From the NCBI RefSeq assembly GCF_016482825.1, contig NZ_JAEMNV010000002.1, positions 124,001-188,000 of the forward strand: a DNA stretch of 64,000 nucleotides. Reading direction: 5' to 3'. This document shows, piece by piece, positions 1 through 64,000 of this stretch. Within the stretch, counting starts at the first letter, position 1. Each line of letters starts with the position of its first letter. The stretch comes from Antrihabitans stalagmiti (GTDB lineage: Bacteria > Actinomycetota > Actinomycetes > Mycobacteriales > Mycobacteriaceae). The notes beneath the pieces were generated by a model. That model had not been told where the DNA came from. It saw nothing but the letters and a program-made list of their open reading frames with translations, and did not search any database. The translations under genes and the position numbers were made by a program.

Positions 1-338
1 TCGTCGATCGCTTGGGCCATTTCCTGACCGAAGAGGTGCTCGAATTGCTGGCAACCGGGGCACATCGCGTCTTCGAACAGATCGACCGTGACAGCAGCGT
101 CGGGACGTCCGAGACGCACTGCACCCTGGTCTTGGATCTGGACCTGCACCGCGGCATTGTTGACGGTGCCGTAGCCCTCGTTGCGCGGCTTGTCGCGATT
201 GTTCTGCCAGATCACGCCGCCGATCACGACAATCGCGATCACGACGAGCGCGATGCCGCCGAGAATGTAGGTCGGCGCGCTCGACGTCGGTTTCGGCGTG
301 TACTTCGAGCTGGCTTTAGCCTTCGGCTTGGCGTTCAC
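1..338 (-). CDS. DsbA-like membrane-anchored thiol:disulfide oxidoreductase (5' part only)
   Basis: This is the N-terminal part of a gene running off the left edge. The reading frame gives a basic, lysine-rich cytoplasmic start, one hydrophobic membrane anchor (about residues 25-45), a linker, and then a thioredoxin-like strand followed by the redox motif CPGC in the context EDAMCPGCQQF, as in the DsbA/thioredoxin_4 family. Known members oxidise or isomerise disulfides in secreted proteins outside the membrane. The GTG start at 338 is chosen because AGAGAAAGTGAAGG lies just upstream and the charged segment and anchor follow it directly. The C-terminal two thirds, including the cis-proline region, lie outside the window, so oxidase versus reductase function cannot be judged. 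Confidence 0.8.
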   Translation of the reverse strand, partial: MNAKPKAKASSKYTPKPTSSAPTYILGGIALVVIAIVVIGGVIWQNNRDKPRNEGYGTVNNAAVQVQIQDQGAVRLGRPDAAVTVDLFEDAMCPGCQQFEHLFGQEMAQAID

Positions 339-453
339 CGGAAGTCCTTCACTTTCTCTCTTCTGCACATCAACGTCCGCCCTACTCTGCCATTTCGGTC
401 TGAGCCGGCACTGAGAATCCCCATCGAGAAGGTTGCGCGTAGATTCAGCGCCT

Positions 454-1185
454 GTGACCGACGCCCCGTCCGCAGACGATTCGTTACCGCACGAGTTCGA
501 CCACAAGCATTCCGACGTCTCAGGTGGGTGGCTGCGCGCCGCTACGTTCGGCGCGATGGACGGCCTTGTCAGCAACACTTCGCTCATTGCCGGTATCGGC
601 GGCGCGGGCGTGGCCTCGCACACCATCGTGCTCGGCGGCGTTGCGGGTTTGGTATCGGGCGCGTTCTCGATGGCGCTCGGTGAATACACCTCAGTCACAA
701 CGCAGAACGAGCAACTCGACGCGGAGGTGTCGGTCGAGAAGAACGCATTGCGCAGGCACCCCGATGCCGAGCTCGCCGAATTGGTCGACATGTTCGTCGG
801 GATGGGCATGAGCGAGGACACCGCTCGTTCGGCGGCCGCAGAAGTGCACGCCGACCCCGAACGAGCGCTCGATATCCACGTCAGTCAAGAACTCGGCTTG
901 GATCCGAGCGACAAACCGTCACCGTTGGTCGCAGCGGGATCGTCGTTCGCGATGTTTTCGATCGGCGCGGTGTTTCCGCTACTCCCCTATTTGCTCGGCT
1001 TCGCCTCGCTCACAGCGGGACTCGTTGTCGGCGGCATAGGCCTGATACTCGCAGGCGCACTCGCTGCGCGCTTCACCGCACAGTCGACGATACGAGGGGC
1101 GTTGCGGCAGTTGCTGTTCGGCGCAATCGCCATCGGCGCAACCTACGCTATCGGCTCACTTATCGGAATCGGCATCCCCGGCTGA
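454..1185 (+). CDS. VIT1/CCC1-family iron/manganese transporter
   Basis: The 243-residue protein has the VIT1/CCC1 layout: two N-terminal membrane helices containing FGAMDGLVSNTSLIAGIGGA, the conserved SGAFSMALGEYTSVTTQNE segment, a charged cytoplasmic metal-binding region (about residues 90-160) and three C-terminal helices. Family members move Fe2+ or Mn2+ out of the cytosol by proton exchange. The GTG at 454 follows TAGATT (440-445) by 8 nt with no ribosome-binding site, which suggests a leaderless message. A TTG at 433 would add seven residues but sits directly on a purine run. The 3' end overlaps the convergent MFS gene by 30 bases. The actual metal is not determined by sequence. Confidence 0.88.
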   Translation: MTDAPSADDSLPHEFDHKHSDVSGGWLRAATFGAMDGLVSNTSLIAGIGGAGVASHTIVLGGVAGLVSGAFSMALGEYTSVTTQNEQLDAEVSVEKNALRRHPDAELAELVDMFVGMGMSEDTARSAAAEVHADPERALDIHVSQELGLDPSDKPSPLVAAGSSFAMFSIGAVFPLLPYLLGFASLTAGLVVGGIGLILAGALAARFTAQSTIRGALRQLLFGAIAIGATYAIGSLIGIGIPG

Positions 1186-2448
1186 CCCTTTCGAGGACTT
1201 GGCGACAACTCTCGACGACGTCTCCGGCGACACCGACCAGAACAGGGCCGCCGCAAGCATCAACGCGCCCGTCACCGCGAATGCGACCTGATACGACAGC
1301 ACCTCGGCCAACAGACCCGCAACGATCGGTCCGACGACAACGCCGACGTCGGTGACCATTTGGACGGCGGCGAGCACCGGTCCGCCTCTCACCTTCGATC
1401 CGATGATGTCGGCGATCGCGGCCTGCTGCGACGGCAGCGTGAGTCCGACTCCGACACCGGCGACGAAACCCGTCAGCAGAAACACCCAGATCGATTCCGA
1501 GACACCCATTCCGATGGTTGCACTGCCGCTGATCATCGAGCCGAGGACGAGGAAGGGCTTGCGTCCGTAGCGGTCCGACAACCGACCCGCCGGAATGAGA
1601 ACCAACGCATCGCCAACCGCGAACGCCGTCAAAGCAAACCCGGCGATCTTCACGTCCCGATGCAACGCCTCGACGACGAACAGCGGAATGACGGCGAAGC
1701 GAACGCCCATCACCGCCCAACCCTGAACGAAGCTGGCCCACAACGCGGCCCGGTACGCGACCTTCGCCAACCCGTCCCGCAGCGTCATCGTCGGAGCATC
1801 TGCAGCGGCCGCAGGAGTCGCAAGCGTGGAATCGCGCAGCGCGAAGTAGACGACCGCCGCGGCGATCAGCAACGCGACCGAATAGATCGCGAACGGGACG
1901 CGTAAACCGAAGCCGAGCAACGCACTACCGACCAACGGACCCGAGATGGCGCCGAACAGAAAGCTCGTCGCATACAGCCCGGATACTCGTCCGCGCATGT
2001 GCGGCGGCGAGATTCGGATGACCAACCCGAGCGACGAAATCGTGAACATCGTCGAGCCGATGCCGCCGAAAGAGCGGAATACAAGCAGCTGCCAGTACTC
2101 CTGCGCGAACGCGCATGCGCCGGTGGACACGGCAACGACGAGAAGACCGATCAGATAGATCGGCCGTTCGCCACGTCGTTGCACCAGTCGCCCGCTCGCA
2201 GGGGCAAAGATCAAGCGCATCAAGGCGAATGCGCTGATGATCCCCGACGCAGCCGCCGGACCGACGCCGAAGCTGCGCGCATACTCCGGCAGTGCCGGTG
2301 CGACGATGCCGAATCCGAGCGCGATGACGAAGCTGGCGGTGACGATCACCCAGATCTCGGCGGGCAGCCGCTGCGATCGCGGACCCGCGCCGGCATCGCC
2401 GCCCTGAAACCCTCCAGCCTCGTCCGAAACGGGACCGGGCTCACTCAC
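1156..2448 (-). CDS. MFS multidrug/drug:H+ antiporter-like transporter
   Basis: A protein of about 430 residues with twelve predicted membrane helices in two halves. The conserved loop between helices 2 and 3 appears as GRLVQRRGERP and its repeat in the second half as GRLSDRYGRKP, typical of drug:proton antiporters (DHA1 type). The GTG start at 2448 lies inside the last codons of pgm (8-nt overlap, GTGAGTGA), so translation is probably coupled to pgm. A TTG at 2457 is an alternative start. The C-terminus overlaps the convergent VIT gene. The substrate is unknown. Confidence 0.83.
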   Translation of the reverse strand: MSEPGPVSDEAGGFQGGDAGAGPRSQRLPAEIWVIVTASFVIALGFGIVAPALPEYARSFGVGPAAASGIISAFALMRLIFAPASGRLVQRRGERPIYLIGLLVVAVSTGACAFAQEYWQLLVFRSFGGIGSTMFTISSLGLVIRISPPHMRGRVSGLYATSFLFGAISGPLVGSALLGFGLRVPFAIYSVALLIAAAVVYFALRDSTLATPAAAADAPTMTLRDGLAKVAYRAALWASFVQGWAVMGVRFAVIPLFVVEALHRDVKIAGFALTAFAVGDALVLIPAGRLSDRYGRKPFLVLGSMISGSATIGMGVSESIWVFLLTGFVAGVGVGLTLPSQQAAIADIIGSKVRGGPVLAAVQMVTDVGVVVGPIVAGLLAEVLSYQVAFAVTGALMLAAALFWSVSPETSSRVVAKSSKGSAGDADSDK

Positions 2449-4084
2449 CGGCTGCAAGCGCCTCGGTCACCAATTCCTTTGCGGCATCCTGAACTTGCGC
2501 GAGATGGTCGGGTCCCTTGAACGACTCGGCGTAGATCTTGTACTTGTCCTCGGTTCCGGACGGCCGCGCGGCGAACCATGCGTTCTCCGTCATCACTTTG
2601 ATGCCGCCGATGGCCGCGCCGTTGCCGGGAGCGTGCGAGAGGATCGTGGTGATCTTCTCCCCTGCGAGGTCAGTAGCTTTCACCTGATCCGACGAGAGCT
2701 TCGCGAGTACCGCCTTCTGGTCCCGAGTCGCGGGCGCATCGATGCGTGCGTATGCGGGACTGCCGTAACGCTTTTCGAGCTCGGCATAACGCGACGACGG
2801 GCTTTGGCCCGTGACTGCGGCGATTTCCGAGGCCAGCAGTGCTAGAACGATGCCGTCCTTGTCGGTCGACCACACACCGCCGTCCATACGCAGGAACGAC
2901 GCACCTGCGCTTTCCTCACCGCCGAATGCCAAGCTGCCGTTGAACAATCCGGGTACGAACCATTTGAATCCGACCGGCACCTCGTAGAGACCGCGGCCGA
3001 GCACGGAGACAACTCGGTCGACCATCGACGACGTGACCACGGTCTTGCCGACCTTGCTCAACGCATCCCAGCCGATTCGGTTTGCGATCAGGTAATCGAT
3101 TGCAACCGCGAGGTAGTGGTTCGGGTTCATCAAGCCGCCGTCGGGTGTGACGATGCCGTGCCGATCGGCATCGGCGTCGTTACCCGTCGAGATGTCGTAG
3201 GCATTCTTCGCTGCAATGAGCGACGCCATCGCATTGGGTGACGAGCAGTCCATCCGGATCTGGCCGTCGGTGTCGAGCGTCATGAAGCGGAACGTCGCAT
3301 CGACGGCAGGGTTGACCACCGTCAGATCCAGGTCGTGCCGCTCGCCGATCTCACCCCAGTAGTGCACGCTCGCACCGCCGAGCGGGTCGGCGCCGATGCT
3401 GATTCCAGCGCCACGGATCGCGTCGAGGTTCAGGACGTTGGGCAGATCGTCGATGTAGATGTCGAGGTAGTCGTACTGCTCGACCGCCGTGTCGAGTGCC
3501 TGCGCGAGAGTCACGCGTTGCACTCCTTCGAGACCGTTGAACAACAGCTCGTTCGCGCGCGCAGCAATCGCGTCGGTCGCTGTCGAATCGGCGGGACCGC
3601 CGTGCGGTGCGTTGTACTTGAAGCCACCGTCGCGGGGCGGATTGTGCGACGGCGTGACGACGATGCCGTCGGCCTGCGCCATGGCGCCCGAACTGTTGAA
3701 CCGCAGAATCGCGTGACTCACCGCCGGCGTCGGCGTGTAACCGCCGCGCGAATCGATTGCAACCGTCACGCCGTTCGCTGCGAGCACCTCCAGCGCGGTC
3801 GTCCAGGCCGGCTCCGACAGCGCGTGTGTGTCGCGACCGAGGAACAGCGGTCCGGTGATGTGCTGACTGGCTCGATAGTCGGCGATCGCCTGTGTGATCG
3901 CGAGGATGTGCGCTTCGTTGAATGCACCATCCAAACTCGAGCCTCGATGACCCGAGGTTCCGAATACCACCTGTTGCGCGGGATTCGACGGATCCGGTAC
4001 TCGGCTGTAGAACGCCGTCACCAGGTGCGACAAATCCTCCAGGTCCTCCGGCCGCGCCGGTTGACCGGCTCGATCGTGGGCCAC
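2441..4084 (-). CDS. pgm: Phosphoglucomutase (alpha-D-glucose-specific)
   Basis: The enzyme interconverts glucose 1-phosphate and glucose 6-phosphate, linking glycolysis to glycogen, trehalose and cell-wall sugar nucleotides. The 547 residues match the usual length of the Pgm family. The active-site phosphoserine motif TPSHNP is at residues 144-149, the Mg2+ loop GNDADADRHG near 300, the sugar-binding loop GGEESAGASF near 390, and the phosphate-binding RPSGTEDKYKIY near the C-terminus. A strong GAGGAGAG precedes the GTG start at 4084. The gene order pgm next to two crcB genes is also that of M. tuberculosis (Rv3068c-Rv3070), although the crcB genes there are on the opposite strand. Confidence 0.97.
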   Translation of the reverse strand: MAHDRAGQPARPEDLEDLSHLVTAFYSRVPDPSNPAQQVVFGTSGHRGSSLDGAFNEAHILAITQAIADYRASQHITGPLFLGRDTHALSEPAWTTALEVLAANGVTVAIDSRGGYTPTPAVSHAILRFNSSGAMAQADGIVVTPSHNPPRDGGFKYNAPHGGPADSTATDAIAARANELLFNGLEGVQRVTLAQALDTAVEQYDYLDIYIDDLPNVLNLDAIRGAGISIGADPLGGASVHYWGEIGERHDLDLTVVNPAVDATFRFMTLDTDGQIRMDCSSPNAMASLIAAKNAYDISTGNDADADRHGIVTPDGGLMNPNHYLAVAIDYLIANRIGWDALSKVGKTVVTSSMVDRVVSVLGRGLYEVPVGFKWFVPGLFNGSLAFGGEESAGASFLRMDGGVWSTDKDGIVLALLASEIAAVTGQSPSSRYAELEKRYGSPAYARIDAPATRDQKAVLAKLSSDQVKATDLAGEKITTILSHAPGNGAAIGGIKVMTENAWFAARPSGTEDKYKIYAESFKGPDHLAQVQDAAKELVTEALAAGE

Positions 4085-4136
4085 TATGACTCTCCTCTTC
4101 CGTGGGCGCGTTGCCGCGTACTCGCTCTGTATTCGA

Positions 4137-4499
4137 TCACGTCAGTAGCCATTTCGTCGCCGCGGAACCTGCGATCGCCGCTGCGAGCCCGGCAGCCAGG
4201 CTGACTGTCACATTCGCAAGGGCAAAACGGTAGGCGCGGGCTTCGATCAGCCGCACCGTCTCGTAACCGAAGGTGCTGTAGGTCGTCAGCGCACCACAGA
4301 ATCCTATTCCTGCCAATGCCATCACCGAACTTGTCACGCTCGCTCCGACCAGACCACCGAGGATCGCGCACCCGATCAGATTGACCGTCAACGTTCCCCA
4401 TGGAAACAGGGTGTCACGGCGAGCTTGTACTTCCTTGTCGATCAAATAGCGGACAGGTGCTCCGACCATTGCTCCGACAACAACCAACGCTGCTGTCAT
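4137..4499 (-). CDS. crcB: CrcB/Fluc fluoride channel subunit (second copy)
   Basis: A 120-residue, four-helix protein of the Fluc/CrcB family, which exports fluoride through a dual-topology dimeric channel. Family marks are the R-Y pair after helix 1 (VRYLIDKE), the asparagine in TLTVNLIGC and the TTYSTFGYE stretch lining the pore. Its ATG overlaps the stop codon of the upstream crcB in ATGA, so the two are translated together. Tandem crcB genes in actinobacteria usually encode oppositely oriented subunits of a heterodimer, which is likely here (inference). Confidence 0.93.
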   Translation of the reverse strand: MTAALVVVGAMVGAPVRYLIDKEVQARRDTLFPWGTLTVNLIGCAILGGLVGASVTSSVMALAGIGFCGALTTYSTFGYETVRLIEARAYRFALANVTVSLAAGLAAAIAGSAATKWLLT

Positions 4500-4915
4500 A
4501 CCCGATCACCGCTTTTCGAACCGACCCCGCTGATCGCTCGCGTTGCCGCCATTCCGGCCATGACCGCAGTCACCGCTGCGAGGACCGTGCCGAACAGGTA
4601 CACCAGAGGCAATACGACATCCGCCGTGTCGAACAACGTGTGAACCTCGACTGCATAGGTCGAGAACGTGGTGAAGCCACCGAGAATACCGACTCCGAAG
4701 AACGGGCGGACCAATCGATGAACGGTCCACACTTCGGTGATCAGCACCATCAGCACACCGATCAGCAAACAACCGGTGGTGTTGATCAGCAACGTCGACC
4801 ACGGGATGTGACCGGGGACGGGCGGCAGCAGATGTCCGACGCCGTACCGAGAGACCGCTCCGATTCCACCCCCGACGGCAATCGCTCCGAGGACGGCCAG
4901 ATCCTGCTTCTGCAT
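4496..4915 (-). CDS. crcB: CrcB/Fluc fluoride channel subunit (first copy)
   Basis: A 139-residue Fluc/CrcB protein with GGGIGAVSRYGVG at the end of helix 1, LLINTTGC in helix 2, and GGFTTFSTYAVE in helix 3, all conserved pore features. The ATG at 4915 is preceded by GGAGTAGGAG. An out-of-frame ATG lies 4 nt upstream. Transcribed with the second crcB behind a candidate fluoride riboswitch (4948-5012), so fluoride should induce the pair. The assignment as fluoride exporter rests on the family and on the riboswitch. Confidence 0.94.
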   Translation of the reverse strand: MQKQDLAVLGAIAVGGGIGAVSRYGVGHLLPPVPGHIPWSTLLINTTGCLLIGVLMVLITEVWTVHRLVRPFFGVGILGGFTTFSTYAVEVHTLFDTADVVLPLVYLFGTVLAAVTAVMAGMAATRAISGVGSKSGDRV

Positions 4916-4947
4916 ACATGTACTCCTACTCCACCCGGTAACGCGGG

Positions 4948-5012
4948 CCTACTCGAGTAGGGACCGTTAGCGGCGGGAACCGCGGTTGAAAAACGACGAG
5001 CCCCAACGCCGC
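4948..5012 (-). promoter_or_regulatory. Candidate fluoride (crcB-motif) riboswitch, divergent
   Basis: On the minus strand from 5011, CGGCG TT GGGGCT CGTCG reproduces the first part of the fluoride aptamer with the same spacing as the known Thermotoga RNA. CGGCG can pair with CGTCG (pseudoknot). GGGGCT can pair with GGTCCC (4965-4960). AACC follows, then a GCGG-TTC-CCGC hairpin (4983-4974), and then CGCTAACGGTCCCTAC in place of the usual AGCUGAUGAUGCCUAC. Two ligand-site segments differ: GAUG is GTTG and UGAUG is TAACG. CCTACTC (4961-4955) can pair either with GAGTAGG in the linker (4954-4948) or with the GAGTAGG of the ribosome-binding site (4931-4925), a plausible translational switch. The position directly upstream of crcB supports the call. 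Confidence 0.72.
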
Positions 5013-5053
5013 ACCCGTTTATGTTAGACCGCGCGCGGACCGAAGGCCCAGCC

Positions 5054-5680
5054 TTACAGCAGTCGAAACTGCAAGACCGCAATGACGTCGGAGAGCGCAT
5101 CGGCCAGTACGTGCAATCTTGTCGTCGGCCCCGCAGCCGAGAGCACCTTCTGTCTGTCGGACTCGCCGATCGGCAGGCCGGATGCCAGTGCGAACGAACG
5201 TGGTGTCGGTTCCGATACCAATGGGGGGTCGGCAAATGTCGGCACTGGCGCACCGGATTTCGCAGCGAGATCGTGCCAGCTCGCTTCCAGTTCGTCGGTC
5301 AACTCGCCGACTCGTGCGAGGGCGGCGGCTGGATCCCCGTCCGGCTCGTCGGGCCAGAATTCCACTTCCGCCCGCGGGTAAGGATCGTCGAGCAGCCACC
5401 GGACGATGCGCAATCGCTGCTCACCGACGGCAATGATTCCGAACCGACCATCCGGTAGCTCGACGCAGGACCCGATCAGCGCTGCCGTCCCGACGAGAGC
5501 GCGCTCGTCACCTCCGCCGACTTCACGCCCGCGGGTGATGAGCACGACCCCGAAGCGCGGCTGCGGCGCAGCGAGGCACGCCTGGATCATCGCGACGTAG
5601 CGAGGTTCGAAGATCTGCAGGGGTAGCCGTTCACCAGGTAGTAGCGCGGCCCCGAGGGGAAACATCGGCATGATTTCCAC
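5054..5680 (-). CDS. LON N-terminal (substrate-binding) domain protein
   Basis: The 208-residue protein is a stand-alone Lon N-terminal domain (PF02190): it opens with MPMFPLGAALLPGERLPLQIFEPRY, the family signature, followed by the beta-rich LVGTAALIGSCVELPDGRFGIIAVGEQRLRI region and a helical C-terminus. There is no AAA+ or protease part, so it is not a Lon protease; stand-alone members are thought to bind peptides or assist proteolysis, but their role is unproven. The GTG start lies 7 nt after TATACC (5693-5688) without a ribosome-binding site, suggesting a leaderless transcript. The palindromic repeat at 5723-5768 separates it from the P450 gene. Confidence 0.85.
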   Translation of the reverse strand: MEIMPMFPLGAALLPGERLPLQIFEPRYVAMIQACLAAPQPRFGVVLITRGREVGGGDERALVGTAALIGSCVELPDGRFGIIAVGEQRLRIVRWLLDDPYPRAEVEFWPDEPDGDPAAALARVGELTDELEASWHDLAAKSGAPVPTFADPPLVSEPTPRSFALASGLPIGESDRQKVLSAAGPTTRLHVLADALSDVIAVLQFRLL

Positions 5681-5722
5681 GGGACCAGGTATACCCCGCC
5701 GACGTGGGAGGCGGCTACGCCG

Positions 5723-5768
5723 CTCGTGAGTCCTTTCGGAGGTCCCGCCCTCCGAAAGGACTCACGAG
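5723..5768. repeat. Dispersed hairpin repeat, copy A
   Basis: Perfect 20-bp inverted repeat (arms 5723-5742 and 5749-5768, loop TCCCGC). The arms begin CTCGTGAGTCCTTTCGGAGG. Outside the arms are GCGGCTACGCCG and GCGCGTAGCGCC, which extend the stem imperfectly. The right arm contains the stop codon of the P450 gene. Related copies lie at 19033, 30226, 37426 and 46585. Here it could terminate the UbiB-P450 transcript, though no U-tract follows. Confidence 0.9.
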
Positions 5769-6880
5769 GCGCGTAGCGCCCTGACGTGCAATTCGGTGAG
5801 CGCTCGGAACGTGTTGGATACCCGCCAGCTCGGCTCTTCGTCTGCAAGCTCCAGGTCTGGATGGCGCGCGAACAGCCGAGTCAGCGCCTCCGCGGTCTCC
5901 ATGCGACTCAGCGCAGCACCGAGACAGAAGTGCGGTCCGGAGCCGAATGCCAAGTGACCGTGTGACTTTCGGCCGAGGTCGAGCCGCAGCGGATCGTCGA
6001 ATCGACGCGGGTCCACGTTTGCCCTGTCCAGCTGCAGCAATACGAAACTGCCTGCGGGAATCGTCACTCCGCCGAGTTCGACGTCCTCGAGCGCGGTCCG
6101 GCCTGCCATTTTCACCGGCCCTTCGACACGGAGCAGTTCCTCGACAGCGTTGACCGGATCGTGTGCGAGCTGCCGAACGTGAGCCGGGTTCTGCACCAGC
6201 GCTCTGGTTCCGTTGGCGATCAGATTCGCCGTTGTCTCGTGCCCGGCCGCCAGCAGGAGCAGGCAGGTACCGAGGACCTCGTCGACGGTGATGCCGTCCT
6301 GCGCCAGCAGTGCGCTGATGAAGTCGTCGCCCGGATGTTGTTTGCGGTCGGCGAGTATCGGTGTGAGTTCGAGCATCAGCTCGACCGATGCGTCGACGCT
6401 GGCGACCAGATCCTCTGGCGTAGCGTCGAGTTCGAGCATCTTGACCAGATCGGGGGTCAGATCGGCGAACAGTTCGGCGCCTTCGGCTCCGACGTCGAGC
6501 AACTCGGCGATCACGGCGAGCGGGACGACGTACGCGAATTCGCTGACCAACTCGGCAGATTCGTCGAGACCGTCCAGCGCTGCCTCGACAATCGATGCGA
6601 CCCTCGGCCGGATTCGTTCGATCGACCTCGGCGTGAACACGGGGCCCACGATCCTGCGCAGCCGGGTGTGGTCGGGTGGATCCATGAAAATGAGGGCGGT
6701 CTGCGGCAGATCGCGAATCTCGGCCGGTGCCAATGGGTTACGCCGCGGATCACTGCTCCAACCGGAGCCTCGTAGCACTGCGGAGACCTCGTCGTAGCCG
6801 TCGACGAAGTACACACCGTACTCGTCGTCGTACCGAACCGACTGTCCTGCAATAGACTGTCCTGCAATCGAAGTCGTCAT
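5762..6880 (-). CDS. Cytochrome P450
   Basis: A 372-residue soluble bacterial P450, a little shorter than the usual 400. The I-helix oxygen-activation motif AGHETT is at 212-217, the K-helix ExxR as EELLR at 247-251, and the haem loop FGSGPHFCLGA at 312-322 with Cys319 as axial ligand. Such enzymes hydroxylate hydrophobic substrates using electrons from a ferredoxin; none is encoded nearby. The N-terminus carries a short tandem duplication (SIAGQ twice) from a repeated 15-nt DNA segment. Its ATG overlaps the stop of the UbiB-like gene in ATGA, so the two are coupled. Its 3' end runs into hairpin repeat copy A. The substrate is unknown. Confidence 0.94.
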   Translation of the reverse strand: MTTSIAGQSIAGQSVRYDDEYGVYFVDGYDEVSAVLRGSGWSSDPRRNPLAPAEIRDLPQTALIFMDPPDHTRLRRIVGPVFTPRSIERIRPRVASIVEAALDGLDESAELVSEFAYVVPLAVIAELLDVGAEGAELFADLTPDLVKMLELDATPEDLVASVDASVELMLELTPILADRKQHPGDDFISALLAQDGITVDEVLGTCLLLLAAGHETTANLIANGTRALVQNPAHVRQLAHDPVNAVEELLRVEGPVKMAGRTALEDVELGGVTIPAGSFVLLQLDRANVDPRRFDDPLRLDLGRKSHGHLAFGSGPHFCLGAALSRMETAEALTRLFARHPDLELADEEPSWRVSNTFRALTELHVRALRAS

Positions 6881-8286
6881 CGCTTCGCTCCCCAGTGCGC
6901 AATGTCCAACTCGCCCATGGGCGTCGCCGCCGGACCGTTGTTATCCCATTCCTGCCGGATCGCCTCCCACGGTCCGGTGCATTCGAGCGCTCCGAGCACG
7001 GCGGTGACGCCGAGATCGATACGGGTGAGCATCGTGAAGTCCGGATCGAGCGAGACCTTTCTCAGCACGTGGCCGTACGGGCCGACCGGCGAAAACTTGT
7101 CCTGGACAACGCCTGCCGCGAACGCAGTCGAGTACGTGAACGGCTGCGGACCCGTCAGCATCTCCAGACCACACCTGTAGAAGTCCGCGATCTCGCGTGG
7201 TTCCGGCAGCTCGCCGTCGACGACGATTCCCATGTCGCGAAGGGCGAGGATCAGCGCTGGGACGTCGTCCTCGACGGCCGCGTTCAACGACCTCTTGACG
7301 AGTGTGACCTTGTCCTCGGTGAACCGCTTCACGCAGCCGAAATCGATGAACGTGACGCCGCCGTCGTCGTGAAACAGGTAGTTGCCCGGATGCGGGTCCG
7401 CGTTGAAGAGGCCGATGGTCCGCAGGCTGCCCATAGCGAAGCGAGAGATCGTCTCGCCCCATAGGTCGCGCAGTTCCTGTGGGGCGGTGAGGGCTTCGGC
7501 AAAACGTCGACCTTCGACGAAGTCCATGGTGAGAACTTGGCTTGTGGTCAGCTCCGGTACGACCTCGGGAATTCGGATGAACGGATGACCCCGATAGCCG
7601 TCCACGAATGCGGTCTGATTGGCAGCCTCGACGAGATAGTCGATCTCTTCACCGATGCGTGCGGTGACCTCTTGTGACAGTGCCTTGATGTCGAGTCGCG
7701 CCAGTGCGGGTTGTAGACCTTTCGCCATCTGAAAGAACGTGGCGAGCAGTTCGGTGTTGGCGAGATCGGCGCGAATCGCCTCGTCGACGCCGGGGTACTG
7801 GACCTTGACCGCAACGCGGCGACCGTCGGCCAGGCGCGCGGCGTGGACCTGACCGATCGACGCCGCGCCGACCGGAACGGGATCGAATTCGGCGAACAGC
7901 TCGTCGACGGGCTTGCCCAAGTTCGCTTCGATCACGCCGGCAGCTGTCTCGTATGGCATCGGCGGCGCACTGTCCTGCAGTCGTGCCAGCGCTCGTTGAT
8001 AGACGTTCTGGTTCTCGTCGCCGACGGTCGGGCCGATGGCAGTGAAGGACAGGATTTGGCCCGCTTTCATCAACACGCCCTTGGAGCGTCCCAGGTGGTT
8101 TGCGTAGCGGTCGGCGTCCTTGACCCGGTAGTCCGGTCGGCCGGCTTCGGCGTTCTTACGACGTCGGCGCATCGACTCGACGACAGCCTCCCCCGCGGTT
8201 CGCCCCGCGAGCCCCACGAGTGGCATCGCTCTGGCCACTCGACCGCGCTTCGGTATGTGCGCCCGAGCGTCGTCCGCTGCCGTCAT
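6877..8286 (-). CDS. ABC1/AarF/UbiB-family atypical kinase
   Basis: A 469-residue UbiB-family protein-kinase-like protein. It has the family-specific KxGQ motif as LMKAGQ (residues 72-77), an alanine-rich nucleotide loop PVGAASIGQVHAA (138-150), the lysine in VAVKVQYPG (Lys161), and the catalytic/metal region NADPHPGNYLF followed by FIDFG. Family members act as ATPases that help extract or process lipids such as ubiquinone precursors. The gene starts at ATG 8286, is translationally coupled to the P450, and shares a symmetric promoter region with the divergent TetR gene at 8399. The coupling suggests that the pair handles a lipid-like substrate (inference). Confidence 0.93.
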   Translation of the reverse strand: MTAADDARAHIPKRGRVARAMPLVGLAGRTAGEAVVESMRRRRKNAEAGRPDYRVKDADRYANHLGRSKGVLMKAGQILSFTAIGPTVGDENQNVYQRALARLQDSAPPMPYETAAGVIEANLGKPVDELFAEFDPVPVGAASIGQVHAARLADGRRVAVKVQYPGVDEAIRADLANTELLATFFQMAKGLQPALARLDIKALSQEVTARIGEEIDYLVEAANQTAFVDGYRGHPFIRIPEVVPELTTSQVLTMDFVEGRRFAEALTAPQELRDLWGETISRFAMGSLRTIGLFNADPHPGNYLFHDDGGVTFIDFGCVKRFTEDKVTLVKRSLNAAVEDDVPALILALRDMGIVVDGELPEPREIADFYRCGLEMLTGPQPFTYSTAFAAGVVQDKFSPVGPYGHVLRKVSLDPDFTMLTRIDLGVTAVLGALECTGPWEAIRQEWDNNGPAATPMGELDIAHWGAKR

Positions 8287-8328
8287 CGTTCGTCCTCCAC
8301 CTCACCGTACGAACCCACTTGCTGTTCC

Positions 8329-8394
8329 TCAGTGAACACTTAAGCCGCGAGGGTGTCAACAAGTTGACGCTTTGTAAATTTCAGCGTTCACTTA
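8329..8394. promoter_or_regulatory. Symmetric divergent promoters with paired TetR-type operators
   Basis: Two near-identical sites in opposite orientation, TCAGTGAACACTTA (8329-8342) and, on the minus strand, TAAGTGAACGCTGA (8394-8381), flank the palindrome GTCAAC-AA-GTTGAC (8355-8368). The palindrome supplies a -35 to each side (TTGACG 8364-8369 rightward, TTGACA 8359-8354 leftward). Exactly 17 nt from each lies TTCACT as the -10 (8387-8392 and 8336-8331). The operators cover both -10 boxes, so the TetR product probably represses itself and the UbiB-P450 operon. Confidence 0.7.
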
Positions 8395-8398
8395 GGTC

Positions 8399-9013
8399 GT
8401 GGCAGCGACGACTATGACACGCGACCGCATCCTCGATGCGGCGATGGAACTGTTCAGCGAGAACAGCTTTCGAGGCACGTCCATCACCCAGATCGAGACC
8501 GCTGCGGGCCTGACGCCAGGTGCAGGTGGGATCTATCACCACTTCCGCACGAAGGAATCGATCCTCGAGGCCGGTCTCGAACGCCACCTCGACCGCGTCA
8601 ACGCGGTCCGCGATATCACGCAGTTGATGTCCGGATTGGGTGACCTGCGAGTCGCGCTCACCTTGCTCGCAAAGTACGTGTTGACCGAACTCGACAACGA
8701 AGAAACCCTGCTGCGCATTCTCGCGACCGACACGCGGACACGACCACACCTACTCGACGGTGCGGTCCACAACATGGTCCGCAGAATCTATTCGGGATTC
8801 GCTTCGTGGCTTGCCGACGAAGCAGACATCAGTGCCGATCGGGCAACCGACATCACCTCCGTCGGCCTCGGGGCCTTGCTGTCGGCACGGTTGGTACCGC
8901 TGCTGTTCGGGCTGGCACCACACGACGTCGGGGACGAACAATTCGTCAAAACCTGGGTAGACATGATGCTGCGGAGTGTCGAGGGCACCACCGGCGGCGC
9001 ACCGGCTCGCTGA
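8399..9013 (+). CDS. TetR-family transcriptional regulator
   Basis: A 204-residue TetR regulator. The N-terminal helix-turn-helix is clear (ILDAAMELFSENSFRGTSITQIETAAGLTPGAGGIYHHF in register with the family); the helical C-terminal half is the ligand domain. The GTG at 8399 sits about 6 nt downstream of the proposed -10, so the message may be leaderless; ATG 8414 is the alternative. It is divergent from the UbiB-P450 pair, with duplicated operators between them, which makes that operon its likely target. The gene ends before a strong terminator shared with the convergent exporter. Confidence 0.92.
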   Translation: MAATTMTRDRILDAAMELFSENSFRGTSITQIETAAGLTPGAGGIYHHFRTKESILEAGLERHLDRVNAVRDITQLMSGLGDLRVALTLLAKYVLTELDNEETLLRILATDTRTRPHLLDGAVHNMVRRIYSGFASWLADEADISADRATDITSVGLGALLSARLVPLLFGLAPHDVGDEQFVKTWVDMMLRSVEGTTGGAPAR

Positions 9014-9037
9014 AAACCGCGCTGCGCGAACAGAAGC

Positions 9038-9067
9038 GGCCCCCACGACCGGGTGGTCATGGGGGCC
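9038..9067. terminator. Bidirectional hairpin terminator
   Basis: GGCCCCCACGACC (9038-9050) and GGTCATGGGGGCC (9055-9067) form a 13-bp stem with one mismatch and a GGGT loop, placed between the convergent TetR (ends 9013) and MFS (ends 9108) genes. A tandem GTGCAGGTGCTA pair (9076-9087 and 9091-9102) follows. Confidence 0.7.
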
Positions 9068-9107
9068 GGCAGACTGTGCAGGTGCTAACCGTGCAGGTGC
9101 TACCGAG

Positions 9108-10619
9108 TCAGTGCGCGATCACCGGTTCGCCTTCGCTCGGCTCTGGAACGCCGTTGGGCAGCAACACCGCCGTCAGGACCGCTCCACCGAGGAAGATGAA
9201 CGTCGCCCACCAGAAGGTCGCCGAGTAGCTCGACACCGCGGCCTGCATAGCAGTCAACTCGTTCACCGCCTTGCCCGAAGCGAAGCTCGCGGCCGCCGAT
9301 GCTGCGATCGTGCTGAGCAGCGCGGTACCGATCGAGCCACCGACCTGCTGGCTGGTGTTGACCATGGCCGACGCGACACCCGCATCTTCGTGAGCGAGAG
9401 CCGACGTCGCACCCTGGAAAGCCGTCGCCATCGACGCACCCAAACCGAGGCCCATCAGGACCAAGCCGGGGAGGATGTGCAGCGCGTAGCTGCTGTCGAC
9501 CTCGATCTGCGTGAGCAGACCCATGCCGAGCGCACCGATGAGCAGCCCGGCCGTCATCAGGACCCGAGCGCCGAAACGAGGCAGTAGGGCCTGCGACGAC
9601 GTGACCGACGACGCGATCATCGCGGCGACCATCGGGAGGAAGGCGACGCCGGTCATGATCGGAGTGAAGCCGAGAATCAGCTGCATGTAGTAGGTCAGGA
9701 ACAGGAACACCGCGAACATGCCTGCGCCGACGATGAATACAGCGAGGTAGGAAGCGCCGCGAGTGCGGTCCAAGACAATTCGCAACGGCAGCAGCGGATT
9801 CGCAACACGGCTCTGCAGGTAAACGAACGCCGCTAGCAGTACGGTGCCCGCGCCGAGCCAGCTGATTGTCGACGAGTCGCCCCAGCCCTGCGACTCGGCC
9901 TGCGAGAAGCCGTAGACGATGCTGAAGAGTGCGGCCGTCACGGTCAGTGTGCCCGGGATGTCGAGCTTGGGCCGGTCGGTCGTGACGTGCTTGGCAAGCA
10001 GAAGTGCGGCACCGACGATTGCGACGGCAGCGAAGATCAGGTTGACGTACATCGCCCAGCGCCAAGATGCCCACTCGGTGAGCATGCCGCCGAGCAGCAA
10101 GCCGATAGCGCCGCCTGCGCCTGCGATGGCACCGAAGACACCGAACGCCTTCGCGCGTTCCTTGGGTTCGGTGAACGTCACGGTGAGTAGCGACAATGCT
10201 GCAGGTGCGAGCAACGCACCGAAGACGCCCTGGCCGGCGCGGGCTGCGACGAGCATTTCGAAACTGGTTGCTGCGCCACCAACTGCGGAGGCGATGGCGA
10301 AACCGCTCAGTCCGATGAGGAACGTCGTGCGGCGACCGAAGAGGTCACTGAGCCGGCCACCGAGTAGCAGCAGGCTGCCGAACGCGAGTGCGTATGCGGT
10401 CACCACCCACTGGCGATCGGCGTCGGAGAATTCGAGCGAACGCTGGGCTGCCGGGAGCGCGATGTTCACCACGGTCGCGTCGAGCACGACCATCAATTGC
10501 GAGAGCGCGAGAACACCGAGAATCCACCACCTTGCAGCGTGCGATCCCCGTCCGCGAGCCTGTGGTGCGGCGACATCGGCGTCGGCCGGCTCCAGGGGTT
10601 CGATTGTGCTGGTTGTCAT
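9108..10619 (-). CDS. EmrB/QacA-type MFS exporter (14 TM)
   Basis: About 503 residues with 14 predicted membrane helices. DHA2 family marks are LDATVVNIALPAAQ in helix 1, GGRLSDLFGRR in the loop between helices 2 and 3, and the antiporter motif region APAALSLLTVTF. Members expel drugs, dyes or biosynthetic products by proton antiport. The ATG at 10619 follows GAGGGGATCC. The GTG at 10658 is rejected because it would place coding sequence over one of two operator copies. The divergent TetR gene at 10731 is the obvious local repressor. The substrate is unknown. Confidence 0.91.
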   Translation of the reverse strand: MTTSTIEPLEPADADVAAPQARGRGSHAARWWILGVLALSQLMVVLDATVVNIALPAAQRSLEFSDADRQWVVTAYALAFGSLLLLGGRLSDLFGRRTTFLIGLSGFAIASAVGGAATSFEMLVAARAGQGVFGALLAPAALSLLTVTFTEPKERAKAFGVFGAIAGAGGAIGLLLGGMLTEWASWRWAMYVNLIFAAVAIVGAALLLAKHVTTDRPKLDIPGTLTVTAALFSIVYGFSQAESQGWGDSSTISWLGAGTVLLAAFVYLQSRVANPLLPLRIVLDRTRGASYLAVFIVGAGMFAVFLFLTYYMQLILGFTPIMTGVAFLPMVAAMIASSVTSSQALLPRFGARVLMTAGLLIGALGMGLLTQIEVDSSYALHILPGLVLMGLGLGASMATAFQGATSALAHEDAGVASAMVNTSQQVGGSIGTALLSTIAASAAASFASGKAVNELTAMQAAVSSYSATFWWATFIFLGGAVLTAVLLPNGVPEPSEGEPVIAH

Positions 10620-10640
10620 GGATCCCCTCGAATCACTAGA

Positions 10641-10703
10641 TGGAGGTCGTTCCTCCACTTACTCGAAACAACGTAACACGTAACGGAGGCGATGTCTCCA
10701 CTT
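10641..10703. promoter_or_regulatory. Duplicated TetR operator between exporter and regulator
   Basis: Two same-direction copies of one motif: GGAGGTCGTTCCTCC (10642-10656) and GGAGGCGATGTCTCC (10685-10699), each an inverted repeat and each followed by ACTTAYT, 43 bp apart (about four helical turns). TAAGAT (10719-10724) just downstream is a good -10 for the regulator. The arrangement fits cooperative binding of TetR dimers that represses both genes. Confidence 0.7.
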
Positions 10704-10730
10704 ATTTCGGAAACTTGCTAAGATGGGGAT

Positions 10731-11414
10731 GTGAACACCATCACCACGAAGGCACCCGCGGCTCCGGCTACCCGCCCGCTACGCGCGGATGCCGCACGCA
10801 ATCAGCAGCGAATTCTGGAAGCCGCGCGCGAACTCTTCGCCACGCGTGGTCTCGAAATCACGCTGGACGACGTCGCCGAACACGCAGGCGTAGGGGTCGG
10901 CACCGTCTACCGACGGTTCAGCAACAAGCAGGACCTCATCGCAGGCGTCTTCGAGAAGCATGTCGACGACATGGCGGGTCAGGCCGAGCTCGCACTCGAC
11001 AATCCCGACCCGTGGCAGGGCCTCGTGCAGTTCTTCGAATACATGTGCCGCCACATGGCCGAGAATCGTGGTCTCGGTGAGGTTCTCATGACCCTCGACG
11101 GTCAACAGACTCGGTTCGCGTGCGTGCGGGAGCGGATGGAACCCGCGGTGACGAAGGTGATCGATCGCGCCCGTGACGCCGGCGAACTGCGCCCCGACGC
11201 GGAGGCGCAGGACTTTTTCGCCACGATTCACATGGTCGACTGGATCGCCGATTTCGCCAGAACCGTCCATCCCGAAGTGTGGCGACGCTACTTCTCGATC
11301 ATGCTCGACGGCCTGCGAGCCGACTCTCGACCGCGGCAGCCACTGACCGTCGGACCGATGACCTTCGAGCAGGTTCACGAAGCGAAGTCGGCCTGCTTCG
11401 GCCGTCGGCGCTGA
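10731..11414 (+). CDS. TetR-family regulator of the adjacent MFS exporter
   Basis: A 227-residue TetR regulator with a typical N-terminal helix-turn-helix (LEITLDDVAEHAGVGVGTVY then RRFSNKQDL) and a C-terminal domain of the TetR_C kind common beside efflux pumps. The GTG at 10731 lies 6 nt after TAAGAT with no ribosome-binding site, so the transcript is probably leaderless. It is divergent from the QacA-type exporter across duplicated operators; drug-induced derepression of the pump is the likely logic (inference). Confidence 0.93.
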   Translation: MNTITTKAPAAPATRPLRADAARNQQRILEAARELFATRGLEITLDDVAEHAGVGVGTVYRRFSNKQDLIAGVFEKHVDDMAGQAELALDNPDPWQGLVQFFEYMCRHMAENRGLGEVLMTLDGQQTRFACVRERMEPAVTKVIDRARDAGELRPDAEAQDFFATIHMVDWIADFARTVHPEVWRRYFSIMLDGLRADSRPRQPLTVGPMTFEQVHEAKSACFGRRR

Positions 11415-11463
11415 CCTACCGTTAGTCGTCAGCTACCCGGTTTCAGCGCTACTATCGGAGCGC

Positions 11464-11521
11464 AGTTGGTCTCGCGACCACTAGAGACCGACTGGGCTGG
11501 CGACCAACGTCGTTCGCCAGC
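11464..11521. terminator. Two adjacent hairpins between convergent genes
   Basis: AGTTGGTCTC / GAGACCGACT (11464-11473, 11484-11493; one mismatch) and GCTGGCGA / TCGCCAGC (11496-11503, 11514-11521; perfect) lie between the TetR gene ending at 11414 and the MFS gene ending at 11543. Probable bidirectional termination; no long U-tract is present. Confidence 0.5.
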
Positions 11522-11542
11522 CGCACCCTGATCTCGCGTTGG

Positions 11543-12739
11543 CTAACGCGTCGGTTCGGCAGTTTCGACCTCGGTATCCGAACTGAAATACGGAACGATT
11601 CCCCGCACGAGCGGCACCGCGAGCAAAGCGGCGATTCCAGCGACGAGAAACGCCGAACCCGGGTGGTCGACAAGCAGTCCGACCGTTGCCGCGACTACCA
11701 GTCCGCCGAGATTTCCGGACATCCAAATCAATCCAGCAGCCGTACCCTCCGCTTCGCCCGACCACCTCTCGGTCATCGCCAAAACGATCGGCAGCGCGGG
11801 CAACAACAGCAGACCGATCAGGGTCAGACTGCCGTAGGCCACGATCGCGCCGGGGGCAACCGCCAACGCAAGGCAGCCCAGAAACGCTGTAATAGCGCCG
11901 AGCACAAGCATTTTCAGCTCCCAGCCGTGTCGGGCAGCCACGATCGGCAGCACGGCACAGCCGACGACTCCGGCAAGGACATTGAGCAAAAGGATGATGC
12001 TCGCGGTCCCCGAATCCACACCTGCGGGTTCCAACAGCGCTTGAGCGAACGTCGTCAATGCGACGAAGGTCCCGAACGGAAAGAAGACCAGCGCACACAG
12101 CCGCCGGATGAAGTCGTCGTTCCAGGCGATCCGAAGAGCGGCGAGACCCGCAGGCGGACGCCGGTGCGAGAAGGCGAACGGCGTTCGTAGCGCGACGACG
12201 AGCACTACGGCTGCGATGCCAGATAATGCAGCGCCGATTGCAATGAGGGCGCCGAGTTGCTCGGCATCGGTGAAAACCGCGCCGAGCAGGAAGGCGATGA
12301 TCATCCCGGCGAACGTGCTCGCCGAACCGATCGCGATGCCGGCGGGACGATCCTCCTCCGCGAGATAACGTCCGGTGATTCCGGTGATTGCGTTGAGAAC
12401 CAGAGGCTGCGCGATCGCAATGACGATCTGTCCGGTCAACACCCAGACGAAGTCGTCGCCGATCAACCGCAGCAGCCCGCCGACCGCGGTGAGCACCGCA
12501 CCCGCTGCCAAAGCCTGCGTGAACCACCGATCGAGCAGCAAGCCGGCCGGGATCGCCAAAACAACGTAGAACAGCGGAAACACGTTGGTCAGCCAGCCGA
12601 TCGCCGACTCGGAGACGCCGTAGTGCTCGGCAGCAACGGTCGTCACCGGGGCGAAACTGAGCCACAGCACCTGCGTGGCTGCTCCGACCATCGCAAACGC
12701 GGCGACGATCGGCCAGCGGCTCACGTGTGTTTGCATCAT
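11543..12739 (-). CDS. MFS transporter
   Basis: A 398-residue, twelve-helix major facilitator. It has PAGLLLDRWFTQ in the helix 2-3 loop and TGRYLAEEDRPAG after helix 4; the overall pattern recalls the FLVCR/CynX-like branch, but I cannot name a substrate. The ATG (12739) overlaps the LysR stop codon in ATGA, so the transporter is coupled to the LysR gene and probably belongs to the same lipid- or sugar-acid-related locus as the divergent oxidase operon. Confidence 0.85.
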   Translation of the reverse strand: MMQTHVSRWPIVAAFAMVGAATQVLWLSFAPVTTVAAEHYGVSESAIGWLTNVFPLFYVVLAIPAGLLLDRWFTQALAAGAVLTAVGGLLRLIGDDFVWVLTGQIVIAIAQPLVLNAITGITGRYLAEEDRPAGIAIGSASTFAGMIIAFLLGAVFTDAEQLGALIAIGAALSGIAAVVLVVALRTPFAFSHRRPPAGLAALRIAWNDDFIRRLCALVFFPFGTFVALTTFAQALLEPAGVDSGTASIILLLNVLAGVVGCAVLPIVAARHGWELKMLVLGAITAFLGCLALAVAPGAIVAYGSLTLIGLLLLPALPIVLAMTERWSGEAEGTAAGLIWMSGNLGGLVVAATVGLLVDHPGSAFLVAGIAALLAVPLVRGIVPYFSSDTEVETAEPTR

Positions 12740-13695
12740 CGAATTCGGGCTCTTTCCTCCGGGTCCACCGCCTCGAACGGGTGCTCGATCAGGGACACGA
12801 TGTCGGTTTCGCGATCACAGACGTCGAGGGCAACCTGCACGAACCGATCGACAAGAACCGAACGCCGACCACCAGGCCAGCCGAGCGCGACCACCGAACC
12901 CTCGAACCCGTCGATCGGAACGTAGCGGACCCCGCTGTGCGGAGTGTGCCTGGCCGCCCCCGCCACCATCACGCTGCACCCGACGCCTGCCGAGACAACG
13001 GCAATTTCCTCTGTGTGCGAGTTGGTGAACGAGGCAATCTTTGCGCGTTTTTCGCCGCGATGCGCGTCGAGCGTCCAAAACCGTTGCCACACATCATCTG
13101 CCGTGCGCGCAACAACCATGGGTTCGTCCAGCACTTCATCGACGGCGACCGACTTCCGACCGGCAAGTCGATGCGCGCTCGGCAGCGCAAGGACACATGG
13201 CTCGACGAACAGCGGCACAATATCGATATCCGTGACACCGGTCGGCAATCTGAGGAATGCCAAGTCGGAGGTGCCGTCACCGAGCCCGACAGCCGGGTCG
13301 TTGAATCCGAACTCGCGAAGTTCGACGCGGACATCGGGATAGTTTTCGGCGAACTGCTCGAGGATCGGCGCAGTCAGTTCGAGCGCTGCTCCGACGAGGA
13401 ACCCCAGACGCAGGACACCTGACTCGCCCAGTGCAGCTCGACGGGTCGCCTCGACGCCCGCGTCCAGTGTTGCGAGCATCTCGCGCGCGGTTTCGAGGAA
13501 CAGCTCGCCCGCCGGCGTCAGTTCGACGGAACGCGTTGTGCGCCTGAGCAGCTGAGCACCGAGATCGTCTTCGAGTTCCCTGATCTGTTTCGACAGGGCT
13601 TGTTGCGCAACGAACAACCGCGCGGCAGCACGGCTGAAATGCAACTCCTCGGCCACGGCAACGAAGTATCGCAGCCTCCTGCTCGACACATCCAC
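12736..13695 (-). CDS. LysR-family transcriptional regulator
   Basis: About 319 residues with a classic LysR N-terminus (SSRRLRYFVAVAEELHFSRA, then the helix-turn-helix LFVAQQALSKQIRELEDDLG) and a substrate-binding-protein-like effector domain (from about residue 90). The GTG at 13695 is chosen over the 13734 GTG because TACAAT (13709-13704) lies 8 nt upstream of it; GTG 13689 is also possible. It is divergent from the lactone oxidase/SDR/ceramidase operon and coupled to an MFS gene. As for most LysR regulators, the divergent operon is the likely target. Confidence 0.92.
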   Translation of the reverse strand: MDVSSRRLRYFVAVAEELHFSRAAARLFVAQQALSKQIRELEDDLGAQLLRRTTRSVELTPAGELFLETAREMLATLDAGVEATRRAALGESGVLRLGFLVGAALELTAPILEQFAENYPDVRVELREFGFNDPAVGLGDGTSDLAFLRLPTGVTDIDIVPLFVEPCVLALPSAHRLAGRKSVAVDEVLDEPMVVARTADDVWQRFWTLDAHRGEKRAKIASFTNSHTEEIAVVSAGVGCSVMVAGAARHTPHSGVRYVPIDGFEGSVVALGWPGGRRSVLVDRFVQVALDVCDRETDIVSLIEHPFEAVDPEERARIR

Positions 13696-13708
13696 AATCA
13701 AAAATTGT
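13694..13708. promoter_or_regulatory. LysR-type box (ACAAT-N5-ATTGT)
   Basis: The perfect 5-bp inverted repeat ACAAT-CAAAA-ATTGT matches the T-N11-A form of LysR boxes. It overlaps the leftward -10 (TACAAT) and the lysR start, which fits autorepression. The rightward operon begins about 85 nt away. Confidence 0.6.
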
Positions 13709-13793
13709 AAATCAGGTCGGAGCCGGTGTTTCACAACTCACCGATTCGAGAGGAGTGTTGGGCCCAGCACATCACGACCTCAGGAGTACCGAA

Positions 13794-15140
13794 GTGACCG
13801 CACCGACCGAAGCTCTGCCTTCCTCCTGGCACAACTGGAGTGGCCGACTGACCGCGCAGCCGTCTCGCGTCGTCGAGCCACGTGACTGTGCCGCGGTTGC
13901 GGCCGCAGTGAAGGATGCGGCCCGAGCAGGTCTACGGGTGAAGGCCGTCGGTTCAGGACACTCGTTCTCCGAGATCGCCGTGCCCGACGATGTATCCCTT
14001 CGACTCACGCACCTCGACGGGATCATCGATTGCGACGAATCCACCGGCATCGTCACGGTCGCCGCCGGCACTCCCCTGCATCGACTGAACAAAGCATTGG
14101 CCGAACGGGGACTGGCGCTCGAGAACATGGGCGACATCGATCGCCAAACCATCTCCGGCGCAACAGCAACCAGCACCCACGGCACCGGAGCCAAGTTCGG
14201 CAGCATCTCGACGCAGATCCGGCGGCTCGAAATCGTCCTAGCGGACGGATCGATCGTGACCTGCTCGCCCACCGAGCGACCAGATCTGTTCTCCGCTGCG
14301 CGAGTCAGTCTCGGCGCACTCGGAATAGTCACAGCGGTGACCCTGCAGTGTGTGCCTGCCTTCGCATTGCACGTCGTCGAGGAAACGATGTCCCTCGATC
14401 GTGCTGTCGAGGAACTGGATTCGTTCGTCGACGACAACGATCACTTCGAGTTCTTCTGGTTTCCGCACAGCCGTCTGGCCTCGACCCGTCGGACGACCCG
14501 GCTGCCAGCCAACGCGCACCTGCAGCCGATCAGCCAGCGCCGAAGCAAGTTCGACGACGACTTCCTCACCGACGTCGTATTCGAGCGACTGCTCCGTTTC
14601 GGTAGCCGATACCAGCGCACGATTCCGGCGATCACCCGCGTGGGCGCACGAGCACTCGGTGGCCGAGACTTCACCGACATGTCGCACAACGCGTTTGCCT
14701 CCAAACGCGACATTCGATTCAACGAGGGTGAATATGCCATCGCCCGCGAAGATGCCGACGACGTGCTGCGCGAGATCCGGCGTTGGACCGAGAGCCACGA
14801 CGAGAAGATCTCGTTTCCACTCGAGGTGAGGTTCGTTGCCGCAGATGACATTCCGCTTGCTCCCACCTACCAGCGGGACACCTGCTACATCGCGTTCCAT
14901 CAGTATCACCGGATGCAGTACGCCACGTATTTTGCTGCGCTGGAAGGAATCTTCGGTGCCGTCGGCGGCCGGCCGCACTGGGGAAAGATGCACAGCCTCA
15001 GCGCAGACGAACTACGCGGCCTCTACCCCGAATTCGACCGCTTCGTCGACCTGCGCGACGAGGTCGACCCCACAGGCATTTTTACCAACGCATACCTGAA
15101 CAGGACTCTTGGCGCACCAGCGAACGGCGCCCGACGGTGA
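13794..15140 (+). CDS. FAD-linked sugar-lactone oxidase (L-gulono/D-arabinono-1,4-lactone oxidase family)
   Basis: A 448-residue flavoprotein with an N-terminal FAD_binding_4 domain: VGSGHSF at 52-58, whose histidine (His56) is the usual covalent flavin site, then GATATSTHGTG. The C-terminal D-arabinono-lactone-oxidase domain ends with RPHWGKMHS and DPTGIFTNAYL. M. tuberculosis Rv1771, an L-gulono-1,4-lactone dehydrogenase, is the nearest protein I can recall, sharing these motifs. The GTG at 13794 follows AGGAG with 7-nt spacing; an upstream GTG at 13755 is less likely. It is first in a coupled operon (GTGA overlap with the SDR). Whether the substrate is a sugar lactone or something tied to the ceramidase is unknown. 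Confidence 0.87.
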   Translation: MTAPTEALPSSWHNWSGRLTAQPSRVVEPRDCAAVAAAVKDAARAGLRVKAVGSGHSFSEIAVPDDVSLRLTHLDGIIDCDESTGIVTVAAGTPLHRLNKALAERGLALENMGDIDRQTISGATATSTHGTGAKFGSISTQIRRLEIVLADGSIVTCSPTERPDLFSAARVSLGALGIVTAVTLQCVPAFALHVVEETMSLDRAVEELDSFVDDNDHFEFFWFPHSRLASTRRTTRLPANAHLQPISQRRSKFDDDFLTDVVFERLLRFGSRYQRTIPAITRVGARALGGRDFTDMSHNAFASKRDIRFNEGEYAIAREDADDVLREIRRWTESHDEKISFPLEVRFVAADDIPLAPTYQRDTCYIAFHQYHRMQYATYFAALEGIFGAVGGRPHWGKMHSLSADELRGLYPEFDRFVDLRDEVDPTGIFTNAYLNRTLGAPANGARR

Positions 15141-15979
15141 CGCGAATCGCCGGCGCTCATGCAGTCATCACGGGAGGATCGAGCGGCATCGGGTTCGCCA
15201 CCGCGGCGATGTTGGCCCGCCGCGGCGCGACGGTCTCGCTACTGGCCCGCGGCGTCGAACGACTCGAAGAGGCCGCGTCCACCATCCGGAGCGACGGCGG
15301 CACGGTGCACACCGCCGCGGCTGATGTCTCGAAACGTGAATCTCTCGAATATGCACTTGGTCAACTGGTTTCCGCCGCCGGCCACTGCGACATCCTCATC
15401 ACCTCGGCCGGGGTCGCACGACCGGGACGATTCCTCGAACTGGACGACGCTGTGTACTCCCAGATGATGGACGTCGACTACTTCGGCACACTCCACGCGA
15501 TTCGCGCGGTCGCTCCCGAGATGGTCGAACGAAAGCGCGGCTCCATCGTCGCAATCTCCTCCATGGCAGGCATTTTCGGCATCTACGGCTACACCGCATA
15601 CAGTCCGGCAAAGTTTGCGGTCCGCGGTTTGATGGAGGCGCTACGCGACGAGATGCGACCCCATGGTGTGCACGTGGGGTGCGTATTTCCCCCAGACGTC
15701 GACACTCCCCAGCTAGCCGACGAGAACAGATACAAGCCAGCCGAGAGGGCCGCGATAAGCGGGACGATTTCAGCATTGAGTCCCGAGCTGGTGGCGGCAA
15801 AGATCGTGAACGGCATCGAGAAGAAGCGATTTGCCATCTACGCGGACCGCACGAGTTCGACACTGGCCTCGTTGGGCAGTATCGCAGCACCTGTGCTGCG
15901 GCGCTATGCAGATCACAAAGTCGACTCGGTCAGGCCCGCTGGCGGCAGGATGCAGTCCTTCGCGAAAGGTAAGCAGTGA
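15137..15979 (+). CDS. SDR oxidoreductase resembling 3-ketodihydrosphingosine reductase
   Basis: A 280-residue classical short-chain dehydrogenase: TGGSSGIG (12-19) for NADP(H), Ser142 and the Tyr155/Lys159 pair in YSPAK. After the active site, FPPDVDTPQL and ENRYKP (about 184-201) resemble the signature of 3-ketosphinganine reductases (FPPDxDTPxxxxEN). That enzyme class reduces ketosphinganine to dihydrosphingosine. The GTG overlaps the stop of the oxidase gene and the stop overlaps the ceramidase start (both GTGA), so the three are translated as a unit. The sphingoid role is inferred from the motif and the ceramidase next door; other long-chain ketones are possible. Confidence 0.75.
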   Translation: MTRIAGAHAVITGGSSGIGFATAAMLARRGATVSLLARGVERLEEAASTIRSDGGTVHTAAADVSKRESLEYALGQLVSAAGHCDILITSAGVARPGRFLELDDAVYSQMMDVDYFGTLHAIRAVAPEMVERKRGSIVAISSMAGIFGIYGYTAYSPAKFAVRGLMEALRDEMRPHGVHVGCVFPPDVDTPQLADENRYKPAERAAISGTISALSPELVAAKIVNGIEKKRFAIYADRTSSTLASLGSIAAPVLRRYADHKVDSVRPAGGRMQSFAKGKQ

Positions 15980-17910
15980 CAAGCTATTCGGTCGGCCGCG
16001 GTATTTCCGACATCACCGGAGAACCCGCCGACGCCGGGATGCTCGGGTACGGCAAAGCCGAACAGCGCAGCGACGGCATTCACACCCGCCTACGCGCGCG
16101 GGCGTTCGTCTTCGAGCACGGCGCGGATCGTCTGCTGTTGGTGGTGTGCGAGCTCCCGTTGATCTTCGACAGCATCTGCAACGCGGTGTTGGCAAGGATC
16201 GCAACACGATTCGGCGCTCGCTACACGGCTTCCAACACGATGATCACGGCGACACACACCCACTGCGGACCCGGTGGCTACTCCCATCACTACACCTACA
16301 ACGCCACGACGAACGGCTATCGCGCCAAGACCTTCGATGCCATCGTCGACGGTGCCGCCGAGGCCGTCGAGCGTGCCGACGCAGACCTCACCCCCACAAC
16401 GCTCACGCTGTCACGCGGCGAACTGCACAACGCCAGCGTCAATCGATCCCGCGTCGCCTTCGACCGCAATCCTCTGCACGACAAGACGTTCTTCCCCGAG
16501 GCCAACGACCCGCAGGTCACCGTTCTTGCTATGGAACGCGAGGAAACAACGGTCGGTGCCATCACGTGGTTCGCCACACACAACACCAGCATGACCAACA
16601 CCAACACGTTGATCAGCTCGGACAACAAGGGCTACGCCAGCTACCACTGGGAGCGACTGACCGAGAACGTCGACTATCTGCGCGATCACGCCCCCGCCTT
16701 CGTCGCCGCGTTCGCGCAGACGAATTCCGGCGACATGTCCCCCAACCTGAACCTGAAACCAGGCAGCGGACCAACCGATGACGAGGTGAGCAACACCCGA
16801 ATCATCGGGTTGCGCCAGTTCGATTCTGCAACAAAGGCTCTCACCGAACAGACTGCCGCTGTCGCTGGCGGGCTGGACAGCCGAACTCTGTATGTCACGC
16901 TTTCCGGCTACGAAGTCGCGCCCGAATTCACCGGTGACGGCAAGACCCATCACACAGGCGCACCTATCCCGGGGGCCGCTGCAATTGCGGGAGCCTCCGC
17001 GGATGGCGATGGATTCGCAGGCTTCAGCGAGAACGGCAACCCGTTGTTCGATCGGATCTCACGGCACCTGATCTACCGATTGTCCGGCTCGCTCGCGGAC
17101 AGTCACGCGCCCAAAGGCCTTGTCGCTCCAGCGGGATCGATCAACAAGGTCGTTCCGATGATCATCGAGCGAGTTCCGGTGCAGCTGTTCCGAATCGGGC
17201 AGCTGTACCTGATCGGCATACCTGGCGAAGTGACGATCGTCGCCGGCCTGCGGCTGCGGCGCACGGTCGCAGCCATAGTCGGAGCCGAGTTGGCCGACGT
17301 TCTTGTCGCCGGCTACAGCAACGGCTACATCCACTACGTCACGACGCCAGAGGAGTACGAAGCCCAACGCTACGAGGGCGGCAGCACCATGTTCGGCAAA
17401 TGGGAACTGCCTGCGCTGCAACAGATCGCGGCGCAACTGGCAACCGCGATGGCGGACGGGGTTGCCGTCGACCGCGGCGACCCGGCGCCGGACCTCTCTG
17501 GCCGAAAGCGCCGCGGACCAGCACGGGCGCCCGCGGACGAGGCCCTCCCGGGTCACGACTTCGGCGATCAGTTGACGACACCCGCACACCGCTACGTCGC
17601 CGGCGATCGTGTAGTTGCGACCTTCGTCGGCGCTTACCCGAACAACGATCTACGCCGGGGCGACACCTATCTCGAGGTCCAGCAGCAGACGGAAGGTGGC
17701 TGGGCGAGGATTGCGGACGACGGCGACTTCGCAACGACCTACCGTTGGAAGCGTCGCGGCAAGGCTGGGTCGGTCGTCGAGGTAGCGTGGCAAATCCCGG
17801 ACGACGCGGCGGCAGGCACCTATCGCCTGCGCTACCACGGCGATGCCCGCGACGCGGTAGGCCGACTCTCGCCGTTCACCGGCACGTCGACCACGTTTGG
17901 TATCGAATAG
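15976..17910 (+). CDS. Neutral ceramidase
   Basis: A 644-residue neutral/alkaline ceramidase, which hydrolyses the N-acyl bond of ceramide to sphingosine and fatty acid. It covers the whole family length: GRGISDITGEPADAGMLGYG at the N-terminus, zinc-binding ATHTHCGPGGY (His94, His96), AFAQTNSGDMSPN with the expected nucleophile Ser255, GYSNGYIHYVTTPEEYEAQ, and a C-terminal immunoglobulin-like domain (from about 500). Similar to M. tuberculosis Rv0669c. Unlike the Pseudomonas enzyme there is no signal peptide, so it is probably cytoplasmic or leaves by another route. It is coupled to the SDR gene by a GTGA overlap. Actinobacteria are not known for making sphingolipids, so the substrate may come from a host or from the surroundings (inference). 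Confidence 0.94.
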   Translation: MTSYSVGRGISDITGEPADAGMLGYGKAEQRSDGIHTRLRARAFVFEHGADRLLLVVCELPLIFDSICNAVLARIATRFGARYTASNTMITATHTHCGPGGYSHHYTYNATTNGYRAKTFDAIVDGAAEAVERADADLTPTTLTLSRGELHNASVNRSRVAFDRNPLHDKTFFPEANDPQVTVLAMEREETTVGAITWFATHNTSMTNTNTLISSDNKGYASYHWERLTENVDYLRDHAPAFVAAFAQTNSGDMSPNLNLKPGSGPTDDEVSNTRIIGLRQFDSATKALTEQTAAVAGGLDSRTLYVTLSGYEVAPEFTGDGKTHHTGAPIPGAAAIAGASADGDGFAGFSENGNPLFDRISRHLIYRLSGSLADSHAPKGLVAPAGSINKVVPMIIERVPVQLFRIGQLYLIGIPGEVTIVAGLRLRRTVAAIVGAELADVLVAGYSNGYIHYVTTPEEYEAQRYEGGSTMFGKWELPALQQIAAQLATAMADGVAVDRGDPAPDLSGRKRRGPARAPADEALPGHDFGDQLTTPAHRYVAGDRVVATFVGAYPNNDLRRGDTYLEVQQQTEGGWARIADDGDFATTYRWKRRGKAGSVVEVAWQIPDDAAAGTYRLRYHGDARDAVGRLSPFTGTSTTFGIE

Positions 17911-17942
17911 GGGAAGTCCCTGCTGCAGCTTTCGGAGGAACA

Positions 17943-19023
17943 GTGAACGAAGCATTCGACGGTCGGAGTTTCAGTCGTCGGTCGATGTTGACAGGAACTC
18001 TCGCCGCGGCCGCAGCCGTCGGAGCGACGCTTGTCCCCGGCGGCGCGGTGGCGCGGGCGACCGCGTCGAAGTATCCGTTTCCAACCGGCAAGAATCTCAC
18101 CGTCCTCGTCACCGGTGACGCCGGAACAGGTGCGGCGGGGCAACTCGCAGTGACCCAGGCCGCGAAGAAATTGTTTGCGGGCGAGCAGCTGTCGCTCGCA
18201 ATCGGCCTGGGCGACAACATCTACGAGGACGGCGCGGAGACGCCGGACGACGACGAGTTCAGCACCAAAGTTCGAGGTACCCAACACCGGCCTGGACGTG
18301 CCGTGGCTGATGGCACTCGGCAATCACGACAACTCCCTCATCGTTCCGGGCGATGGCAGCTGGCTGGAGAAGGGCAACAACGAGGTCGGCTATCACGTGC
18401 GCTCGCCGCGCTGGTGGATGCCGTCGCGGTACTACTCGGTTGCTCTCCCTGCCAACGATCCGATCGTCGAATTCTTCGTGCTCGATCTGAATCCGCTGTG
18501 CTCCTACATTCCGCAGATCCTGAACTACTGGGCGCCGAACGGTCCGTACATGACCGGCCAGCGGGAATGGCTGCGACAGAGTCTGGCGGCGTCGCCTGCG
18601 AAGTGGAAGATCACGTGCAATCACTTCCCGTACATCGCGAACGGACCGCACGGCAATGCCGGCGCCTACGACGGAGTTCCGGCGATGCTGCCGCACGCCA
18701 ACGGCACCTACGCGAAGGACTTCTTCGATCAGGAAGTCCTCGGCCGAGTCCCGATTCTGCTTGCCGGGCACGACCATTCACAGCAGGTCCTCACCCCGAC
18801 CGCAGCAACCAAGGGCGCGTACCAGATCGTCTCGGGCGCGGCGGCCAAGTCGGTCGGCGGTCAGTCGCGGATCACCAATCCTGCGCTGTACCAGGACTTC
18901 AGCAATCTCGGGTTCATGGTGCTCGACATCTCCCCGAGCTCGGTCGCCGTTCGCGTGTACACGGTCGATATCCCCAGCGCGACTGCAACATTGGCATTCC
19001 AGCAGCAGCTAGCGGGCACCTAG
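17943..19023 (+). pseudogene. Tat-exported metallophosphoesterase, frameshifted
   Basis: The gene starts at GTG 17943 after CGGAGG. The first frame encodes a Tat signal (SRRSMLTGTLAAAAAVGATL) and the start of a purple-acid-phosphatase-like domain: VTGDAGTG and GLGDNIYEDG. At 18267-18269 an AAA run appears to carry one extra A; the frame then shifts and the rest continues in another frame: DVPWLMALGNHDN, CNHFPYI and LLAGHDHSQQ, ending at 19023. Joining the frames gives about 359 residues with all the expected metal-binding motifs, so the damage is a single-base event. It is either a true pseudogene, a sequencing error in an A run, or slippage. The position after the ceramidase suggests removal of phosphate from a lipid or sugar outside the cell. 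Confidence 0.8.
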
Positions 19024-19032
19024 GGCGCGCGC

Positions 19033-19078
19033 CTCGTGAGTCTTTTCGGAGGTCGGGCCCTCCGAAAAGACTCACGAG
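19033..19078. repeat. Dispersed hairpin repeat, copy B
   Basis: Perfect 20-bp inverted repeat (19033-19052 and 19059-19078, loop TCGGGC). Arms read CTCGTGAGTCTTTTCGGAGG; compared with copy A both arms carry the paired change TCC/GGA to TCT/AGA, so pairing is kept. It lies 9 nt after the phosphatase stop and could terminate the ceramidase operon. Confidence 0.9.
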
Positions 19079-19153
19079 TAGTAGGTGGAATTGTGGTGTT
19101 GTGCAGGCACTTTCCGTCGAAACCGTGTCGGTGGGTGCCGCTACGATTAGCAC

Positions 19154-20551
19154 ATGCTTTCGAACCCGACACCGCAACCCGCCACGGCGGTCGAGGCTGC
19201 GATGGTCGCGTTCGAAACAGCTCTCCAAGGGTTACGTGACGTCGGATTCGGCGAACTGTCGAACAACCGCGACCGTCTCGACCTCGTGCAACGCTTCGAA
19301 ACCGCAACACGCACGATCTCCGGTTTCGGAACCGTCCTGATCGCCGACATGCAGGAACAATGGATCCCCGGCGAACTCGGCGACTACCGCCTCGCCGACG
19401 TCCTCGCCAACACCCTGCGGATCCATCCCAGCGAAGCCAAAGCCCGCCGCCGCATCGCCGAAGACCTCGGACCCCGCACCGGATTCTCCGGCGCACCCCT
19501 GGACCCGATCTACCCGCACACCGCCGCCGCCCACCGTGACGGGGCGATCGACCGTGCCCACATCACCGTGATCCGCGAATTCTTCGCCCAGGTCCCCAAC
19601 TACGTCGACGCCGAGACCCGCGAGCAAGCCGAAGCCAAACTTGCCGAGCAAGCCCGGATCCTGCGGCCCGACCAACTCCGCCGCGCAGGCAACCGGATCC
19701 TCGCCTACCTCAATCCCGACGGCAACGCACCCGAGGTGGACCGCGACCGCAAACGGACTTTCATCCTCGGTAAGCAGGGCACCGACCTGATGACCAAAGG
19801 CAGTTTCTGCGTCGACCCGGAACTGCGGTCCTACCTCGAGGCGCTGTTCGCGAAATACGCGAAACCCGGTGTCGGAAATCCGGCAGACGCCGACTCGACG
19901 GTCGATGCCGAACCGAACGAGGACGTCGTCCGACGCGACGACCGGTCGGTCGGGCAGCGTCAACACGACGCACTGACAATGGTGCTACGCGACGCGCTCG
20001 CCTCCGGCACCCTCGGCCAGCACCGCGGTCTCCCGGTCACCGTCGTCGCGACCATGACCGTCAAAGAACTCGAAGAGGCGTCCGGGACTGCGATCACCGG
20101 CGGCGGATCGTTACTTCCGATCCGAGATGTCGTCAGGATGGCGGCTCATGCGCACCACTATCTGGCGTTGTTCGACGATGATGGCCGCCCCATCTACCTA
20201 GGCAGATCGAAACGGATCGCGCAGGGTGATCAGCGTCTGGTGTGTTATGCCCGGGACAAAGGCTGCACCTTCCCGGGATGTTGGCGACCAGCGAATATAT
20301 GTCAGTGTCATCACTGCCGGGAATGGGTGGCCGAACTCGGGCTCACCGACGTCGATCAACTGGCACTCGTCTGCGACGCGCACCATCCACTGGCTGGACT
20401 CAAAGACACCGACTGGCACACCATCGTCGCCGGATCCGATCATCAGTATCCCGGCCGGATTCTGTGGGTTCCGCCGAAACACACCGACCCGACGCGAAAA
20501 CCCCGAATCAATCACTACTTCCATCCCCACGAATACTGGGACCTCGTCTGA
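19154..20551 (+). CDS. DUF222/HNH endonuclease-domain protein (13E12 repeat family)
   Basis: A 465-residue member of the actinobacterial 13E12 family: a long helical DUF222 region (about 15-330) followed by a C-terminal HNH-type zinc/nuclease motif, CTFPGCWRPANICQCHHCREW followed after about 20 residues by CDAHHPL. Such genes occur in many copies in mycobacteria and rhodococci and their role is not settled; a homing or mobile nuclease origin is often suggested. The ATG at 19154 lies 6 nt after TACGAT (19142-19147) with no ribosome-binding site, so it is likely leaderless. It starts just after repeat copy B and runs convergently to within 11 nt of a TetR gene. No terminal repeats mark a mobile unit. 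Confidence 0.92.
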   Translation: MLSNPTPQPATAVEAAMVAFETALQGLRDVGFGELSNNRDRLDLVQRFETATRTISGFGTVLIADMQEQWIPGELGDYRLADVLANTLRIHPSEAKARRRIAEDLGPRTGFSGAPLDPIYPHTAAAHRDGAIDRAHITVIREFFAQVPNYVDAETREQAEAKLAEQARILRPDQLRRAGNRILAYLNPDGNAPEVDRDRKRTFILGKQGTDLMTKGSFCVDPELRSYLEALFAKYAKPGVGNPADADSTVDAEPNEDVVRRDDRSVGQRQHDALTMVLRDALASGTLGQHRGLPVTVVATMTVKELEEASGTAITGGGSLLPIRDVVRMAAHAHHYLALFDDDGRPIYLGRSKRIAQGDQRLVCYARDKGCTFPGCWRPANICQCHHCREWVAELGLTDVDQLALVCDAHHPLAGLKDTDWHTIVAGSDHQYPGRILWVPPKHTDPTRKPRINHYFHPHEYWDLV

Positions 20552-20562
20552 ACCTCAGCGCG

Positions 20563-21180
20563 TCAGAGCGAGGCTCGTCCAGCAAGCGCCGCAAGAATGC
20601 GGCCACTTCGGTCTGCCATTTGCTCGGCCGTCTGATCCGGGTGCCGCAGCCACCAATTGACAAGTGCCGTAACGCTGCTCACCCATACCTCGGTGAGAGC
20701 CGAAATATCCAACTCGTCGTCGAGCCCACCTGCAGTGAGGAAACTAGCGACGCCGCGCGACGCCTGATCGCCGATCTGCGCCACCACCTTGCGAGCGGCG
20801 TCGGCCGCTGCACCGGTTTTCGGCACCGTCCTGTCGAAGATGACGTTCCAGTCGTTGGGGCGCGGCGCCAGCGCCTCGAACACCGCGCGAAGCGTCTCCG
20901 ACGCAAGCTGGAGCGTGGGCTCGTTGGTGACCAGTACGTCTTCGATCGCGCCGACCAAGGTTGCACCTGCACGTTCGACGCAGGCGATGTAGAGACCGTC
21001 CTTCGTCTTGAAATAGCCGTAGATCAGCGGCTTCGATATGCCGGCTTTCGCCGCCACGGCGTTGATCGAGATCCCGGCGTAGCCACTGGTACCGAACTCG
21101 TCGGTCGCGACATCGAGAATCTGCTGCTCGCGTTCTGCGCGCGGCACGCCCTTTGTCCCCGCGGTACTCATCGAATCCAT
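20563..21180 (-). CDS. TetR-family transcriptional regulator
   Basis: A 205-residue TetR regulator: helix-turn-helix GISINAVAAKAGISKPLIYGYF (about residues 36-57), then a helical ligand domain of the type found with acyl or alcohol catabolism. ATG at 21180; ATG 21171 would drop three residues. It is divergent from the SDR/alcohol dehydrogenase operon across a 23-bp palindrome at 21233-21255, which is the probable operator for both. The 3' end meets the HNH gene with an 11-nt gap and no terminator. Confidence 0.92.
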   Translation of the reverse strand: MDSMSTAGTKGVPRAEREQQILDVATDEFGTSGYAGISINAVAAKAGISKPLIYGYFKTKDGLYIACVERAGATLVGAIEDVLVTNEPTLQLASETLRAVFEALAPRPNDWNVIFDRTVPKTGAAADAARKVVAQIGDQASRGVASFLTAGGLDDELDISALTEVWVSSVTALVNWWLRHPDQTAEQMADRSGRILAALAGRASL

Positions 21181-21232
21181 CTAACCATCGAGCACCAACG
21201 CATCCGACACTCTGGCGCGACTACACCTCGCT

Positions 21233-21255
21233 ATGTATTGTACCGATCAATACAT
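21233..21255. promoter_or_regulatory. TetR-type operator in a divergent promoter
   Basis: The perfect inverted repeat ATGTATTG-TACCGAT-CAATACAT overlaps candidate -10 boxes for both directions (TACATT 21251-21256 rightward, TACATA 21237-21232 leftward). Position and symmetry fit repression of both the TetR gene and the SDR operon by the TetR product. Confidence 0.65.
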
Positions 21256-21273
21256 TAATTGCGGAGGTAGTGG

Positions 21274-22014
21274 ATGCAGCTGCACAACAAGGTCGTATTG
21301 GTCACCGGCGGCAGCCGCGGACTCGGCAAAGCGATGGTCGAAGCCTTCGCGGCGGCAGGCGCGGACGTCGTCATAGCCAGCAGAAAATTGGACAGCTGCG
21401 AGAAGCTCGCCACCGAAATCCGCGAAAAACACGGTCGCCGAGCACTTCCCGTCGCAGCGAATGTCAGCAACTGGAACGACTGCGACGCTCTGATCGAGAC
21501 TGCATACGCCGAGTTCGGCCGCGTCGACGTACTCGTCAACAACGCCGGCCTTTCGCCGCTCTACCCGAGTCTCGACCAGGTGAGCGAAGCACTGTTCGAC
21601 AAGGTCATCGGCGTCAATCTCAAAGGACCGTTTCGACTTTCGTCCGTCATCGGCACTCGTATGGCTGCGGGCGACGGTGGCTCCATCATCAACATCAGTT
21701 CGATCGGCGCGATCAGGGCCGACGGTTTGGCACTGCCGTACTCCGCGGCGAAAGCCGGACTCAACGCACTGACCGAAGGACTGGCGCAGTCGTTCGGTAG
21801 GACAGTCCGTACCAACGCAATTCAGTGCGGTCCGTTCGCGACCGACATCGCCGACGGCTGGCCGGCCGGACTGCGTGAGCACCTCGAGGCGAACATTGCA
21901 CTCGGTCGGGTCGGCGTGCCGGACGACATCATCGGCGCAGCACTGTATTTCGCAACCGATGCATCGGCCTACTGCACCGGTGCGATTCTGCGGCTCGACG
22001 GCGGTATCAAATGA
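21274..22014 (+). CDS. Short-chain dehydrogenase/reductase
   Basis: A 246-residue classical SDR: TGGSRGLG (11-18) for the dinucleotide, NNAG near 90, serine in NISSIGA and catalytic Tyr/Lys in YSAAK. The end, SAYCTGAILRLDGG, is typical of 3-oxoacyl-ACP/CoA reductase-like enzymes. ATG 21274 is preceded by GGAGG. It is first in an operon with an alcohol dehydrogenase (ATGA overlap), a TetR gene and an acyl-CoA dehydrogenase. A role in oxidation of an alcohol or hydroxyacyl-CoA is likely; the substrate is unknown. Confidence 0.9.
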   Translation: MQLHNKVVLVTGGSRGLGKAMVEAFAAAGADVVIASRKLDSCEKLATEIREKHGRRALPVAANVSNWNDCDALIETAYAEFGRVDVLVNNAGLSPLYPSLDQVSEALFDKVIGVNLKGPFRLSSVIGTRMAAGDGGSIINISSIGAIRADGLALPYSAAKAGLNALTEGLAQSFGRTVRTNAIQCGPFATDIADGWPAGLREHLEANIALGRVGVPDDIIGAALYFATDASAYCTGAILRLDGGIK

Positions 22015-23063
22015 AAGCGCTCGTGTACGAAGGCCCGCAGGCGATCCGCTATCGCGATGTTCCCGACGCCATGATCGGAGACGACGACAGCGCGTTGGTC
22101 CGCGTCACGTCCACCGGCATATGTGGCAGCGACCTGCACATCTACGGCGGCCACGGCTTCAGCGCCGACCTCGGCTTCTGCGTCGGGCACGAGGCCGTCG
22201 GAGAGGTCGTCGAGGTCGGTCGGGCAGTGAGCCGTTTCGTCGTTGGCCAGCGGGTCCTCGTGCCCGCCTCGGTCGGCTGCGGGCGCTGCCAGTCGTGCGC
22301 GACAGGCGTCGTCGCCGGCTGCGAGACCGGCACTACCGCACTGACCGCCTGCTACGGCCTGAGCTCGGCACTGCCGGGAGCGCAAGCAGAACTGCTCGCA
22401 GTCCCCCGCGCCGATGGAAACCTTGTTGCGCTTCCCGATTCGATCTCCGACGACGCCGCCGTGGTGTTGGCCGACAACGCAGCAACGGCCTGGTATGGCG
22501 CGCGACGAGCGCGAGTCGCTCCCGGCGACACCGTGACGGTCGTCGGACTCGGTCCGGTCGGCCTACTCGCGATCCAATCGGCGTTCGCAATGGGCGCCTC
22601 CCGCGTGCTCGGGGTGGACCTGTTGCCGGAGCGGCGCACCCGTGCGGCAGCGATGGGCGCGGAGCCCATCGATTCCGACGATCCCAAAGCCCGGATTCGC
22701 GAACTCACCAACGGCAAGGGCACCGACGTCGCCATCGAAGCTGTCGGCGCGGATGCGACCATCAAACTGGCTACGAGCGCAGTCCGACGCGCAGGCAGGG
22801 TCGGCGTGATCGGCGTCAACCAGAACACGAAGTACGCGTTCAACATGCCCCTTGCCCAGGTCAAGGAACTCGAATTCACGATCGGGCTCTGCTCGGTCCA
22901 ATACGAGTTACCGACGCTGCTCCGGCTCACCGCTGCGGGACGTCTTCGCCCCGAAGAGGTTGTGTCACATCGACTCGGTTTGTCGGAGGGCGAGCGCGCA
23001 TACGAGATGTTTGCCGGTCGAACCGACGGGGTCAGCAAGATCGTCCTCGATCCGGCTGCCTGA
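22011..23063 (+). CDS. Zinc-dependent alcohol dehydrogenase (MDR family)
   Basis: A 350-residue medium-chain dehydrogenase. Catalytic zinc ligands are Cys38 (ICGSDLH) and His60-Glu61 (GHE). All four structural-zinc cysteines are present (90, 93, 96, 104 in GCGRCQSCATGVVAGC). The Rossmann motif is GLGPVG. It oxidises an alcohol to an aldehyde or ketone with NAD(P). The ATG overlaps the SDR stop in ATGA, and the TetR gene follows 3 nt after its stop codon. With the neighbouring SDR and acyl-CoA dehydrogenase it forms a plausible route from an alcohol to acyl-CoA. Confidence 0.93.
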   Translation: MKALVYEGPQAIRYRDVPDAMIGDDDSALVRVTSTGICGSDLHIYGGHGFSADLGFCVGHEAVGEVVEVGRAVSRFVVGQRVLVPASVGCGRCQSCATGVVAGCETGTTALTACYGLSSALPGAQAELLAVPRADGNLVALPDSISDDAAVVLADNAATAWYGARRARVAPGDTVTVVGLGPVGLLAIQSAFAMGASRVLGVDLLPERRTRAAAMGAEPIDSDDPKARIRELTNGKGTDVAIEAVGADATIKLATSAVRRAGRVGVIGVNQNTKYAFNMPLAQVKELEFTIGLCSVQYELPTLLRLTAAGRLRPEEVVSHRLGLSEGERAYEMFAGRTDGVSKIVLDPAA

Positions 23064-23065
23064 CG

Positions 23066-23683
23066 ATGACGACACCACGGCGACGTGGCCGCCCACCCGC
23101 CTCCGACCCCGACGCGGGCGACACCCGTCGCCGCATCGTCGAGGCAGCACTCGAGCTGTTCGCGGAGAAAGGTTTTCACGGTACCGGCGTCGCGGAGATC
23201 GGGTCCAGAGCCGACGTCCAGAGGGGTGCGCTGTACTACCACATCAAATCGAAGGAAGAGCTGCTGTGGGAAGTGCTGCGGGACTACGTCACCGAACTGC
23301 TGGTCGAAGCCGAAGCGATCGTCGCTGCGGGCAACGAGCCGACACTCACCCTTGGCAACCTGATCCGCAGTCACGTCACCCGCATCGTCGAGCACAGTCG
23401 CGAAGTGCGGATTCAACTGCGGGACGGCACAAGTCTCGACGATACGCACGCAGCGGAGTTGCAGGAACTGCGAGATCGAGTTCAGCAGTGCTGGCAGCAG
23501 GTGCTCGACAAGGGCTACGCGGACGGCGCGTTCGCCAGCGCCGACCACGTGATCACCAACAGTCTGCTCGGCACCGTGAACATGGTGAGTTTCTGGTACC
23601 GCCCCAGTGGCGGCCGCACTCCCGAAGAAATCGGCGATCTGCTCGCCGCACTACTGCTCGACGGCGTGAAAACAACTAGGTGA
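23066..23683 (+). CDS. TetR-family transcriptional regulator (inside operon)
   Basis: A 205-residue TetR protein with a basic, arginine-rich N-terminus and the helix-turn-helix GTGVAEIGSRADVQRGALYY followed by HIKSKEELL. The C-terminal part resembles the TetR_C domain found near fatty-acid degradation genes. It starts at ATG 23066, 3 nt after the alcohol dehydrogenase stop, and is followed 12 nt later by the acyl-CoA dehydrogenase, so it is co-transcribed with the genes it may sense. This is the operon's second TetR; the divergent one at 20563 may act at the promoter while this one acts elsewhere. Confidence 0.92.
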   Translation: MTTPRRRGRPPASDPDAGDTRRRIVEAALELFAEKGFHGTGVAEIGSRADVQRGALYYHIKSKEELLWEVLRDYVTELLVEAEAIVAAGNEPTLTLGNLIRSHVTRIVEHSREVRIQLRDGTSLDDTHAAELQELRDRVQQCWQQVLDKGYADGAFASADHVITNSLLGTVNMVSFWYRPSGGRTPEEIGDLLAALLLDGVKTTR

Positions 23684-23695
23684 GGGAGTCTTTCG

Positions 23696-24985
23696 ATGGC
23701 ATGGGATTTCGAAACGGAGCCGGAGTTTCAAGAACTACTCGACTGGGCCGACGAGTTCGTTCGAACCGAGGTCGAGCCCCTCGACCTGGTTTTCGAGAAT
23801 CCGTACGATCGCTCGGACGAGAAGGCGATGGCCTACACCCGGCCTCTCAAACAGGCGGTGAAGGACAAGGGGCTGTGGGCCTGCCACCTCGGCCCCGAGT
23901 TGGGTGGCGCAGGCTACGGCCAGGTGAAGCTCGGACTGCTGAACGAGATTCTGGGTCGGTCGACATGGGCGCCGTCCATCTTCGGTTGTCAGGCACCGGA
24001 TTCGGGCAATGCCGAAATTCTCGCGCACTACGGAACCGAACAGCAGAAGGCGAAGTATCTGCAGCCGCTACTCGACGGCGACATCGGTTCCTGCTACTCG
24101 ATGACCGAACCCCACGCCGGCTCGGACCCGACCCTGTTCACCACAAACGCTGTGCGCGATGGTGATTCGTGGGTACTCAACGGCGAGAAGTGGTTCAACT
24201 CCGTCGCCGCTTTCGCCGAGTTCTACATCGTGCTCGCGGTGACCGATCCGAGTGTGAGTGCCTACCAGGGTATGTCGATGTTCATCGTGCCCGCCGAGAC
24301 GCCCGGGCTAGAGATCGTCCGCAACGTCCGCGTCGCCGGCTTCAGCGATCACGAAGCCTACGTGCGCTATACCGACGTCCGGGTGCCTGCGGAGAACCTC
24401 CTCGGCCCAGAAGGTGGAGCCTTCGCCGTTGCGCAGACGCGGCTCGGCGGTGGTCGCGTCCACCACGCGATGCGGACGGTTGCGCTGGTACGCAAGGCTT
24501 TCGACATGATGTGCGAGCGAGCAGTCTCTCGCCAAGTCCGTGGCGGGACCCTCGGATCGCTACAGCTGACGCAGGAGAAGATCGCGGACAGCTGGATCGA
24601 AATGGAACAGTTCCGCCTCCTCGTCCTGCGGACCGCATGGCTGATCGACAAGCATCAGGACTATCTGTTGGTGCGCAAAGATATTGCAGCCATCAAGGTT
24701 GCGATGCCGAGAGTCATGCACGATGTCGCACAGCGGGCCCTACATCTGCACGGTGCCCTCGGCGTATCCGACGAGATGCCGTTCGCGGACATGATGATCT
24801 ATGCGGAGATCATGGGCATCGCCGACGGACCGACCGAAGTGCATCAGGTGACGTTGGCGAAGCAACTGCTCCGCGGCTACCAACCCGCGCCGGGTCTGTG
24901 GCCGACCGAGCACAGACCGTCGAGACGCGAAGCAGCGCAAGCACATGTGGCGGCCCGCATGGAGCATGTCGTGGCGAACCATTAG
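23696..24985 (+). CDS. Acyl-CoA dehydrogenase (ACAD11-like subfamily)
   Basis: A 429-residue acyl-CoA dehydrogenase catalysing alpha,beta-desaturation of an acyl-CoA with FAD. It has the flavin/substrate signature CYSMTEPHAGSDPTLF, NGEKWFNS, and a C-terminal LHLHGALGVSDEMP then IADGPTEVH. At the usual catalytic glutamate site (as in EGT) this protein has Asp in ADGP, which is normal for the ACAD10/11-like group rather than a defect. GAGGGAG precedes the ATG at 23696. It is the last gene of the SDR/ADH/TetR operon and ends 21 nt from the convergent DUF4139 gene. Electron acceptor (ETF) genes are not in the window. Confidence 0.93.
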   Translation: MAWDFETEPEFQELLDWADEFVRTEVEPLDLVFENPYDRSDEKAMAYTRPLKQAVKDKGLWACHLGPELGGAGYGQVKLGLLNEILGRSTWAPSIFGCQAPDSGNAEILAHYGTEQQKAKYLQPLLDGDIGSCYSMTEPHAGSDPTLFTTNAVRDGDSWVLNGEKWFNSVAAFAEFYIVLAVTDPSVSAYQGMSMFIVPAETPGLEIVRNVRVAGFSDHEAYVRYTDVRVPAENLLGPEGGAFAVAQTRLGGGRVHHAMRTVALVRKAFDMMCERAVSRQVRGGTLGSLQLTQEKIADSWIEMEQFRLLVLRTAWLIDKHQDYLLVRKDIAAIKVAMPRVMHDVAQRALHLHGALGVSDEMPFADMMIYAEIMGIADGPTEVHQVTLAKQLLRGYQPAPGLWPTEHRPSRREAAQAHVAARMEHVVANH

Positions 24986-25006
24986 TCCGAGCAGGTCCGA
25001 GGGGAG

Positions 25007-26572
25007 TCAGTCCCGCCAACCCGCAAGCTCGATGCCCTTGCCGATATCGACGCGGAAGCTCATCGTCAGCTCCGCCTTCGCGCCGACGGCGAGATCGAGG
25101 ACCCACGTGACTTCGCCGAGGTCGGTAACCTCGGCCGGTCGCGGCTCGATCCGCACGTCTTTCACTGCGACCGCCTCGTCACGCGAGACCGGAAGTTGAT
25201 CTCGTACAGTTACTTTCGCTTGGCGGGGCGTGTGGTTGGTGATCGTGAGCTGATACGCGGCTTCGCGTCGGTTGGAGGTGAAGCTACGTCCAGCGGTTCG
25301 GCGAATCAATTCGCGTTCGACGCGGACCCGGTCGTCGACGCCGAGCGCCAGTTCGACTTCTTCGCCGGGCGCCCAGGATTCGAGATCGGTGGCGCCGACG
25401 AACTCGGCGCCGTGGAAGATCGCTGCACGACCCGGCAGAAGAGTGTGCGGCGAGGTGTTGGTCGCAGTGGCCCGCAAGTACGTCTCGGCACTGAGCACGG
25501 GTGCCGTGATGTAGTCGAGGTGACTCTCCATATCGAGAACCGCGATTGTCGCCCTGTGCTTTTCGCCGTCGGAAGGGACCGCGACAGGCCGTGCGGGACG
25601 ATAGGTTGCGGCAACAACACCCTGTTCCACGGTCGCCGTCGCGGTCACCATCTCGACGGCATCGGTGATCGGGGCCGAAAAGGCCTGCATCGGTGCCGGG
25701 GCGCCGGGCGGACCGCCGTAACCACCCCGTGCCATCTTCGGCATCGGCGGCAGGGGCCGTCTGCGTTCGAGGTACCAGGGTGAAAGATCGGGAACGGTCA
25801 GCGATCCCGATACCCGAGCGGTCGACAACGCGAGGTCGCACTCCGGCCAATCCTCGCCGCTCCACTGACTGATCACGCCGTACCAACTGACGCCGATGCG
25901 GTCGTCGGCGTGCCTGACGTCGTATGTCGACGACCAACCTGCCGAGGAGACGAGGTAGCTGACCTCGAACTCCACCGATGTATGGGCCTCAGCTGCGATC
26001 GCGACGGTGACCGCGAGCCGATCGGGTTCGACCTGGGCGGATCGGTCGTCGAGTTCTCTTGCAACCGCGGCGATCTCACGTTGACATTGCTCGACGTCGA
26101 CTCGCAACGCGCGTTGTCGCGCTCGGAGCTCGCCCTGGCCCGTCGCGAGTGTCTCGGCGAACCCGGCGACATCGGGGTCGCGTCCCGCGGCGATCTGGCG
26201 TGCGAAGCTCGAGCCTGCATGGTTCGACAGTCCGTCGAGGAAGGTCTTGCGGGTCGACTCGACGTCGATCGCGTCTTCCAATTCCCGCAGCCGGGCCTCC
26301 AGTGCGCGACGGCGACCGTGCAGCACGGCAACCGCGTCGTCGGACGTCTCCGGGTGGTGCCGAACACCGACGTCGACGCCGAGAACCGTTGCAGCACCCC
26401 GACCCGCGACGCGGACGGATTCCGCATCCAACTGCATCGGCAGACCGTCGAGGACAACGCGGCTGTCCCCCGCATTCACGTCGAGCACGCCGCGTCGCGT
26501 GACGCGGGCGCTGTTCGGATACACCGTGACTGCCGCGATCGGAGCTTCGAGCAAGAGATCAGCTTGGGCCAT
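25007..26572 (-). CDS. DUF4139 (MuiA-type) protein
   Basis: A 521-residue protein starting MAQADLLLEAPIAAVTVYPNSARVTRRG, the N-terminal DUF4140 pattern, followed by a coiled-coil segment (about 95-200) and the beta-rich DUF4139 domain beginning VEFEVSYLVSSAGWSSTYDVR. A glycine/proline-rich insert lies near 300. Members are called mucoidy inhibitor MuiA-like but have no proven biochemical function and no signal peptide here. The ATG at 26572 shares its A with the TGA of a 50-codon upstream ORF (TGATG), implying coupling to a gene that may be only a remnant; TACCCT 6 nt upstream would also allow a leaderless start. An upstream start at 26635 is rejected for lack of support. Confidence 0.85.
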   Translation of the reverse strand: MAQADLLLEAPIAAVTVYPNSARVTRRGVLDVNAGDSRVVLDGLPMQLDAESVRVAGRGAATVLGVDVGVRHHPETSDDAVAVLHGRRRALEARLRELEDAIDVESTRKTFLDGLSNHAGSSFARQIAAGRDPDVAGFAETLATGQGELRARQRALRVDVEQCQREIAAVARELDDRSAQVEPDRLAVTVAIAAEAHTSVEFEVSYLVSSAGWSSTYDVRHADDRIGVSWYGVISQWSGEDWPECDLALSTARVSGSLTVPDLSPWYLERRRPLPPMPKMARGGYGGPPGAPAPMQAFSAPITDAVEMVTATATVEQGVVAATYRPARPVAVPSDGEKHRATIAVLDMESHLDYITAPVLSAETYLRATATNTSPHTLLPGRAAIFHGAEFVGATDLESWAPGEEVELALGVDDRVRVERELIRRTAGRSFTSNRREAAYQLTITNHTPRQAKVTVRDQLPVSRDEAVAVKDVRIEPRPAEVTDLGEVTWVLDLAVGAKAELTMSFRVDIGKGIELAGWRD

Positions 26573-26724
26573 CAGGCCAGGGTAATGCGGAAGCTGAGCT
26601 TGGTGCCGTGGCTGGACGTCAGATCGAGCAGACAACTGGGCAGATCCGCTCGCAACGAACCGATAACGTCGAAGTCGGGCGAGGCCACCTCCGGCGACGA
26701 CACGAACTTGGTCCTCCAGCGCAT
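26572..26724 (-). pseudogene. Possible 3' remnant of a gene formerly upstream of DUF4139
   Basis: A 50-codon ORF starting ATG 26724 and ending SSHGTKLSFRITLA, whose stop overlaps the DUF4139 start (TGATG). The tight coupling and high-G+C codon use look like a genuine actinobacterial gene, but the ORF lies only 63 nt from the end of the lower-G+C helicase gene and has no clear ribosome-binding site; the frame stays open upstream of the ATG. I do not recognise the sequence. It may be the tail of a gene cut off when the helicase segment arrived, or a small intact protein. Confidence 0.4.
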
Positions 26725-26787
26725 TCTTCGGATTGGTCGTCTACTGCCCCGAAAAGTCGATGATTGCGGGCAGAACCTGAACGTTCC

Positions 26788-29625
26788 TCAGTTGGCCGAT
26801 GCCGTGTCTTCGTCATAGATTACGTTGTCGAACCGCTCACGAATCAAGCGCTCTTCCCCACTGCCTGTCGTTGGGAGTCGCAACAGATTGAGTCCGCGAG
26901 CTGCGCAGATCGCATCCTTTCTTCGGTCCCGAAGCAACTGTTCGGGTCTATCTTCGTGAAACAAAAATCCGTCAACTTCGATCGAGAACGCCACTCGATT
27001 CGACGTACGGTTGAAGACCACGAAGTCGAGCGACGCTCCGTGTCTGACGTATGAACGTTCTTCCACTGTCAGCCCATCGAGACTATGCACGAGGTGGCGC
27101 AGCTTTACATTGTTGTGGGCGTAGAAGTCGCTGTACGGAGACTCAGCAAAAAGGTCCTGCAGGACAGTCCAGACAATGTTCTCCGAGTCGTAGTTCGTGA
27201 CCCGCTTCAGGCGCGCCGCCAACGGCGCGAGGCGCGCCGAGTAGTCGCGATAGAGGAGGTCGAAGACTGAGATTACGTCGCTTTTCAAGGTCGCAGTCGG
27301 GTCGCGGTATTCGATGTAGTCGACCAGATCGCGCAAGTTGCGCGTCCGGCGTAGTTTTCCATGGTTAGTGACCAGCACAAATCGCTCGACTGCACGCGAG
27401 ACCGCGACGTTCACAAGGTGCGCGTCGTCGACGAACTTCGTCCCAATATTTCCTTGCTTGGACTCGTCGATGACCGCGGACATAATGACAATGTCTTTCT
27501 GTCGCCCTTGAAACTTGTGCACAGTGTCGACATCGAGGTTGTCTAACGCATCTCCGAGTTTTCCGACCTGCCGACGATACGCCGCCGTAACGCCGATCCG
27601 ATCAGGAGAGACTCCGGCAAATTGCTGCGGGATAACCTCTTGTTGGATTACATCGACCTCGCGCTGATTCGACTTTCCGCCCTCACGATGATGACGCATG
27701 TGATTCCCTGCAACGGTACTCATGACGAGCAACGGCTGCGTGCATGAGCTCGTTGTGAAAGGAATCATCTGGCCGCCATAAAACTTCTTGTTACAGAACT
27801 CGATGATCATCGGATCGCAGCGATAATGTTCTCGCAACATCGTGCGCGGCAACGTATTTCCGTACAGTTCGAGCAGCGACGAAAGAATATTGTGGCGGAC
27901 GTAATCGTAAGCCGAGTAAGGTGGAGTAGCAGCAACCGTCTGGTCCACGATGTGCGGGAGTTGCCGCTCGTCTCCCACGACTATCACATTTCGTGCGCTC
28001 GCAAGTGCGAGACCCGCAGCAAGCAGATTCACCTGCGACGCCTCGTCGATAATCAAATAGTCGAGTAGCTTGCCGGAACCAATGCTGTTCGCGAGGGAAT
28101 GGCACGTGCTCAAAATGACTGGGTGAGCTTTACTGAACTGCGCGAAGCGGTGTTTGTAATCGTCAGCCTTGTACTCTACCCACTCAGTATCGGCATATCT
28201 GAGCCTCAGAGCGTTACGGAACATGGCGGTCGACAATTGCCCTTGTTCCTCCCGGTCCCGGGCGAAGTTGGCGCTGGAAAGGGTTCGTTCGGCGACCGCA
28301 ATCTGCTGCGCGAGTTCATCGACCCTCTTCTCGTAGTAGATGCGCTGCAGCTGCAGCAATACATCGGTATCAGCGGGATTCATTCCACCAGTCCGCCCGT
28401 ACCGAAAGTAGCCTCGAATCCGGCGGACGACTCGACCTACCGGTCCGTCGTAGTATGCCGCCATCTCAGCGTCGGCGAGGAAGTCGAGGATGCGTTCCGA
28501 GGACCTTCGCAGCAACGGAATATCGGCCAGCGCCGGCACCTGGTGACGGTCGAGATGCTCTAAGAAATGCCGCTGCTCCAACAAATAGGCCTTCAACTCA
28601 TGACGCCGAAGCGCGCGATCGCGATCGACCACTTGCAGTCGTCGCATACGCGCATTGACCTCCATCAGCTGAATGTTCGACTCGGGCCCGATTTCTGTCG
28701 ACGGTCGGTCGGGGTCTCCAGTTCCCTCGTTCCGAGATGCGAAGAAGGCCTCCTTGTTTTCCTTGTTTCCAAGCGACGCGACGATATAGCCGAAGCCCTC
28801 CTCTTTCAGCTTCTCGCCAACGTTTGCGACGGCCGCATTGTTGAAAGAAACGACTCCCACTGTCGCATCTGCGTCGCCAAGTATGTTTGCAATTACATTC
28901 AGTATCGTTTGTGTCTTCCCGGTGCCCGGCGGACCGTCGATAACCGATATCGGATAAAGCAGCGCGTTCTCCACCGCGTCGGATTGGCTAAGATTCGACG
29001 AAAACGGGAAGATCCTCGGCGCAGGAAATCCTGATGGCACGATGGGCTCGGCATTGAGATACCGGCTCAACACACTCTCGGGATGTACGGACCGCAGCCG
29101 TCCATACGGCCATGCAAGTGGATCATCATCGCCAAGAATTTCGACGATTGAGCGCCAGTAGTTCAGTATCGCAGCCGCTCGCGGAGCCAAAGCCGCCTCA
29201 TCACGCAGGATTCGCACTCGCGGACCGGGGAACGTGCTGAAGGAATTGGCAGGTGAGTCGGAGGCGAAGATTCGCCACCAGGTCCCGGCAGGGTTGTCGA
29301 AACACAGTACTCCACTCACATCTCCAATCACCTTGCCGTCGATCTCGACGCGGATCCCGTCGAGAGGAACTTGTACTGGGCTGCGCAAGATAGCAATACG
29401 TTGCGCACCGTATGCAAATGTTTTTGCCGAACCCCTGAACCGGACGTGAACGCCCTCCGCATCGACGCGATAGTGGTCGATCTCTGACGTCTTCTCTTCG
29501 AACTTGCCGTCTTTCCCGAGAATCAAGAAGACTTGGTACTTCAGATCATCCACGGTTCGCCCTCCCCCGATGGCAGAAATTTTGGTCGCGGAGTCGGCTG
29601 AACCAAGCCAGATATCCCCATCCAC
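26788..29625 (-). CDS. SF1 (Upf1/Dna2-like) helicase fused to a PD-(D/E)XK-type nuclease domain
   Basis: A 945-residue protein. Residues 1-200 are an uncharacterised beta-rich N-terminal region. The superfamily 1 helicase core follows: Q-like motif NLSQSDAVENAL (211-222), Walker A GPPGTGKT (231-238), Walker B DEAS (527-530), GDERQLP (551-557), REHYR (598-602), TVHKFQGRQKD (701-711) and VNVAVSRA (738-745), with a long helical insert in between. The C-terminus (about 860-925) has LDFVVFN, SIEVDGFLFHED and a basic LRDRRKDAICAARG, as in DUF559/Vsr-like nucleases (Asp867, Glu883, Asp885). The gene is visibly lower in G+C than its neighbours and sits just downstream of ssrA, a common integration site. 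Single-protein helicase-nucleases of this kind are often anti-phage systems; that role is inference. The GTG start is preceded by GCGGG and TATAGT. Confidence 0.85.
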   Translation of the reverse strand: MDGDIWLGSADSATKISAIGGGRTVDDLKYQVFLILGKDGKFEEKTSEIDHYRVDAEGVHVRFRGSAKTFAYGAQRIAILRSPVQVPLDGIRVEIDGKVIGDVSGVLCFDNPAGTWWRIFASDSPANSFSTFPGPRVRILRDEAALAPRAAAILNYWRSIVEILGDDDPLAWPYGRLRSVHPESVLSRYLNAEPIVPSGFPAPRIFPFSSNLSQSDAVENALLYPISVIDGPPGTGKTQTILNVIANILGDADATVGVVSFNNAAVANVGEKLKEEGFGYIVASLGNKENKEAFFASRNEGTGDPDRPSTEIGPESNIQLMEVNARMRRLQVVDRDRALRRHELKAYLLEQRHFLEHLDRHQVPALADIPLLRRSSERILDFLADAEMAAYYDGPVGRVVRRIRGYFRYGRTGGMNPADTDVLLQLQRIYYEKRVDELAQQIAVAERTLSSANFARDREEQGQLSTAMFRNALRLRYADTEWVEYKADDYKHRFAQFSKAHPVILSTCHSLANSIGSGKLLDYLIIDEASQVNLLAAGLALASARNVIVVGDERQLPHIVDQTVAATPPYSAYDYVRHNILSSLLELYGNTLPRTMLREHYRCDPMIIEFCNKKFYGGQMIPFTTSSCTQPLLVMSTVAGNHMRHHREGGKSNQREVDVIQQEVIPQQFAGVSPDRIGVTAAYRRQVGKLGDALDNLDVDTVHKFQGRQKDIVIMSAVIDESKQGNIGTKFVDDAHLVNVAVSRAVERFVLVTNHGKLRRTRNLRDLVDYIEYRDPTATLKSDVISVFDLLYRDYSARLAPLAARLKRVTNYDSENIVWTVLQDLFAESPYSDFYAHNNVKLRHLVHSLDGLTVEERSYVRHGASLDFVVFNRTSNRVAFSIEVDGFLFHEDRPEQLLRDRRKDAICAARGLNLLRLPTTGSGEERLIRERFDNVIYDEDTASAN

Positions 29626-29746
29626 CCCGCGAGAGCCACTATATCGATTGCGTCCATCGATTGCGGACTTGCCGCATGCCTCACGCCCTCGCCCCTCAGC
29701 TCACGGCGGCTCGCCGACCTCGTCTGCTCAGCGGGCTGTAAACACG

Positions 29747-29782
29747 AAGGACCCCAGGTCGATTGCTCGACCTGGGGTCCTT
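29747..29782 (-). terminator. ssrA terminator
   Basis: Perfect 16-bp inverted repeat (29747-29762, 29767-29782) that on the minus strand forms a stem closed by a GCAA tetraloop, starting 4 nt past the tmRNA 3' end. A weak CGTGTTT follows. Confidence 0.85.
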
Positions 29783-29787
29783 TGCTG

Positions 29788-30158
29788 TGGAGCTGCCGGG
29801 AATCGAACCCGGGTCCTCCGCCGCATTTCCAGGGCTTCTCCGTGTGCAGTCCGCTAGGTCTCTACTTGGATCTCCTGGTCTCGCGAACAAGCCAGGATGA
29901 CGATCCCAGTCGCTGTTTGATGTCCCGCTCGATTCCGCGACCGAATCGATTGGTAAAGCCCTCTAGCTGATGCCAGTACCCGGACCGAGGGCGAACCCGG
30001 ACTGACAGACACGCTCTAGGTGCTTTTAGGCAGCGAGAGCGTAGTCGCGCTGATTGGAATCGGCGCTTAATTGGTTGCAATGACGCTTACGGTGGTCTCT
30101 TGCCTGCACCGACACGCTTCCCCTGAATCCACGTACAAAGTCGAAACCGTTCAGCCCC
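29788..30158 (-). ncRNA. ssrA: Transfer-messenger RNA (tmRNA)
   Basis: Minus-strand RNA of about 371 nt. The 5' end GGGGCTGAACGGTTTCGACT (from 30158) is the conserved tmRNA start. Its first seven bases pair with CAGCTCC at the 3' end, next to the T-arm sequence GGGTTCGATTCCCG; CCA is not fully encoded. The tag reading frame at 30064-30026 encodes ADSNQRDYALAA followed by TAA, with GCC as resume codon; the tag differs by one residue from the M. tuberculosis tag (from memory). tmRNA with SmpB rescues stalled ribosomes. TAGACT (30193-30188) upstream is a candidate -10 that would leave a short 5' leader for processing. smpB lies 8 kb away, separated by the liv operon. Confidence 0.97.
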
Positions 30159-30225
30159 GTACGTCCCGACACCTTGCCGGGCTACACAGTCTAACGCGCC
30201 GAGCCGCTGACTTCATCCCATTAAA

Positions 30226-30297
30226 GGCGGCTCCGCCGCTCGTGAGTCTTTTTGGTGTGCCCGACCTCCGGAAAGACGCACGAGCGGCGGAGCCGCC
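30226..30297. repeat. Dispersed hairpin repeat, copy C (degenerate core, perfect outer arms)
   Basis: Outer arms of 19 bp are perfect (30226-30244 and 30279-30297: GGCGGCTCCGCCGCTCGTG and its complement). The inner part (AGTCTTTTTGGTGTG against CCTCCGGAAAGACG) has decayed. It lies between the divergently transcribed ssrA and livF, a place where no terminator is needed, so this copy looks like an inserted repeat rather than a dedicated terminator. The rest of 30159-30410 holds only the putative ssrA and liv promoter regions. Confidence 0.85.
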
Positions 30298-30410
30298 TTG
30301 TTACTCACGGGTCACTTAGCGAAAACCAATGCCGAGGTAAAGACCAGGGGATATCGTTCGCCCGTCACGACGCGCCTGGCCACCCGGCCTTGGGCGCAGA
30401 GGGGGCTCGC

Positions 30411-31199
30411 TTGCTGGAGATTCGAAGTCTCGAGGTCGTCTACGAGGACGTCGTTCTCGTCTGCAAAGGCGTCAGTCTCGAGGTCCCCGCCGACGGTATC
30501 GTCGCCTTGCTCGGCGCGAACGGAGCAGGCAAAACGTCAACGCTTCGTGGCATCACAGGATTGCTCGACACCCATCGCGGCAAGATCACCGCCGGGTCGG
30601 TCAGCGTCGACGGCAAGACGATCACCGGCGCCGACCCGGCGACCGTCGTCACCTCCGGCATCAGCCAGGTCATGGAGGGCCGCCGGATTTTCGTCGAGTT
30701 CACGATCGAAGAGAACCTCCGAGTCGGAGCGCACACCCGCGACCGCGGCAGCATCGCCGCCAACCTCGACCGCGTCTACACGATGTTCCCGGTGCTTGCC
30801 CAACGCAGAGGCGAACGCGCCGGCTATCTCTCCGGTGGTGAACAGCAGATGCTCGCCATCGGTCGCGCACTGATGGCCGAGCCCAAGTATCTGTTGCTAG
30901 ACGAACCGAGTCTCGGCCTGGCGCCCCTGGTCGTCGCCCAGATTCGGGACCTCATCGTCGAGATCAATCGCGCAGGCACCGGCGTGCTCTTGGTCGAGCA
31001 GAACGCAGCGATGGCCCTGGCGATCGCAACACACGGCTATGTGATGGAAAACGGAAAGGTTGTACTCGACGGTCCGGCCGAGCAATTACGGTCGAACTCC
31101 GACATTCAGGAGTTCTATCTCGGGCTCGGTGCCGAAGGCAGCGCGTCGTCGTACCGCGACCTCAAGCATTACAAGCGTCGCAAGCGGTGGGCATCATGA
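30411..31199 (+). CDS. livF: Branched-chain-amino-acid-type ABC transporter ATPase LivF
   Basis: A 262-residue ABC ATPase of the LivF type: Walker A GANGAGKT, signature LSGGEQQ, Walker B LLLDEPSLGLAP and the H-loop region VEQNAAMALAIA; a 35-residue C-terminal extension ends with basic residues. It energises import across the membrane together with LivG. The TTG start at 30411 follows AGAGGGGG with 5-nt spacing. The frame is open back to 30252 only because it reads through hairpin repeat C. First gene of a six-gene operon (livF-livG-acyl-CoA ligase-livH-livM-binding protein). The cargo is probably not simply leucine, given the embedded ligase. Confidence 0.93.
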   Translation: MLEIRSLEVVYEDVVLVCKGVSLEVPADGIVALLGANGAGKTSTLRGITGLLDTHRGKITAGSVSVDGKTITGADPATVVTSGISQVMEGRRIFVEFTIEENLRVGAHTRDRGSIAANLDRVYTMFPVLAQRRGERAGYLSGGEQQMLAIGRALMAEPKYLLLDEPSLGLAPLVVAQIRDLIVEINRAGTGVLLVEQNAAMALAIATHGYVMENGKVVLDGPAEQLRSNSDIQEFYLGLGAEGSASSYRDLKHYKRRKRWAS

Positions 31200-32002
31200 C
31201 CCTGCAGGTGGACAACCTCGGCCTCCGATTCGGCGGTACGCAGGCGCTGTCCGATGTGAGCTTCGACGTCGCAGACCGTGAACTGTTCGCCGTCATCGGT
31301 CCCAACGGCGCGGGCAAGACGTCGATCTTCAACTGCCTCTCCGGCGTGTACCGACCCGACCACGGTTCGATCACGTTGAACGGCGACGCCGTACTCGGCC
31401 GCCGACCCGACGCAATCGCCAAGCTCGGTATCGCGCGAATGTTCCAGAACATCGAGTTGTTCGAGAACTTGACGGTGATGGACAACATCAAACTCGGGCG
31501 CCATATCCACCTGCGCTACAACGCTTTCGAAGCCGCTCTGCACATCGGACGCGCACGAAGGGCCGAACTCGCGGCGCGACGCTTCACCGAAGATCTGATC
31601 GACTTTCTGAACCTCGCAGGCGTCCGCAACCATCCCGTCGGGATGCTGCCGTACGGCATCAAGAAACGCGTCGAACTCGGTCGCGCGCTTGCCATGGAAC
31701 CGAAACTACTGCTGCTCGACGAGCCCGTCGCGGGCATGAACGTCGAAGAGACCGAAGACATGGCCCGCTACATCCTCGACATCCGTGCCGAACTCGGCAT
31801 CTCGATGATCATGGTCGAGCACGACATGCGACTGGTGATGGACCTCGCCGACCGCATCATGGTCCTCGACTTCGGTCGCCGGATATCGCTCGGCACACCC
31901 GCCGAGGTGCAACGCGACCCTGCCGTCATCGCCGCCTACCTCGGCGGCGCAGATCCGGAAACCGCTGCGGCCGACCAGGCGAAACTCGAGGCGCGGACGT
32001 GA
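31196..32002 (+). CDS. livG: Branched-chain-amino-acid-type ABC transporter ATPase LivG
   Basis: A 268-residue ABC ATPase of the LivG type: GPNGAGKTSIFNCLSGVYRP, the MFQNIELFENLTVMDNI Q-loop, and LLLDEPVAGMN. The canonical LSGGQ signature is altered: the corresponding segment reads MLPYGIKKRVELGRALA, as in many LivG proteins. ATG 31196 overlaps the livF stop (ATGA); GTG 31187 is possible. Its stop overlaps the ligase start (GTGA). It partners LivF on the LivH/LivM permease. Confidence 0.93.
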   Translation: MTLQVDNLGLRFGGTQALSDVSFDVADRELFAVIGPNGAGKTSIFNCLSGVYRPDHGSITLNGDAVLGRRPDAIAKLGIARMFQNIELFENLTVMDNIKLGRHIHLRYNAFEAALHIGRARRAELAARRFTEDLIDFLNLAGVRNHPVGMLPYGIKKRVELGRALAMEPKLLLLDEPVAGMNVEETEDMARYILDIRAELGISMIMVEHDMRLVMDLADRIMVLDFGRRISLGTPAEVQRDPAVIAAYLGGADPETAAADQAKLEART

Positions 32003-33867
32003 CCGTACAAGCGCCACCGACTACCGCAATCCAACCTGCGACCGGGCTTCCCGAACGCATCAGACGGCACGCAGAACTGACGCCGAACACGATCGCTCTG
32101 CGCGAGAAATCGCTCGGCATCTGGCGCGGGATCACGTGGGCGGAGTACGCCGAGCAGGTCGACATCGTCGCGCATTCGTTGGCGGCCTTGGGAATCGGCG
32201 TCGGCGATCGGGTCGGCATTCTGTCGGAGAATCGTCCGGAGTGGTTATACGCGGACATCGCGATCCTCTCCATCCGCGCGGTGACCGTCGGCTTCTACAC
32301 GACCAACCCTGCGCCGGAGGTCCGCTACCAACTCGTCGATTGCGGCGCGAAAGTGTTGTTCGCAGAGGATCAGGAGCAGGTCGACAAGGTACTTGCCGTC
32401 GAAAAAGAGTGCCCCGACCTCGAATGGATCGTGTACTTCGATCGTCGCGGCGTCTCGAATTACGATCACCCAAAACTGATCTCGTACGAAGACGTGCTCG
32501 GCAACGGCGTCTCCCACCGCAGCACCCACCCCGATCACGTGTCGAACGCACGGGCCGCTGCCCAACCCGACGACCTCGCCACCCTGGTCTACACATCGGG
32601 AACGACCGGACCACCGAAGGGCGCGATGCTCTCGGTGCGCAATGTCGAATTCTCTGTGGCACATCTGATTTCGGGCAACTGGCTGATCTCGCCCGCACCC
32701 GGACCCACCGACGTCATCCTGTCGTATCTGCCGCTCTGCCACGTGGCCGAACGCGCATTCACAATCTGGCAGAACGCAGGGGCCGGGGTCGTCGTCCACT
32801 TCGCAGAGTCGCTCGACACGGTCACCAACGACCTCGCCGAAGTCCAACCGACGCTGCTGTTCGCGGTGCCACGGATCTGGGAGAAGCTGGCGTCGACCGT
32901 CGCGATCAAGGCTGCGTCGGCGTCGCCGCTCAAGCGCGCTGCCTCCGCGGTCGGGCGTCGCCTCGCCGAAAAGTGCGCGGCGCAACGCAGCGCGAACGGC
33001 GGCGACCACACCGCGGTGTCGCGCATCTGCACAGCGCTCGGCTACCCGCTTGTCTTTCGTTCGCTGCAGAACAAGCTCGGTCTCCGCAAAGTGCGCACCG
33101 CCATCTCCGGCGCCGCGCCGATCTCACCGGACGTCCTCGAATTCTTCCTCGGCATCGGCATTCCGATCTACGAGGCCTACGGCATGACCGAGAACTCCGC
33201 TCTCGCAACGTCTACCAGGCTGCACCGCATGAAGTTGGGGACAGTCGGGGAGGCAGCGGACGGGCTGGAGGTGAAACTCGACGAGCACACGAACGAAGTG
33301 CTGACGCGTCACGACGGCAACTTCGTCGGCTACTGGAACCGGCCCGACGCGACTGCGGCGACGCTCGACGCAGACGGTTGGCTGCACACCGGCGACGTGG
33401 GCCAGTGGGTCGACGGAACCTATCTGAAGATCGTCGACCGGATGAAGGACATCATCATCACCGCGGGCGGCAAAAACGTCTCGCCGTCGGAGATCGAGAA
33501 CCAACTCAAGGCGTCGCCCTACATCGCCGAAGCGGTCGTCATCGGTGACCGGCGACCGTATCTGACCGCGCTCATCGGGATCGAGTTCGACGCCGTCTCG
33601 GACTGGGCCACCCGCAACGGCATTCACTACACGACGTACAAGGACCTGTCGTCGAAGCCGGAGGTCGTTGCACTCGTCGGCCGAGCCGTCGACGACGCGA
33701 ACGCGCACTTCGCCAGGGTGGAAACGATTCGCAAATTCCGGATGCTCACCAAGGAACTCGACCACGAGGATGGCGAACTCACGGCGACGCGCAAGGTCAA
33801 ACGCTCGGCTCTGGCCGACAAGTTCGCCGACCTGATCGACGACATGTATCGCGGGGAGAGCCGATGA
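31999..33867 (+). CDS. Long-chain acyl-CoA ligase (AMP-forming) embedded in the liv operon
   Basis: A 622-residue AMP-dependent ligase of the long-chain fatty acyl-CoA synthetase group. The P-loop is YTSGTTGPPKGAM, the A5 motif YGMTENS, the A7 motif WLHTGDVGQW, and the hinge region DRMKDIIITAGGKNVSPSEIE. It activates a carboxylic acid to acyl-CoA using ATP. Start GTG 31999 overlaps livG, and its own TGA overlaps livH (ATGA), so it is translated with the transporter. Ligases inside liv clusters suggest uptake of an aromatic or fatty carboxylate that is trapped at once as a CoA ester; this is inference. Confidence 0.93.
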   Translation: MTVQAPPTTAIQPATGLPERIRRHAELTPNTIALREKSLGIWRGITWAEYAEQVDIVAHSLAALGIGVGDRVGILSENRPEWLYADIAILSIRAVTVGFYTTNPAPEVRYQLVDCGAKVLFAEDQEQVDKVLAVEKECPDLEWIVYFDRRGVSNYDHPKLISYEDVLGNGVSHRSTHPDHVSNARAAAQPDDLATLVYTSGTTGPPKGAMLSVRNVEFSVAHLISGNWLISPAPGPTDVILSYLPLCHVAERAFTIWQNAGAGVVVHFAESLDTVTNDLAEVQPTLLFAVPRIWEKLASTVAIKAASASPLKRAASAVGRRLAEKCAAQRSANGGDHTAVSRICTALGYPLVFRSLQNKLGLRKVRTAISGAAPISPDVLEFFLGIGIPIYEAYGMTENSALATSTRLHRMKLGTVGEAADGLEVKLDEHTNEVLTRHDGNFVGYWNRPDATAATLDADGWLHTGDVGQWVDGTYLKIVDRMKDIIITAGGKNVSPSEIENQLKASPYIAEAVVIGDRRPYLTALIGIEFDAVSDWATRNGIHYTTYKDLSSKPEVVALVGRAVDDANAHFARVETIRKFRMLTKELDHEDGELTATRKVKRSALADKFADLIDDMYRGESR

Positions 33868-34817
33868 TCGAACTGCTCGAATCATTGGTCCGCGGAGTCG
33901 GATTGGGTGGCATGTACGCCCTGATCGCGGTCGGATTCGTCATCATCTATCGCGCGACGGGTGTGCTCAATTTCGCCCAGCCGATCTTTATGATCCTGGG
34001 TACCTACATCAGCTTCACCATCGTCGATACGCTCGGCCTGCCGTTCCCGGTCGGCGTCGCAGGCGCGATCATCGCCGTCGCCGCGATCGCCATGGGGTGC
34101 GAGCGCGCCGTCATGCGACCGATGGTCGGTAGACCGCCGTTCGCGGCCGCACTCGTGACCATCGGACTGTTCGCGGCAGGACTCGTCGTGACGGCAAAAC
34201 TGTTCGGCCCCAGCGTGATCACGTCGGGCGATCCGTGGGGTCTCGGCAACTTCTGCATCGGCGGCGAGCGCCCAGCCGACGCTGTCGAGATTCCCGGAAT
34301 CCCACTCCCGTGCCAGGACGGCCTGGCGATCAACTACACCGACATCTTCAAGATCGTCACCGCTGCCGTTGTCATCGGGTTGCTCGGCGCCTGGCTCGCA
34401 CGGTCGAGATACGGCCTCGCGATGCGCGCGACCGCGATGGACCAGGAAGCCGCCATGGCGCAAGGCATCAGCGCGGGTCGAATCTTCTCCCTGTCCTGGG
34501 CCATCGCGGGAGCGCTGGCTGCCGTCGGCGGAATCCTCGTCGGCACAGCAGCAGGCGGCGTCGCTGCAGCTGCGGCACTGGTGGCATTGAAGGCATTGCC
34601 CGCCATCATCATCGGCGGCCTCGACTCGATCAAGGGAGCGGTGATCGGTGGTCTGATCGTCGGCGTCGCAGAAGCGCTTACCAAGACCTACCAACCCGAC
34701 GCGGCACCGTGGCTCGGCGCGAACTTCGACGTGGTGATGCCGTACGTGCTGATGTTCGTCGTCCTTCTTGTGCAGCCGTACGGCCTGTACGGCACGAAAG
34801 AGGTTCAGCGAGTATGA
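33864..34817 (+). CDS. livH: Branched-chain-amino-acid-type ABC permease LivH
   Basis: A 317-residue membrane permease of the LivH type with about eight helices, including GLGGMYALIAVGFVIIYRATG at the N-terminus and the coupling region GLAMRATAMDQEAAMAQGI that contacts the ATPase. An insertion of about 30 residues near 120-155 (SVITSGDPWGLGNFC onward, two cysteines) is longer than in textbook LivH and could be an external loop. ATG overlaps the ligase stop, and TGA overlaps livM (ATGA both). Confidence 0.93.
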   Translation: MIELLESLVRGVGLGGMYALIAVGFVIIYRATGVLNFAQPIFMILGTYISFTIVDTLGLPFPVGVAGAIIAVAAIAMGCERAVMRPMVGRPPFAAALVTIGLFAAGLVVTAKLFGPSVITSGDPWGLGNFCIGGERPADAVEIPGIPLPCQDGLAINYTDIFKIVTAAVVIGLLGAWLARSRYGLAMRATAMDQEAAMAQGISAGRIFSLSWAIAGALAAVGGILVGTAAGGVAAAAALVALKALPAIIIGGLDSIKGAVIGGLIVGVAEALTKTYQPDAAPWLGANFDVVMPYVLMFVVLLVQPYGLYGTKEVQRV

Positions 34818-36013
34818 CGACAGTGTCGAATCTCAGCGGCCAGACCACCCCGGACGGCACGGCCACGCAGACGAAGATCAAAACCCCGCGGGCAGTGCTG
34901 CGTGGGCGACCGAAGGTCTATACGTCCTATGCGGCGGACCAGGCCATCTGGAACACACCGGCAAAGGCGTGGTGGACGGTCGGACTCGTCGTCCTCGCGT
35001 TCGCGGCACCGTTCCTGATCGCAAAGGACCTGACCAACCTTCTCGCGCTGGCCGCCGTGTACGCGATCGGCGGCATCGGCCTCAACCTCTTGACCGGCTA
35101 CGCAGGCCAAATCTCCCTCGGCCACGCCTTTTTCGTCGGCGCGGGCGCCTACACCGCGGCGGTATTCGGCGGTACGGAGACCAAGTCCGTCATCGGGCTC
35201 GGCTGGGACATGGCACTGTGGCTACCCCTGTCGGCGATCGTGCCAGGTCTGCTCGGGCTCATCGTTGCTCCACTCGCCTCCCGGGTCCGCGGTTTGTATC
35301 TCGCGATGCTCACGCTCGGCCTGCTGATGCTCGGCGAGCACTTCTTCAACCACTGGACCGCCATCACCGGCGGTGGTGGAATCGGCCGCGCCCCAGCCGA
35401 AGTCGTCCTGTTCGGCACCGACCTCAGCAAGCCGTTCAAGGTCGGCGGCGTCCTGATCAACGAACAACGGGCGCTGTACCTCGTCGCACTGGTCGTCCTT
35501 GTCGTGCTCGCCATCATGGCCCGAAACCTGGCCCGTTCCAAGGTCGGTCGAGCGTTCGCCGCTGTTCGCGACCGCGACATCGCCGCCGAAGTGATGGGTG
35601 TGCCACTGCAGCGGACAAAAACACTGGCGTTCGTCGTCTCCTCGGCATATGCAGGCGTCGCCGGTGGCCTGTTGTCGGTCGTCATCGGCCGCATCAGCCC
35701 AGAACGCTGGAACCTCTTGCTGTCCATCGACTTTCTCGCGATCGTGCTGATCGGCGGCATCGCAACGATCTCCGGTTCGATCATGGGGGCATGCTTCATC
35801 GTCCTGCTCCCCCGCCTGCTCGAGGAGCTCACGCAACTCTTCCCGTCGATCACCTCCGAGAGCGGCGACATCGCAGGCATGAGCCTCGACGAGATCAAGA
35901 CGATCCTGTTCGGGCTCTTGATCGTCGGGATGGTCGTCCTCGAACCACGTGGCATGTTCGGCCTCTGGACCCGAATACGCAACTACTTCAAAGGCTGGCC
36001 GTTCTCGTATTGA
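34814..36013 (+). CDS. livM: Branched-chain-amino-acid-type ABC permease LivM
   Basis: A 399-residue LivM-type permease: a soluble N-terminal stretch of about 55 residues, then about ten membrane helices with NLLTGYAGQISLGHAFFVGA and the coupling loop GRAFAAVRDRDIAAEVMGV. ATG 34814 overlaps the livH stop in ATGA. The unusually long hydrophilic N-terminus, rich in Thr and basic residues, is not needed for transport in other members. It forms the import channel with LivH. Confidence 0.93.
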   Translation: MTTVSNLSGQTTPDGTATQTKIKTPRAVLRGRPKVYTSYAADQAIWNTPAKAWWTVGLVVLAFAAPFLIAKDLTNLLALAAVYAIGGIGLNLLTGYAGQISLGHAFFVGAGAYTAAVFGGTETKSVIGLGWDMALWLPLSAIVPGLLGLIVAPLASRVRGLYLAMLTLGLLMLGEHFFNHWTAITGGGGIGRAPAEVVLFGTDLSKPFKVGGVLINEQRALYLVALVVLVVLAIMARNLARSKVGRAFAAVRDRDIAAEVMGVPLQRTKTLAFVVSSAYAGVAGGLLSVVIGRISPERWNLLLSIDFLAIVLIGGIATISGSIMGACFIVLLPRLLEELTQLFPSITSESGDIAGMSLDEIKTILFGLLIVGMVVLEPRGMFGLWTRIRNYFKGWPFSY

Positions 36014-36089
36014 CGACCCAGCGATCCATCCGAAACCTATTGGCCCAGTTCAGTTCTCACCAGAAGTACAACCAACAGAGGAGATTGCA

Positions 36090-37415
36090 ATGACGCGATC
36101 CAGGCGTCGCACGTGGTTACTCAGAGCGGCAGCATTGCCTGCCACTGCGGCCCTGCTCCTTGGGTCCGCATGTACGAGCGCCGAGGAAGGCGGGTCCGAC
36201 GCCCCGACCGGCGCGTCCGGTCCTGGGGTGTCGGACGAGCCCTGCCCCAACGCGATCGACACGAACAAGGGCTGCATCTACCTCGGCGTCCTCTCGGACC
36301 TGGAGGGTGGTCCGTTCGCGGTGCTCGGCCAGTCGATCAACGAGGCGCAGCTCGCGTTCTGGAAGCAGGTGAACGAGGACGGCGGTATCGGTGACTACGA
36401 AATCGATATCGCGACCAACACCAAGAACACCTCGTACGACGTGCAGAAGCACGCTGCCGCCTACCAGCAGGTCGAGCCGAATGTCCTTGCTCTGGCGATG
36501 AGTCTGGGCACCGTCAACACCCAGGCGGTCCTGGATCAGATGGACACCGGAAATCTTGTCGCCGCGGCAGGCACCTTCTGGTCGGGGTGGCAGTTCCCGG
36601 CCGACGACAAGGGCGTGATGCTGGAGGCCGGATACTCCTACTGCACCGAAGCGGTGATCGGACTCGACTGGTTCGCCTCCGTTCACAACAAGCCGGCGAA
36701 GGTCGCATCCGTCGTCTACAAGGGTGACTACGGTGGCGACTACGCAGCGGGCGCAAAGAAGTGGGTCGACGCGAACGAGTCCGAACTCGTTGCCGAGATC
36801 GAGACCGCACCCAACGCCATCGCCGGCAGCCAAGACGGTCCCGTCGGCCAGATCATCGCGGCCGCACCCGATGTCGTCGTCCTCGCAACCGGACCTCAGG
36901 AAATGGCCGAGATCGTCGCGAAGGCAGCGCAGGCAGGCTACAAAGGCCGCTTCCTCGGAGCGGGTCCGACCTGGAACGGCGCACTGCTCAAGACAGCCGC
37001 GGCACCTGCGTTGACGGCGCTCTACAACGGCACCGCACCGATGCAGGGCTGGGACGGTCCGAGTGAAGGCGTCAAGGCAGCACGCGACGCCTCCGGCGGC
37101 AAGGAACCGGCCAACTGGGGCTACCTCGCGGGTTGGGCGTTGTCGTACCCGATCAAGTCGCTACTCGAGAAGGCCAACGCGGAGGACAAGCTGAACCGTG
37201 CCGGCGTCCGCTCGTTGGTCGACGGACTCGAGGTCGACTACAAGGGCATGCTGCCGAACTCCACCTTCGGCACCGAGCCCGATGTCACAACTCAGGTTGC
37301 GACCATCGCGGTCCCGGATGCGGCCGCGCCGTTGGGAATGAAGACGGTCGTCGACGGCTACAAGGCGCCGAGCCTGGAGAAGATCACCTACACCGAACCC
37401 TGCGTTCGGCCATAG
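36090..37415 (+). CDS. ABC transporter substrate-binding lipoprotein (LivK-like)
   Basis: A 441-residue periplasmic-binding protein fold type I (LivK/Peripla_BP_6). The N-terminus has a twin-arginine-like basic start, a hydrophobic segment and the lipobox LLGSAC, so the mature protein is a lipoprotein on the outer face of the membrane. The ligand domain starts YLGVLSDLEGGPFAVLGQ. AGAGGAG precedes ATG 36090. It is the last gene of the liv operon, followed by hairpin repeat D. The ligand is unknown; the operon context suggests a carboxylate. Confidence 0.92.
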   Translation: MTRSRRRTWLLRAAALPATAALLLGSACTSAEEGGSDAPTGASGPGVSDEPCPNAIDTNKGCIYLGVLSDLEGGPFAVLGQSINEAQLAFWKQVNEDGGIGDYEIDIATNTKNTSYDVQKHAAAYQQVEPNVLALAMSLGTVNTQAVLDQMDTGNLVAAAGTFWSGWQFPADDKGVMLEAGYSYCTEAVIGLDWFASVHNKPAKVASVVYKGDYGGDYAAGAKKWVDANESELVAEIETAPNAIAGSQDGPVGQIIAAAPDVVVLATGPQEMAEIVAKAAQAGYKGRFLGAGPTWNGALLKTAAAPALTALYNGTAPMQGWDGPSEGVKAARDASGGKEPANWGYLAGWALSYPIKSLLEKANAEDKLNRAGVRSLVDGLEVDYKGMLPNSTFGTEPDVTTQVATIAVPDAAAPLGMKTVVDGYKAPSLEKITYTEPCVRP

Positions 37416-37425
37416 GCAGCACGCT

Positions 37426-37473
37426 GCTCGTGCGTCTTTTCGGTGGGCCCGACCACCGAAAAGACGCACGAGC
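37426..37473. repeat. Dispersed hairpin repeat, copy D
   Basis: Perfect 21-bp inverted repeat (37426-37446, 37453-37473; loop GCCCGA). Arms read GCTCGTGCGTCTTTTCGGTGG. Relative to copy B, GAG has become GCG and GAGG has become GTGG with matching changes in the other arm. It lies between the convergent binding-protein and EamA genes, where it can act as a two-way terminator. GGCGTAGCCGCC follows on the right. Confidence 0.9.
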
Positions 37474-37484
37474 GGCGTAGCCGC

Positions 37485-38348
37485 CTATGCCCCCGCAATG
37501 AGCGCGACGGCTGCGAGGGCAAGCACCATCCCGACCTGCTGCAGCCGACCGACCCGCTCACCGAGCATCACCATCGCGAGCATCACCGTCGCGGCGGGAT
37601 AAAGCGACGCGATGACGCTGACCAGGGACAACAGGCCACCTTGGAACGCGTACATGGTCGCTGTCGTCGCTATGACATCGAGAAAACTGACGTAGATCGC
37701 GAGCTTGAGCGGTTCGCCGTGCGGCGGCGAGAACTGCCGCGCAGCCAGCGCCACACCCCACACGACGACCGTCGCTGTCGCACGAGAGGCCAGCACCGGC
37801 CAGAGCCCGCCGCCTTCGGGAATCTTGTGCAGGAAGATGAATGCAAACGCGAACGCGACGCCCGACCCCACCGTCAGCCACGCCACGGTCTTGGTGAAAC
37901 GCATGTCCCGCCCGCCGGTGATCTCCGACGTCGTTTTGTCAGGCGATTCCTTGCTGACCAACACGACCGCGACGAGCGCCAACGCGATACCGCCGAACGC
38001 GAGCGCAGCCGGGCGCTCCCCCGCCGCGAGGCCGACACCGACCGGAATGCCGGCTACGAGAACTGCGGTCAGCGGCGACACCACCGCCATCGGACCCGAC
38101 GCCAACGCCAGGTAGAACCACCACACCGCGAGACCGCCCGCGACGCCGGACGCCGCACCCCAGAGCAGTCCCGCGGTCGACAGCGAGCCACCGACGAACG
38201 GTGCAATGACCAACACGATCAGTACCGATAGCGGGTAGGAAACGATCACCACCCGAAGAGCTGCAACCCGCCTCGATGCGACACCGCCGATGAAGTCACT
38301 GACTCCATAGCTGACTGCAGCAGCGAGCGCGAGCAGGATCGCGGTCAG
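37485..38348 (-). CDS. EamA/DMT-family permease with probable CTG start
   Basis: A ten-helix drug/metabolite transporter of about 287 residues with two EamA halves (about 3-135 and 155-285). The first ATG/GTG-type start in frame is GTG 38252, but this would delete helix 1. Upstream in frame lies [21 protein letters not shown], a normal EamA first helix. No ATG, GTG or TTG precedes it; CTG at 38348 overlaps the smpB stop as CTGA, mirroring the ATGA overlaps elsewhere. I therefore place the start at CTG 38348. The substrate is unknown. It is coupled to smpB and convergent with the liv operon. Confidence 0.8.
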
Positions 38349-38818
38349 CGCATGCCCTTGATACGGCGACCGAGTTCGCGAGTCACCTCGCGCTCGGCAT
38401 CACGCTTGGCCAGATCCTGGCGTTTGTCGTAGTCCTGCTTACCGCGAGCGAGCGCCAACTCGACCTTGACCTTGCCGTCGGCGAAGTACATCGACAGCGG
38501 CACGAGCGTCTGATTGCCCTCTCGTGTCTTACCGACGAGGTGCTCGATTTCGCGCTTGTGCAGCAACAGTTTTCGGGTGCGCCGCGGCGAATGGTTGGTC
38601 CACGTGCCCGCCGTGTACTCCGGGATGTGCAACCCGCGCAGCCACACTTCGCCGTCGTCTACCGTCGCGAACGCGTCGACCAACGAGGCCTTACCTTCGC
38701 GCAGGCTCTTCACCTCGGTGCCGACCAGCGCGATACCCGCCTCGTAGACGTCGATGATCGAATAGTTGTGCCGCGCCTTGCGGTTGGTCGCGATGTTCTT
38801 GCGGCCCTTTTCCTTCAT
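38345..38818 (-). CDS. smpB: SsrA-binding protein SmpB
   Basis: A 157-residue SmpB, the protein partner of tmRNA in rescue of stalled ribosomes. Family marks: [64 protein letters not shown] and the basic C-terminal tail with [11 protein letters not shown] and GRRIKGMR that becomes helical in the mRNA channel. ATG 38818 follows AAAGGGG. It lies downstream of ftsE-ftsX as in M. tuberculosis; its partner ssrA is 8 kb further along on the same strand instead of adjacent. Confidence 0.98.
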
Positions 38819-38888
38819 GCCAGGGCCCCTTTCGCGCCGGACGTCAGATCGTGAACTCCAGTCAACAATAGGTCCTGCGGCAATCGAT

Positions 38889-39794
38889 TTATTCCCGCAC
38901 GTACAACCGCAGCGTCACGTACGCGGTCACGGCCGCAAAACCGATGCCTCCGAGCACGAGGAACGGGGAAATCAGCAGGATGTCGCTCGCGGTGATCGGC
39001 GGAAATACGTTGCTGGCATAGAGGTCACCCAGCGCGCTGTCGATGACGAGCGGCTTGGCGGCGAACAGGCCGACGATCGCAAGGACCGACCCGACGAGCG
39101 CCGCGACGATGGCCTCCAGCAGGAACGGCAGTTGGGTGTACCAGCGAGTCGCGCCGACGAGACGCATGATGCCCACTTCGGCCCGCCGGGTCATGGCCGC
39201 GATCTGCACCATGTTCGCGATCAACAGCAACGCTGCGATCACCTGCACGAGCGCGAGACCGAACGCCGCATTACGCAGACCGTTGAACACACTCACGAGC
39301 CGGTCGACCAGTTCCTTCTGATTCAGAATGTTGGCGACACCCGGCCTGGCACTGAACTGCTGATAGATCGCCGGATACAGCTCCGGGTTCTCCATCTTGA
39401 CCTTCATCGACGCGGGCAACGCGTTGGCGCTGATCAGGTTGGCGAACTCGGGCTGATTCTTGAACACCCGTTCGCGAGCATCCTGCAACGCATCGGCTTT
39501 GTTCAGATACTGCACGGACGTGACGCCCGGCGTGTTCTCCAGATCGCTACGCAGCGTCTTGCACAGATCCTGGGCGCAGTCCGGATCGGAATCGGACACA
39601 TCGTTGGTGAGGAAGATCTGGACTTCGATGCGGTCGAGAAAGAAGTCCTTGGTCTTGTCTGCCATCTGCACGGCTAGCAGGCCGCCACCGAACAACGCGA
39701 GCGAGATCGCGGTCGTGAGGATCATGGCAATGGTCATCGTGATGTTTCGGCGCAGGCCCCGCAGGACCTCGCTGAAGATGAAGCTGGCGCGCAT
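38889..39794 (-). CDS. ftsX: Cell-division ABC permease-like protein FtsX
   Basis: A 301-residue FtsX with four membrane helices: one after an N-terminal cytoplasmic segment (about 20-45), an extracellular domain of about 120 residues containing two cysteines (CAQDLCKTL), and three C-terminal helices with the loop [15 protein letters not shown]. With FtsE it activates extracellular peptidoglycan hydrolases (RipC in mycobacteria) rather than transporting a solute. ATG 39794; ftsE lies 54 nt upstream on the same strand. Order matches M. tuberculosis Rv3101c-Rv3102c. Confidence 0.97.
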
Positions 39795-39848
39795 GGAATC
39801 GAATTCCTTTTCTTCTTATGACGGTGAGCTTCGGGATGAGTCGGCCGG

Positions 39849-40538
39849 CTACCTGCCGACGCCGTACACCCCGTGCGCCTCGTCACGAATCACCTTCCCG
39901 AGATCCAGTTCCACCACGCGACGCCGCATCGAGTCGACGATGTGGTTGTCGTGTGTCGCCATCATGACCGTCGTCCCGGTGCGGTTGATGCGCTCGAGCA
40001 GCAACATGATGTCCTGGCTCGTATCGGGGTCGAGGTTTCCGGTCGGCTCGTCCGCGAGCAATACCAGTGGCCGGTTCACGAAGGCCCGCGCGATGGCTAC
40101 GCGTTGCTGCTCGCCGCCGGAGAGTTCGGTCGGCAGTCGATCGGCCTTACCTGCCAGGCCTACCAATTCGAGTACCTCGGGGACGGTCCGCTTGATCACC
40201 GCGCGCGGCTTCCCGATCACTTCGAGCGCGAAGGCGACGTTCTGCTCGACCGTCTTCTGCTGCAGCAGACGAAAGTCCTGGAAGACGCAGCCGATCCGCT
40301 GCCGCAGTTTCGGCACGCGGCGCGCAGCGAGTTTGTTGACGTGGAAATCCGCGACTTTGATGTCGCCGGACGTGATCGACTCTTCCTTCAGCAGCAGTCG
40401 AATCAGTGTCGACTTTCCCGAACCCGACGCACCGATGACGAAAACGAACTCACCTTTGTCGACTTCGATGTTCACCTTGTCCAAGGCGGGCCTGCCGGAC
40501 GCCTTGTAAGACTTGGACACATTCTGGACGCTGATCAC
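39849..40538 (-). CDS. ftsE: Cell-division ATP-binding protein FtsE
   Basis: A 229-residue ABC ATPase: Walker [11 protein letters not shown]-loop [14 protein letters not shown], signature [14 protein letters not shown] and Walker [14 protein letters not shown], with the FtsE-specific HVNKL and [15 protein letters not shown]. The GTG at 40538 ([11 protein letters not shown]) is chosen by similarity to mycobacterial FtsE; the frame is open to 40571. It powers signalling through FtsX to cell-wall hydrolases at the septum. Confidence 0.97.
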
Positions 40539-40625
40539 GGGGAGCCAGTTTAGCTCTCCCCCTACCCTCACTCCGGCTGCGACGCGGGCAGCAGGGCTAT
40601 CGAAACCGAGGCGATCGGTCTCGCA

Positions 40626-41294
40626 TCAGACCGTTTCCGACTCGACCAGCGCAACGATGCTGCGGCGCACTTCTGCGAGCAATTGCTCCCAGGAGTCGAA
40701 ATCGGCGGGGTCGATCGGTTGCCCGAACTTGATCCACACCTTCTGGTTCCGGTTGAACTTCTTCGCACCCTCTAGGTCGCGTTTGAGCGGGACGACCTTG
40801 TTCGTGCCGATCGCACCGACCGGGATGATCGGGACGCCGGTGCTCATCGTCAGCTTCGCGACACCGGGTTTGTAGGGCTCGGTGTCACCCGGGCTGACGC
40901 AGCGACCTTCCGGATAGATGAGCAGGACACCACCGTGATTCAGAACCGACTCCGACGCTGCGACGGCGTCGCGTCCGGAATCGGCGTTGCGACGAACGAC
41001 CGGGATGTGTCCGAGGTTGCGCAGCAGCCAGGACACGACCGGCATGGTCCACAGCTCTGCCATCGCGACGGCAACCGCTCGCCGCCGCAGTGCGCCCCAC
41101 AGGAAGATGGCGTCCACCATCGAGATGTGGTTGCTGGCAACGATGATCGCGCCGTACTTCGGGATGACCTCGCGGCCGGTCACCGTCACGTCGACGAACT
41201 TGACGAACGCGAGAAACCGCAACAGCCGACGCAGCAACTTGGTCGTCAGCCACGCCCGCTTGCGCAGCCCGTCGGGCCTCGACTCATCCGACAC
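40626..41294 (-). CDS. PlsC-type 1-acylglycerol-3-phosphate acyltransferase
   Basis: A 222-residue membrane-associated glycerolipid acyltransferase. Motif I is NHISMVD (catalytic His and Asp), motif II includes GHIPVVRR, motif III is IYPEGRC and motif IV VPIIPVGAIG. It adds the second acyl chain to lysophosphatidate, making phosphatidate for phospholipids. GTG 41294 is preceded by AGGGGG. It lies between the Pro/Thr-rich membrane protein and ftsE, a place where M. tuberculosis has no such gene as far as I recall. A chain-specific role is not predictable. Confidence 0.92.
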   Translation of the reverse strand: MSDESRPDGLRKRAWLTTKLLRRLLRFLAFVKFVDVTVTGREVIPKYGAIIVASNHISMVDAIFLWGALRRRAVAVAMAELWTMPVVSWLLRNLGHIPVVRRNADSGRDAVAASESVLNHGGVLLIYPEGRCVSPGDTEPYKPGVAKLTMSTGVPIIPVGAIGTNKVVPLKRDLEGAKKFNRNQKVWIKFGQPIDPADFDSWEQLLAEVRRSIVALVESETV

Positions 41295-41298
41295 GTTC

Positions 41299-41658
41299 TT
41301 ATCCCCCTGCAGGAGCCGTCGGTTCGACGTTGGGAGCTTGCGTCTGCGGCGGTGGCACTGAATCCGCAGGCGCGCTGGTCGGCAGTTGGCTCCCGGGAAC
41401 GGCCGGTGCACTGCTCGGTGCCGCGGTGGTCGGTGACACCGAGGTCTGCGCAGTGGTCTGTGTGGTGGTCGTCGGCGGTTCGGTGATCGGCTCCCGAGTT
41501 GGCTCGCTCCGATTCTCGGCGGCGGGGGCAACGGGGGCGATGGGTGCAGGAGCATTCTCGATTGTCGTCGGCTCGGGGCGAACGAGGATGTAGACGGTCA
41601 ACGTCAGAACCCACGCGGCGATGAGAATCCAGGTGGAACGTCGCAGGTGCAATTTCAC
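41299..41658 (-). CDS. Small membrane-anchored Pro/Thr-rich protein
   Basis: A 119-residue protein: a short basic N-terminus, one membrane helix (about residues 10-27, ILIAAWVLTLTVYILV), then an extracytoplasmic tail made almost only of Pro, Thr, Ala, Ser and Glu, likely a cell-wall-spanning linker and possibly glycosylated. GTG 41658 overlaps the MscS gene stop (GTGA). A proline-rich gene of this sort follows the prfB-adjacent membrane gene in M. tuberculosis (Rv3103c). Function unknown; the conserved pairing suggests a role with the channel or with FtsEX. Confidence 0.8.
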   Translation of the reverse strand: MKLHLRRSTWILIAAWVLTLTVYILVRPEPTTIENAPAPIAPVAPAAENRSEPTREPITEPPTTTTQTTAQTSVSPTTAAPSSAPAVPGSQLPTSAPADSVPPPQTQAPNVEPTAPAGG

Positions 41659-42578
41659 GCGGTCTCCTCCGGGGTATCCGGACCCGCGATCGCAGTACCG
41701 CTCATACCCGCTGCTGCGGCGCCGAGTCCTTCACGACGCAGTGCTGCAGCAACTCGCACCCGGAGATCGCGCCCGACCTGGAACTGCTTGCCAGGCAGGG
41801 TCCGCGCAACCATACGAATGTTGACCTGATCCACTTCGATGCTCTCGATTCCCATCACTGTCGGTTCGTCAAGCAGCATTGCTTGGAGTCGCTTCTCCCG
41901 GTACGCCTTCGCACCGACGTCACGAAGGACTTCGTTCACAAGGTTGAGATCGACCGATGTCGGCACCGGGATCTCGACCACCGCGCGCGCCCAATCCTTG
42001 GACAGGTTCTTGACTTTCACGATCTGCCCGTTGGGGACGGTGATCATTTCACCGTCGGTCGATCGCAGCTTCGTGATGCGCAGCGTGACGTCTTCGACGG
42101 TACCTTCTGCTATTTCGGCGGAACCGTTCACCGAGATCTCCACGACGTCACCGAAGCCGTACTGACGCTCGGTGATGATGAAGAAGCCCGCGAGGAGGTC
42201 CTGGACGATTCGCTGCGCGCCGAAGCCGAGTGCGGCACCGAGCACGGCGGCGGGTGCGACAAGACCGTTGAGCGAAAAGCCCAAATTCTGCAGCACCCGC
42301 ATGCCGACCAAGATGTAGATCAAGGTCAACACCACCCAGGTCAGGACCTGTGCCAGCGCATGACGGTGCTTCGCAGCTTCGGTCCGAACCAACGCGTCGC
42401 TGGTCTGGAAGCTGGAGTCGATCTGCTCGGTGATTCGATCGCGACCCCAGGTGACGAATCGTCCGACGAGCACGGCTCCGATCAGAAGCAGCACGATCTG
42501 CAAGCCGCTCGACCTGAACCATTCGTTGATATCGGTCATTGGCGCGATTCCCGGCACCTGCACGTCAGGCCTGCTCAC
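41655..42578 (-). CDS. MscS-family small-conductance mechanosensitive channel
   Basis: A 307-residue MscS-type channel: two or three N-terminal helices, the glycine/alanine-rich pore helix [32 protein letters not shown], the beta domain ([11 protein letters not shown]) and a C-terminal domain. It releases solutes upon osmotic downshock. GTG 42578 overlaps the prfB end by 14 nt; ATG 42539 is an alternative that still precedes helix 1. It is followed by the coupled Pro/Thr-rich gene. Corresponds in position to M. tuberculosis Rv3104c. Confidence 0.9.
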
Positions 42579-43677
42579 TCATACGCCAGCGGATCCCGGA
42601 TTCCAGGAAGCCGTCGATGTCACCGTCGAGCACCGCCGACGGGTTGTTGACCTCGTATTCGGTACGGAGGTCTTTCACCATTTGATAGGGGTGCAGCACA
42701 TAGGAGCGCATCTGGTTGCCCCACGAGCTGCCGCCCTCGCCCTTGAGCGCATCCATTTCGGCGCGCTCTTCGAGCCGCTTGCGCTCGAGCAGTTTGGCCT
42801 GCAGCACCCGCATAGCCGAAACCTTGTTCTGCAGCTGCGACTTCTCGTTCTGACACGTCACGACGATCCCGGTCGGGATGTGGGTCAACCGGACGGCGGA
42901 GTCGGTCGTGTTGACACTCTGCCCGCCGGGACCCGACGAGCGATAGACGTCGACACGCAGGTCGCCTTCCGCGATATCGATATGGTCGGTCGTCTCGACC
43001 ACCGGCAACACCTCCACCTCGGCGAACGACGTCTGTCGTCGACCTTGGTTGTCGAACGGGCTGATTCGGACGAGCCGATGCGTACCCTGCTCGACCGAAA
43101 GTGTTCCGTAGGAATACGGCGCTTTGACTGCGAACGTCGCGCTCTTGATACCGGCTTCCTCGGCGTAGGACGTGTCGTAGACCTCGACGCCGTACCCGTG
43201 CTTCTCGGCCCAGCGGATGTACATACGCATCAGCATCTCGGCCCAGTCTGCCGCATCAACGCCACCCGCGCCGCTTCGAATATTGACCAATGCGTCACGT
43301 TTGTCGTATTCGCCGGAGAGCAGGGTCCGTACTTCCATGACCTCGATATCGCCGTGCAAGGCTGCGCGTTCGGCGTCGGCATCGGCCGTCGCGGCGATCG
43401 CTGCATCGCCTTCCTCACCCTCGGCGAGTTCGTACAGAACAGGCAGATCCTCCAGGCGTTGTCGCAGCTCCTCGACCTTGCGAAGCTCGCTCTGCGCGTG
43501 CGACAGCTGACTGGTGACCTGCTGAGCGTGCTCCTGGTCGTTCCACAGCGACGGATCCGCCGCCTGGTGTTCGAGTTCGTCGATGCGTCGGCGCAGCTCT
43601 TCGACATCGAGAACCGACTCGATGGTTTTGAGAGTTGTGTCTAGCTCGGCGAGATCGGCCGTTACGTCAGGATGCAC
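42565..43677 (-). CDS. prfB: Peptide chain release factor 2
   Basis: A 370-residue class I release factor that terminates at UGA and UAA. It has the RF2 tripeptide SPF in [16 protein letters not shown] and the catalytic GGQ in [17 protein letters not shown]. There is no internal UGA frameshift site as in E. coli prfB; the frame is uninterrupted, as usual in actinobacteria. GTG 43677 ([16 protein letters not shown]) matches mycobacterial PrfB; TAACCT (43691-43686) 8 nt upstream and absence of a ribosome-binding site suggest a leaderless transcript. TTG 43686 is the longer option. Confidence 0.97.
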
Positions 43678-43868
43678 GAGGTTCAAGGTTACCGGGCATC
43701 GGCGCCGTACCGGACATCCGGCGGTCCGACCAGCCGAGTTTGCATCGGCGGCGCGCTCGACACCACACGCCGCGCGGATAGGTTTCGGCTCAGGTCGATT
43801 CGAACCCTTCCACGACCTCTATGCCGGTCGCCATCCTTGGAGTCGGCGCTCATGCACGGGTGCTTACC

Positions 43869-43893
43869 TGACTACTTTTCGTGACTACTTTCG
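43869..43893. repeat. Tandem TGACTACTTT(T)CG direct repeat
   Basis: Two adjacent near-identical copies (TGACTACTTTTCG, TGACTACTTTCG) followed by TGAC, 35-60 nt upstream of the carbonic anhydrase start. Direct repeats of this spacing can be response-regulator sites; no regulator is identified. The rest of 43694-43930 shows nothing else recognisable. Confidence 0.5.
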
Positions 43894-43930
43894 TGACCGC
43901 GTGTCATGACTGCCCGGAGGTTTCCACACC

Positions 43931-44425
43931 ATGACCGTCACCGACGAATACCTGTCCAACAATGCCGACTACGCCGCCGAGTTCAGCGGACCCCTTCCGC
44001 TGCCGCCGAGCAGAAACGTCGCCGTCCTCGCCTGCATGGACGCCCGCCTCGACGTCTACCGCATCCTCGGTCTGAAGGACGGCGAAGCACACGTCATCCG
44101 CAATGCGGGTGGCGTCGTCACCGACGACGAGATCCGTTCGCTTGCGATCAGCCAGCGACTGCTCGGGACGAAGGAAATCATCCTCATCCATCACACGGAC
44201 TGCGGCATGCTCACCTTCTCCGACGACGACTTCAAGCGTGGCATCCAGGATGAAATCGGCATCAAGCCGACCTGGTCCGCCGAGGCTTTCCCCGATCTGG
44301 AGGAAGATGTGCGGCAGTCGCTGCGTCGTATCGAGAACAACCCGTTCGTCACCAAGACCGAGTCGTTGCGCGGGTTCGTCTTCGACGTCGCGACGGGCAA
44401 GCTGAACGAGGTCACCGCGTCGTGA
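43931..44425 (+). CDS. Beta-carbonic anhydrase
   Basis: A 164-residue beta-class carbonic anhydrase, interconverting CO2 and bicarbonate. Zinc and active-site residues are Cys35, Asp37 and Arg39 (ACMDAR) and His88/Cys91 (HHTDCG). Length and sequence are like M. tuberculosis Rv1284. CGGAGG lies upstream of ATG 43931 and a tandem repeat (43869-43893) upstream of that. It ends only 6 nt from the convergent phosphoesterase gene. Confidence 0.95.
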   Translation: MTVTDEYLSNNADYAAEFSGPLPLPPSRNVAVLACMDARLDVYRILGLKDGEAHVIRNAGGVVTDDEIRSLAISQRLLGTKEIILIHHTDCGMLTFSDDDFKRGIQDEIGIKPTWSAEAFPDLEEDVRQSLRRIENNPFVTKTESLRGFVFDVATGKLNEVTAS

Positions 44426-44431
44426 GCTGTG

Positions 44432-45352
44432 TCAGCTCAAAGCATCCGCCCAGGTCAGTCCGCTGAGCTGACGGATGTCGGGTGATCCGACCGCAAACTC
44501 GACGGTGTGGATCACCACGCGCGCAGCGAAATCCAGTGCGTGAATGCGAACCTGATCGTCGGTGACGACGATCCGCAGACCCTGGTTCTGCGAGTCGTCG
44601 TGCGCTTGTTCGCCACCGCGGCCGTTCGCCTCCCAGCCGAACTGGACAGCACCCGTGTTGGCGACGGCAAACCCGGCAGGGTCGCCGCCTGCGACGATGC
44701 GACGGGTGAACCAGTCGTCGCGGTACAGACTCCAGTGCGTGTGCCCGCTCAGGAACAACACCTCGGGATGAGCTCCGAGAATCTCGAGTAGCCGATCCGC
44801 TTCCGCGTAGTCGCGTTGATACACGTTCGGCGCCTGGGTAACCGGGTCGTCCCCCGTCGCAGAAATCGTGCGCGGCAGCACGTGATGGCTCGCGACAAGC
44901 ACCGGCCCGCGAGTCCGCGGCGCCGCCAATTCGGTTGCGAGCCAACCCAGCTGCGCGTCGCCGAGCACAACCTCGTGGCCACCGCGTTCGCGGCCGTCGA
45001 TCGAGCCGAGCCGCAACACCCGAACGCCACCGACGTCGTGGGCCGAGTACAACCCCGGCATCGCGGTGTAGTTGCGGAACCGGTTGATCGCCGTCGAACT
45101 AGAGCGCCACTTGTGCAGCGGCAGATAGAAGTCGTGGTTGCCGATCGTGAACAGCACAGGCGGATGCGGCGTCGCGGCAAGCCTGGCCGTCAACTCGTCC
45201 CACTGCCACCGATAGCCCCGCAACGTGAGGTCGCCGTTGATCAGCAACTGATCCGCTTGCGGAAATTCGGCGAAGGCGGCCAACGCGACGTCGAGGTCGT
45301 CCACGTCACCCTGCACGTCGGAGATCACATCGAAGCGGACTGGTTGGCTCAT
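44432..45352 (-). CDS. Calcineurin-like metallophosphoesterase
   Basis: A 306-residue cytoplasmic metallophosphoesterase (PF00149). Metal-binding motifs in order: [10 protein letters not shown] (D-x-Q replaces the usual D-x-H), [24 protein letters not shown] and LSGHTHWS. The glutamine in the first motif is a notable deviation seen in some subfamilies. It starts at ATG 45352, divergent from hisN with only 33 nt between the start codons, so the promoters overlap. The substrate (nucleotide, lipid or protein phosphate) is unknown. Confidence 0.88.
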
Positions 45353-45385
45353 AACCGCAGATTCTGCACCGGTACGGTGACAAAC

Positions 45386-46189
45386 GTGTCCAGCGCCGAG
45401 AATTCTCCGTACCGCGCCGACCTCGAGCTCGCGCTCCTGATCGCCGACGCGGCCGACCACATCACTCGCGACCGCTTCGGTGCGCTCGACCTCCGCATCG
45501 ACGACAAGCCCGACCTGACGCCCGTCTCCGACGCCGACCTCGCCGTCGAGCGAGTGACGCGCGACGCGCTCACGGCACAGCGACCCGACGACGCCGTGCT
45601 CGGCGAGGAGTTCGGCGGCACAGTCACCTTCGAAGGCAGGCAGTGGGTCATCGACCCGATCGACGGGACCAAGAACTTTGTCCGCGGCGTGCCGATCTGG
45701 GCGACGTTGATCGCGCTACTCGACGACGGCGTGCCTGTCGTCGGGGTCGTCAGCGCGCCCGCGTTGGCGCGTCGCTGGTGGGCTGCCGCCGGTGGCGGCT
45801 CGTGGACCAGATTCGACGGTGACGAGGCGAAACAGCTGTCGGTCTCGACCGTCGGCAGTCTCGGGTCGGCGAGCCTGAGTTTCGCAAGCCTGTCGGGCTG
45901 GCGAGATCGCGGACTCCGGGACCGGTTCGTCGATTTGACCGACGACGTGTGGCGGGTGCGCGGCTACGGCGACTTCTTCTCCTACTGCCTGCTCGCCGAA
46001 GGCGCGTTGGAGATCGCCGCCGAACCAGAAGTCTCCCTGTGGGATCTCGCGCCGCTCGACCTCCTCGTTCGCGAAGCCGGCGGACGATTCACCTCACTCG
46101 CGGGCGCGCCGGGCCCACACGGCGGCGACGCGGTTGCAACCAACGGGCTGTTGCACGACGAAGTTCTCACTCGCCTGCGGGATTCGTGA
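45386..46189 (+). CDS. hisN: Histidinol-phosphatase (inositol-monophosphatase fold)
   Basis: A 267-residue enzyme of the inositol monophosphatase superfamily: GEEFGG (metal Glu), [17 protein letters not shown] (metal Asp residues) and the C-terminal [15 protein letters not shown]. It is very close in motif wording to M. tuberculosis Rv3137, characterised as the histidinol-phosphatase HisN of histidine synthesis. GTG 45386 lies 7 nt after TACGGT (45373-45378) with no ribosome-binding site, so it is probably leaderless. fadE24 and fadE23 follow nearby, as in M. tuberculosis. Confidence 0.9.
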
Positions 46190-46210
46190 CTCGGTTTTAG
46201 GCTCAGCGCC

Positions 46211-46567
46211 ATGGAGTTCGTGCGGCTCGTTCTGCTTTTCGTCCACATTCTGGGTTTCGGCGCACTGCTGGGTGGGATGTTCGTCCAGATGTCGGCGGGC
46301 GACAAACGGATCAACGGACCGATGCGTGACGGGTCGGGCACCGCGTTTCTCGCCGGCCTGCTCCTTGTCGGCGTTCTCGAAGCCGGCGATTCGACCGTCG
46401 ATCACGCGAAGGTCGCTGTGAAACTCGGTGTCGGCCTGGTGATCCTGGTCCTCGTCATGGCCAACATCCGCAAGCCGAAGATTCCGGATGCGTTGTTCTA
46501 CGCCATCTTCGGACTTACCGTGCTCAACATTGCCGTCGCCGTGTTCTGGTCACCGGTGCACAAATAG
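46211..46567 (+). CDS. Small integral membrane protein, four TM
   Basis: A 118-residue protein with four predicted membrane helices (about 5-25, 45-60, 68-85, 92-112), no signal peptide and no motif I can name. TAGGCT (46198-46203) lies 7 nt before ATG 46211 without a ribosome-binding site, indicating a leaderless transcript despite the short distance from hisN. It ends just before hairpin repeat E. Function unknown. Confidence 0.75.
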   Translation: MEFVRLVLLFVHILGFGALLGGMFVQMSAGDKRINGPMRDGSGTAFLAGLLLVGVLEAGDSTVDHAKVAVKLGVGLVILVLVMANIRKPKIPDALFYAIFGLTVLNIAVAVFWSPVHK

Positions 46568-46584
46568 ACAGGGGCGCTTCGCGC

Positions 46585-46630
46585 CTCGTGAGTCTTTTCG
46601 GAGGTCGGGCGCGCCGAAAAGACGCACGAG
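46585..46630. repeat. Dispersed hairpin repeat, copy E (imperfect)
   Basis: Left arm CTCGTGAGTCTTTTCGGAGG as in copy B; right arm CGCCGAAAAGACGCACGAG matches the type of copies D and C, so the arms mismatch in a few places. It looks like a hybrid of two repeat subtypes. Flanked by GGCGCTTCGCGCC on the left and GCGGCGTAGCCGC on the right. It lies between convergent genes ending at 46567 and 46644. Confidence 0.85.
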
Positions 46631-46643
46631 CGGCGTAGCCGCA

Positions 46644-47012
46644 TCAGAGAACGGCGATGAGCACCAGTGCGATCAACGGGGTGCTGCCCTGCATGATCGC
46701 GGCGCGGAAATACTTGGCCCCGCCGACCGCGAGGACGAGCGCGGCGCCGACGATGCTGGCGCAGCCGAACACGACGAGGGCATGACCAGCGTCCCCACCG
46801 ATGATCAGTCCGACGACGATGCCGATCGCGAGAAACAGGTTGTAGAACCCTTGGTTGAATGCCATGGGCCGCAACACCTCTGCGTCCGCCTGACTGGCTA
46901 CCGAGAACCGCTTCCAGACCTCGGGCTTGGTCCACAACACGCTCTCCATCACGAAGATGAGCACGTGTAGCGCGGCGGCGATGGCCGCGAAGATTCCGGC
47001 TGCGATGGGCAT
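46644..47012 (-). CDS. DUF1304 family integral membrane protein
   Basis: A 122-residue membrane protein with four helices matching DUF1304: AALHVLIFVMESVLW in the first half, then FNQGFYNLFLAIG and HALVVFGCASIVGAALVL. Members are small, conserved and uncharacterised. ATG 47012. It is divergent from fadE24, about 60 nt from the palindrome at 47075-47090. Confidence 0.87.
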   Translation of the reverse strand: MPIAAGIFAAIAAALHVLIFVMESVLWTKPEVWKRFSVASQADAEVLRPMAFNQGFYNLFLAIGIVVGLIIGGDAGHALVVFGCASIVGAALVLAVGGAKYFRAAIMQGSTPLIALVLIAVL

Positions 47013-47074
47013 GTGACAAGGCTCTCACAACCTGGTGCCGAATTCGCTTTCATCGCAGATGCTCGACGCCGTAC

Positions 47075-47092
47075 CTTACTCTGGAGTAAGAT
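47075..47092. promoter_or_regulatory. Palindromic operator over the fadE24 promoter
   Basis: The perfect 16-bp palindrome CTTACTC-TG-GAGTAAG (47075-47090) overlaps TAAGAT (47087-47092), a good -10, about 40 nt upstream of the fadE24 start. Short palindromes of this type are usual targets of TetR fatty-acid regulators. No regulator gene is adjacent, so the site is probably one of several in a regulon. Confidence 0.65.
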
Positions 47093-47129
47093 AGCTACCG
47101 ACCATGCCGGCCACCGAGAAATGGTGATC

Positions 47130-48521
47130 ATGAGTAAGCAGAAAAGCGCGACGAAGCGCAGGCCCCGCGACACGTCTGCGGTTGGCCTCACCCCTACGAA
47201 GCGGGATTGGATGGGTGCGGCAATGCGCGCCCTGACAACCATCACCGGATCGGAACTGGCTCAGAAGTACAAGCTGAGCGATCCGATCAACCGCGTCACC
47301 TACGAAGGCACGAAGACCGGCTTCCGCACCCTCGGTGCCGCGACTCGCGCATTCGAGAAGGTCGCAGGAAACGGCAAGCCGAACCGCCTCCCCGCGTCGG
47401 CAACCAAGGGCGCCGACTACTTCGACATCACCCCTGACGAAGATCAGAAGATGATCGTCGAGACGGTCAAGGAGTTCGCCGCCGAGATCCTGCGTCCCGC
47501 CGCGCACGACGCGGACGCAGCGGCAACAGCCCCGAAAGACCTGCTCGAGCGCGCCGCCGAACTCGGCATCACGCTCATCAACGTTCCCGAAGAGCTCGAA
47601 GGTGCAGCCAGCGAACGTGGCGCAGTCACGAACTCCCTTGTCGCAGAAGCACTTGCGCATGGCGACATGGGTCTCGCACTGCCGATCCTCGCACCGAGCG
47701 GTGTTGCCGTCGCGCTGACCCAGTGGGGTTCGGAGACGCAGCAGAAGACCTACCTCCCCGCCTTCACCGGCGAGAACGTCCCAGCAGCAGCGGTCGTCGT
47801 GTCGGAGCCGCGTGCACTGTTCGACCCGTTCGCGTTGCAGACCAAGGCCGTTCGCTCGCCGAGCGGCTACAAGATCAACGGCGTCAAGAGCCTCGTTCCC
47901 GCTGCGGGCGATGCGGAACTGTTCATCGTCGCGGCAGCACTCGACGGTCGCCCGACCTTCTTCATCGTCGAGGCGAAGTCCAAAGGCGTTGTCATCGAAG
48001 CAGATCCGAGCATGGGCTTGCGAGCAGCAGGCCTCGGTCGCCTGATCCTCACCGACGTCGCCGTCTCCGAATCCGCGATCCTCGGTGACAGCGATGCCGA
48101 CGAGCGTGCGCACGAATACGCCGACGCGATCCGGCTTTCCCGGCTGGGTTGGGCGTCGATGGCGGTCGGCACCGGCCAGGCCGTGCTCGACTACGTCATT
48201 CCCTACGTCAACGAGCGCGAAGCGTTCGGCGAGCCGATCAGCCATCGTCAGGCTGTCGCATTCATGGTGGCCAACATCGCCATCGAACTCGACGGTATGC
48301 GTCTGGTCACGCTGCGTGGCGCTTCCCGCGCGGAGCAAGGCCTGTCGTTCGCACGTGAAGCGGCGCTCGCGCGTCGTCTCGCATCCGAAAAGGGCATGCA
48401 GATCGGCTTGGACGGCGTCCAGCTGCTCGGCGGCCACGGCTTCACCAAGGAACACCCGGTCGAGCGCTGGTACCGCGACCTTCGAGCCATCGGCATCGCC
48501 GAGGGCGTTGTCCTGATCTGA
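47130..48521 (+). CDS. fadE24: Acyl-CoA dehydrogenase, FadE24-like
   Basis: A 463-residue acyl-CoA dehydrogenase with an unusual basic N-terminal extension (about 75 residues) before the dehydrogenase N-domain (TPDEDQKMIVETVKEFAAE). The C-domain has DGVQLLGGHGFTKEHPVERWYRD and IAEGVV, where Glu could be the catalytic base. The mid-domain TEPxxGS-type flavin motif is weak (VVSEPRALFDPF). This pattern matches the fadE24 partner of mycobacterial two-gene dehydrogenases that form mixed tetramers with FadE23. ATG 47130 is preferred; 47121 and earlier starts exist. fadE23 follows after 38 nt. Confidence 0.88.
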   Translation: MSKQKSATKRRPRDTSAVGLTPTKRDWMGAAMRALTTITGSELAQKYKLSDPINRVTYEGTKTGFRTLGAATRAFEKVAGNGKPNRLPASATKGADYFDITPDEDQKMIVETVKEFAAEILRPAAHDADAAATAPKDLLERAAELGITLINVPEELEGAASERGAVTNSLVAEALAHGDMGLALPILAPSGVAVALTQWGSETQQKTYLPAFTGENVPAAAVVVSEPRALFDPFALQTKAVRSPSGYKINGVKSLVPAAGDAELFIVAAALDGRPTFFIVEAKSKGVVIEADPSMGLRAAGLGRLILTDVAVSESAILGDSDADERAHEYADAIRLSRLGWASMAVGTGQAVLDYVIPYVNEREAFGEPISHRQAVAFMVANIAIELDGMRLVTLRGASRAEQGLSFAREAALARRLASEKGMQIGLDGVQLLGGHGFTKEHPVERWYRDLRAIGIAEGVVLI

Positions 48522-48559
48522 CGCCGTCGCTGCTGCTTGCCTACTAAGGAACCCCAAAC

Positions 48560-49792
48560 ATGATCAATCTCGAAATCCCCAAGAAGCTGAAGTTCTCGGC
48601 CAACCAGGCCCATCAGGTCGCGACCGAGATCTTCCGCCCCATTTCCCGCAAGTACGACCTCGGAGAACACGACTACCCGGTCGAGCTCGACACGATGGCC
48701 GCCATGATCGAAGGCCTCGGCGACTCCGGCACGCAAGACATCGGCGGCGCCGCCGGTGGCCGCAGCGACGAGACCGCCGAAGACAAGAAGCACGCGACGG
48801 AGCTGCTCGGCAACTCCAACGGCGGCAACATGTCTGCACTGCTGAACGCACTCGAAACCTCGTGGGGCGACGTCGGCCTGATGCTGTCGATCCCCTACCA
48901 GGGCCTCGGCAACGCCGCGATCGCAGCGGTTGCCACCGACGAGCAGCTCGGCCGCTTCGGCAAGGTGTGGGCCTCGATGGCCATCACCGAGCCGAGCTTC
49001 GGCTCCGACTCGGCAGCTGTCAGCACCACTGCGGTGCGCGACGGCGACGAGTGGGTCCTCAACGGTGAAAAGATCTTCGTCACCGCCGGTGAGCGCTCGA
49101 CACACATCGTCGTCTGGGCGTCGGTCGACAAGAGCCTCGGCCGCGCGGCGATCAAGTCGTTCGTCGTACCGCGTGATGCTTCTGGCCTCTCGGTCGCACG
49201 GTTGGAGCACAAGCTCGGCATCAAGGCGTCCGACACCGCGGTGCTGCTGCTGCAGGACTGCCGCATTCCGGCGGACAACATCCTCGGTAGCCCGGAAGTC
49301 AACGTGGAGAAGGGCTTTGCCGGGGTCATGCAGACCTTCGACAACACCCGTCCGCTCGTGGCAGCCATGGCTGTCGGTGTCGCACGCGCAGCGCTGGAGG
49401 AGCTTCGCAAGGTCCTCACCGATGCCGGCGTCGAGATCGACTACGACGCACCCGCCTACACCCAGCACGCGGCGGCAGCCGAGTACCTGCGTCTCGAAGC
49501 CGACTACGAGTCGTCCTACCTCCTGTCGCTGCGTGCAGCGTGGATGGCGGACAACAAGAAGCCGAACTCGCTGGAGGCCTCGATGTCGAAGGCCAAGGCA
49601 GGCCGCACCGGCACCGACGTCACGCTCAAGGCCGTCGAGCTTGCGGGCGCTATCGGCTACTCGCAGCGCACGTTGCTCGAGAAGTGGGGCCGCGACTCGA
49701 AGATTCTCGACATCTTCGAGGGCACACAGCAGATTCAGCAGCTGATCGTGGCTCGTCGCATCCTCGGAAAGTCGTCGGCGCAGCTCAAGTAA
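48560..49792 (+). CDS. fadE23: Acyl-CoA dehydrogenase, FadE23-like
   Basis: A 410-residue acyl-CoA dehydrogenase with complete active-site features: ASMAITEPSFGSDSAAVSTT for flavin/substrate binding, NGEKIFVTAGE, and the catalytic glutamate in ILDIFEGTQQIQQ. It differs from standard enzymes by a short N-domain insert (residues about 45-75, Gly/Ser/Asp-rich). Paired with fadE24 in the order found in M. tuberculosis (Rv3139-Rv3140). The pair likely acts as an alpha2beta2 enzyme on a bulky or branched CoA ester. Followed by a nested hairpin. Confidence 0.92.
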   Translation: MINLEIPKKLKFSANQAHQVATEIFRPISRKYDLGEHDYPVELDTMAAMIEGLGDSGTQDIGGAAGGRSDETAEDKKHATELLGNSNGGNMSALLNALETSWGDVGLMLSIPYQGLGNAAIAAVATDEQLGRFGKVWASMAITEPSFGSDSAAVSTTAVRDGDEWVLNGEKIFVTAGERSTHIVVWASVDKSLGRAAIKSFVVPRDASGLSVARLEHKLGIKASDTAVLLLQDCRIPADNILGSPEVNVEKGFAGVMQTFDNTRPLVAAMAVGVARAALEELRKVLTDAGVEIDYDAPAYTQHAAAAEYLRLEADYESSYLLSLRAAWMADNKKPNSLEASMSKAKAGRTGTDVTLKAVELAGAIGYSQRTLLEKWGRDSKILDIFEGTQQIQQLIVARRILGKSSAQLK

Positions 49793-49810
49793 CAGTCTTC
49801 GCCGGACACG

Positions 49811-49862
49811 CTGCACCCAATCGGGTCAGGTTGCATCCAATTGGGTGCGGCCTGACCCGATT
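49811..49862. terminator. Nested inverted repeats between fadE23 and acyl-CoA synthetase
   Basis: AATCGGGTCAGG (49819-49830) and CCTGACCCGATT (49851-49862) form a perfect 12-bp stem whose loop holds a second near-palindrome GCATCCAATTGGGTGC (49833-49848). CTGCACCCAATCGGGTCAGG is also a diverged direct repeat of TTGCATCCAATTGGGTGCGG. It may terminate the fadE operon or serve as an operator for the ligase starting at 49880. Confidence 0.6.
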
Positions 49863-49879
49863 TCGTGCATTCTGACGCG

Positions 49880-51505
49880 ATGGCTCTTCAGCGCGTCGCG
49901 GCGCAATTGTCCGAAACGGTCGGTGCCCTCGGCGCGATGCGGCGAGCCGGGTTGGTGTCGTTCGGCAAGCTCGGCCACGCCGCCGTCACGGCAAAGGCGG
50001 CGCGCGCATACGGACCGCTCGCAGGCCCGATCCATGCCCACGCGATCAACGGGATCGACCGCGTTGCCCTGATCGACGATCTCGGGTCACTCACCTATCC
50101 CGAACTCGACCAGCAATCGAACGCACTCGCGCGCGCCTGGCAGGAAGCCGGGTTCGACGACACCTCGGTCATCGCGTCGATCTGCAGAAACTCACGGTGG
50201 TTCGTCCTCGTCGGTTTGGCGTCCGCGAAGCTCGGCGCTCGACTCGTCCTGATGAACACAGGGTTCGCCGCGCCGCAACTTGCCGCTGTCGCGGAGCGCG
50301 AGGGGGTCGGCGTATTCGTCTACGACGCCGAATTCGCGGCCCTCGCAGCAGCGCTACCTGCGACGACGACCAAATATGTCGCGTGGGTCGAGGACCCGAC
50401 GGACGACCCGTCGTTGGAGCACCTCATTGCAGGCCAGCCCACGAATCCGCTACCTCCGCCCGCCAAGGCCGGCGTCGCCACTCAGCTCACCAGCGGCACC
50501 ACCGGTACGCCGAAAGGTGTTCCGCGAGCGGTGGTGTCACCGCTTGCCTCGGCTCAGATCCTCGACCGCATCCCGTTGCGCACCGAGCAGACGATGTTCG
50601 CGGCGGCACCGGTATTTCACGCCACCGGGCTCGGCCTGATGGTGATGGGCTTCGCGCTTCGCAACACGATCGTGTTGACCCGCCGCTTCGAGGCTCGCGA
50701 TGCACTCCGCATCATCGCCGAGAACCGTTGCGACACTGTGATTGTCATTCCGACCATGCTGCAGCGAATCGTCGACCTCGGTCCCGATGTGATCGCCGAA
50801 TACGACACGTCCGCACTGAAGGTCGTGTTCGCAGCGGGTTCGTCCATCTCCCCCGATCTGAGTCGTAAGACGTCGGAATACCTGGGTGAAGTCCTCTACA
50901 ACCTCTACGGCTCGACCGAGTGCGCCGTCGTGACGGTCGCAACCCCGGCCGACCTCAAACGCTCACCGGGAACAGCCGGGCTGGCACCGGTGACCTGCCG
51001 TGTTGCTCTCTACGACGACGCCGGAACCAAAATCACCGAACGCGGAACGGTCGGCAGGATCTTCGCCGCCAACGGCGCGAGTTTCGCGGGCTATACCGAC
51101 GGGCGCGACAAGGAACGGATCGACGGTCTGCTTTCGACCGGCGACCTCGGCCATTTCGACGACAACGGCATGCTGTTCATCGAGGGCCGCGACGACGACA
51201 TGATCGTCTCCGGTGGCGAAAACGTCTATCCGATCGAGATCGAGAACCTGCTCGCCGACCGCACGGACGTGCTCGACGTGTGTGTCATCGGCGTCCCCGA
51301 CCCGGAGTTCGGTCAGCGGCTGCGCGCCTTCGTCGTCGTCGCCCCCGGCTTCGAGCCCGATCCGCAAGGCCTCAAAGATCACGTGAAGGCACACCTCGCG
51401 CGCTACAAAGTACCGCGTGACGTGGTCTTTCTCGACGAACTGCCACGCAACACCACCGGCAAACTCCTACGGCGAGTGCTTGTGGAGATGAACGAAAACC
51501 CCTGA
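49880..51505 (+). CDS. Acyl-CoA synthetase (FadD2/FadD12-like)
   Basis: A 541-residue AMP-forming ligase: P-loop LTSGTTGTPKGVPRAV, A5 YGSTECAV, A7 LLSTGDLGHF, hinge GRDDDMIVSGGENVYPIEIE, and the A10 lysine in NTTGKLLRR. It converts a fatty acid to acyl-CoA through acyl-AMP. About two thirds of its residues appear shared with the next gene, so the two are tandem paralogues. ATG 49880 is used; GTG 49865 lies 15 nt upstream inside the end of the nested repeat. With fadE24/fadE23 upstream it fits beta-oxidation entry. Confidence 0.92.
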   Translation: MALQRVAAQLSETVGALGAMRRAGLVSFGKLGHAAVTAKAARAYGPLAGPIHAHAINGIDRVALIDDLGSLTYPELDQQSNALARAWQEAGFDDTSVIASICRNSRWFVLVGLASAKLGARLVLMNTGFAAPQLAAVAEREGVGVFVYDAEFAALAAALPATTTKYVAWVEDPTDDPSLEHLIAGQPTNPLPPPAKAGVATQLTSGTTGTPKGVPRAVVSPLASAQILDRIPLRTEQTMFAAAPVFHATGLGLMVMGFALRNTIVLTRRFEARDALRIIAENRCDTVIVIPTMLQRIVDLGPDVIAEYDTSALKVVFAAGSSISPDLSRKTSEYLGEVLYNLYGSTECAVVTVATPADLKRSPGTAGLAPVTCRVALYDDAGTKITERGTVGRIFAANGASFAGYTDGRDKERIDGLLSTGDLGHFDDNGMLFIEGRDDDMIVSGGENVYPIEIENLLADRTDVLDVCVIGVPDPEFGQRLRAFVVVAPGFEPDPQGLKDHVKAHLARYKVPRDVVFLDELPRNTTGKLLRRVLVEMNENP

Positions 51506-51592
51506 CCGCGGCCTTTGCTAGTCTGCGTTTGCTCACATTCTCATGACAACGCGGTCATCCTCGAGAATTCGAGGTCCGCCGGAGGTACCGAC

Positions 51593-53248
51593 GTGACTGG
51601 ATCTTTGCCCTCACCGTTAGCGAAACTTCGCACGGTCGGCGACCTCGTTCAGGGCGTCGGCGTCCTGCGACGCCGCGGAATGTTCAATCCTCTCCGTCCC
51701 GACGAGGCACTCAAGTCGACTCGCGACGCGCTGAAATTCGGCCCGACTGCCGGAGTCGTGATGCACGGCGTCCGTCGCCATGCCGCCGCACCGGCCATCG
51801 TCGACGAGCGTGGCTCGGTCAGTTTCGGTCAGCTCGACAAGCAGTCCAACGCGCTCGGCCGCGGTTTGCAGGCCGCCGGTGTCAAGGAGGGTGACGTCGT
51901 CGCCGTTCTGGCTCGCGACCACCGTGGCCTCGTCCTGACCATGCTTGCCGCGGGCAAGATCGGCGCACGCCTGGTGCTGATGAACACCGGCTTCGCCAAG
52001 CCACAGTTCGCGGACGTCAGCAAGCGCGAAAACGTCAAGGCCGTGCTGCACGACAGCGAGTTCATCGACCTGCTCAGCGCCATCCCGACCGAGATCCCGC
52101 GTGTGCTCACGTGGGTCGACGAACAACACGAACTTCCTGCCGACTCGAAGACGATCGAAGACCTCACGGTGGGTCGCTCGACGGACGGCATCGCGGCTCC
52201 TGCCAAGCCCGGCGGCATGGTGATCCTGACCAGTGGAACCACCGGAACGCCGAAAGGCGCCCCGCGCGACAAGGTTTCGCCGTTGCAGTCGGCACAGTTC
52301 CTCGATCGTGTCCCGCTCCCCCAGAACGAGACCATGTTCATGGCCGCGCCGATCTTCCACGGCACCGGCCTCTCGCAGTTTCTGCTCGGCCTCTCCCTCG
52401 GCAACCGCATCGTGTTCCAACGCCGGTTCAACCCGGAAGCGACCGTGCGCGGCATCGCCGAGAGCAAGGCGACCGCGCTCGTCGTAGTACCGACCATGCT
52501 GCAGCGCATCATCGACCTCGATCCCGCGATCCTCGCCAAGTACGACACGTCGTCGCTGAAGGTCATCTTCGCAGCAGGCTCGTCGCTGTCGCCCGACCTC
52601 TGCAAGCGAACCAGCGAGATCTTCGGTGACGTTCTCTACAACCTCTACGGCTCCACCGAAGTTGCCGTCGCAACCGTCGCAACTCCGCAGGACCTGCGCA
52701 CCGCCCCCGGCACCGTCGGCAAGCCGCCGGTCGGGTGCCGCGTTCAGCTCTACGACGCGGATCGCAACAAGGTCAGCACGCCGCACACCATCGGCACGAT
52801 CTTCGTTTCGAGCGGCCTGAGCTTCGCCGGGTACACCGACGGCCGCAACAAAGAGATCGTCGACGGAATGTTGTCGAGCGGCGATGTCGGCCATTTCGAC
52901 GAGAACGGCCTCTGGTTCGTCGACGGCCGTGACGACGACATGATCGTCTCCGGTGGCGAGAACGTCTTCCCGCTCGAGGTCGAGAACCTGCTCGCCGATC
53001 GCGCCGACGTCCACGACGCCGCCGTTGTCGGCGTCGACGATCGCGAGTTCGGAAAGCGCTTGCGCGCCTTCATCGTTCCTTCGCCGGACGCAAAGCGCGA
53101 CGAGAAGGAGATCAAGGAGTACGTGAAGAACAACCTCGCGCGCTACAAGGTCCCTCGCGAAGTTGTCTTCCTCGACGAACTGCCGCGCAACGCCACCGGC
53201 AAACTGCTGCGCAAAGTCCTCGTCGACATGGACGTTTCGACCGACTGA
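51593..53248 (+). CDS. Acyl-CoA synthetase (FadD2/FadD12-like), paralogue
   Basis: A 551-residue AMP-forming ligase with P-loop LTSGTTGTPKGAPRDK, A5 YGSTEVAV, A7 LSSGDVGHF, hinge GRDDDMIVSGGENVFPLEVE and catalytic lysine in NATGKLLRK. GTG 51593 is chosen for the GGAGG 7 nt upstream; the frame is open to 51515. It is closely related to the preceding gene, which ends 87 nt upstream, and differs mainly in the N-terminal 60 residues. Likely a second substrate range after duplication. Confidence 0.93.
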   Translation: MTGSLPSPLAKLRTVGDLVQGVGVLRRRGMFNPLRPDEALKSTRDALKFGPTAGVVMHGVRRHAAAPAIVDERGSVSFGQLDKQSNALGRGLQAAGVKEGDVVAVLARDHRGLVLTMLAAGKIGARLVLMNTGFAKPQFADVSKRENVKAVLHDSEFIDLLSAIPTEIPRVLTWVDEQHELPADSKTIEDLTVGRSTDGIAAPAKPGGMVILTSGTTGTPKGAPRDKVSPLQSAQFLDRVPLPQNETMFMAAPIFHGTGLSQFLLGLSLGNRIVFQRRFNPEATVRGIAESKATALVVVPTMLQRIIDLDPAILAKYDTSSLKVIFAAGSSLSPDLCKRTSEIFGDVLYNLYGSTEVAVATVATPQDLRTAPGTVGKPPVGCRVQLYDADRNKVSTPHTIGTIFVSSGLSFAGYTDGRNKEIVDGMLSSGDVGHFDENGLWFVDGRDDDMIVSGGENVFPLEVENLLADRADVHDAAVVGVDDREFGKRLRAFIVPSPDAKRDEKEIKEYVKNNLARYKVPREVVFLDELPRNATGKLLRKVLVDMDVSTD

Positions 53249-53301
53249 TCTGCAGGTCCCGGCGTCGTTGCGAACAGCAAACTGCCGGTAAAGTCCTCTC
53301 C

Positions 53302-53838
53302 GTGAATTCGGCAACCGGCGTGACGCGTGTTCGTGGCGCGTCCGTCGGTGCCGTTTCGGGATCGTTTTCCCTCGCGGCACACGCTGCTGCGTCCAGCGAG
53401 GCGCCACCCGAGGGCGCAATCACGTTGTTGCTCGCCGTGAGTGCGGGTCTCGGTGCTCTTGTGGCCGCCGCGTCGAAGAGACACCGATCGTTGCTGGAGA
53501 GCTCTGGAGCGCTGGTCGGAGCACTTGTCCTCGGTCAGGCGCTCGGTCACCTCACGCTGTCGGTCGCGTCCGACCATCACCACGGTCCGTCGCTGACACC
53601 GGCCATGCTCGGCGCCCACGCGGCAGCCGTTGCGGCAATCGCCGTCGTCATCCGCTACGCCGAACAGGGCTACCGGGTTGCGGCCAATACGCTCGCCCGG
53701 ATCGTGCCCCGGCTCGTGGCACCTGGACCGATCGCGGGCCCGGCCCGCGGGTTCGACACCGATTACCGCGATCACATCATCGCGCGCCTACTCGTCGCAC
53801 CTACGCTGCGCACCCGGGCACCGCCCGCCCTCGGCTGA
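53302..53838 (+). CDS. Hypothetical integral membrane protein with His-rich loop
   Basis: A 178-residue protein with about four predicted membrane helices. The loop VASDHHHGPSLTP contains three consecutive histidines, which suggests metal contact. TAAAGT (53289-53294) lies 7 nt before GTG 53302 with no ribosome-binding site (leaderless). The gene precedes a PepSY membrane protein; the pairing of small His-bearing membrane proteins with PepSY proteins is seen around copper and iron uptake genes in actinobacteria, but that link is inference. I do not recognise the family. Confidence 0.7.
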   Translation: MNSATGVTRVRGASVGAVSGSFSLAAHAAASSEAPPEGAITLLLAVSAGLGALVAAASKRHRSLLESSGALVGALVLGQALGHLTLSVASDHHHGPSLTPAMLGAHAAAVAAIAVVIRYAEQGYRVAANTLARIVPRLVAPGPIAGPARGFDTDYRDHIIARLLVAPTLRTRAPPALG

Positions 53839-53932
53839 CCAGATCGAAGTCCATTCACCTCGCTTCGAGGTAACTCTTCCCTGCGCGAACGAGCGCACAG
53901 CGCTGCGCGCACACAGCTGAATCGAGCATGTT

Positions 53933-55399
53933 GTGACGACCCCTGAACTCGACCGGGACGTACCGGTCGAGCAACCTTCCGCACCTCCACGAACCCCGAA
54001 ATCCACGACCGGATCCAGATCCACCCTTCCCGCCTGGCGCGGCCTGATCTACCGCTTGCATTTCTACGCGGGAATTGTTGTCGCACCGTTCATTCTGATC
54101 GCCGCGCTGAGCGGCGGCCTCTACGCGATCGCTCCGACGATCGAGAACATCGCCTACCGCGACTACCTGCACGTCGACTCGACCGGACCTGACGTTCCCG
54201 TCGATCAGCAGGTGCGCGCGGCCGAACAATTGCGACCCGACCTCGAACTCGTCGCGGTCCAGCCCGCGACCGAATCGGGTGCCACCACGCGAGTCCTCTT
54301 CGCGGACCCCACACTCGGCGAATCCGAACGGCACGCGGTGTTCGTCGATCCGACGACAGCGAATCCGGTCGGCGAATCGACCGTGTACGGCAGTTCCGGC
54401 GCACTACCTTTCCGGGCGTGGGTCGGCCAACTGCACAGACATCTGCACCTCGGTGAGCCTGGCAGGCTGTACAGCGAATTCGCGGCGTCGTGGATGTGGG
54501 TGATCGCGCTGGCAGGGCTTTTCCTGTGGGTCGTTCGCTACCGCCGGCGGCGCGTCGCCAACGCTGCAGAGGCCAGGTTGCTGACCCCCGGACGCGGCGG
54601 CAAGGGGCACTCTCGGACCGTCAATTGGCATGGTGCGGTCGGTGTCTGGATTCTGCTGCCGGTGCTGTTCCTCTCGGCGACCGGCCTCACCTGGTCGACC
54701 TACGCGGGCGCGAACGTCGACGAGATGCGGGCCGCGCTCAACTGGAAGACACCCGTCGTTGATTCCAGTTTGAGCACCGCAACCAGCGCGCCACCGGCAC
54801 ACGGTGACCACGGCGGTGCGACGGCAACCGGCACCGGTCCGTCGGAAACCACTGTTGCGCAGCTCGACTCGGTGCTTCGCGTTGCCAGAGCCAACGGTAT
54901 CGACGGACCGGTGGAGGTCAGCATTCCCGCCATCGCGGACACCGCGTTCGTCGTGAAGGAACAGCGGCTGTCCGGCGTCTTCGCAATCGATTCGGTTGCA
55001 GTCGACGGCGCTACCGGACAGATCACCGACGAACTGCGATTTGCCGAATGGCCACTCGCCGCGAAGCTGTCCTCGTGGGGCATCCAGTTGCACATGGGCA
55101 TGATGTTCGGTGTGGCTAACCAGCTGTTGCTGCTCGCGGTGATCGTCGCCCTGGTCAGCGTGGTGATTCGGGGCTACGTCATGTGGTGGCGGCGCCGCCC
55201 GACCCGCGGTTCGACGCTCGCCGTCGGCAGAGTTCCCACCCGCGGCTCGATTCGCAAGATTCCCCCACTCGGTATCGCTGCGATCGTCGTCGTCGGTCTC
55301 GGCGTCGGCTATTTCGTACCTCTGCTCGGCCTCGGGCTGCTTTCGTTCCTGTTCGTCGACCTCACAGTGTCGGCCTACAAGTGGGCGGCATCGGCGTAG
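53933..55399 (+). CDS. PepSY-associated TM-domain protein
   Basis: A 488-residue membrane protein of the PepSY_TM family: helix 1 (about 45-70) in WRGLIYRLHFYAGIVVAPF, extracytoplasmic segments, histidine-bearing helices (GQLHRHLHLGEPGRL, NWHGAVGVWILLP, IQLHMGMMFG) and a hydrophobic C-terminus. The paired histidines resemble haem ligands, and some family members are siderophore-iron reductases. A low-complexity His/Gly/Thr loop (APPAHGDHGG) lies near 290. GTG 53933 has no clear ribosome-binding site. It ends before a strong terminator. Iron or copper handling is plausible but unproven. Confidence 0.83.
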   Translation: MTTPELDRDVPVEQPSAPPRTPKSTTGSRSTLPAWRGLIYRLHFYAGIVVAPFILIAALSGGLYAIAPTIENIAYRDYLHVDSTGPDVPVDQQVRAAEQLRPDLELVAVQPATESGATTRVLFADPTLGESERHAVFVDPTTANPVGESTVYGSSGALPFRAWVGQLHRHLHLGEPGRLYSEFAASWMWVIALAGLFLWVVRYRRRRVANAAEARLLTPGRGGKGHSRTVNWHGAVGVWILLPVLFLSATGLTWSTYAGANVDEMRAALNWKTPVVDSSLSTATSAPPAHGDHGGATATGTGPSETTVAQLDSVLRVARANGIDGPVEVSIPAIADTAFVVKEQRLSGVFAIDSVAVDGATGQITDELRFAEWPLAAKLSSWGIQLHMGMMFGVANQLLLLAVIVALVSVVIRGYVMWWRRRPTRGSTLAVGRVPTRGSIRKIPPLGIAAIVVVGLGVGYFVPLLGLGLLSFLFVDLTVSAYKWAASA

Positions 55400-55415
55400 C
55401 ACGGGCGAAGAACAC

Positions 55416-55456
55416 ACGACCGCGCACCCGCTGGATGAGGGCGGGTGCGCGGTCGT
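55416..55456. terminator. Strong bidirectional terminator hairpin
   Basis: ACGACCGCGCACCCGC (55416-55431) and GCGGGTGCGCGGTCGT (55441-55456) form a perfect 16-bp stem with a 9-nt loop between the convergent PepSY (ends 55399) and acyl-CoA ligase (ends 55495) genes. Confidence 0.85.
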
Positions 55457-55494
55457 TGTGCTTCGGTCGAGTCCGAAGGCTCAGCGCAGCACGA

Positions 55495-57132
<1,638 letters not shown>

Positions 57133-57217
57133 CGATTAAGGCTCCTCGGTGTGTGTGACGCACGCCTCGTGAATATTGCCAGTGACCCCCACCCCCCGCC
57201 ATACCCCACCCCGGTCG

Positions 57218-58363
57218 CTACCGAACACGACGGGCGGCCGCCGCTGCCTCTGCCACGAGTGTTCGCGGATCGGCAAACCCGGCGGATCGGAATGCCGCTG
57301 TGACAGCGTGGTCGATCGCAGCGACGTCGGCCACCTCGACCAGCGCGATGACGCTACCTCCGAAACCACCTCCGACCAGGCGGGCACCGTACGCGCCCGC
57401 TGCGGTCGCCACGTCGACCGCTGTGTCGAGTTCGGGCGTGGAGACTTCGAAATCGTCACGGAGCGAGGCGTGCCCCGCAGCGAGCATCGGCCCGATGATG
57501 CGAGGGTCCGCGCTTGTTGCCAGCGCATCCGCGATTGCAAGCACCCGAGCATTTTCGGTGACGACGTGTCGTGCTCTGCGCTCGAGCAGGGTTGGCAGTC
57601 CGGCCAGATCGTCGGTGTTGTTCACCTCCCGCAGCGATCCGACGCCGAGCAGCGCCGCGGCCCGTTCGCATTCCGATCGGCGCTCTGCGTAGGCGCCCGC
57701 GGCGAGTTCGTGTTTGGTCGTGGTGTCGATGATCAACAGTGCAAGTCCTCGCTCGGCAAGATCGAACGGCACCTGCGTGCGGTGATCGTCGGCGAAGTCG
57801 AGAAGCATCGCGTGGCCCGTCGTGCAGTGCATCGCCGCGGACTGGTCGAGCTTTCCGGTCGGTGCACCGACGTAGAAGTTCTCGGCCGTGTGCGCGATGT
57901 CGACGAGTTCGTCGCGCGTGACCCCGAGGGAGAACAGATCCGAGACGGCAAGCGCGACAGAGCATTCGACTGCAGCCGAAGACGAGACGCCCGCCCCGAT
58001 CGGCAGCTCGCTGTCGAGCAGTAGGTCGATACCTCCGATCGAGTGACCGCGACGAAGGAACTCGTTGACGACGCCGAGCGGATACCGCGCCCAGCCGTCG
58101 ACGTTCGCGCTGCCGAGTTCGACGATCGATACACCGAGGACCTCACCCGGATACTGCTGCGATGCCACGCGTACCCGGTCGCCTGCACGAACCGCGGCGT
58201 AGCAGCGCACAACTTGGGGCAGTGCGATAGGAAGTGCGTAACCGCGGTTGTAGTCGGTGTGCTCGCCGATCAGATTCACCCGGCCGGGAGCGTCCCACCT
58301 GCCATCGGCACTGCCGCCGAACGCAGCCGCGAAGGCAGCGGCGGCGGCGGGGTCGGAGGTCAT
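57218..58363 (-). CDS. galK: Galactokinase
   Basis: A 381-residue GHMP kinase that phosphorylates galactose at C1 in the Leloir pathway. Galactokinase signature GRVNLIGEHTDYNRG near the N-terminus, ATP loop LPIGAGVSSSAAVE, and the C-terminal GARLVGGGFGGSVIAL motif. ATG 58363 overlaps the galT stop (ATGA), so it is translated with galT; starts further upstream lie inside galT. galE is not in the window. Confidence 0.97.
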   Translation of the reverse strand: MTSDPAAAAAFAAAFGGSADGRWDAPGRVNLIGEHTDYNRGYALPIALPQVVRCYAAVRAGDRVRVASQQYPGEVLGVSIVELGSANVDGWARYPLGVVNEFLRRGHSIGGIDLLLDSELPIGAGVSSSAAVECSVALAVSDLFSLGVTRDELVDIAHTAENFYVGAPTGKLDQSAAMHCTTGHAMLLDFADDHRTQVPFDLAERGLALLIIDTTTKHELAAGAYAERRSECERAAALLGVGSLREVNNTDDLAGLPTLLERRARHVVTENARVLAIADALATSADPRIIGPMLAAGHASLRDDFEVSTPELDTAVDVATAAGAYGARLVGGGFGGSVIALVEVADVAAIDHAVTAAFRSAGFADPRTLVAEAAAAARRVR

Positions 58364-59451
58364 GGCGTCACCGCGCGAAGTTCGGCTGCGACGTTCTCCG
58401 GTGTCGTGTCGCTGATGAAAACGCCCATACCCGATTCTGCGCCTGCCAGATATTTGAGCTTTCCCGGTGCCCGGCGAATCGAGAAGATCTGCAGATGCAG
58501 CCACCAGAAGTCCTCGGCACCTTTCGGAGCCTGATTCCACGCAGCGATATACGGCATCGGCTCGTCGAAACGCCGCTCGAATCGACCAAGTACGTCGAGA
58601 TACAACTCGGCGAAACGGGTGCGCGCGTGGTCGTCGAGTTCAGGAATGTCTGCGACGCGGCGATTCGGAAACAACAACACCTCGTACGGCCAGCGCGCAG
58701 CGGTCGGCACGAATGCCGTCCATTCGTCGTTCGCGCACACAACTCGAACACCGGAGTCCCGCTCGGCCGCGAACATATCGCCGAACAGATTGCGGTTGTG
58801 CTCGTCGCGATAACGCCGTGCGTTGGCTTCGATCTTTGCCGCACGTGGACTGGTGAACGGAAGCGCATAAATTTGTCCGTGCGGGTGCGACAAGGTCACC
58901 CCGATCTCTGCGCCGAAGTTTTCGAAACAGAACACCTGCGATACCGCGGGCATCGCCCGCAGCGCCGTCGTCCGTTCCGCGAGCACGTCGATCACCATGC
59001 GGGTGCGCTCGACGCCGAGTTGCGCGGAGGTCGTGTCGTGTTCGCTCGAGAAGCACACCACCTCGGACCTGCCGGACTTTTCTGTCGGGCTGGTTGGCGC
59101 CGAACCAGCGACGTGGTCGGCGAGGGCGGACGAGTGGGTAGATACGCCGGGGAGGGCAGCAAAGCGGTTTTCGAAAACGACAACCTCGTAGTCGGACGCC
59201 GGAATTTCCGTCGGACTGCCCGGGCGCGACGGGCACAGGGGACATTGTGTCCGGTCCGGCAGTTGTGTTCGGGTTTGGCGGTGTGCGGCGATTACGACCC
59301 ATTCCCCGAGAAGGCGATCGAATCGTATTTCGGAATTGACATTGCGATCCGGCAATTGCCTGACATCGATCGAATCGGGGCGCGTGTGTTGGACCGCGTC
59401 GAAATAGAGAATCTCACGTCCGTCCGCCAACCTCCGACCAGTCCGAATCAT
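58360..59451 (-). CDS. galT: Galactose-1-phosphate uridylyltransferase
   Basis: A 363-residue HIT-superfamily enzyme exchanging UMP between UDP-glucose and galactose 1-phosphate. The nucleophilic histidine lies in LSHPHGQIYALPF, with the upstream zinc pair CPLCPS and the later metal/structural segment EDFWWLHLQIFSIRR. ATG 59451 (MIRTGRR) is preferred because AAAGGA lies 9 nt before it; the ATG at 59460 is almost on top of that site. It is first in the galT-galK unit. Confidence 0.96.
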   Translation of the reverse strand: MIRTGRRLADGREILYFDAVQHTRPDSIDVRQLPDRNVNSEIRFDRLLGEWVVIAAHRQTRTQLPDRTQCPLCPSRPGSPTEIPASDYEVVVFENRFAALPGVSTHSSALADHVAGSAPTSPTEKSGRSEVVCFSSEHDTTSAQLGVERTRMVIDVLAERTTALRAMPAVSQVFCFENFGAEIGVTLSHPHGQIYALPFTSPRAAKIEANARRYRDEHNRNLFGDMFAAERDSGVRVVCANDEWTAFVPTAARWPYEVLLFPNRRVADIPELDDHARTRFAELYLDVLGRFERRFDEPMPYIAAWNQAPKGAEDFWWLHLQIFSIRRAPGKLKYLAGAESGMGVFISDTTPENVAAELRAVTP

Positions 59452-59609
59452 TCTTCGCATTCCTTTCGGACCTGTTTCTTCCAGTCATGGGTGACGTAAC
59501 AAGTTGTACAGTCGACCACATAAAGGAGCTGGACACCGAACGTGTTCAATCGTGCAGTACGCGGCGAGTCTCGCGGCCGAATGCACCATCGCAGCAAGGA
59601 CCCGACATC

Positions 59610-60020
59610 GTGCGCGAGCGTAGAGGACCACATCCGGATACACCGCAGGGCTACCTCGCGCAGCTGCCCGCACTCGTCCTGCTCGACAGACTCCCAGTCC
59701 CTCTGCTTGCCGTCAGCTACGACGGTGTGATCGTGCATGCCAATCCCGCATTCGAAGAGATGCTCGGCTACGAGACAACGGTGTTGCACGACCAACCGAT
59801 CGAGACCGTCATGGAGACTGCGGACACACCTCGGACCGCGACGAGCAGCCTTATGTGCGGCCACCGTGGGCGCGTCATCACGTTGCGGCACGTCGACGGA
59901 TCGGCTGTGCGCGCGGTGGCGAGCGAGTCGGTGTTGATGCGGAAGGACGACCCGCTCTCGCTGGTGGTGTTTCACGACATCACGGAGCAATTGTGGATGG
60001 CGGGCGCCGACCATCTCTAG
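59610..60020 (+). CDS. Single PAS-domain protein
   Basis: A 136-residue protein consisting almost only of a PAS domain: PVPLLAVSYDGVIVHANPAFEEMLGYE at about 30-55, then a variable loop and the final beta strands DPLSLVVFHDITEQ. There is no output domain. PAS domains sense redox, oxygen or ligands through a bound cofactor or by partner contact. GTG 59610 is preceded by AAGGA; the frame is open to 59487. Divergent from galT and followed by a globin-reductase gene, which suggests a shared oxygen/NO theme (inference). Confidence 0.78.
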   Translation: MRERRGPHPDTPQGYLAQLPALVLLDRLPVPLLAVSYDGVIVHANPAFEEMLGYETTVLHDQPIETVMETADTPRTATSSLMCGHRGRVITLRHVDGSAVRAVASESVLMRKDDPLSLVVFHDITEQLWMAGADHL

Positions 60021-60206
60021 CCGTTCGAGGCCATCGGACTGATTGGTTTGTTACTCCGACCGAGTATCGAAAAGGTCACGAATGTGTCACACTCTTATTT
60101 GGGTGTGGCATAGGCCACTCCCGCGGGTCGAGTAACGGTGGACGTCCGGGGGATCGCGCCACCCACACCGCCCATGTGGGTGATCGAGCGCGGAACGGGG
60201 TTAACA

Positions 60207-61370
60207 ATGGACTCGCAAACTATCTCTCTGGTCCGGACGACTTTCAAAGCTGTCGCGGCGGTCGACGGCGGCCCCGAACGGCTGACCAGCTCGTTCTACG
60301 CGACACTCTTCACCGACTACCCCGAGGCGCGCGACTTCTTTCCCGCAGCCATGGAGACTCAGCGCGACCGTCTCCTTCGCGCGCTCGCCTACGTGGTCGA
60401 TCGCTTGGAAGATCCGGACACGCTGCTGCCGTTCCTCGCCCAACTCGGACGCGATCACCGTAAGTACGGCACCCAGGCCGCGCACTACACCGCGGTCGGG
60501 CTCTCGCTGATCAAGGCGCTCAGGAACTTCGCGGGCGCAGAGATCTGGACCGACGACGTCGACAAGGCGTGGAACGACGCGATCGGCGTCATCGCGTCGA
60601 CCATGATCGGTGCCGCGGACGACGACACCAACCCCGCGGTCTGGGGTGGAACGGTGATCGAGAACCGCAGGGTGCTCCGCAATCTGTCCGTCATCAGGCT
60701 GAAGCTCAACCAACCGATGGACTACCGCGCCGGTCAGTACGTCAGTGTGCAGATCCCGTCACGGCCCCGGATGTGGCGCTACATGTCGCCTGCCAATCCC
60801 GCCAACCGCGACGGCATCGTCGAATTCCATGTGCGTGGGGTCACCGGCGGCTGGGTAAGCCCGTCGATGGTCGGCCACACGAGTGTGGGCGAGCAATGGC
60901 TGCTCGGTTCACCGCTCGGCGCACTCGGCGTACCGGCGAATCCGGCCCGCGACCTGCTGATGATCGGTTGCGGAACCGGAATCGCTCCCCTCCGCGCCCA
61001 GGTTCTCGAGCTGGCCGAATGGACGACGAGCCGAAGGGTGCACCTGTTCGTCGGCGGCCACCACCCCTGCGACCTGTACGACCTCGAAGCGCTGTGGGAA
61101 CTACAACTCGACAACCCTTGGCTCACAGTCACACCCGTCACCGAGAGCGAAGACAACCCGTGGTGGCACGTCGACGATTTTCGAAACGCGCCGGCGGGCA
61201 TGTCGACTCGCTTGACCGGCCAGATCGGCAAAGTCGTTGCCAGCCTTGGTTCTTGGGAAGACCGTGACATCCAGATCGCCGGATCGCCGTCGATGATCCA
61301 AACGACGAAATTCAGATTGATGGCAGGCGGAACTCCGACGGAGAACATTCGTCACGATCCGCTGTACTGA
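60207..61370 (+). CDS. Flavohaemoglobin-like globin/FAD/NAD oxidoreductase
   Basis: A 387-residue protein: N-terminal globin (about 1-135) with SSFYATLFTDYPEARDFF (B helix Tyr) and GTQAAHYTAVG containing the proximal histidine; then an FAD domain with RYMSPANPAN in place of the usual RxYS loop, and an NAD domain with GCGTGIAPL. It resembles the type II flavohaemoglobins of actinobacteria (M. tuberculosis Rv0385), which differ from NO dioxygenases in haem-pocket and FAD residues and may use other electron donors. ATG 60207 follows GGGG with 7-nt spacing. The 186-nt gap upstream shows a GTGTCACAC stretch but no operator I can support. Confidence 0.9.
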   Translation: MDSQTISLVRTTFKAVAAVDGGPERLTSSFYATLFTDYPEARDFFPAAMETQRDRLLRALAYVVDRLEDPDTLLPFLAQLGRDHRKYGTQAAHYTAVGLSLIKALRNFAGAEIWTDDVDKAWNDAIGVIASTMIGAADDDTNPAVWGGTVIENRRVLRNLSVIRLKLNQPMDYRAGQYVSVQIPSRPRMWRYMSPANPANRDGIVEFHVRGVTGGWVSPSMVGHTSVGEQWLLGSPLGALGVPANPARDLLMIGCGTGIAPLRAQVLELAEWTTSRRVHLFVGGHHPCDLYDLEALWELQLDNPWLTVTPVTESEDNPWWHVDDFRNAPAGMSTRLTGQIGKVVASLGSWEDRDIQIAGSPSMIQTTKFRLMAGGTPTENIRHDPLY

Positions 61371-61483
61371 GCGGGCACAATCGAGCAAGGCCGCTGCCTT
61401 GCACCCCCGGCTCCTGTGATCTTGGTCCGGGACCCGCGCCTTCGTGCGACGATACGTTCGACTTCTCGCACCAGGAGGCGCCG

Positions 61484-62890
61484 ATGTCGGATGCGTTGTC
61501 ACCCATGGACAGATCGTCGCTGGTCGGCGAGGCAGGGCCGGTCAACATGACGATCGGCAGCCTGGTGTTCATCGAGCGCGGGTCCGGCGTCGACTACGAC
61601 GCGATCTGCCAAAGGTTCCGCGAGCGAATACATCTCGTTCCGCGCTGCAGGCAGCGCCTCGACGAAGGTCGGACCGGACTGTCCAATGCCGTGTGGGTGG
61701 ACGACGAAAATTTCGACGTCGAATGGCACATCAGGTCGTCTGCGCTTCCCGCTCCGGGCGGCCGTGCCGAACTTTTGCGACAGGTCGGCAACGAGATGTC
61801 GCGCCGCCTCGACCGATCCCGCCCGCTCTGGGAACTGCATCTGATCGAAGGGTCGGCCGACGGGCGGTTGGCGTTGCTGATCAAGATGCATCACGCGCTC
61901 GTCGACGGTAGCTCGGCCCTCGGCATCGGGATGGTCGTCCTCGACCTCGGCCCGGAAGCCGAAGCGGTGGAACCGGTCCCGACCACCGAGGAGGAGCGAC
62001 CCGGTCTGCTCGCGAGGCAGGCGCGGCGGTTCACTCTCAAACCACTGTCGAAGGCTCAGGCACTCGTCGTCGAAGGCACGTCACGCGTGCTGGAGACATC
62101 ACCGATTACGGCGGCGGCCGATCTGCGCGAGGCCGGCCAGGTGTTGCGGGAATTGCTCAGAAGTCGCGAGCCTGCAGTCGCAACGCCGTTCAATCACACG
62201 ATCAGCGCCAACCGATCCTACGAATGCACCTCGGCGCCTTTGGATTTGCTCAAGGCGATCAGCTCGGCGACCGGACATACGATCAACGACGTGTTGTTGA
62301 CGATCGTGTCGGGAATGGTCGCGGAATACCTCGATGCAGCAGGCATCGACCCTGCTTCGCTGGAACGCGAACCGACGACCCTGGTTCCGGTGAGCATCCG
62401 CCGCGAAGGTGATGTCGGCGGCAATCGGATATCGGTGGTGATAGTCGAACTGCCGGTGAGTGAGCCGGATCCGTTGCGGCGCATCGCCATGATCTCGGGA
62501 CGAATGGACGAGTTGAAGAGTGCGAGCGGCGTCATGGCCGGTGCGATCTTCGTCGTCGCAGGCGGTATGGCGCCGCCATTGTTGTCACCTGCGCTGACCA
62601 CCGTGCTCAGCGTCGGTATCGACTTTCCGTCCCAAAACCTGGTCGTCTCGAACGTGCCCGGTCCAACCGCTCCCCTGTACCTCAACGGTTCTCGCGTCCT
62701 CGAGATGTATCCGATCGTGCCGCTCAACCCATCCGATCAGGGACTCAACGTCGGCGCGTTCTCCTACGACGGCACCGTGTACTTCGGGTTCCACGCCGAC
62801 CGCGAGCTCGATCCTCCGGTCGAACGAGCGCGACAGGCGTTCGAGAATTCGCTTGCAGCGCTGGCGGCCGCCGCCGAGGTTCCGAGCTAG
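61484..62890 (+). CDS. Wax ester synthase/diacylglycerol acyltransferase (WS/DGAT)
   Basis: A 468-residue acyltransferase that esterifies acyl-CoA to diacylglycerol or fatty alcohol, making storage triacylglycerol or wax. The catalytic HHxxxDG is HHALVDG at 136-142; other family marks are PLWELHLIEG before it, VPVSIRREGDVGGNRIS and the C-terminal NVPGPTAPLYLNG and NPSDQGLNVGAFSYDG. The length is normal for the family. CAGGAGG precedes ATG 61484. Rhodococci and mycobacteria carry many such paralogues, so its individual role is not predictable. Confidence 0.96.
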   Translation: MSDALSPMDRSSLVGEAGPVNMTIGSLVFIERGSGVDYDAICQRFRERIHLVPRCRQRLDEGRTGLSNAVWVDDENFDVEWHIRSSALPAPGGRAELLRQVGNEMSRRLDRSRPLWELHLIEGSADGRLALLIKMHHALVDGSSALGIGMVVLDLGPEAEAVEPVPTTEEERPGLLARQARRFTLKPLSKAQALVVEGTSRVLETSPITAAADLREAGQVLRELLRSREPAVATPFNHTISANRSYECTSAPLDLLKAISSATGHTINDVLLTIVSGMVAEYLDAAGIDPASLEREPTTLVPVSIRREGDVGGNRISVVIVELPVSEPDPLRRIAMISGRMDELKSASGVMAGAIFVVAGGMAPPLLSPALTTVLSVGIDFPSQNLVVSNVPGPTAPLYLNGSRVLEMYPIVPLNPSDQGLNVGAFSYDGTVYFGFHADRELDPPVERARQAFENSLAALAAAAEVPS

Positions 62891-62925
62891 TCGATCTGTG
62901 TAGCTCTCTCGCCGACCACGTGCGC

Positions 62926-63405
62926 TCAGGTCTTGCGAGGCGCAGCGCCACCCAGTTCTTCGTAGTGCGCCCGCATGGATTCGATGAGTGCCACAAAAAC
63001 GCGATGCGCGGTTGCAAGGTCGGCATCGGGCAGGTCCGCCAGAGCCATGCGGGTACGCACACCGAGTGGCGTGAAGAACCCCCGCGCAACCTCCATGCCG
63101 TGATCGTCGTACCGGAGGATCACTTTTCTTCTGTCCGATGCGTCTGCTTCGCGACGAATGTGACCCGAGGTGATCATGCGTTCGACCAGATAGGTCATCG
63201 CGGCAGAGGACATTCCGAGCAGCCGTGCAAGGTCGCCCGCCGTGAGAGGCGCGCCCTCCACATCGGCGACCATGATGTGCAGCAGGGCCCGAAAGTCGTT
63301 GGCACGCAAATCGTGTTGGGCGGCGAAGACCTGGCCTATCTGTTCGGACACCGCCGCCATGGCACGAACGTCGGCTGAAATATCCGTCACCAGCGATTCG
63401 CGCAC
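62926..63405 (-). CDS. MarR-family transcriptional regulator
   Basis: A 159-residue winged-helix MarR regulator: recognition helix in LTAGDLARLLGMSSAAMTYLVERM and the wing with ADASDRRKVILRYDDHG. The N- and C-terminal helices form the dimer and ligand pocket. GTG 63405 with GGAGGG upstream. It is divergent from an MMPL exporter, with a palindromic AT-rich operator between (63477-63499), so it most likely represses that exporter and itself. Confidence 0.92.
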   Translation of the reverse strand: MRESLVTDISADVRAMAAVSEQIGQVFAAQHDLRANDFRALLHIMVADVEGAPLTAGDLARLLGMSSAAMTYLVERMITSGHIRREADASDRRKVILRYDDHGMEVARGFFTPLGVRTRMALADLPDADLATAHRVFVALIESMRAHYEELGGAAPRKT

Positions 63406-63476
63406 TGCGTCACCGTCCCTCCTGTTTCACGCGCAAGACTAGCGCCTGCACCGCTTACGGTCTCACATGATGATTA

Positions 63477-63499
63477 ATTTGCTTAATATTTAAGTAAAT
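63477..63499. promoter_or_regulatory. MarR-type operator upstream of the MMPL gene
   Basis: ATTTGCTTAA-TAT-TTAAGTAAAT is a 10-bp inverted repeat with one mismatch, 16-38 nt upstream of the MMPL start and in a strikingly AT-rich stretch. The size matches MarR-dimer sites. Confidence 0.7.
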
Positions 63500-63514
63500 G
63501 AGATTCTTTCTGCC

Positions 63515-64000
63515 ATGGGCAATCGCACCTCCCCCTGGGACGTAGTAGCGGCAGCAGTGACCGGACGCAGGTCCTGGGCGATACTGATCGCGCTTCTCGT
63601 GCTGACCGGCGCGCTCATCGGCGGGATCGGCGCCAACGACTCCGCGGGTCAGTCGCCGACGTCACTGCCGACCTCGGCCGATTCCGCCTTCGTCGACGAC
63701 GCGCTCGAACAGTTCCCGAATTCGGCCGTCGCACCTGTCGTTCTTGTTGTCAGCCGTACCGACGGCGGCGAACTCACCGAGCCGGATCTTGCCTCCGCCG
63801 CCGCGGCCCGCGATCGCATGCGCGCCGTCGATCGATCGGTCGACCCTGCATTGGACACCGCTGCGGTCCCGCTGGAGAGCGCGCCCGACAAGCGCGCCGC
63901 GATCACACCCGTCCTGATCGATGCCGAGCTGTCCGGCTTCGACCTCAGCGACCTGGTCACCGAACTTCGTTCTGCGGCAACAGAAAATCAACCAACCGAT
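63515..64000 (+). CDS. MMPL/RND-family exporter (5' part only)
   Basis: The first 162 residues of a large membrane exporter, cut by the window edge. A short cytoplasmic start (MGNRTSPWDVVAAAVTGRRS) leads into membrane helix 1 (about 22-41, ILIALLVLTGALIGGIGAND), then a soluble extracytoplasmic region whose DSAFVDDALEQFPNSAVAPVVLVVSR matches the start of the first porter domain in actinobacterial MMPL proteins. Members export lipids or drugs by proton motive force. Controlled in all likelihood by the divergent MarR. The nearest ribosome-binding site is weak (ATTCTTTCTGCC). Confidence 0.85.
   Translation, partial: MGNRTSPWDVVAAAVTGRRSWAILIALLVLTGALIGGIGANDSAGQSPTSLPTSADSAFVDDALEQFPNSAVAPVVLVVSRTDGGELTEPDLASAAAARDRMRAVDRSVDPALDTAAVPLESAPDKRAAITPVLIDAELSGFDLSDLVTELRSAATENQPTD

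Follow-up and report, generated by a model that had tools for sequence, protein, structure and literature searches.

A crcB leader of Antrihabitans stalagmiti and its actinomycete relatives as a candidate variant of the fluoride riboswitch

The window, the whole stretch of DNA analysed, is 64,000 nt long and covers positions 124,001-188,000 of contig NZ_JAEMNV010000002.1 of Antrihabitans stalagmiti. Its minus strand carries two tandem crcB genes (Table 1), the only crcB matches in the genome. Upstream, at 5054, is the end of a gene whose product has a LON substrate-binding domain. Read on the minus strand from 5026 to 4913, the intervening leader consists of TAACAT, CGGCG-U-U-GGGGCU-CGUCG, UUUUUC, AACC, GCGG-UUCCCG-CCGC, UAAC, GGUCCC-UAC, a linker bearing GAGUAGG, and GAGUAGGAG, which stands 7 bases upstream of the crcB1 ATG. 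A preliminary description had compared this leader with the fluoride aptamer, and the elements it named (pseudoknot and stem strands, AACC, a small hairpin, TAACG at 4969-4965 and CCTAC at 4961-4957) are present where it placed them on the minus strand. Both of its helices exist under exchanged names: the literature calls CGGCG/CGTCG hairpin P1 and assigns GGGGCT/GGTCCC to the pseudoknot.

The hexamer TAACAT may be a -10 box. Among 112 copies of the leader, TANNNT occurred at a frequency of 34-53% in 25-nt stretches up to 50 nt upstream and of 1-4% from 40 nt outward. A sigma-70 scan gave no promoter, no transcription terminator was found within 4850-5150, and a search with the leader gave no related plasmid copies at E 1e-3. 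Elsewhere in the window, a tmRNA gene (29785-30158, minus strand; RF00023, 140 bits) was the sole Rfam match at gathering score, and 30742-30764 resembles the P3 portion of the motif at 18.6 bits (E 0.15), probably by chance.

Table 1. Features of the crcB leader and genes in the window (A1 and A3, alignments and R2, covariance model, described in the text)
Feature	Position	Strand	Remark
Variant aptamer core, 55 nt	4957..5011	-	Model R2 match
P1 5' strand, CGGCG	5007..5011	-	Partner 4994-4998; helix 98.6% paired in 101 distinct A3 rows
P1 3' strand, CGTCG	4994..4998	-	Partner 5007-5011; one G-U pair in the window
Position 6: U in the window, mostly G in relatives, A in the known aptamer	5006	-	
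Pseudoknot 5' strand, GGGGCT (P1 loop, positions 8-13)	4999..5004	-	Partner 4960-4965; 98.5% paired
Pseudoknot 3' strand, GGTCCC (positions 42-47)	4960..4965	-	G8-C47 in 143/143 copies
Joining segment AACC	4984..4987	-	AA invariant in the 28 A1 sequences
P3 hairpin GCGG-TTCCCG-CCGC (GCGG 4983-4980, CCGC 4973-4970)	4970..4983	-	Two-sided changes at all five helix pairs
Positions 38-41, TAAC (UGAU in the known aptamer)	4966..4969	-	Letter tally, 143 copies
U48, which forms the linchpin with A40 in the known aptamer	4959	-	U in 142/143 copies
CCTACTC, aptamer 3' end, doubling as anti-Shine-Dalgarno strand	4955..4961	-	Own and swapped pairing energies, 116 copies
GAGTAGG, linker copy, short local hairpin of -4.3 kcal/mol	4948..4954	-	No counterpart in the leader of the intact congener
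GAGTAGGAG, Shine-Dalgarno region	4923..4931	-	Paired with aptamer 3' end in minimum-energy fold (predicted off state)
Second GAGTAGG, in the ribosome-binding site	4931-4925	-	
TAACAT, possible -10 box, 9 nt 5' of the aptamer	5021..5026	-	Suggested by sequence
crcB1, Fluc fluoride exporter family	4496..4915	-	Pfam CRCB 92.1 bits (cut-off 32.9)
crcB2, start overlapping the crcB1 stop (ATGA)	4137..4499	-	Pfam CRCB 91.6 bits

Model searches and covariation

The fluoride riboswitch model of Rfam, RF01734 (crcB RNA motif), has a gathering cut-off of 34 bits. It gave no match in the window at that cut-off and none when 301 bases were searched with E values up to 10 allowed, so the covariance-model check put forward in the preliminary description came out negative. 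An Rfam scan of 20 variant loci likewise returned no family at the motif position. Relatives were collected by a CrcB1 scan that confirmed 301 loci, of which the best 80 were taken; many showed the same leader pattern. Model R1 was built from 28 sequences (alignment A1), the window included, and model R2 from 25 sequences, with the window and its congener left out. At the window copy R2 scored 56.1 bits, with an E value of 1.5e-6 across the 6.4-Mb genome and of 1.5e-8 within the window alone; this was the only significant site, the runner-up in the genome reaching 21.4 bits.

The motif has the P1, pseudoknot and P3 architecture of the known aptamer, and its pairings are preserved and covary across actinomycetes, so that the preliminary description's ground for abandoning the motif, a lack of homologues keeping the pairings, clearly does not apply. 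Within A1, 99.3% of cells were paired and two-sided changes occurred in 7 of 16 pairs. In alignment A3, with 101 distinct rows pooling variant and known forms, the paired share was 97.9% and two-sided changes occurred in 12 of 17 pairs; two-sided cells numbered 142 against 22 in shuffles, with none of 500 shuffles as high, and controls with a slid structure were 32-51% paired. The A3 counts for pseudoknot and P3 lean upward because that alignment was fitted to the pseudoknot and P3 of the model; P1 and pair 6.38 lay outside the model used for the fitting. Pair 13-42 was read in A3 as C-G (47), U-G (30) and U-A (24).

A chance resemblance in GC-rich DNA could be argued from the missing RF01734 match and from the plain fold energy of the window, which equals that of shuffles (z 0.12, by a program that does not score pseudoknots). 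The covariation and the genome-wide E value obtained with R2, a model that excluded the window, contradict it, and a chance motif was rejected as exceedingly improbable. P1 survived in no more than 11 of 117 copies when the minimum fold was computed without pseudoknots. An alternative helix seen in plain folds, 2-6/34-38, found no support as an evolved feature: most variants can form it, with 4.72 of 5 pairs over 110 copies, but swapped strands fit as well (4.71).

RF01734 and the variant model R1 partly recognize each other's sites. RF01734 found 17 of 20 short variant loci, all below its cut-off (12.3-24.8 bits), and missed L213, L221 and L222 even at E 10; it was also below cut-off at R1 matches in two genomes (G027, 23.5 bits; G056, 19.2 bits). 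Of 35 RF01734 loci, some of which overlap and a few of which are intermediates, 27 had their RF01734 site met by R1, a model built on the variant only (E up to 10, 12.3-43.9 bits); R1 missed eight (L002, L004, L007, L010, L169, L173, L177 and L180). The two registers were identical in three alignments, and copies with mixed letters stand between the forms.

Letters of the fluoride pocket

In the known aptamer, A6.U38 is a reversed Watson-Crick pair, according to PMC11586693 (position 6 is numbered A10 in PMC10687018), and A40.U48 is the reversed Hoogsteen linchpin described in PMC8752731. Among 143 distinct copies, 6.38 was G.C in 108 and A.U in 30, with G.U, U.U, C.C, A.C and A.G once each; the U.U copy is that of the window, and of these five odd copies L009 loses its register at the 3' end, while the 5' half of L162 is scrambled. 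Positions 39/41 read A/C in 100 copies, G/U in 25, G/C in 11, A/U in 6 and A/G in 1. G8 and C47 are invariant, U48 is kept in 142 copies, A40 in 141 and U7 in 138, and both linchpin letters occur in the window and its relatives. The window therefore lacks the reversed Watson-Crick A6.U38, and the segments GAUG/UGAUG of the known aptamer are replaced by GUUG/UAACG in the window and mostly by GGUG/CAACR in the relatives. That a conserved pocket is altered in sequence, as first proposed, is borne out by the comparison across actinomycete relatives; the particular letters GTTG and TAACG are correct for the window, while the wider family mostly has GGTG, and T at position 6 occurs, among the 143 copies, in the window only.

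Beyond these letters, variant and RF01734 share the order of P1, pseudoknot and P3, the AAC joining segment, U7, G8-C47, A40 and U48, a place ahead of crcB, enolase and pyrophosphatase genes, and a 3' end common to aptamer and expression platform. They differ in A6.U38, which is mostly G6.C38 in the variant (U.U in the window), in G39, mostly A, and in U41, mostly C; the variant pseudoknot is nearly fixed as GGGGCY/RGUCCC, and the score falls below the Rfam cut-off. By the letters and score compared, the leader falls outside RF01734 in the present form of that model, although by the comparative evidence it appears to work in the manner of a fluoride riboswitch.

Covariation alone separates 6.38 only weakly from 6.41, which mimics it: sliding by three columns gave 96% paired as against 97%. 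A Watson-Crick fit was found for 6.38 in 138 of 143 copies and for 6.41 in 134; in six copies 6.38 is kept despite a different letter at 41, and in two the reverse holds. As the 6.38 signal is common to 6.41, the choice of 38 as partner rests on the published structures. Exchanges between A.U and G.C numbered four on a poorly resolved CrcB tree (112 rows, 109 labelled); for the A.U group, starred branches made at least two necessary. In tRNA, the Levitt pair 15.48 is a tertiary pair of reversed Watson-Crick type in which G.C and A.U replace each other. The exchange at variant 6.38 may be likened to it by analogy only, the RNA and its function being different.

Letters at altered positions are important in the Bacillus cereus aptamer, a point against a fluoride-binding variant. 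The U41A change leaves that aptamer unresponsive to fluoride (PMC11077080), and the residue matching U41, by the numbering matched here, has hydrogen bonds strengthened by fluoride (PMC8004769). In published work the fluoride sits on Mg2+ ions that are bound by backbone phosphates, so changes of pocket letters need not abolish binding and may tune it.

Pairing with the ribosome-binding site

For 116 variant copies, the 3' end of the aptamer plus six bases was searched for pairing with the downstream stretch. In 109 copies the best partner was a site that contains GG and has a start codon no more than 16 nt further on, and the energy of pairing between the 3' end and the Shine-Dalgarno region averaged -15.09 kcal/mol for own partners as against -12.68 for swapped ones (300 swaps, sd 0.19, best -13.15). 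An alternative pairing of an aptamer strand with the Shine-Dalgarno region is thus a feature of the family. In 110 of 117 copies the plain minimum fold sequesters the Shine-Dalgarno region in a pairing with the 3' end of the aptamer. For the window, freeing it cost 7.1 kcal/mol (from -35.8 to -28.7) in a pseudoknot-free model, and the sum of P1 and P3 (-20.8) with the bare pseudoknot duplex (-8.1) comes to about -28.9, some 7 kcal/mol above the off fold. In this modelling off would be the default state, and the ligand would have to pay for on.

Since the pseudoknot and anti-Shine-Dalgarno strands share 4961-4960 and adjoin U48, the two states are mutually exclusive. This exclusion, the fold energetics and the function of the genes together suggest a switch turned on by fluoride: in its absence the 3' end CCTACTC would pair with the Shine-Dalgarno region and block translation of crcB. 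The CCTACTC switch of the preliminary description is upheld in its pairing with the ribosome-binding site, which covaries; the special role it gave to two identical GAGTAGG copies is not supported. A conserved role of the linker GAGTAGG likewise lacks support, the leader of an intact congener having only the copy in the ribosome-binding site. Local hairpins below -5 kcal/mol at the aptamer 3' end, of differing kinds, were present in 9 of 116 variants, the value for the window being -4.3.

Shine-Dalgarno pairing alone could give control, and the leader might on that ground be a conserved protein-binding or thermometer-like translational element with no ligand-binding aptamer. Such an element would not account for a pseudoknot that is conserved, for the linchpin letters or for the resemblance to RF01734, and is considered very improbable. 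Taken together, the comparisons make it very probable that the crcB leader family is a fluoride-ON, translation-controlling actinomycete variant of the fluoride riboswitch. Its pocket would then be rewired, the reversed Watson-Crick A6.U38 being replaced by G6.C38 in most relatives and G39/U41 mostly by A39/C41.

For the window copy itself the case is less strong. Degenerate scraps of the motif were seen by eye ahead of crcB in the congeners G001 (L228) and G003 (L227), where R2 gave no match, and the riboswitch seems to be under loss within the genus. The window copy may be weakened, given U6.U38, the extra linker GAGTAGG and the mere scraps in two of three congeners, and it may be an intermediate of this loss. 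A decaying relic that no longer switches, within a family of genuine fluoride riboswitch variants, is accordingly a possibility of some weight, though not the favoured one, and the competing hairpin added by the linker repeat agrees with it. Against decay, the window keeps its three helices, A40, U48, G8-C47 and the pairing with the Shine-Dalgarno region intact, the change in P1 makes a G-U pair and no break, and the third congener (G002) has an intact copy scoring 65.5 bits with R2. On balance the window copy is somewhat more probably a working riboswitch.

Downstream genes, distribution and significance

Among 394 genomes sampled from the class, R1 matched 65 at E up to 0.01, including a few that had contributed seed sequences, and RF01734 exceeded its cut-off in 11. 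With the limit set at E 0.1, R1 also matched 11 of 61 relatives; in the best 80 of 301 CrcB1 loci it gave 48 matches, two being known-type sites (L015, L028). In a phylum sample of 346 genomes R1 matched 11, seven inside the class and four outside; the four outside carry A6, U38 and U41, so the variant is confined to Actinomycetes in that sample. Six of the 11 genomes with RF01734 over cut-off had an R1 match elsewhere with G6.C38 (with U41 in G082), as against any R1 match in 59 of the 383 other genomes (Fisher p 0.004, for genomes that are not independent).

The 72 matches of the class sample, window included, comprised 67 with A40 and C41, among which 62 had G6.C38 and two A6.U38. Two of the 67 were cut by contig ends, leaving 65 copies scored for downstream genes. 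The crcB gene was directly downstream in 55, second behind a Usp gene in one (L139) and absent in nine; two CrcB domains lay downstream in 55 copies, and the window copy likewise precedes tandem crcB, in the position of a leader of fluoride-resistance genes. For six of the nine copies without crcB the downstream product was assigned: an enolase, three MFS proteins, a dynamin-like GTPase and a pyrophosphatase, the last preceded by an A6.U38/C41 copy. In a set of 30 known-type sites, 21 lacked crcB within 250 nt, some of these being close to contig ends.

Three known-type sites and two variants share about 13 kb in genome G170, which is probably that of Jiangella anatolica (L030); in this fluoride island (L232, contig 201, 49000-68900) the known-type sites precede MutS-domain, DUF190 and NUDIX genes and the variants precede crcB-type genes. 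Four sites are clustered on contig 12 of G218 (128000-143000, L233), two over the RF01734 cut-off and one just below; one over-cut-off site is ahead of a DUF211 gene and a mixed-letter copy is ahead of a pyrophosphatase gene. In G011 (L236/L135), of the same family as the window, a variant copy is immediately 5' of an enolase gene. At two places in G070 (L234, 395-611; L235, 10653-10935), known-type and G6.C38-type sites stand back to back, diverging, in one intergenic region.

A variant that controls crcB in response to something other than fluoride, for instance a different anion or a metal complex, would fit pocket letters 6, 38, 39 and 41 mostly unlike those of the known aptamer, and the presence of both forms in some genomes. 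This reading is nevertheless very unlikely, as the copies are mostly ahead of crcB and others ahead of enolase and pyrophosphatase genes, and mixed-letter copies join the two forms; exporters, enolase and pyrophosphatase are named as fluoride-riboswitch genes in PMC11139923. With fluoride retained as the favoured ligand, a more specific proposal can be offered only tentatively: a distinct actinomycete subclass with a rewired pocket (G6.C38, A39, C41) might differ in affinity or selectivity and provide a graded response in genomes having two forms, the variant ahead of the exporter and the known type mostly ahead of other genes.

No description of the variant form was found in the open-access literature searched, as far as its texts were available; the founding papers on the fluoride riboswitch lay outside that search, and an earlier mention is possible. 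The crcB motif is described as widespread in PMC2864571. According to PMC13273304, 1901 sequences drawn from RF01734 were assayed there, a set which, given its origin, would miss the variant form. The Pseudomonas syringae and Burkholderia pseudomallei riboswitches named in that source are likewise translational and without a terminator; they are RF01734-derived, and the likeness drawn here is in the level of control. In PMC11139923, extensive riboswitch regulation is reported for Streptomyces cattleya, and only about 15% of Fluc genes are given as riboswitch-controlled.

If the proposed reading is true, that 15% figure could rise, and fluoride sensing by RNA would have been undercounted in a large, industrially used group, where the variant was matched in 65 and RF01734 in 11 of 394 genomes. 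The variant and mixed forms would also constitute a natural set of pocket changes, from which it may be asked which letters of the ion pocket are truly needed.
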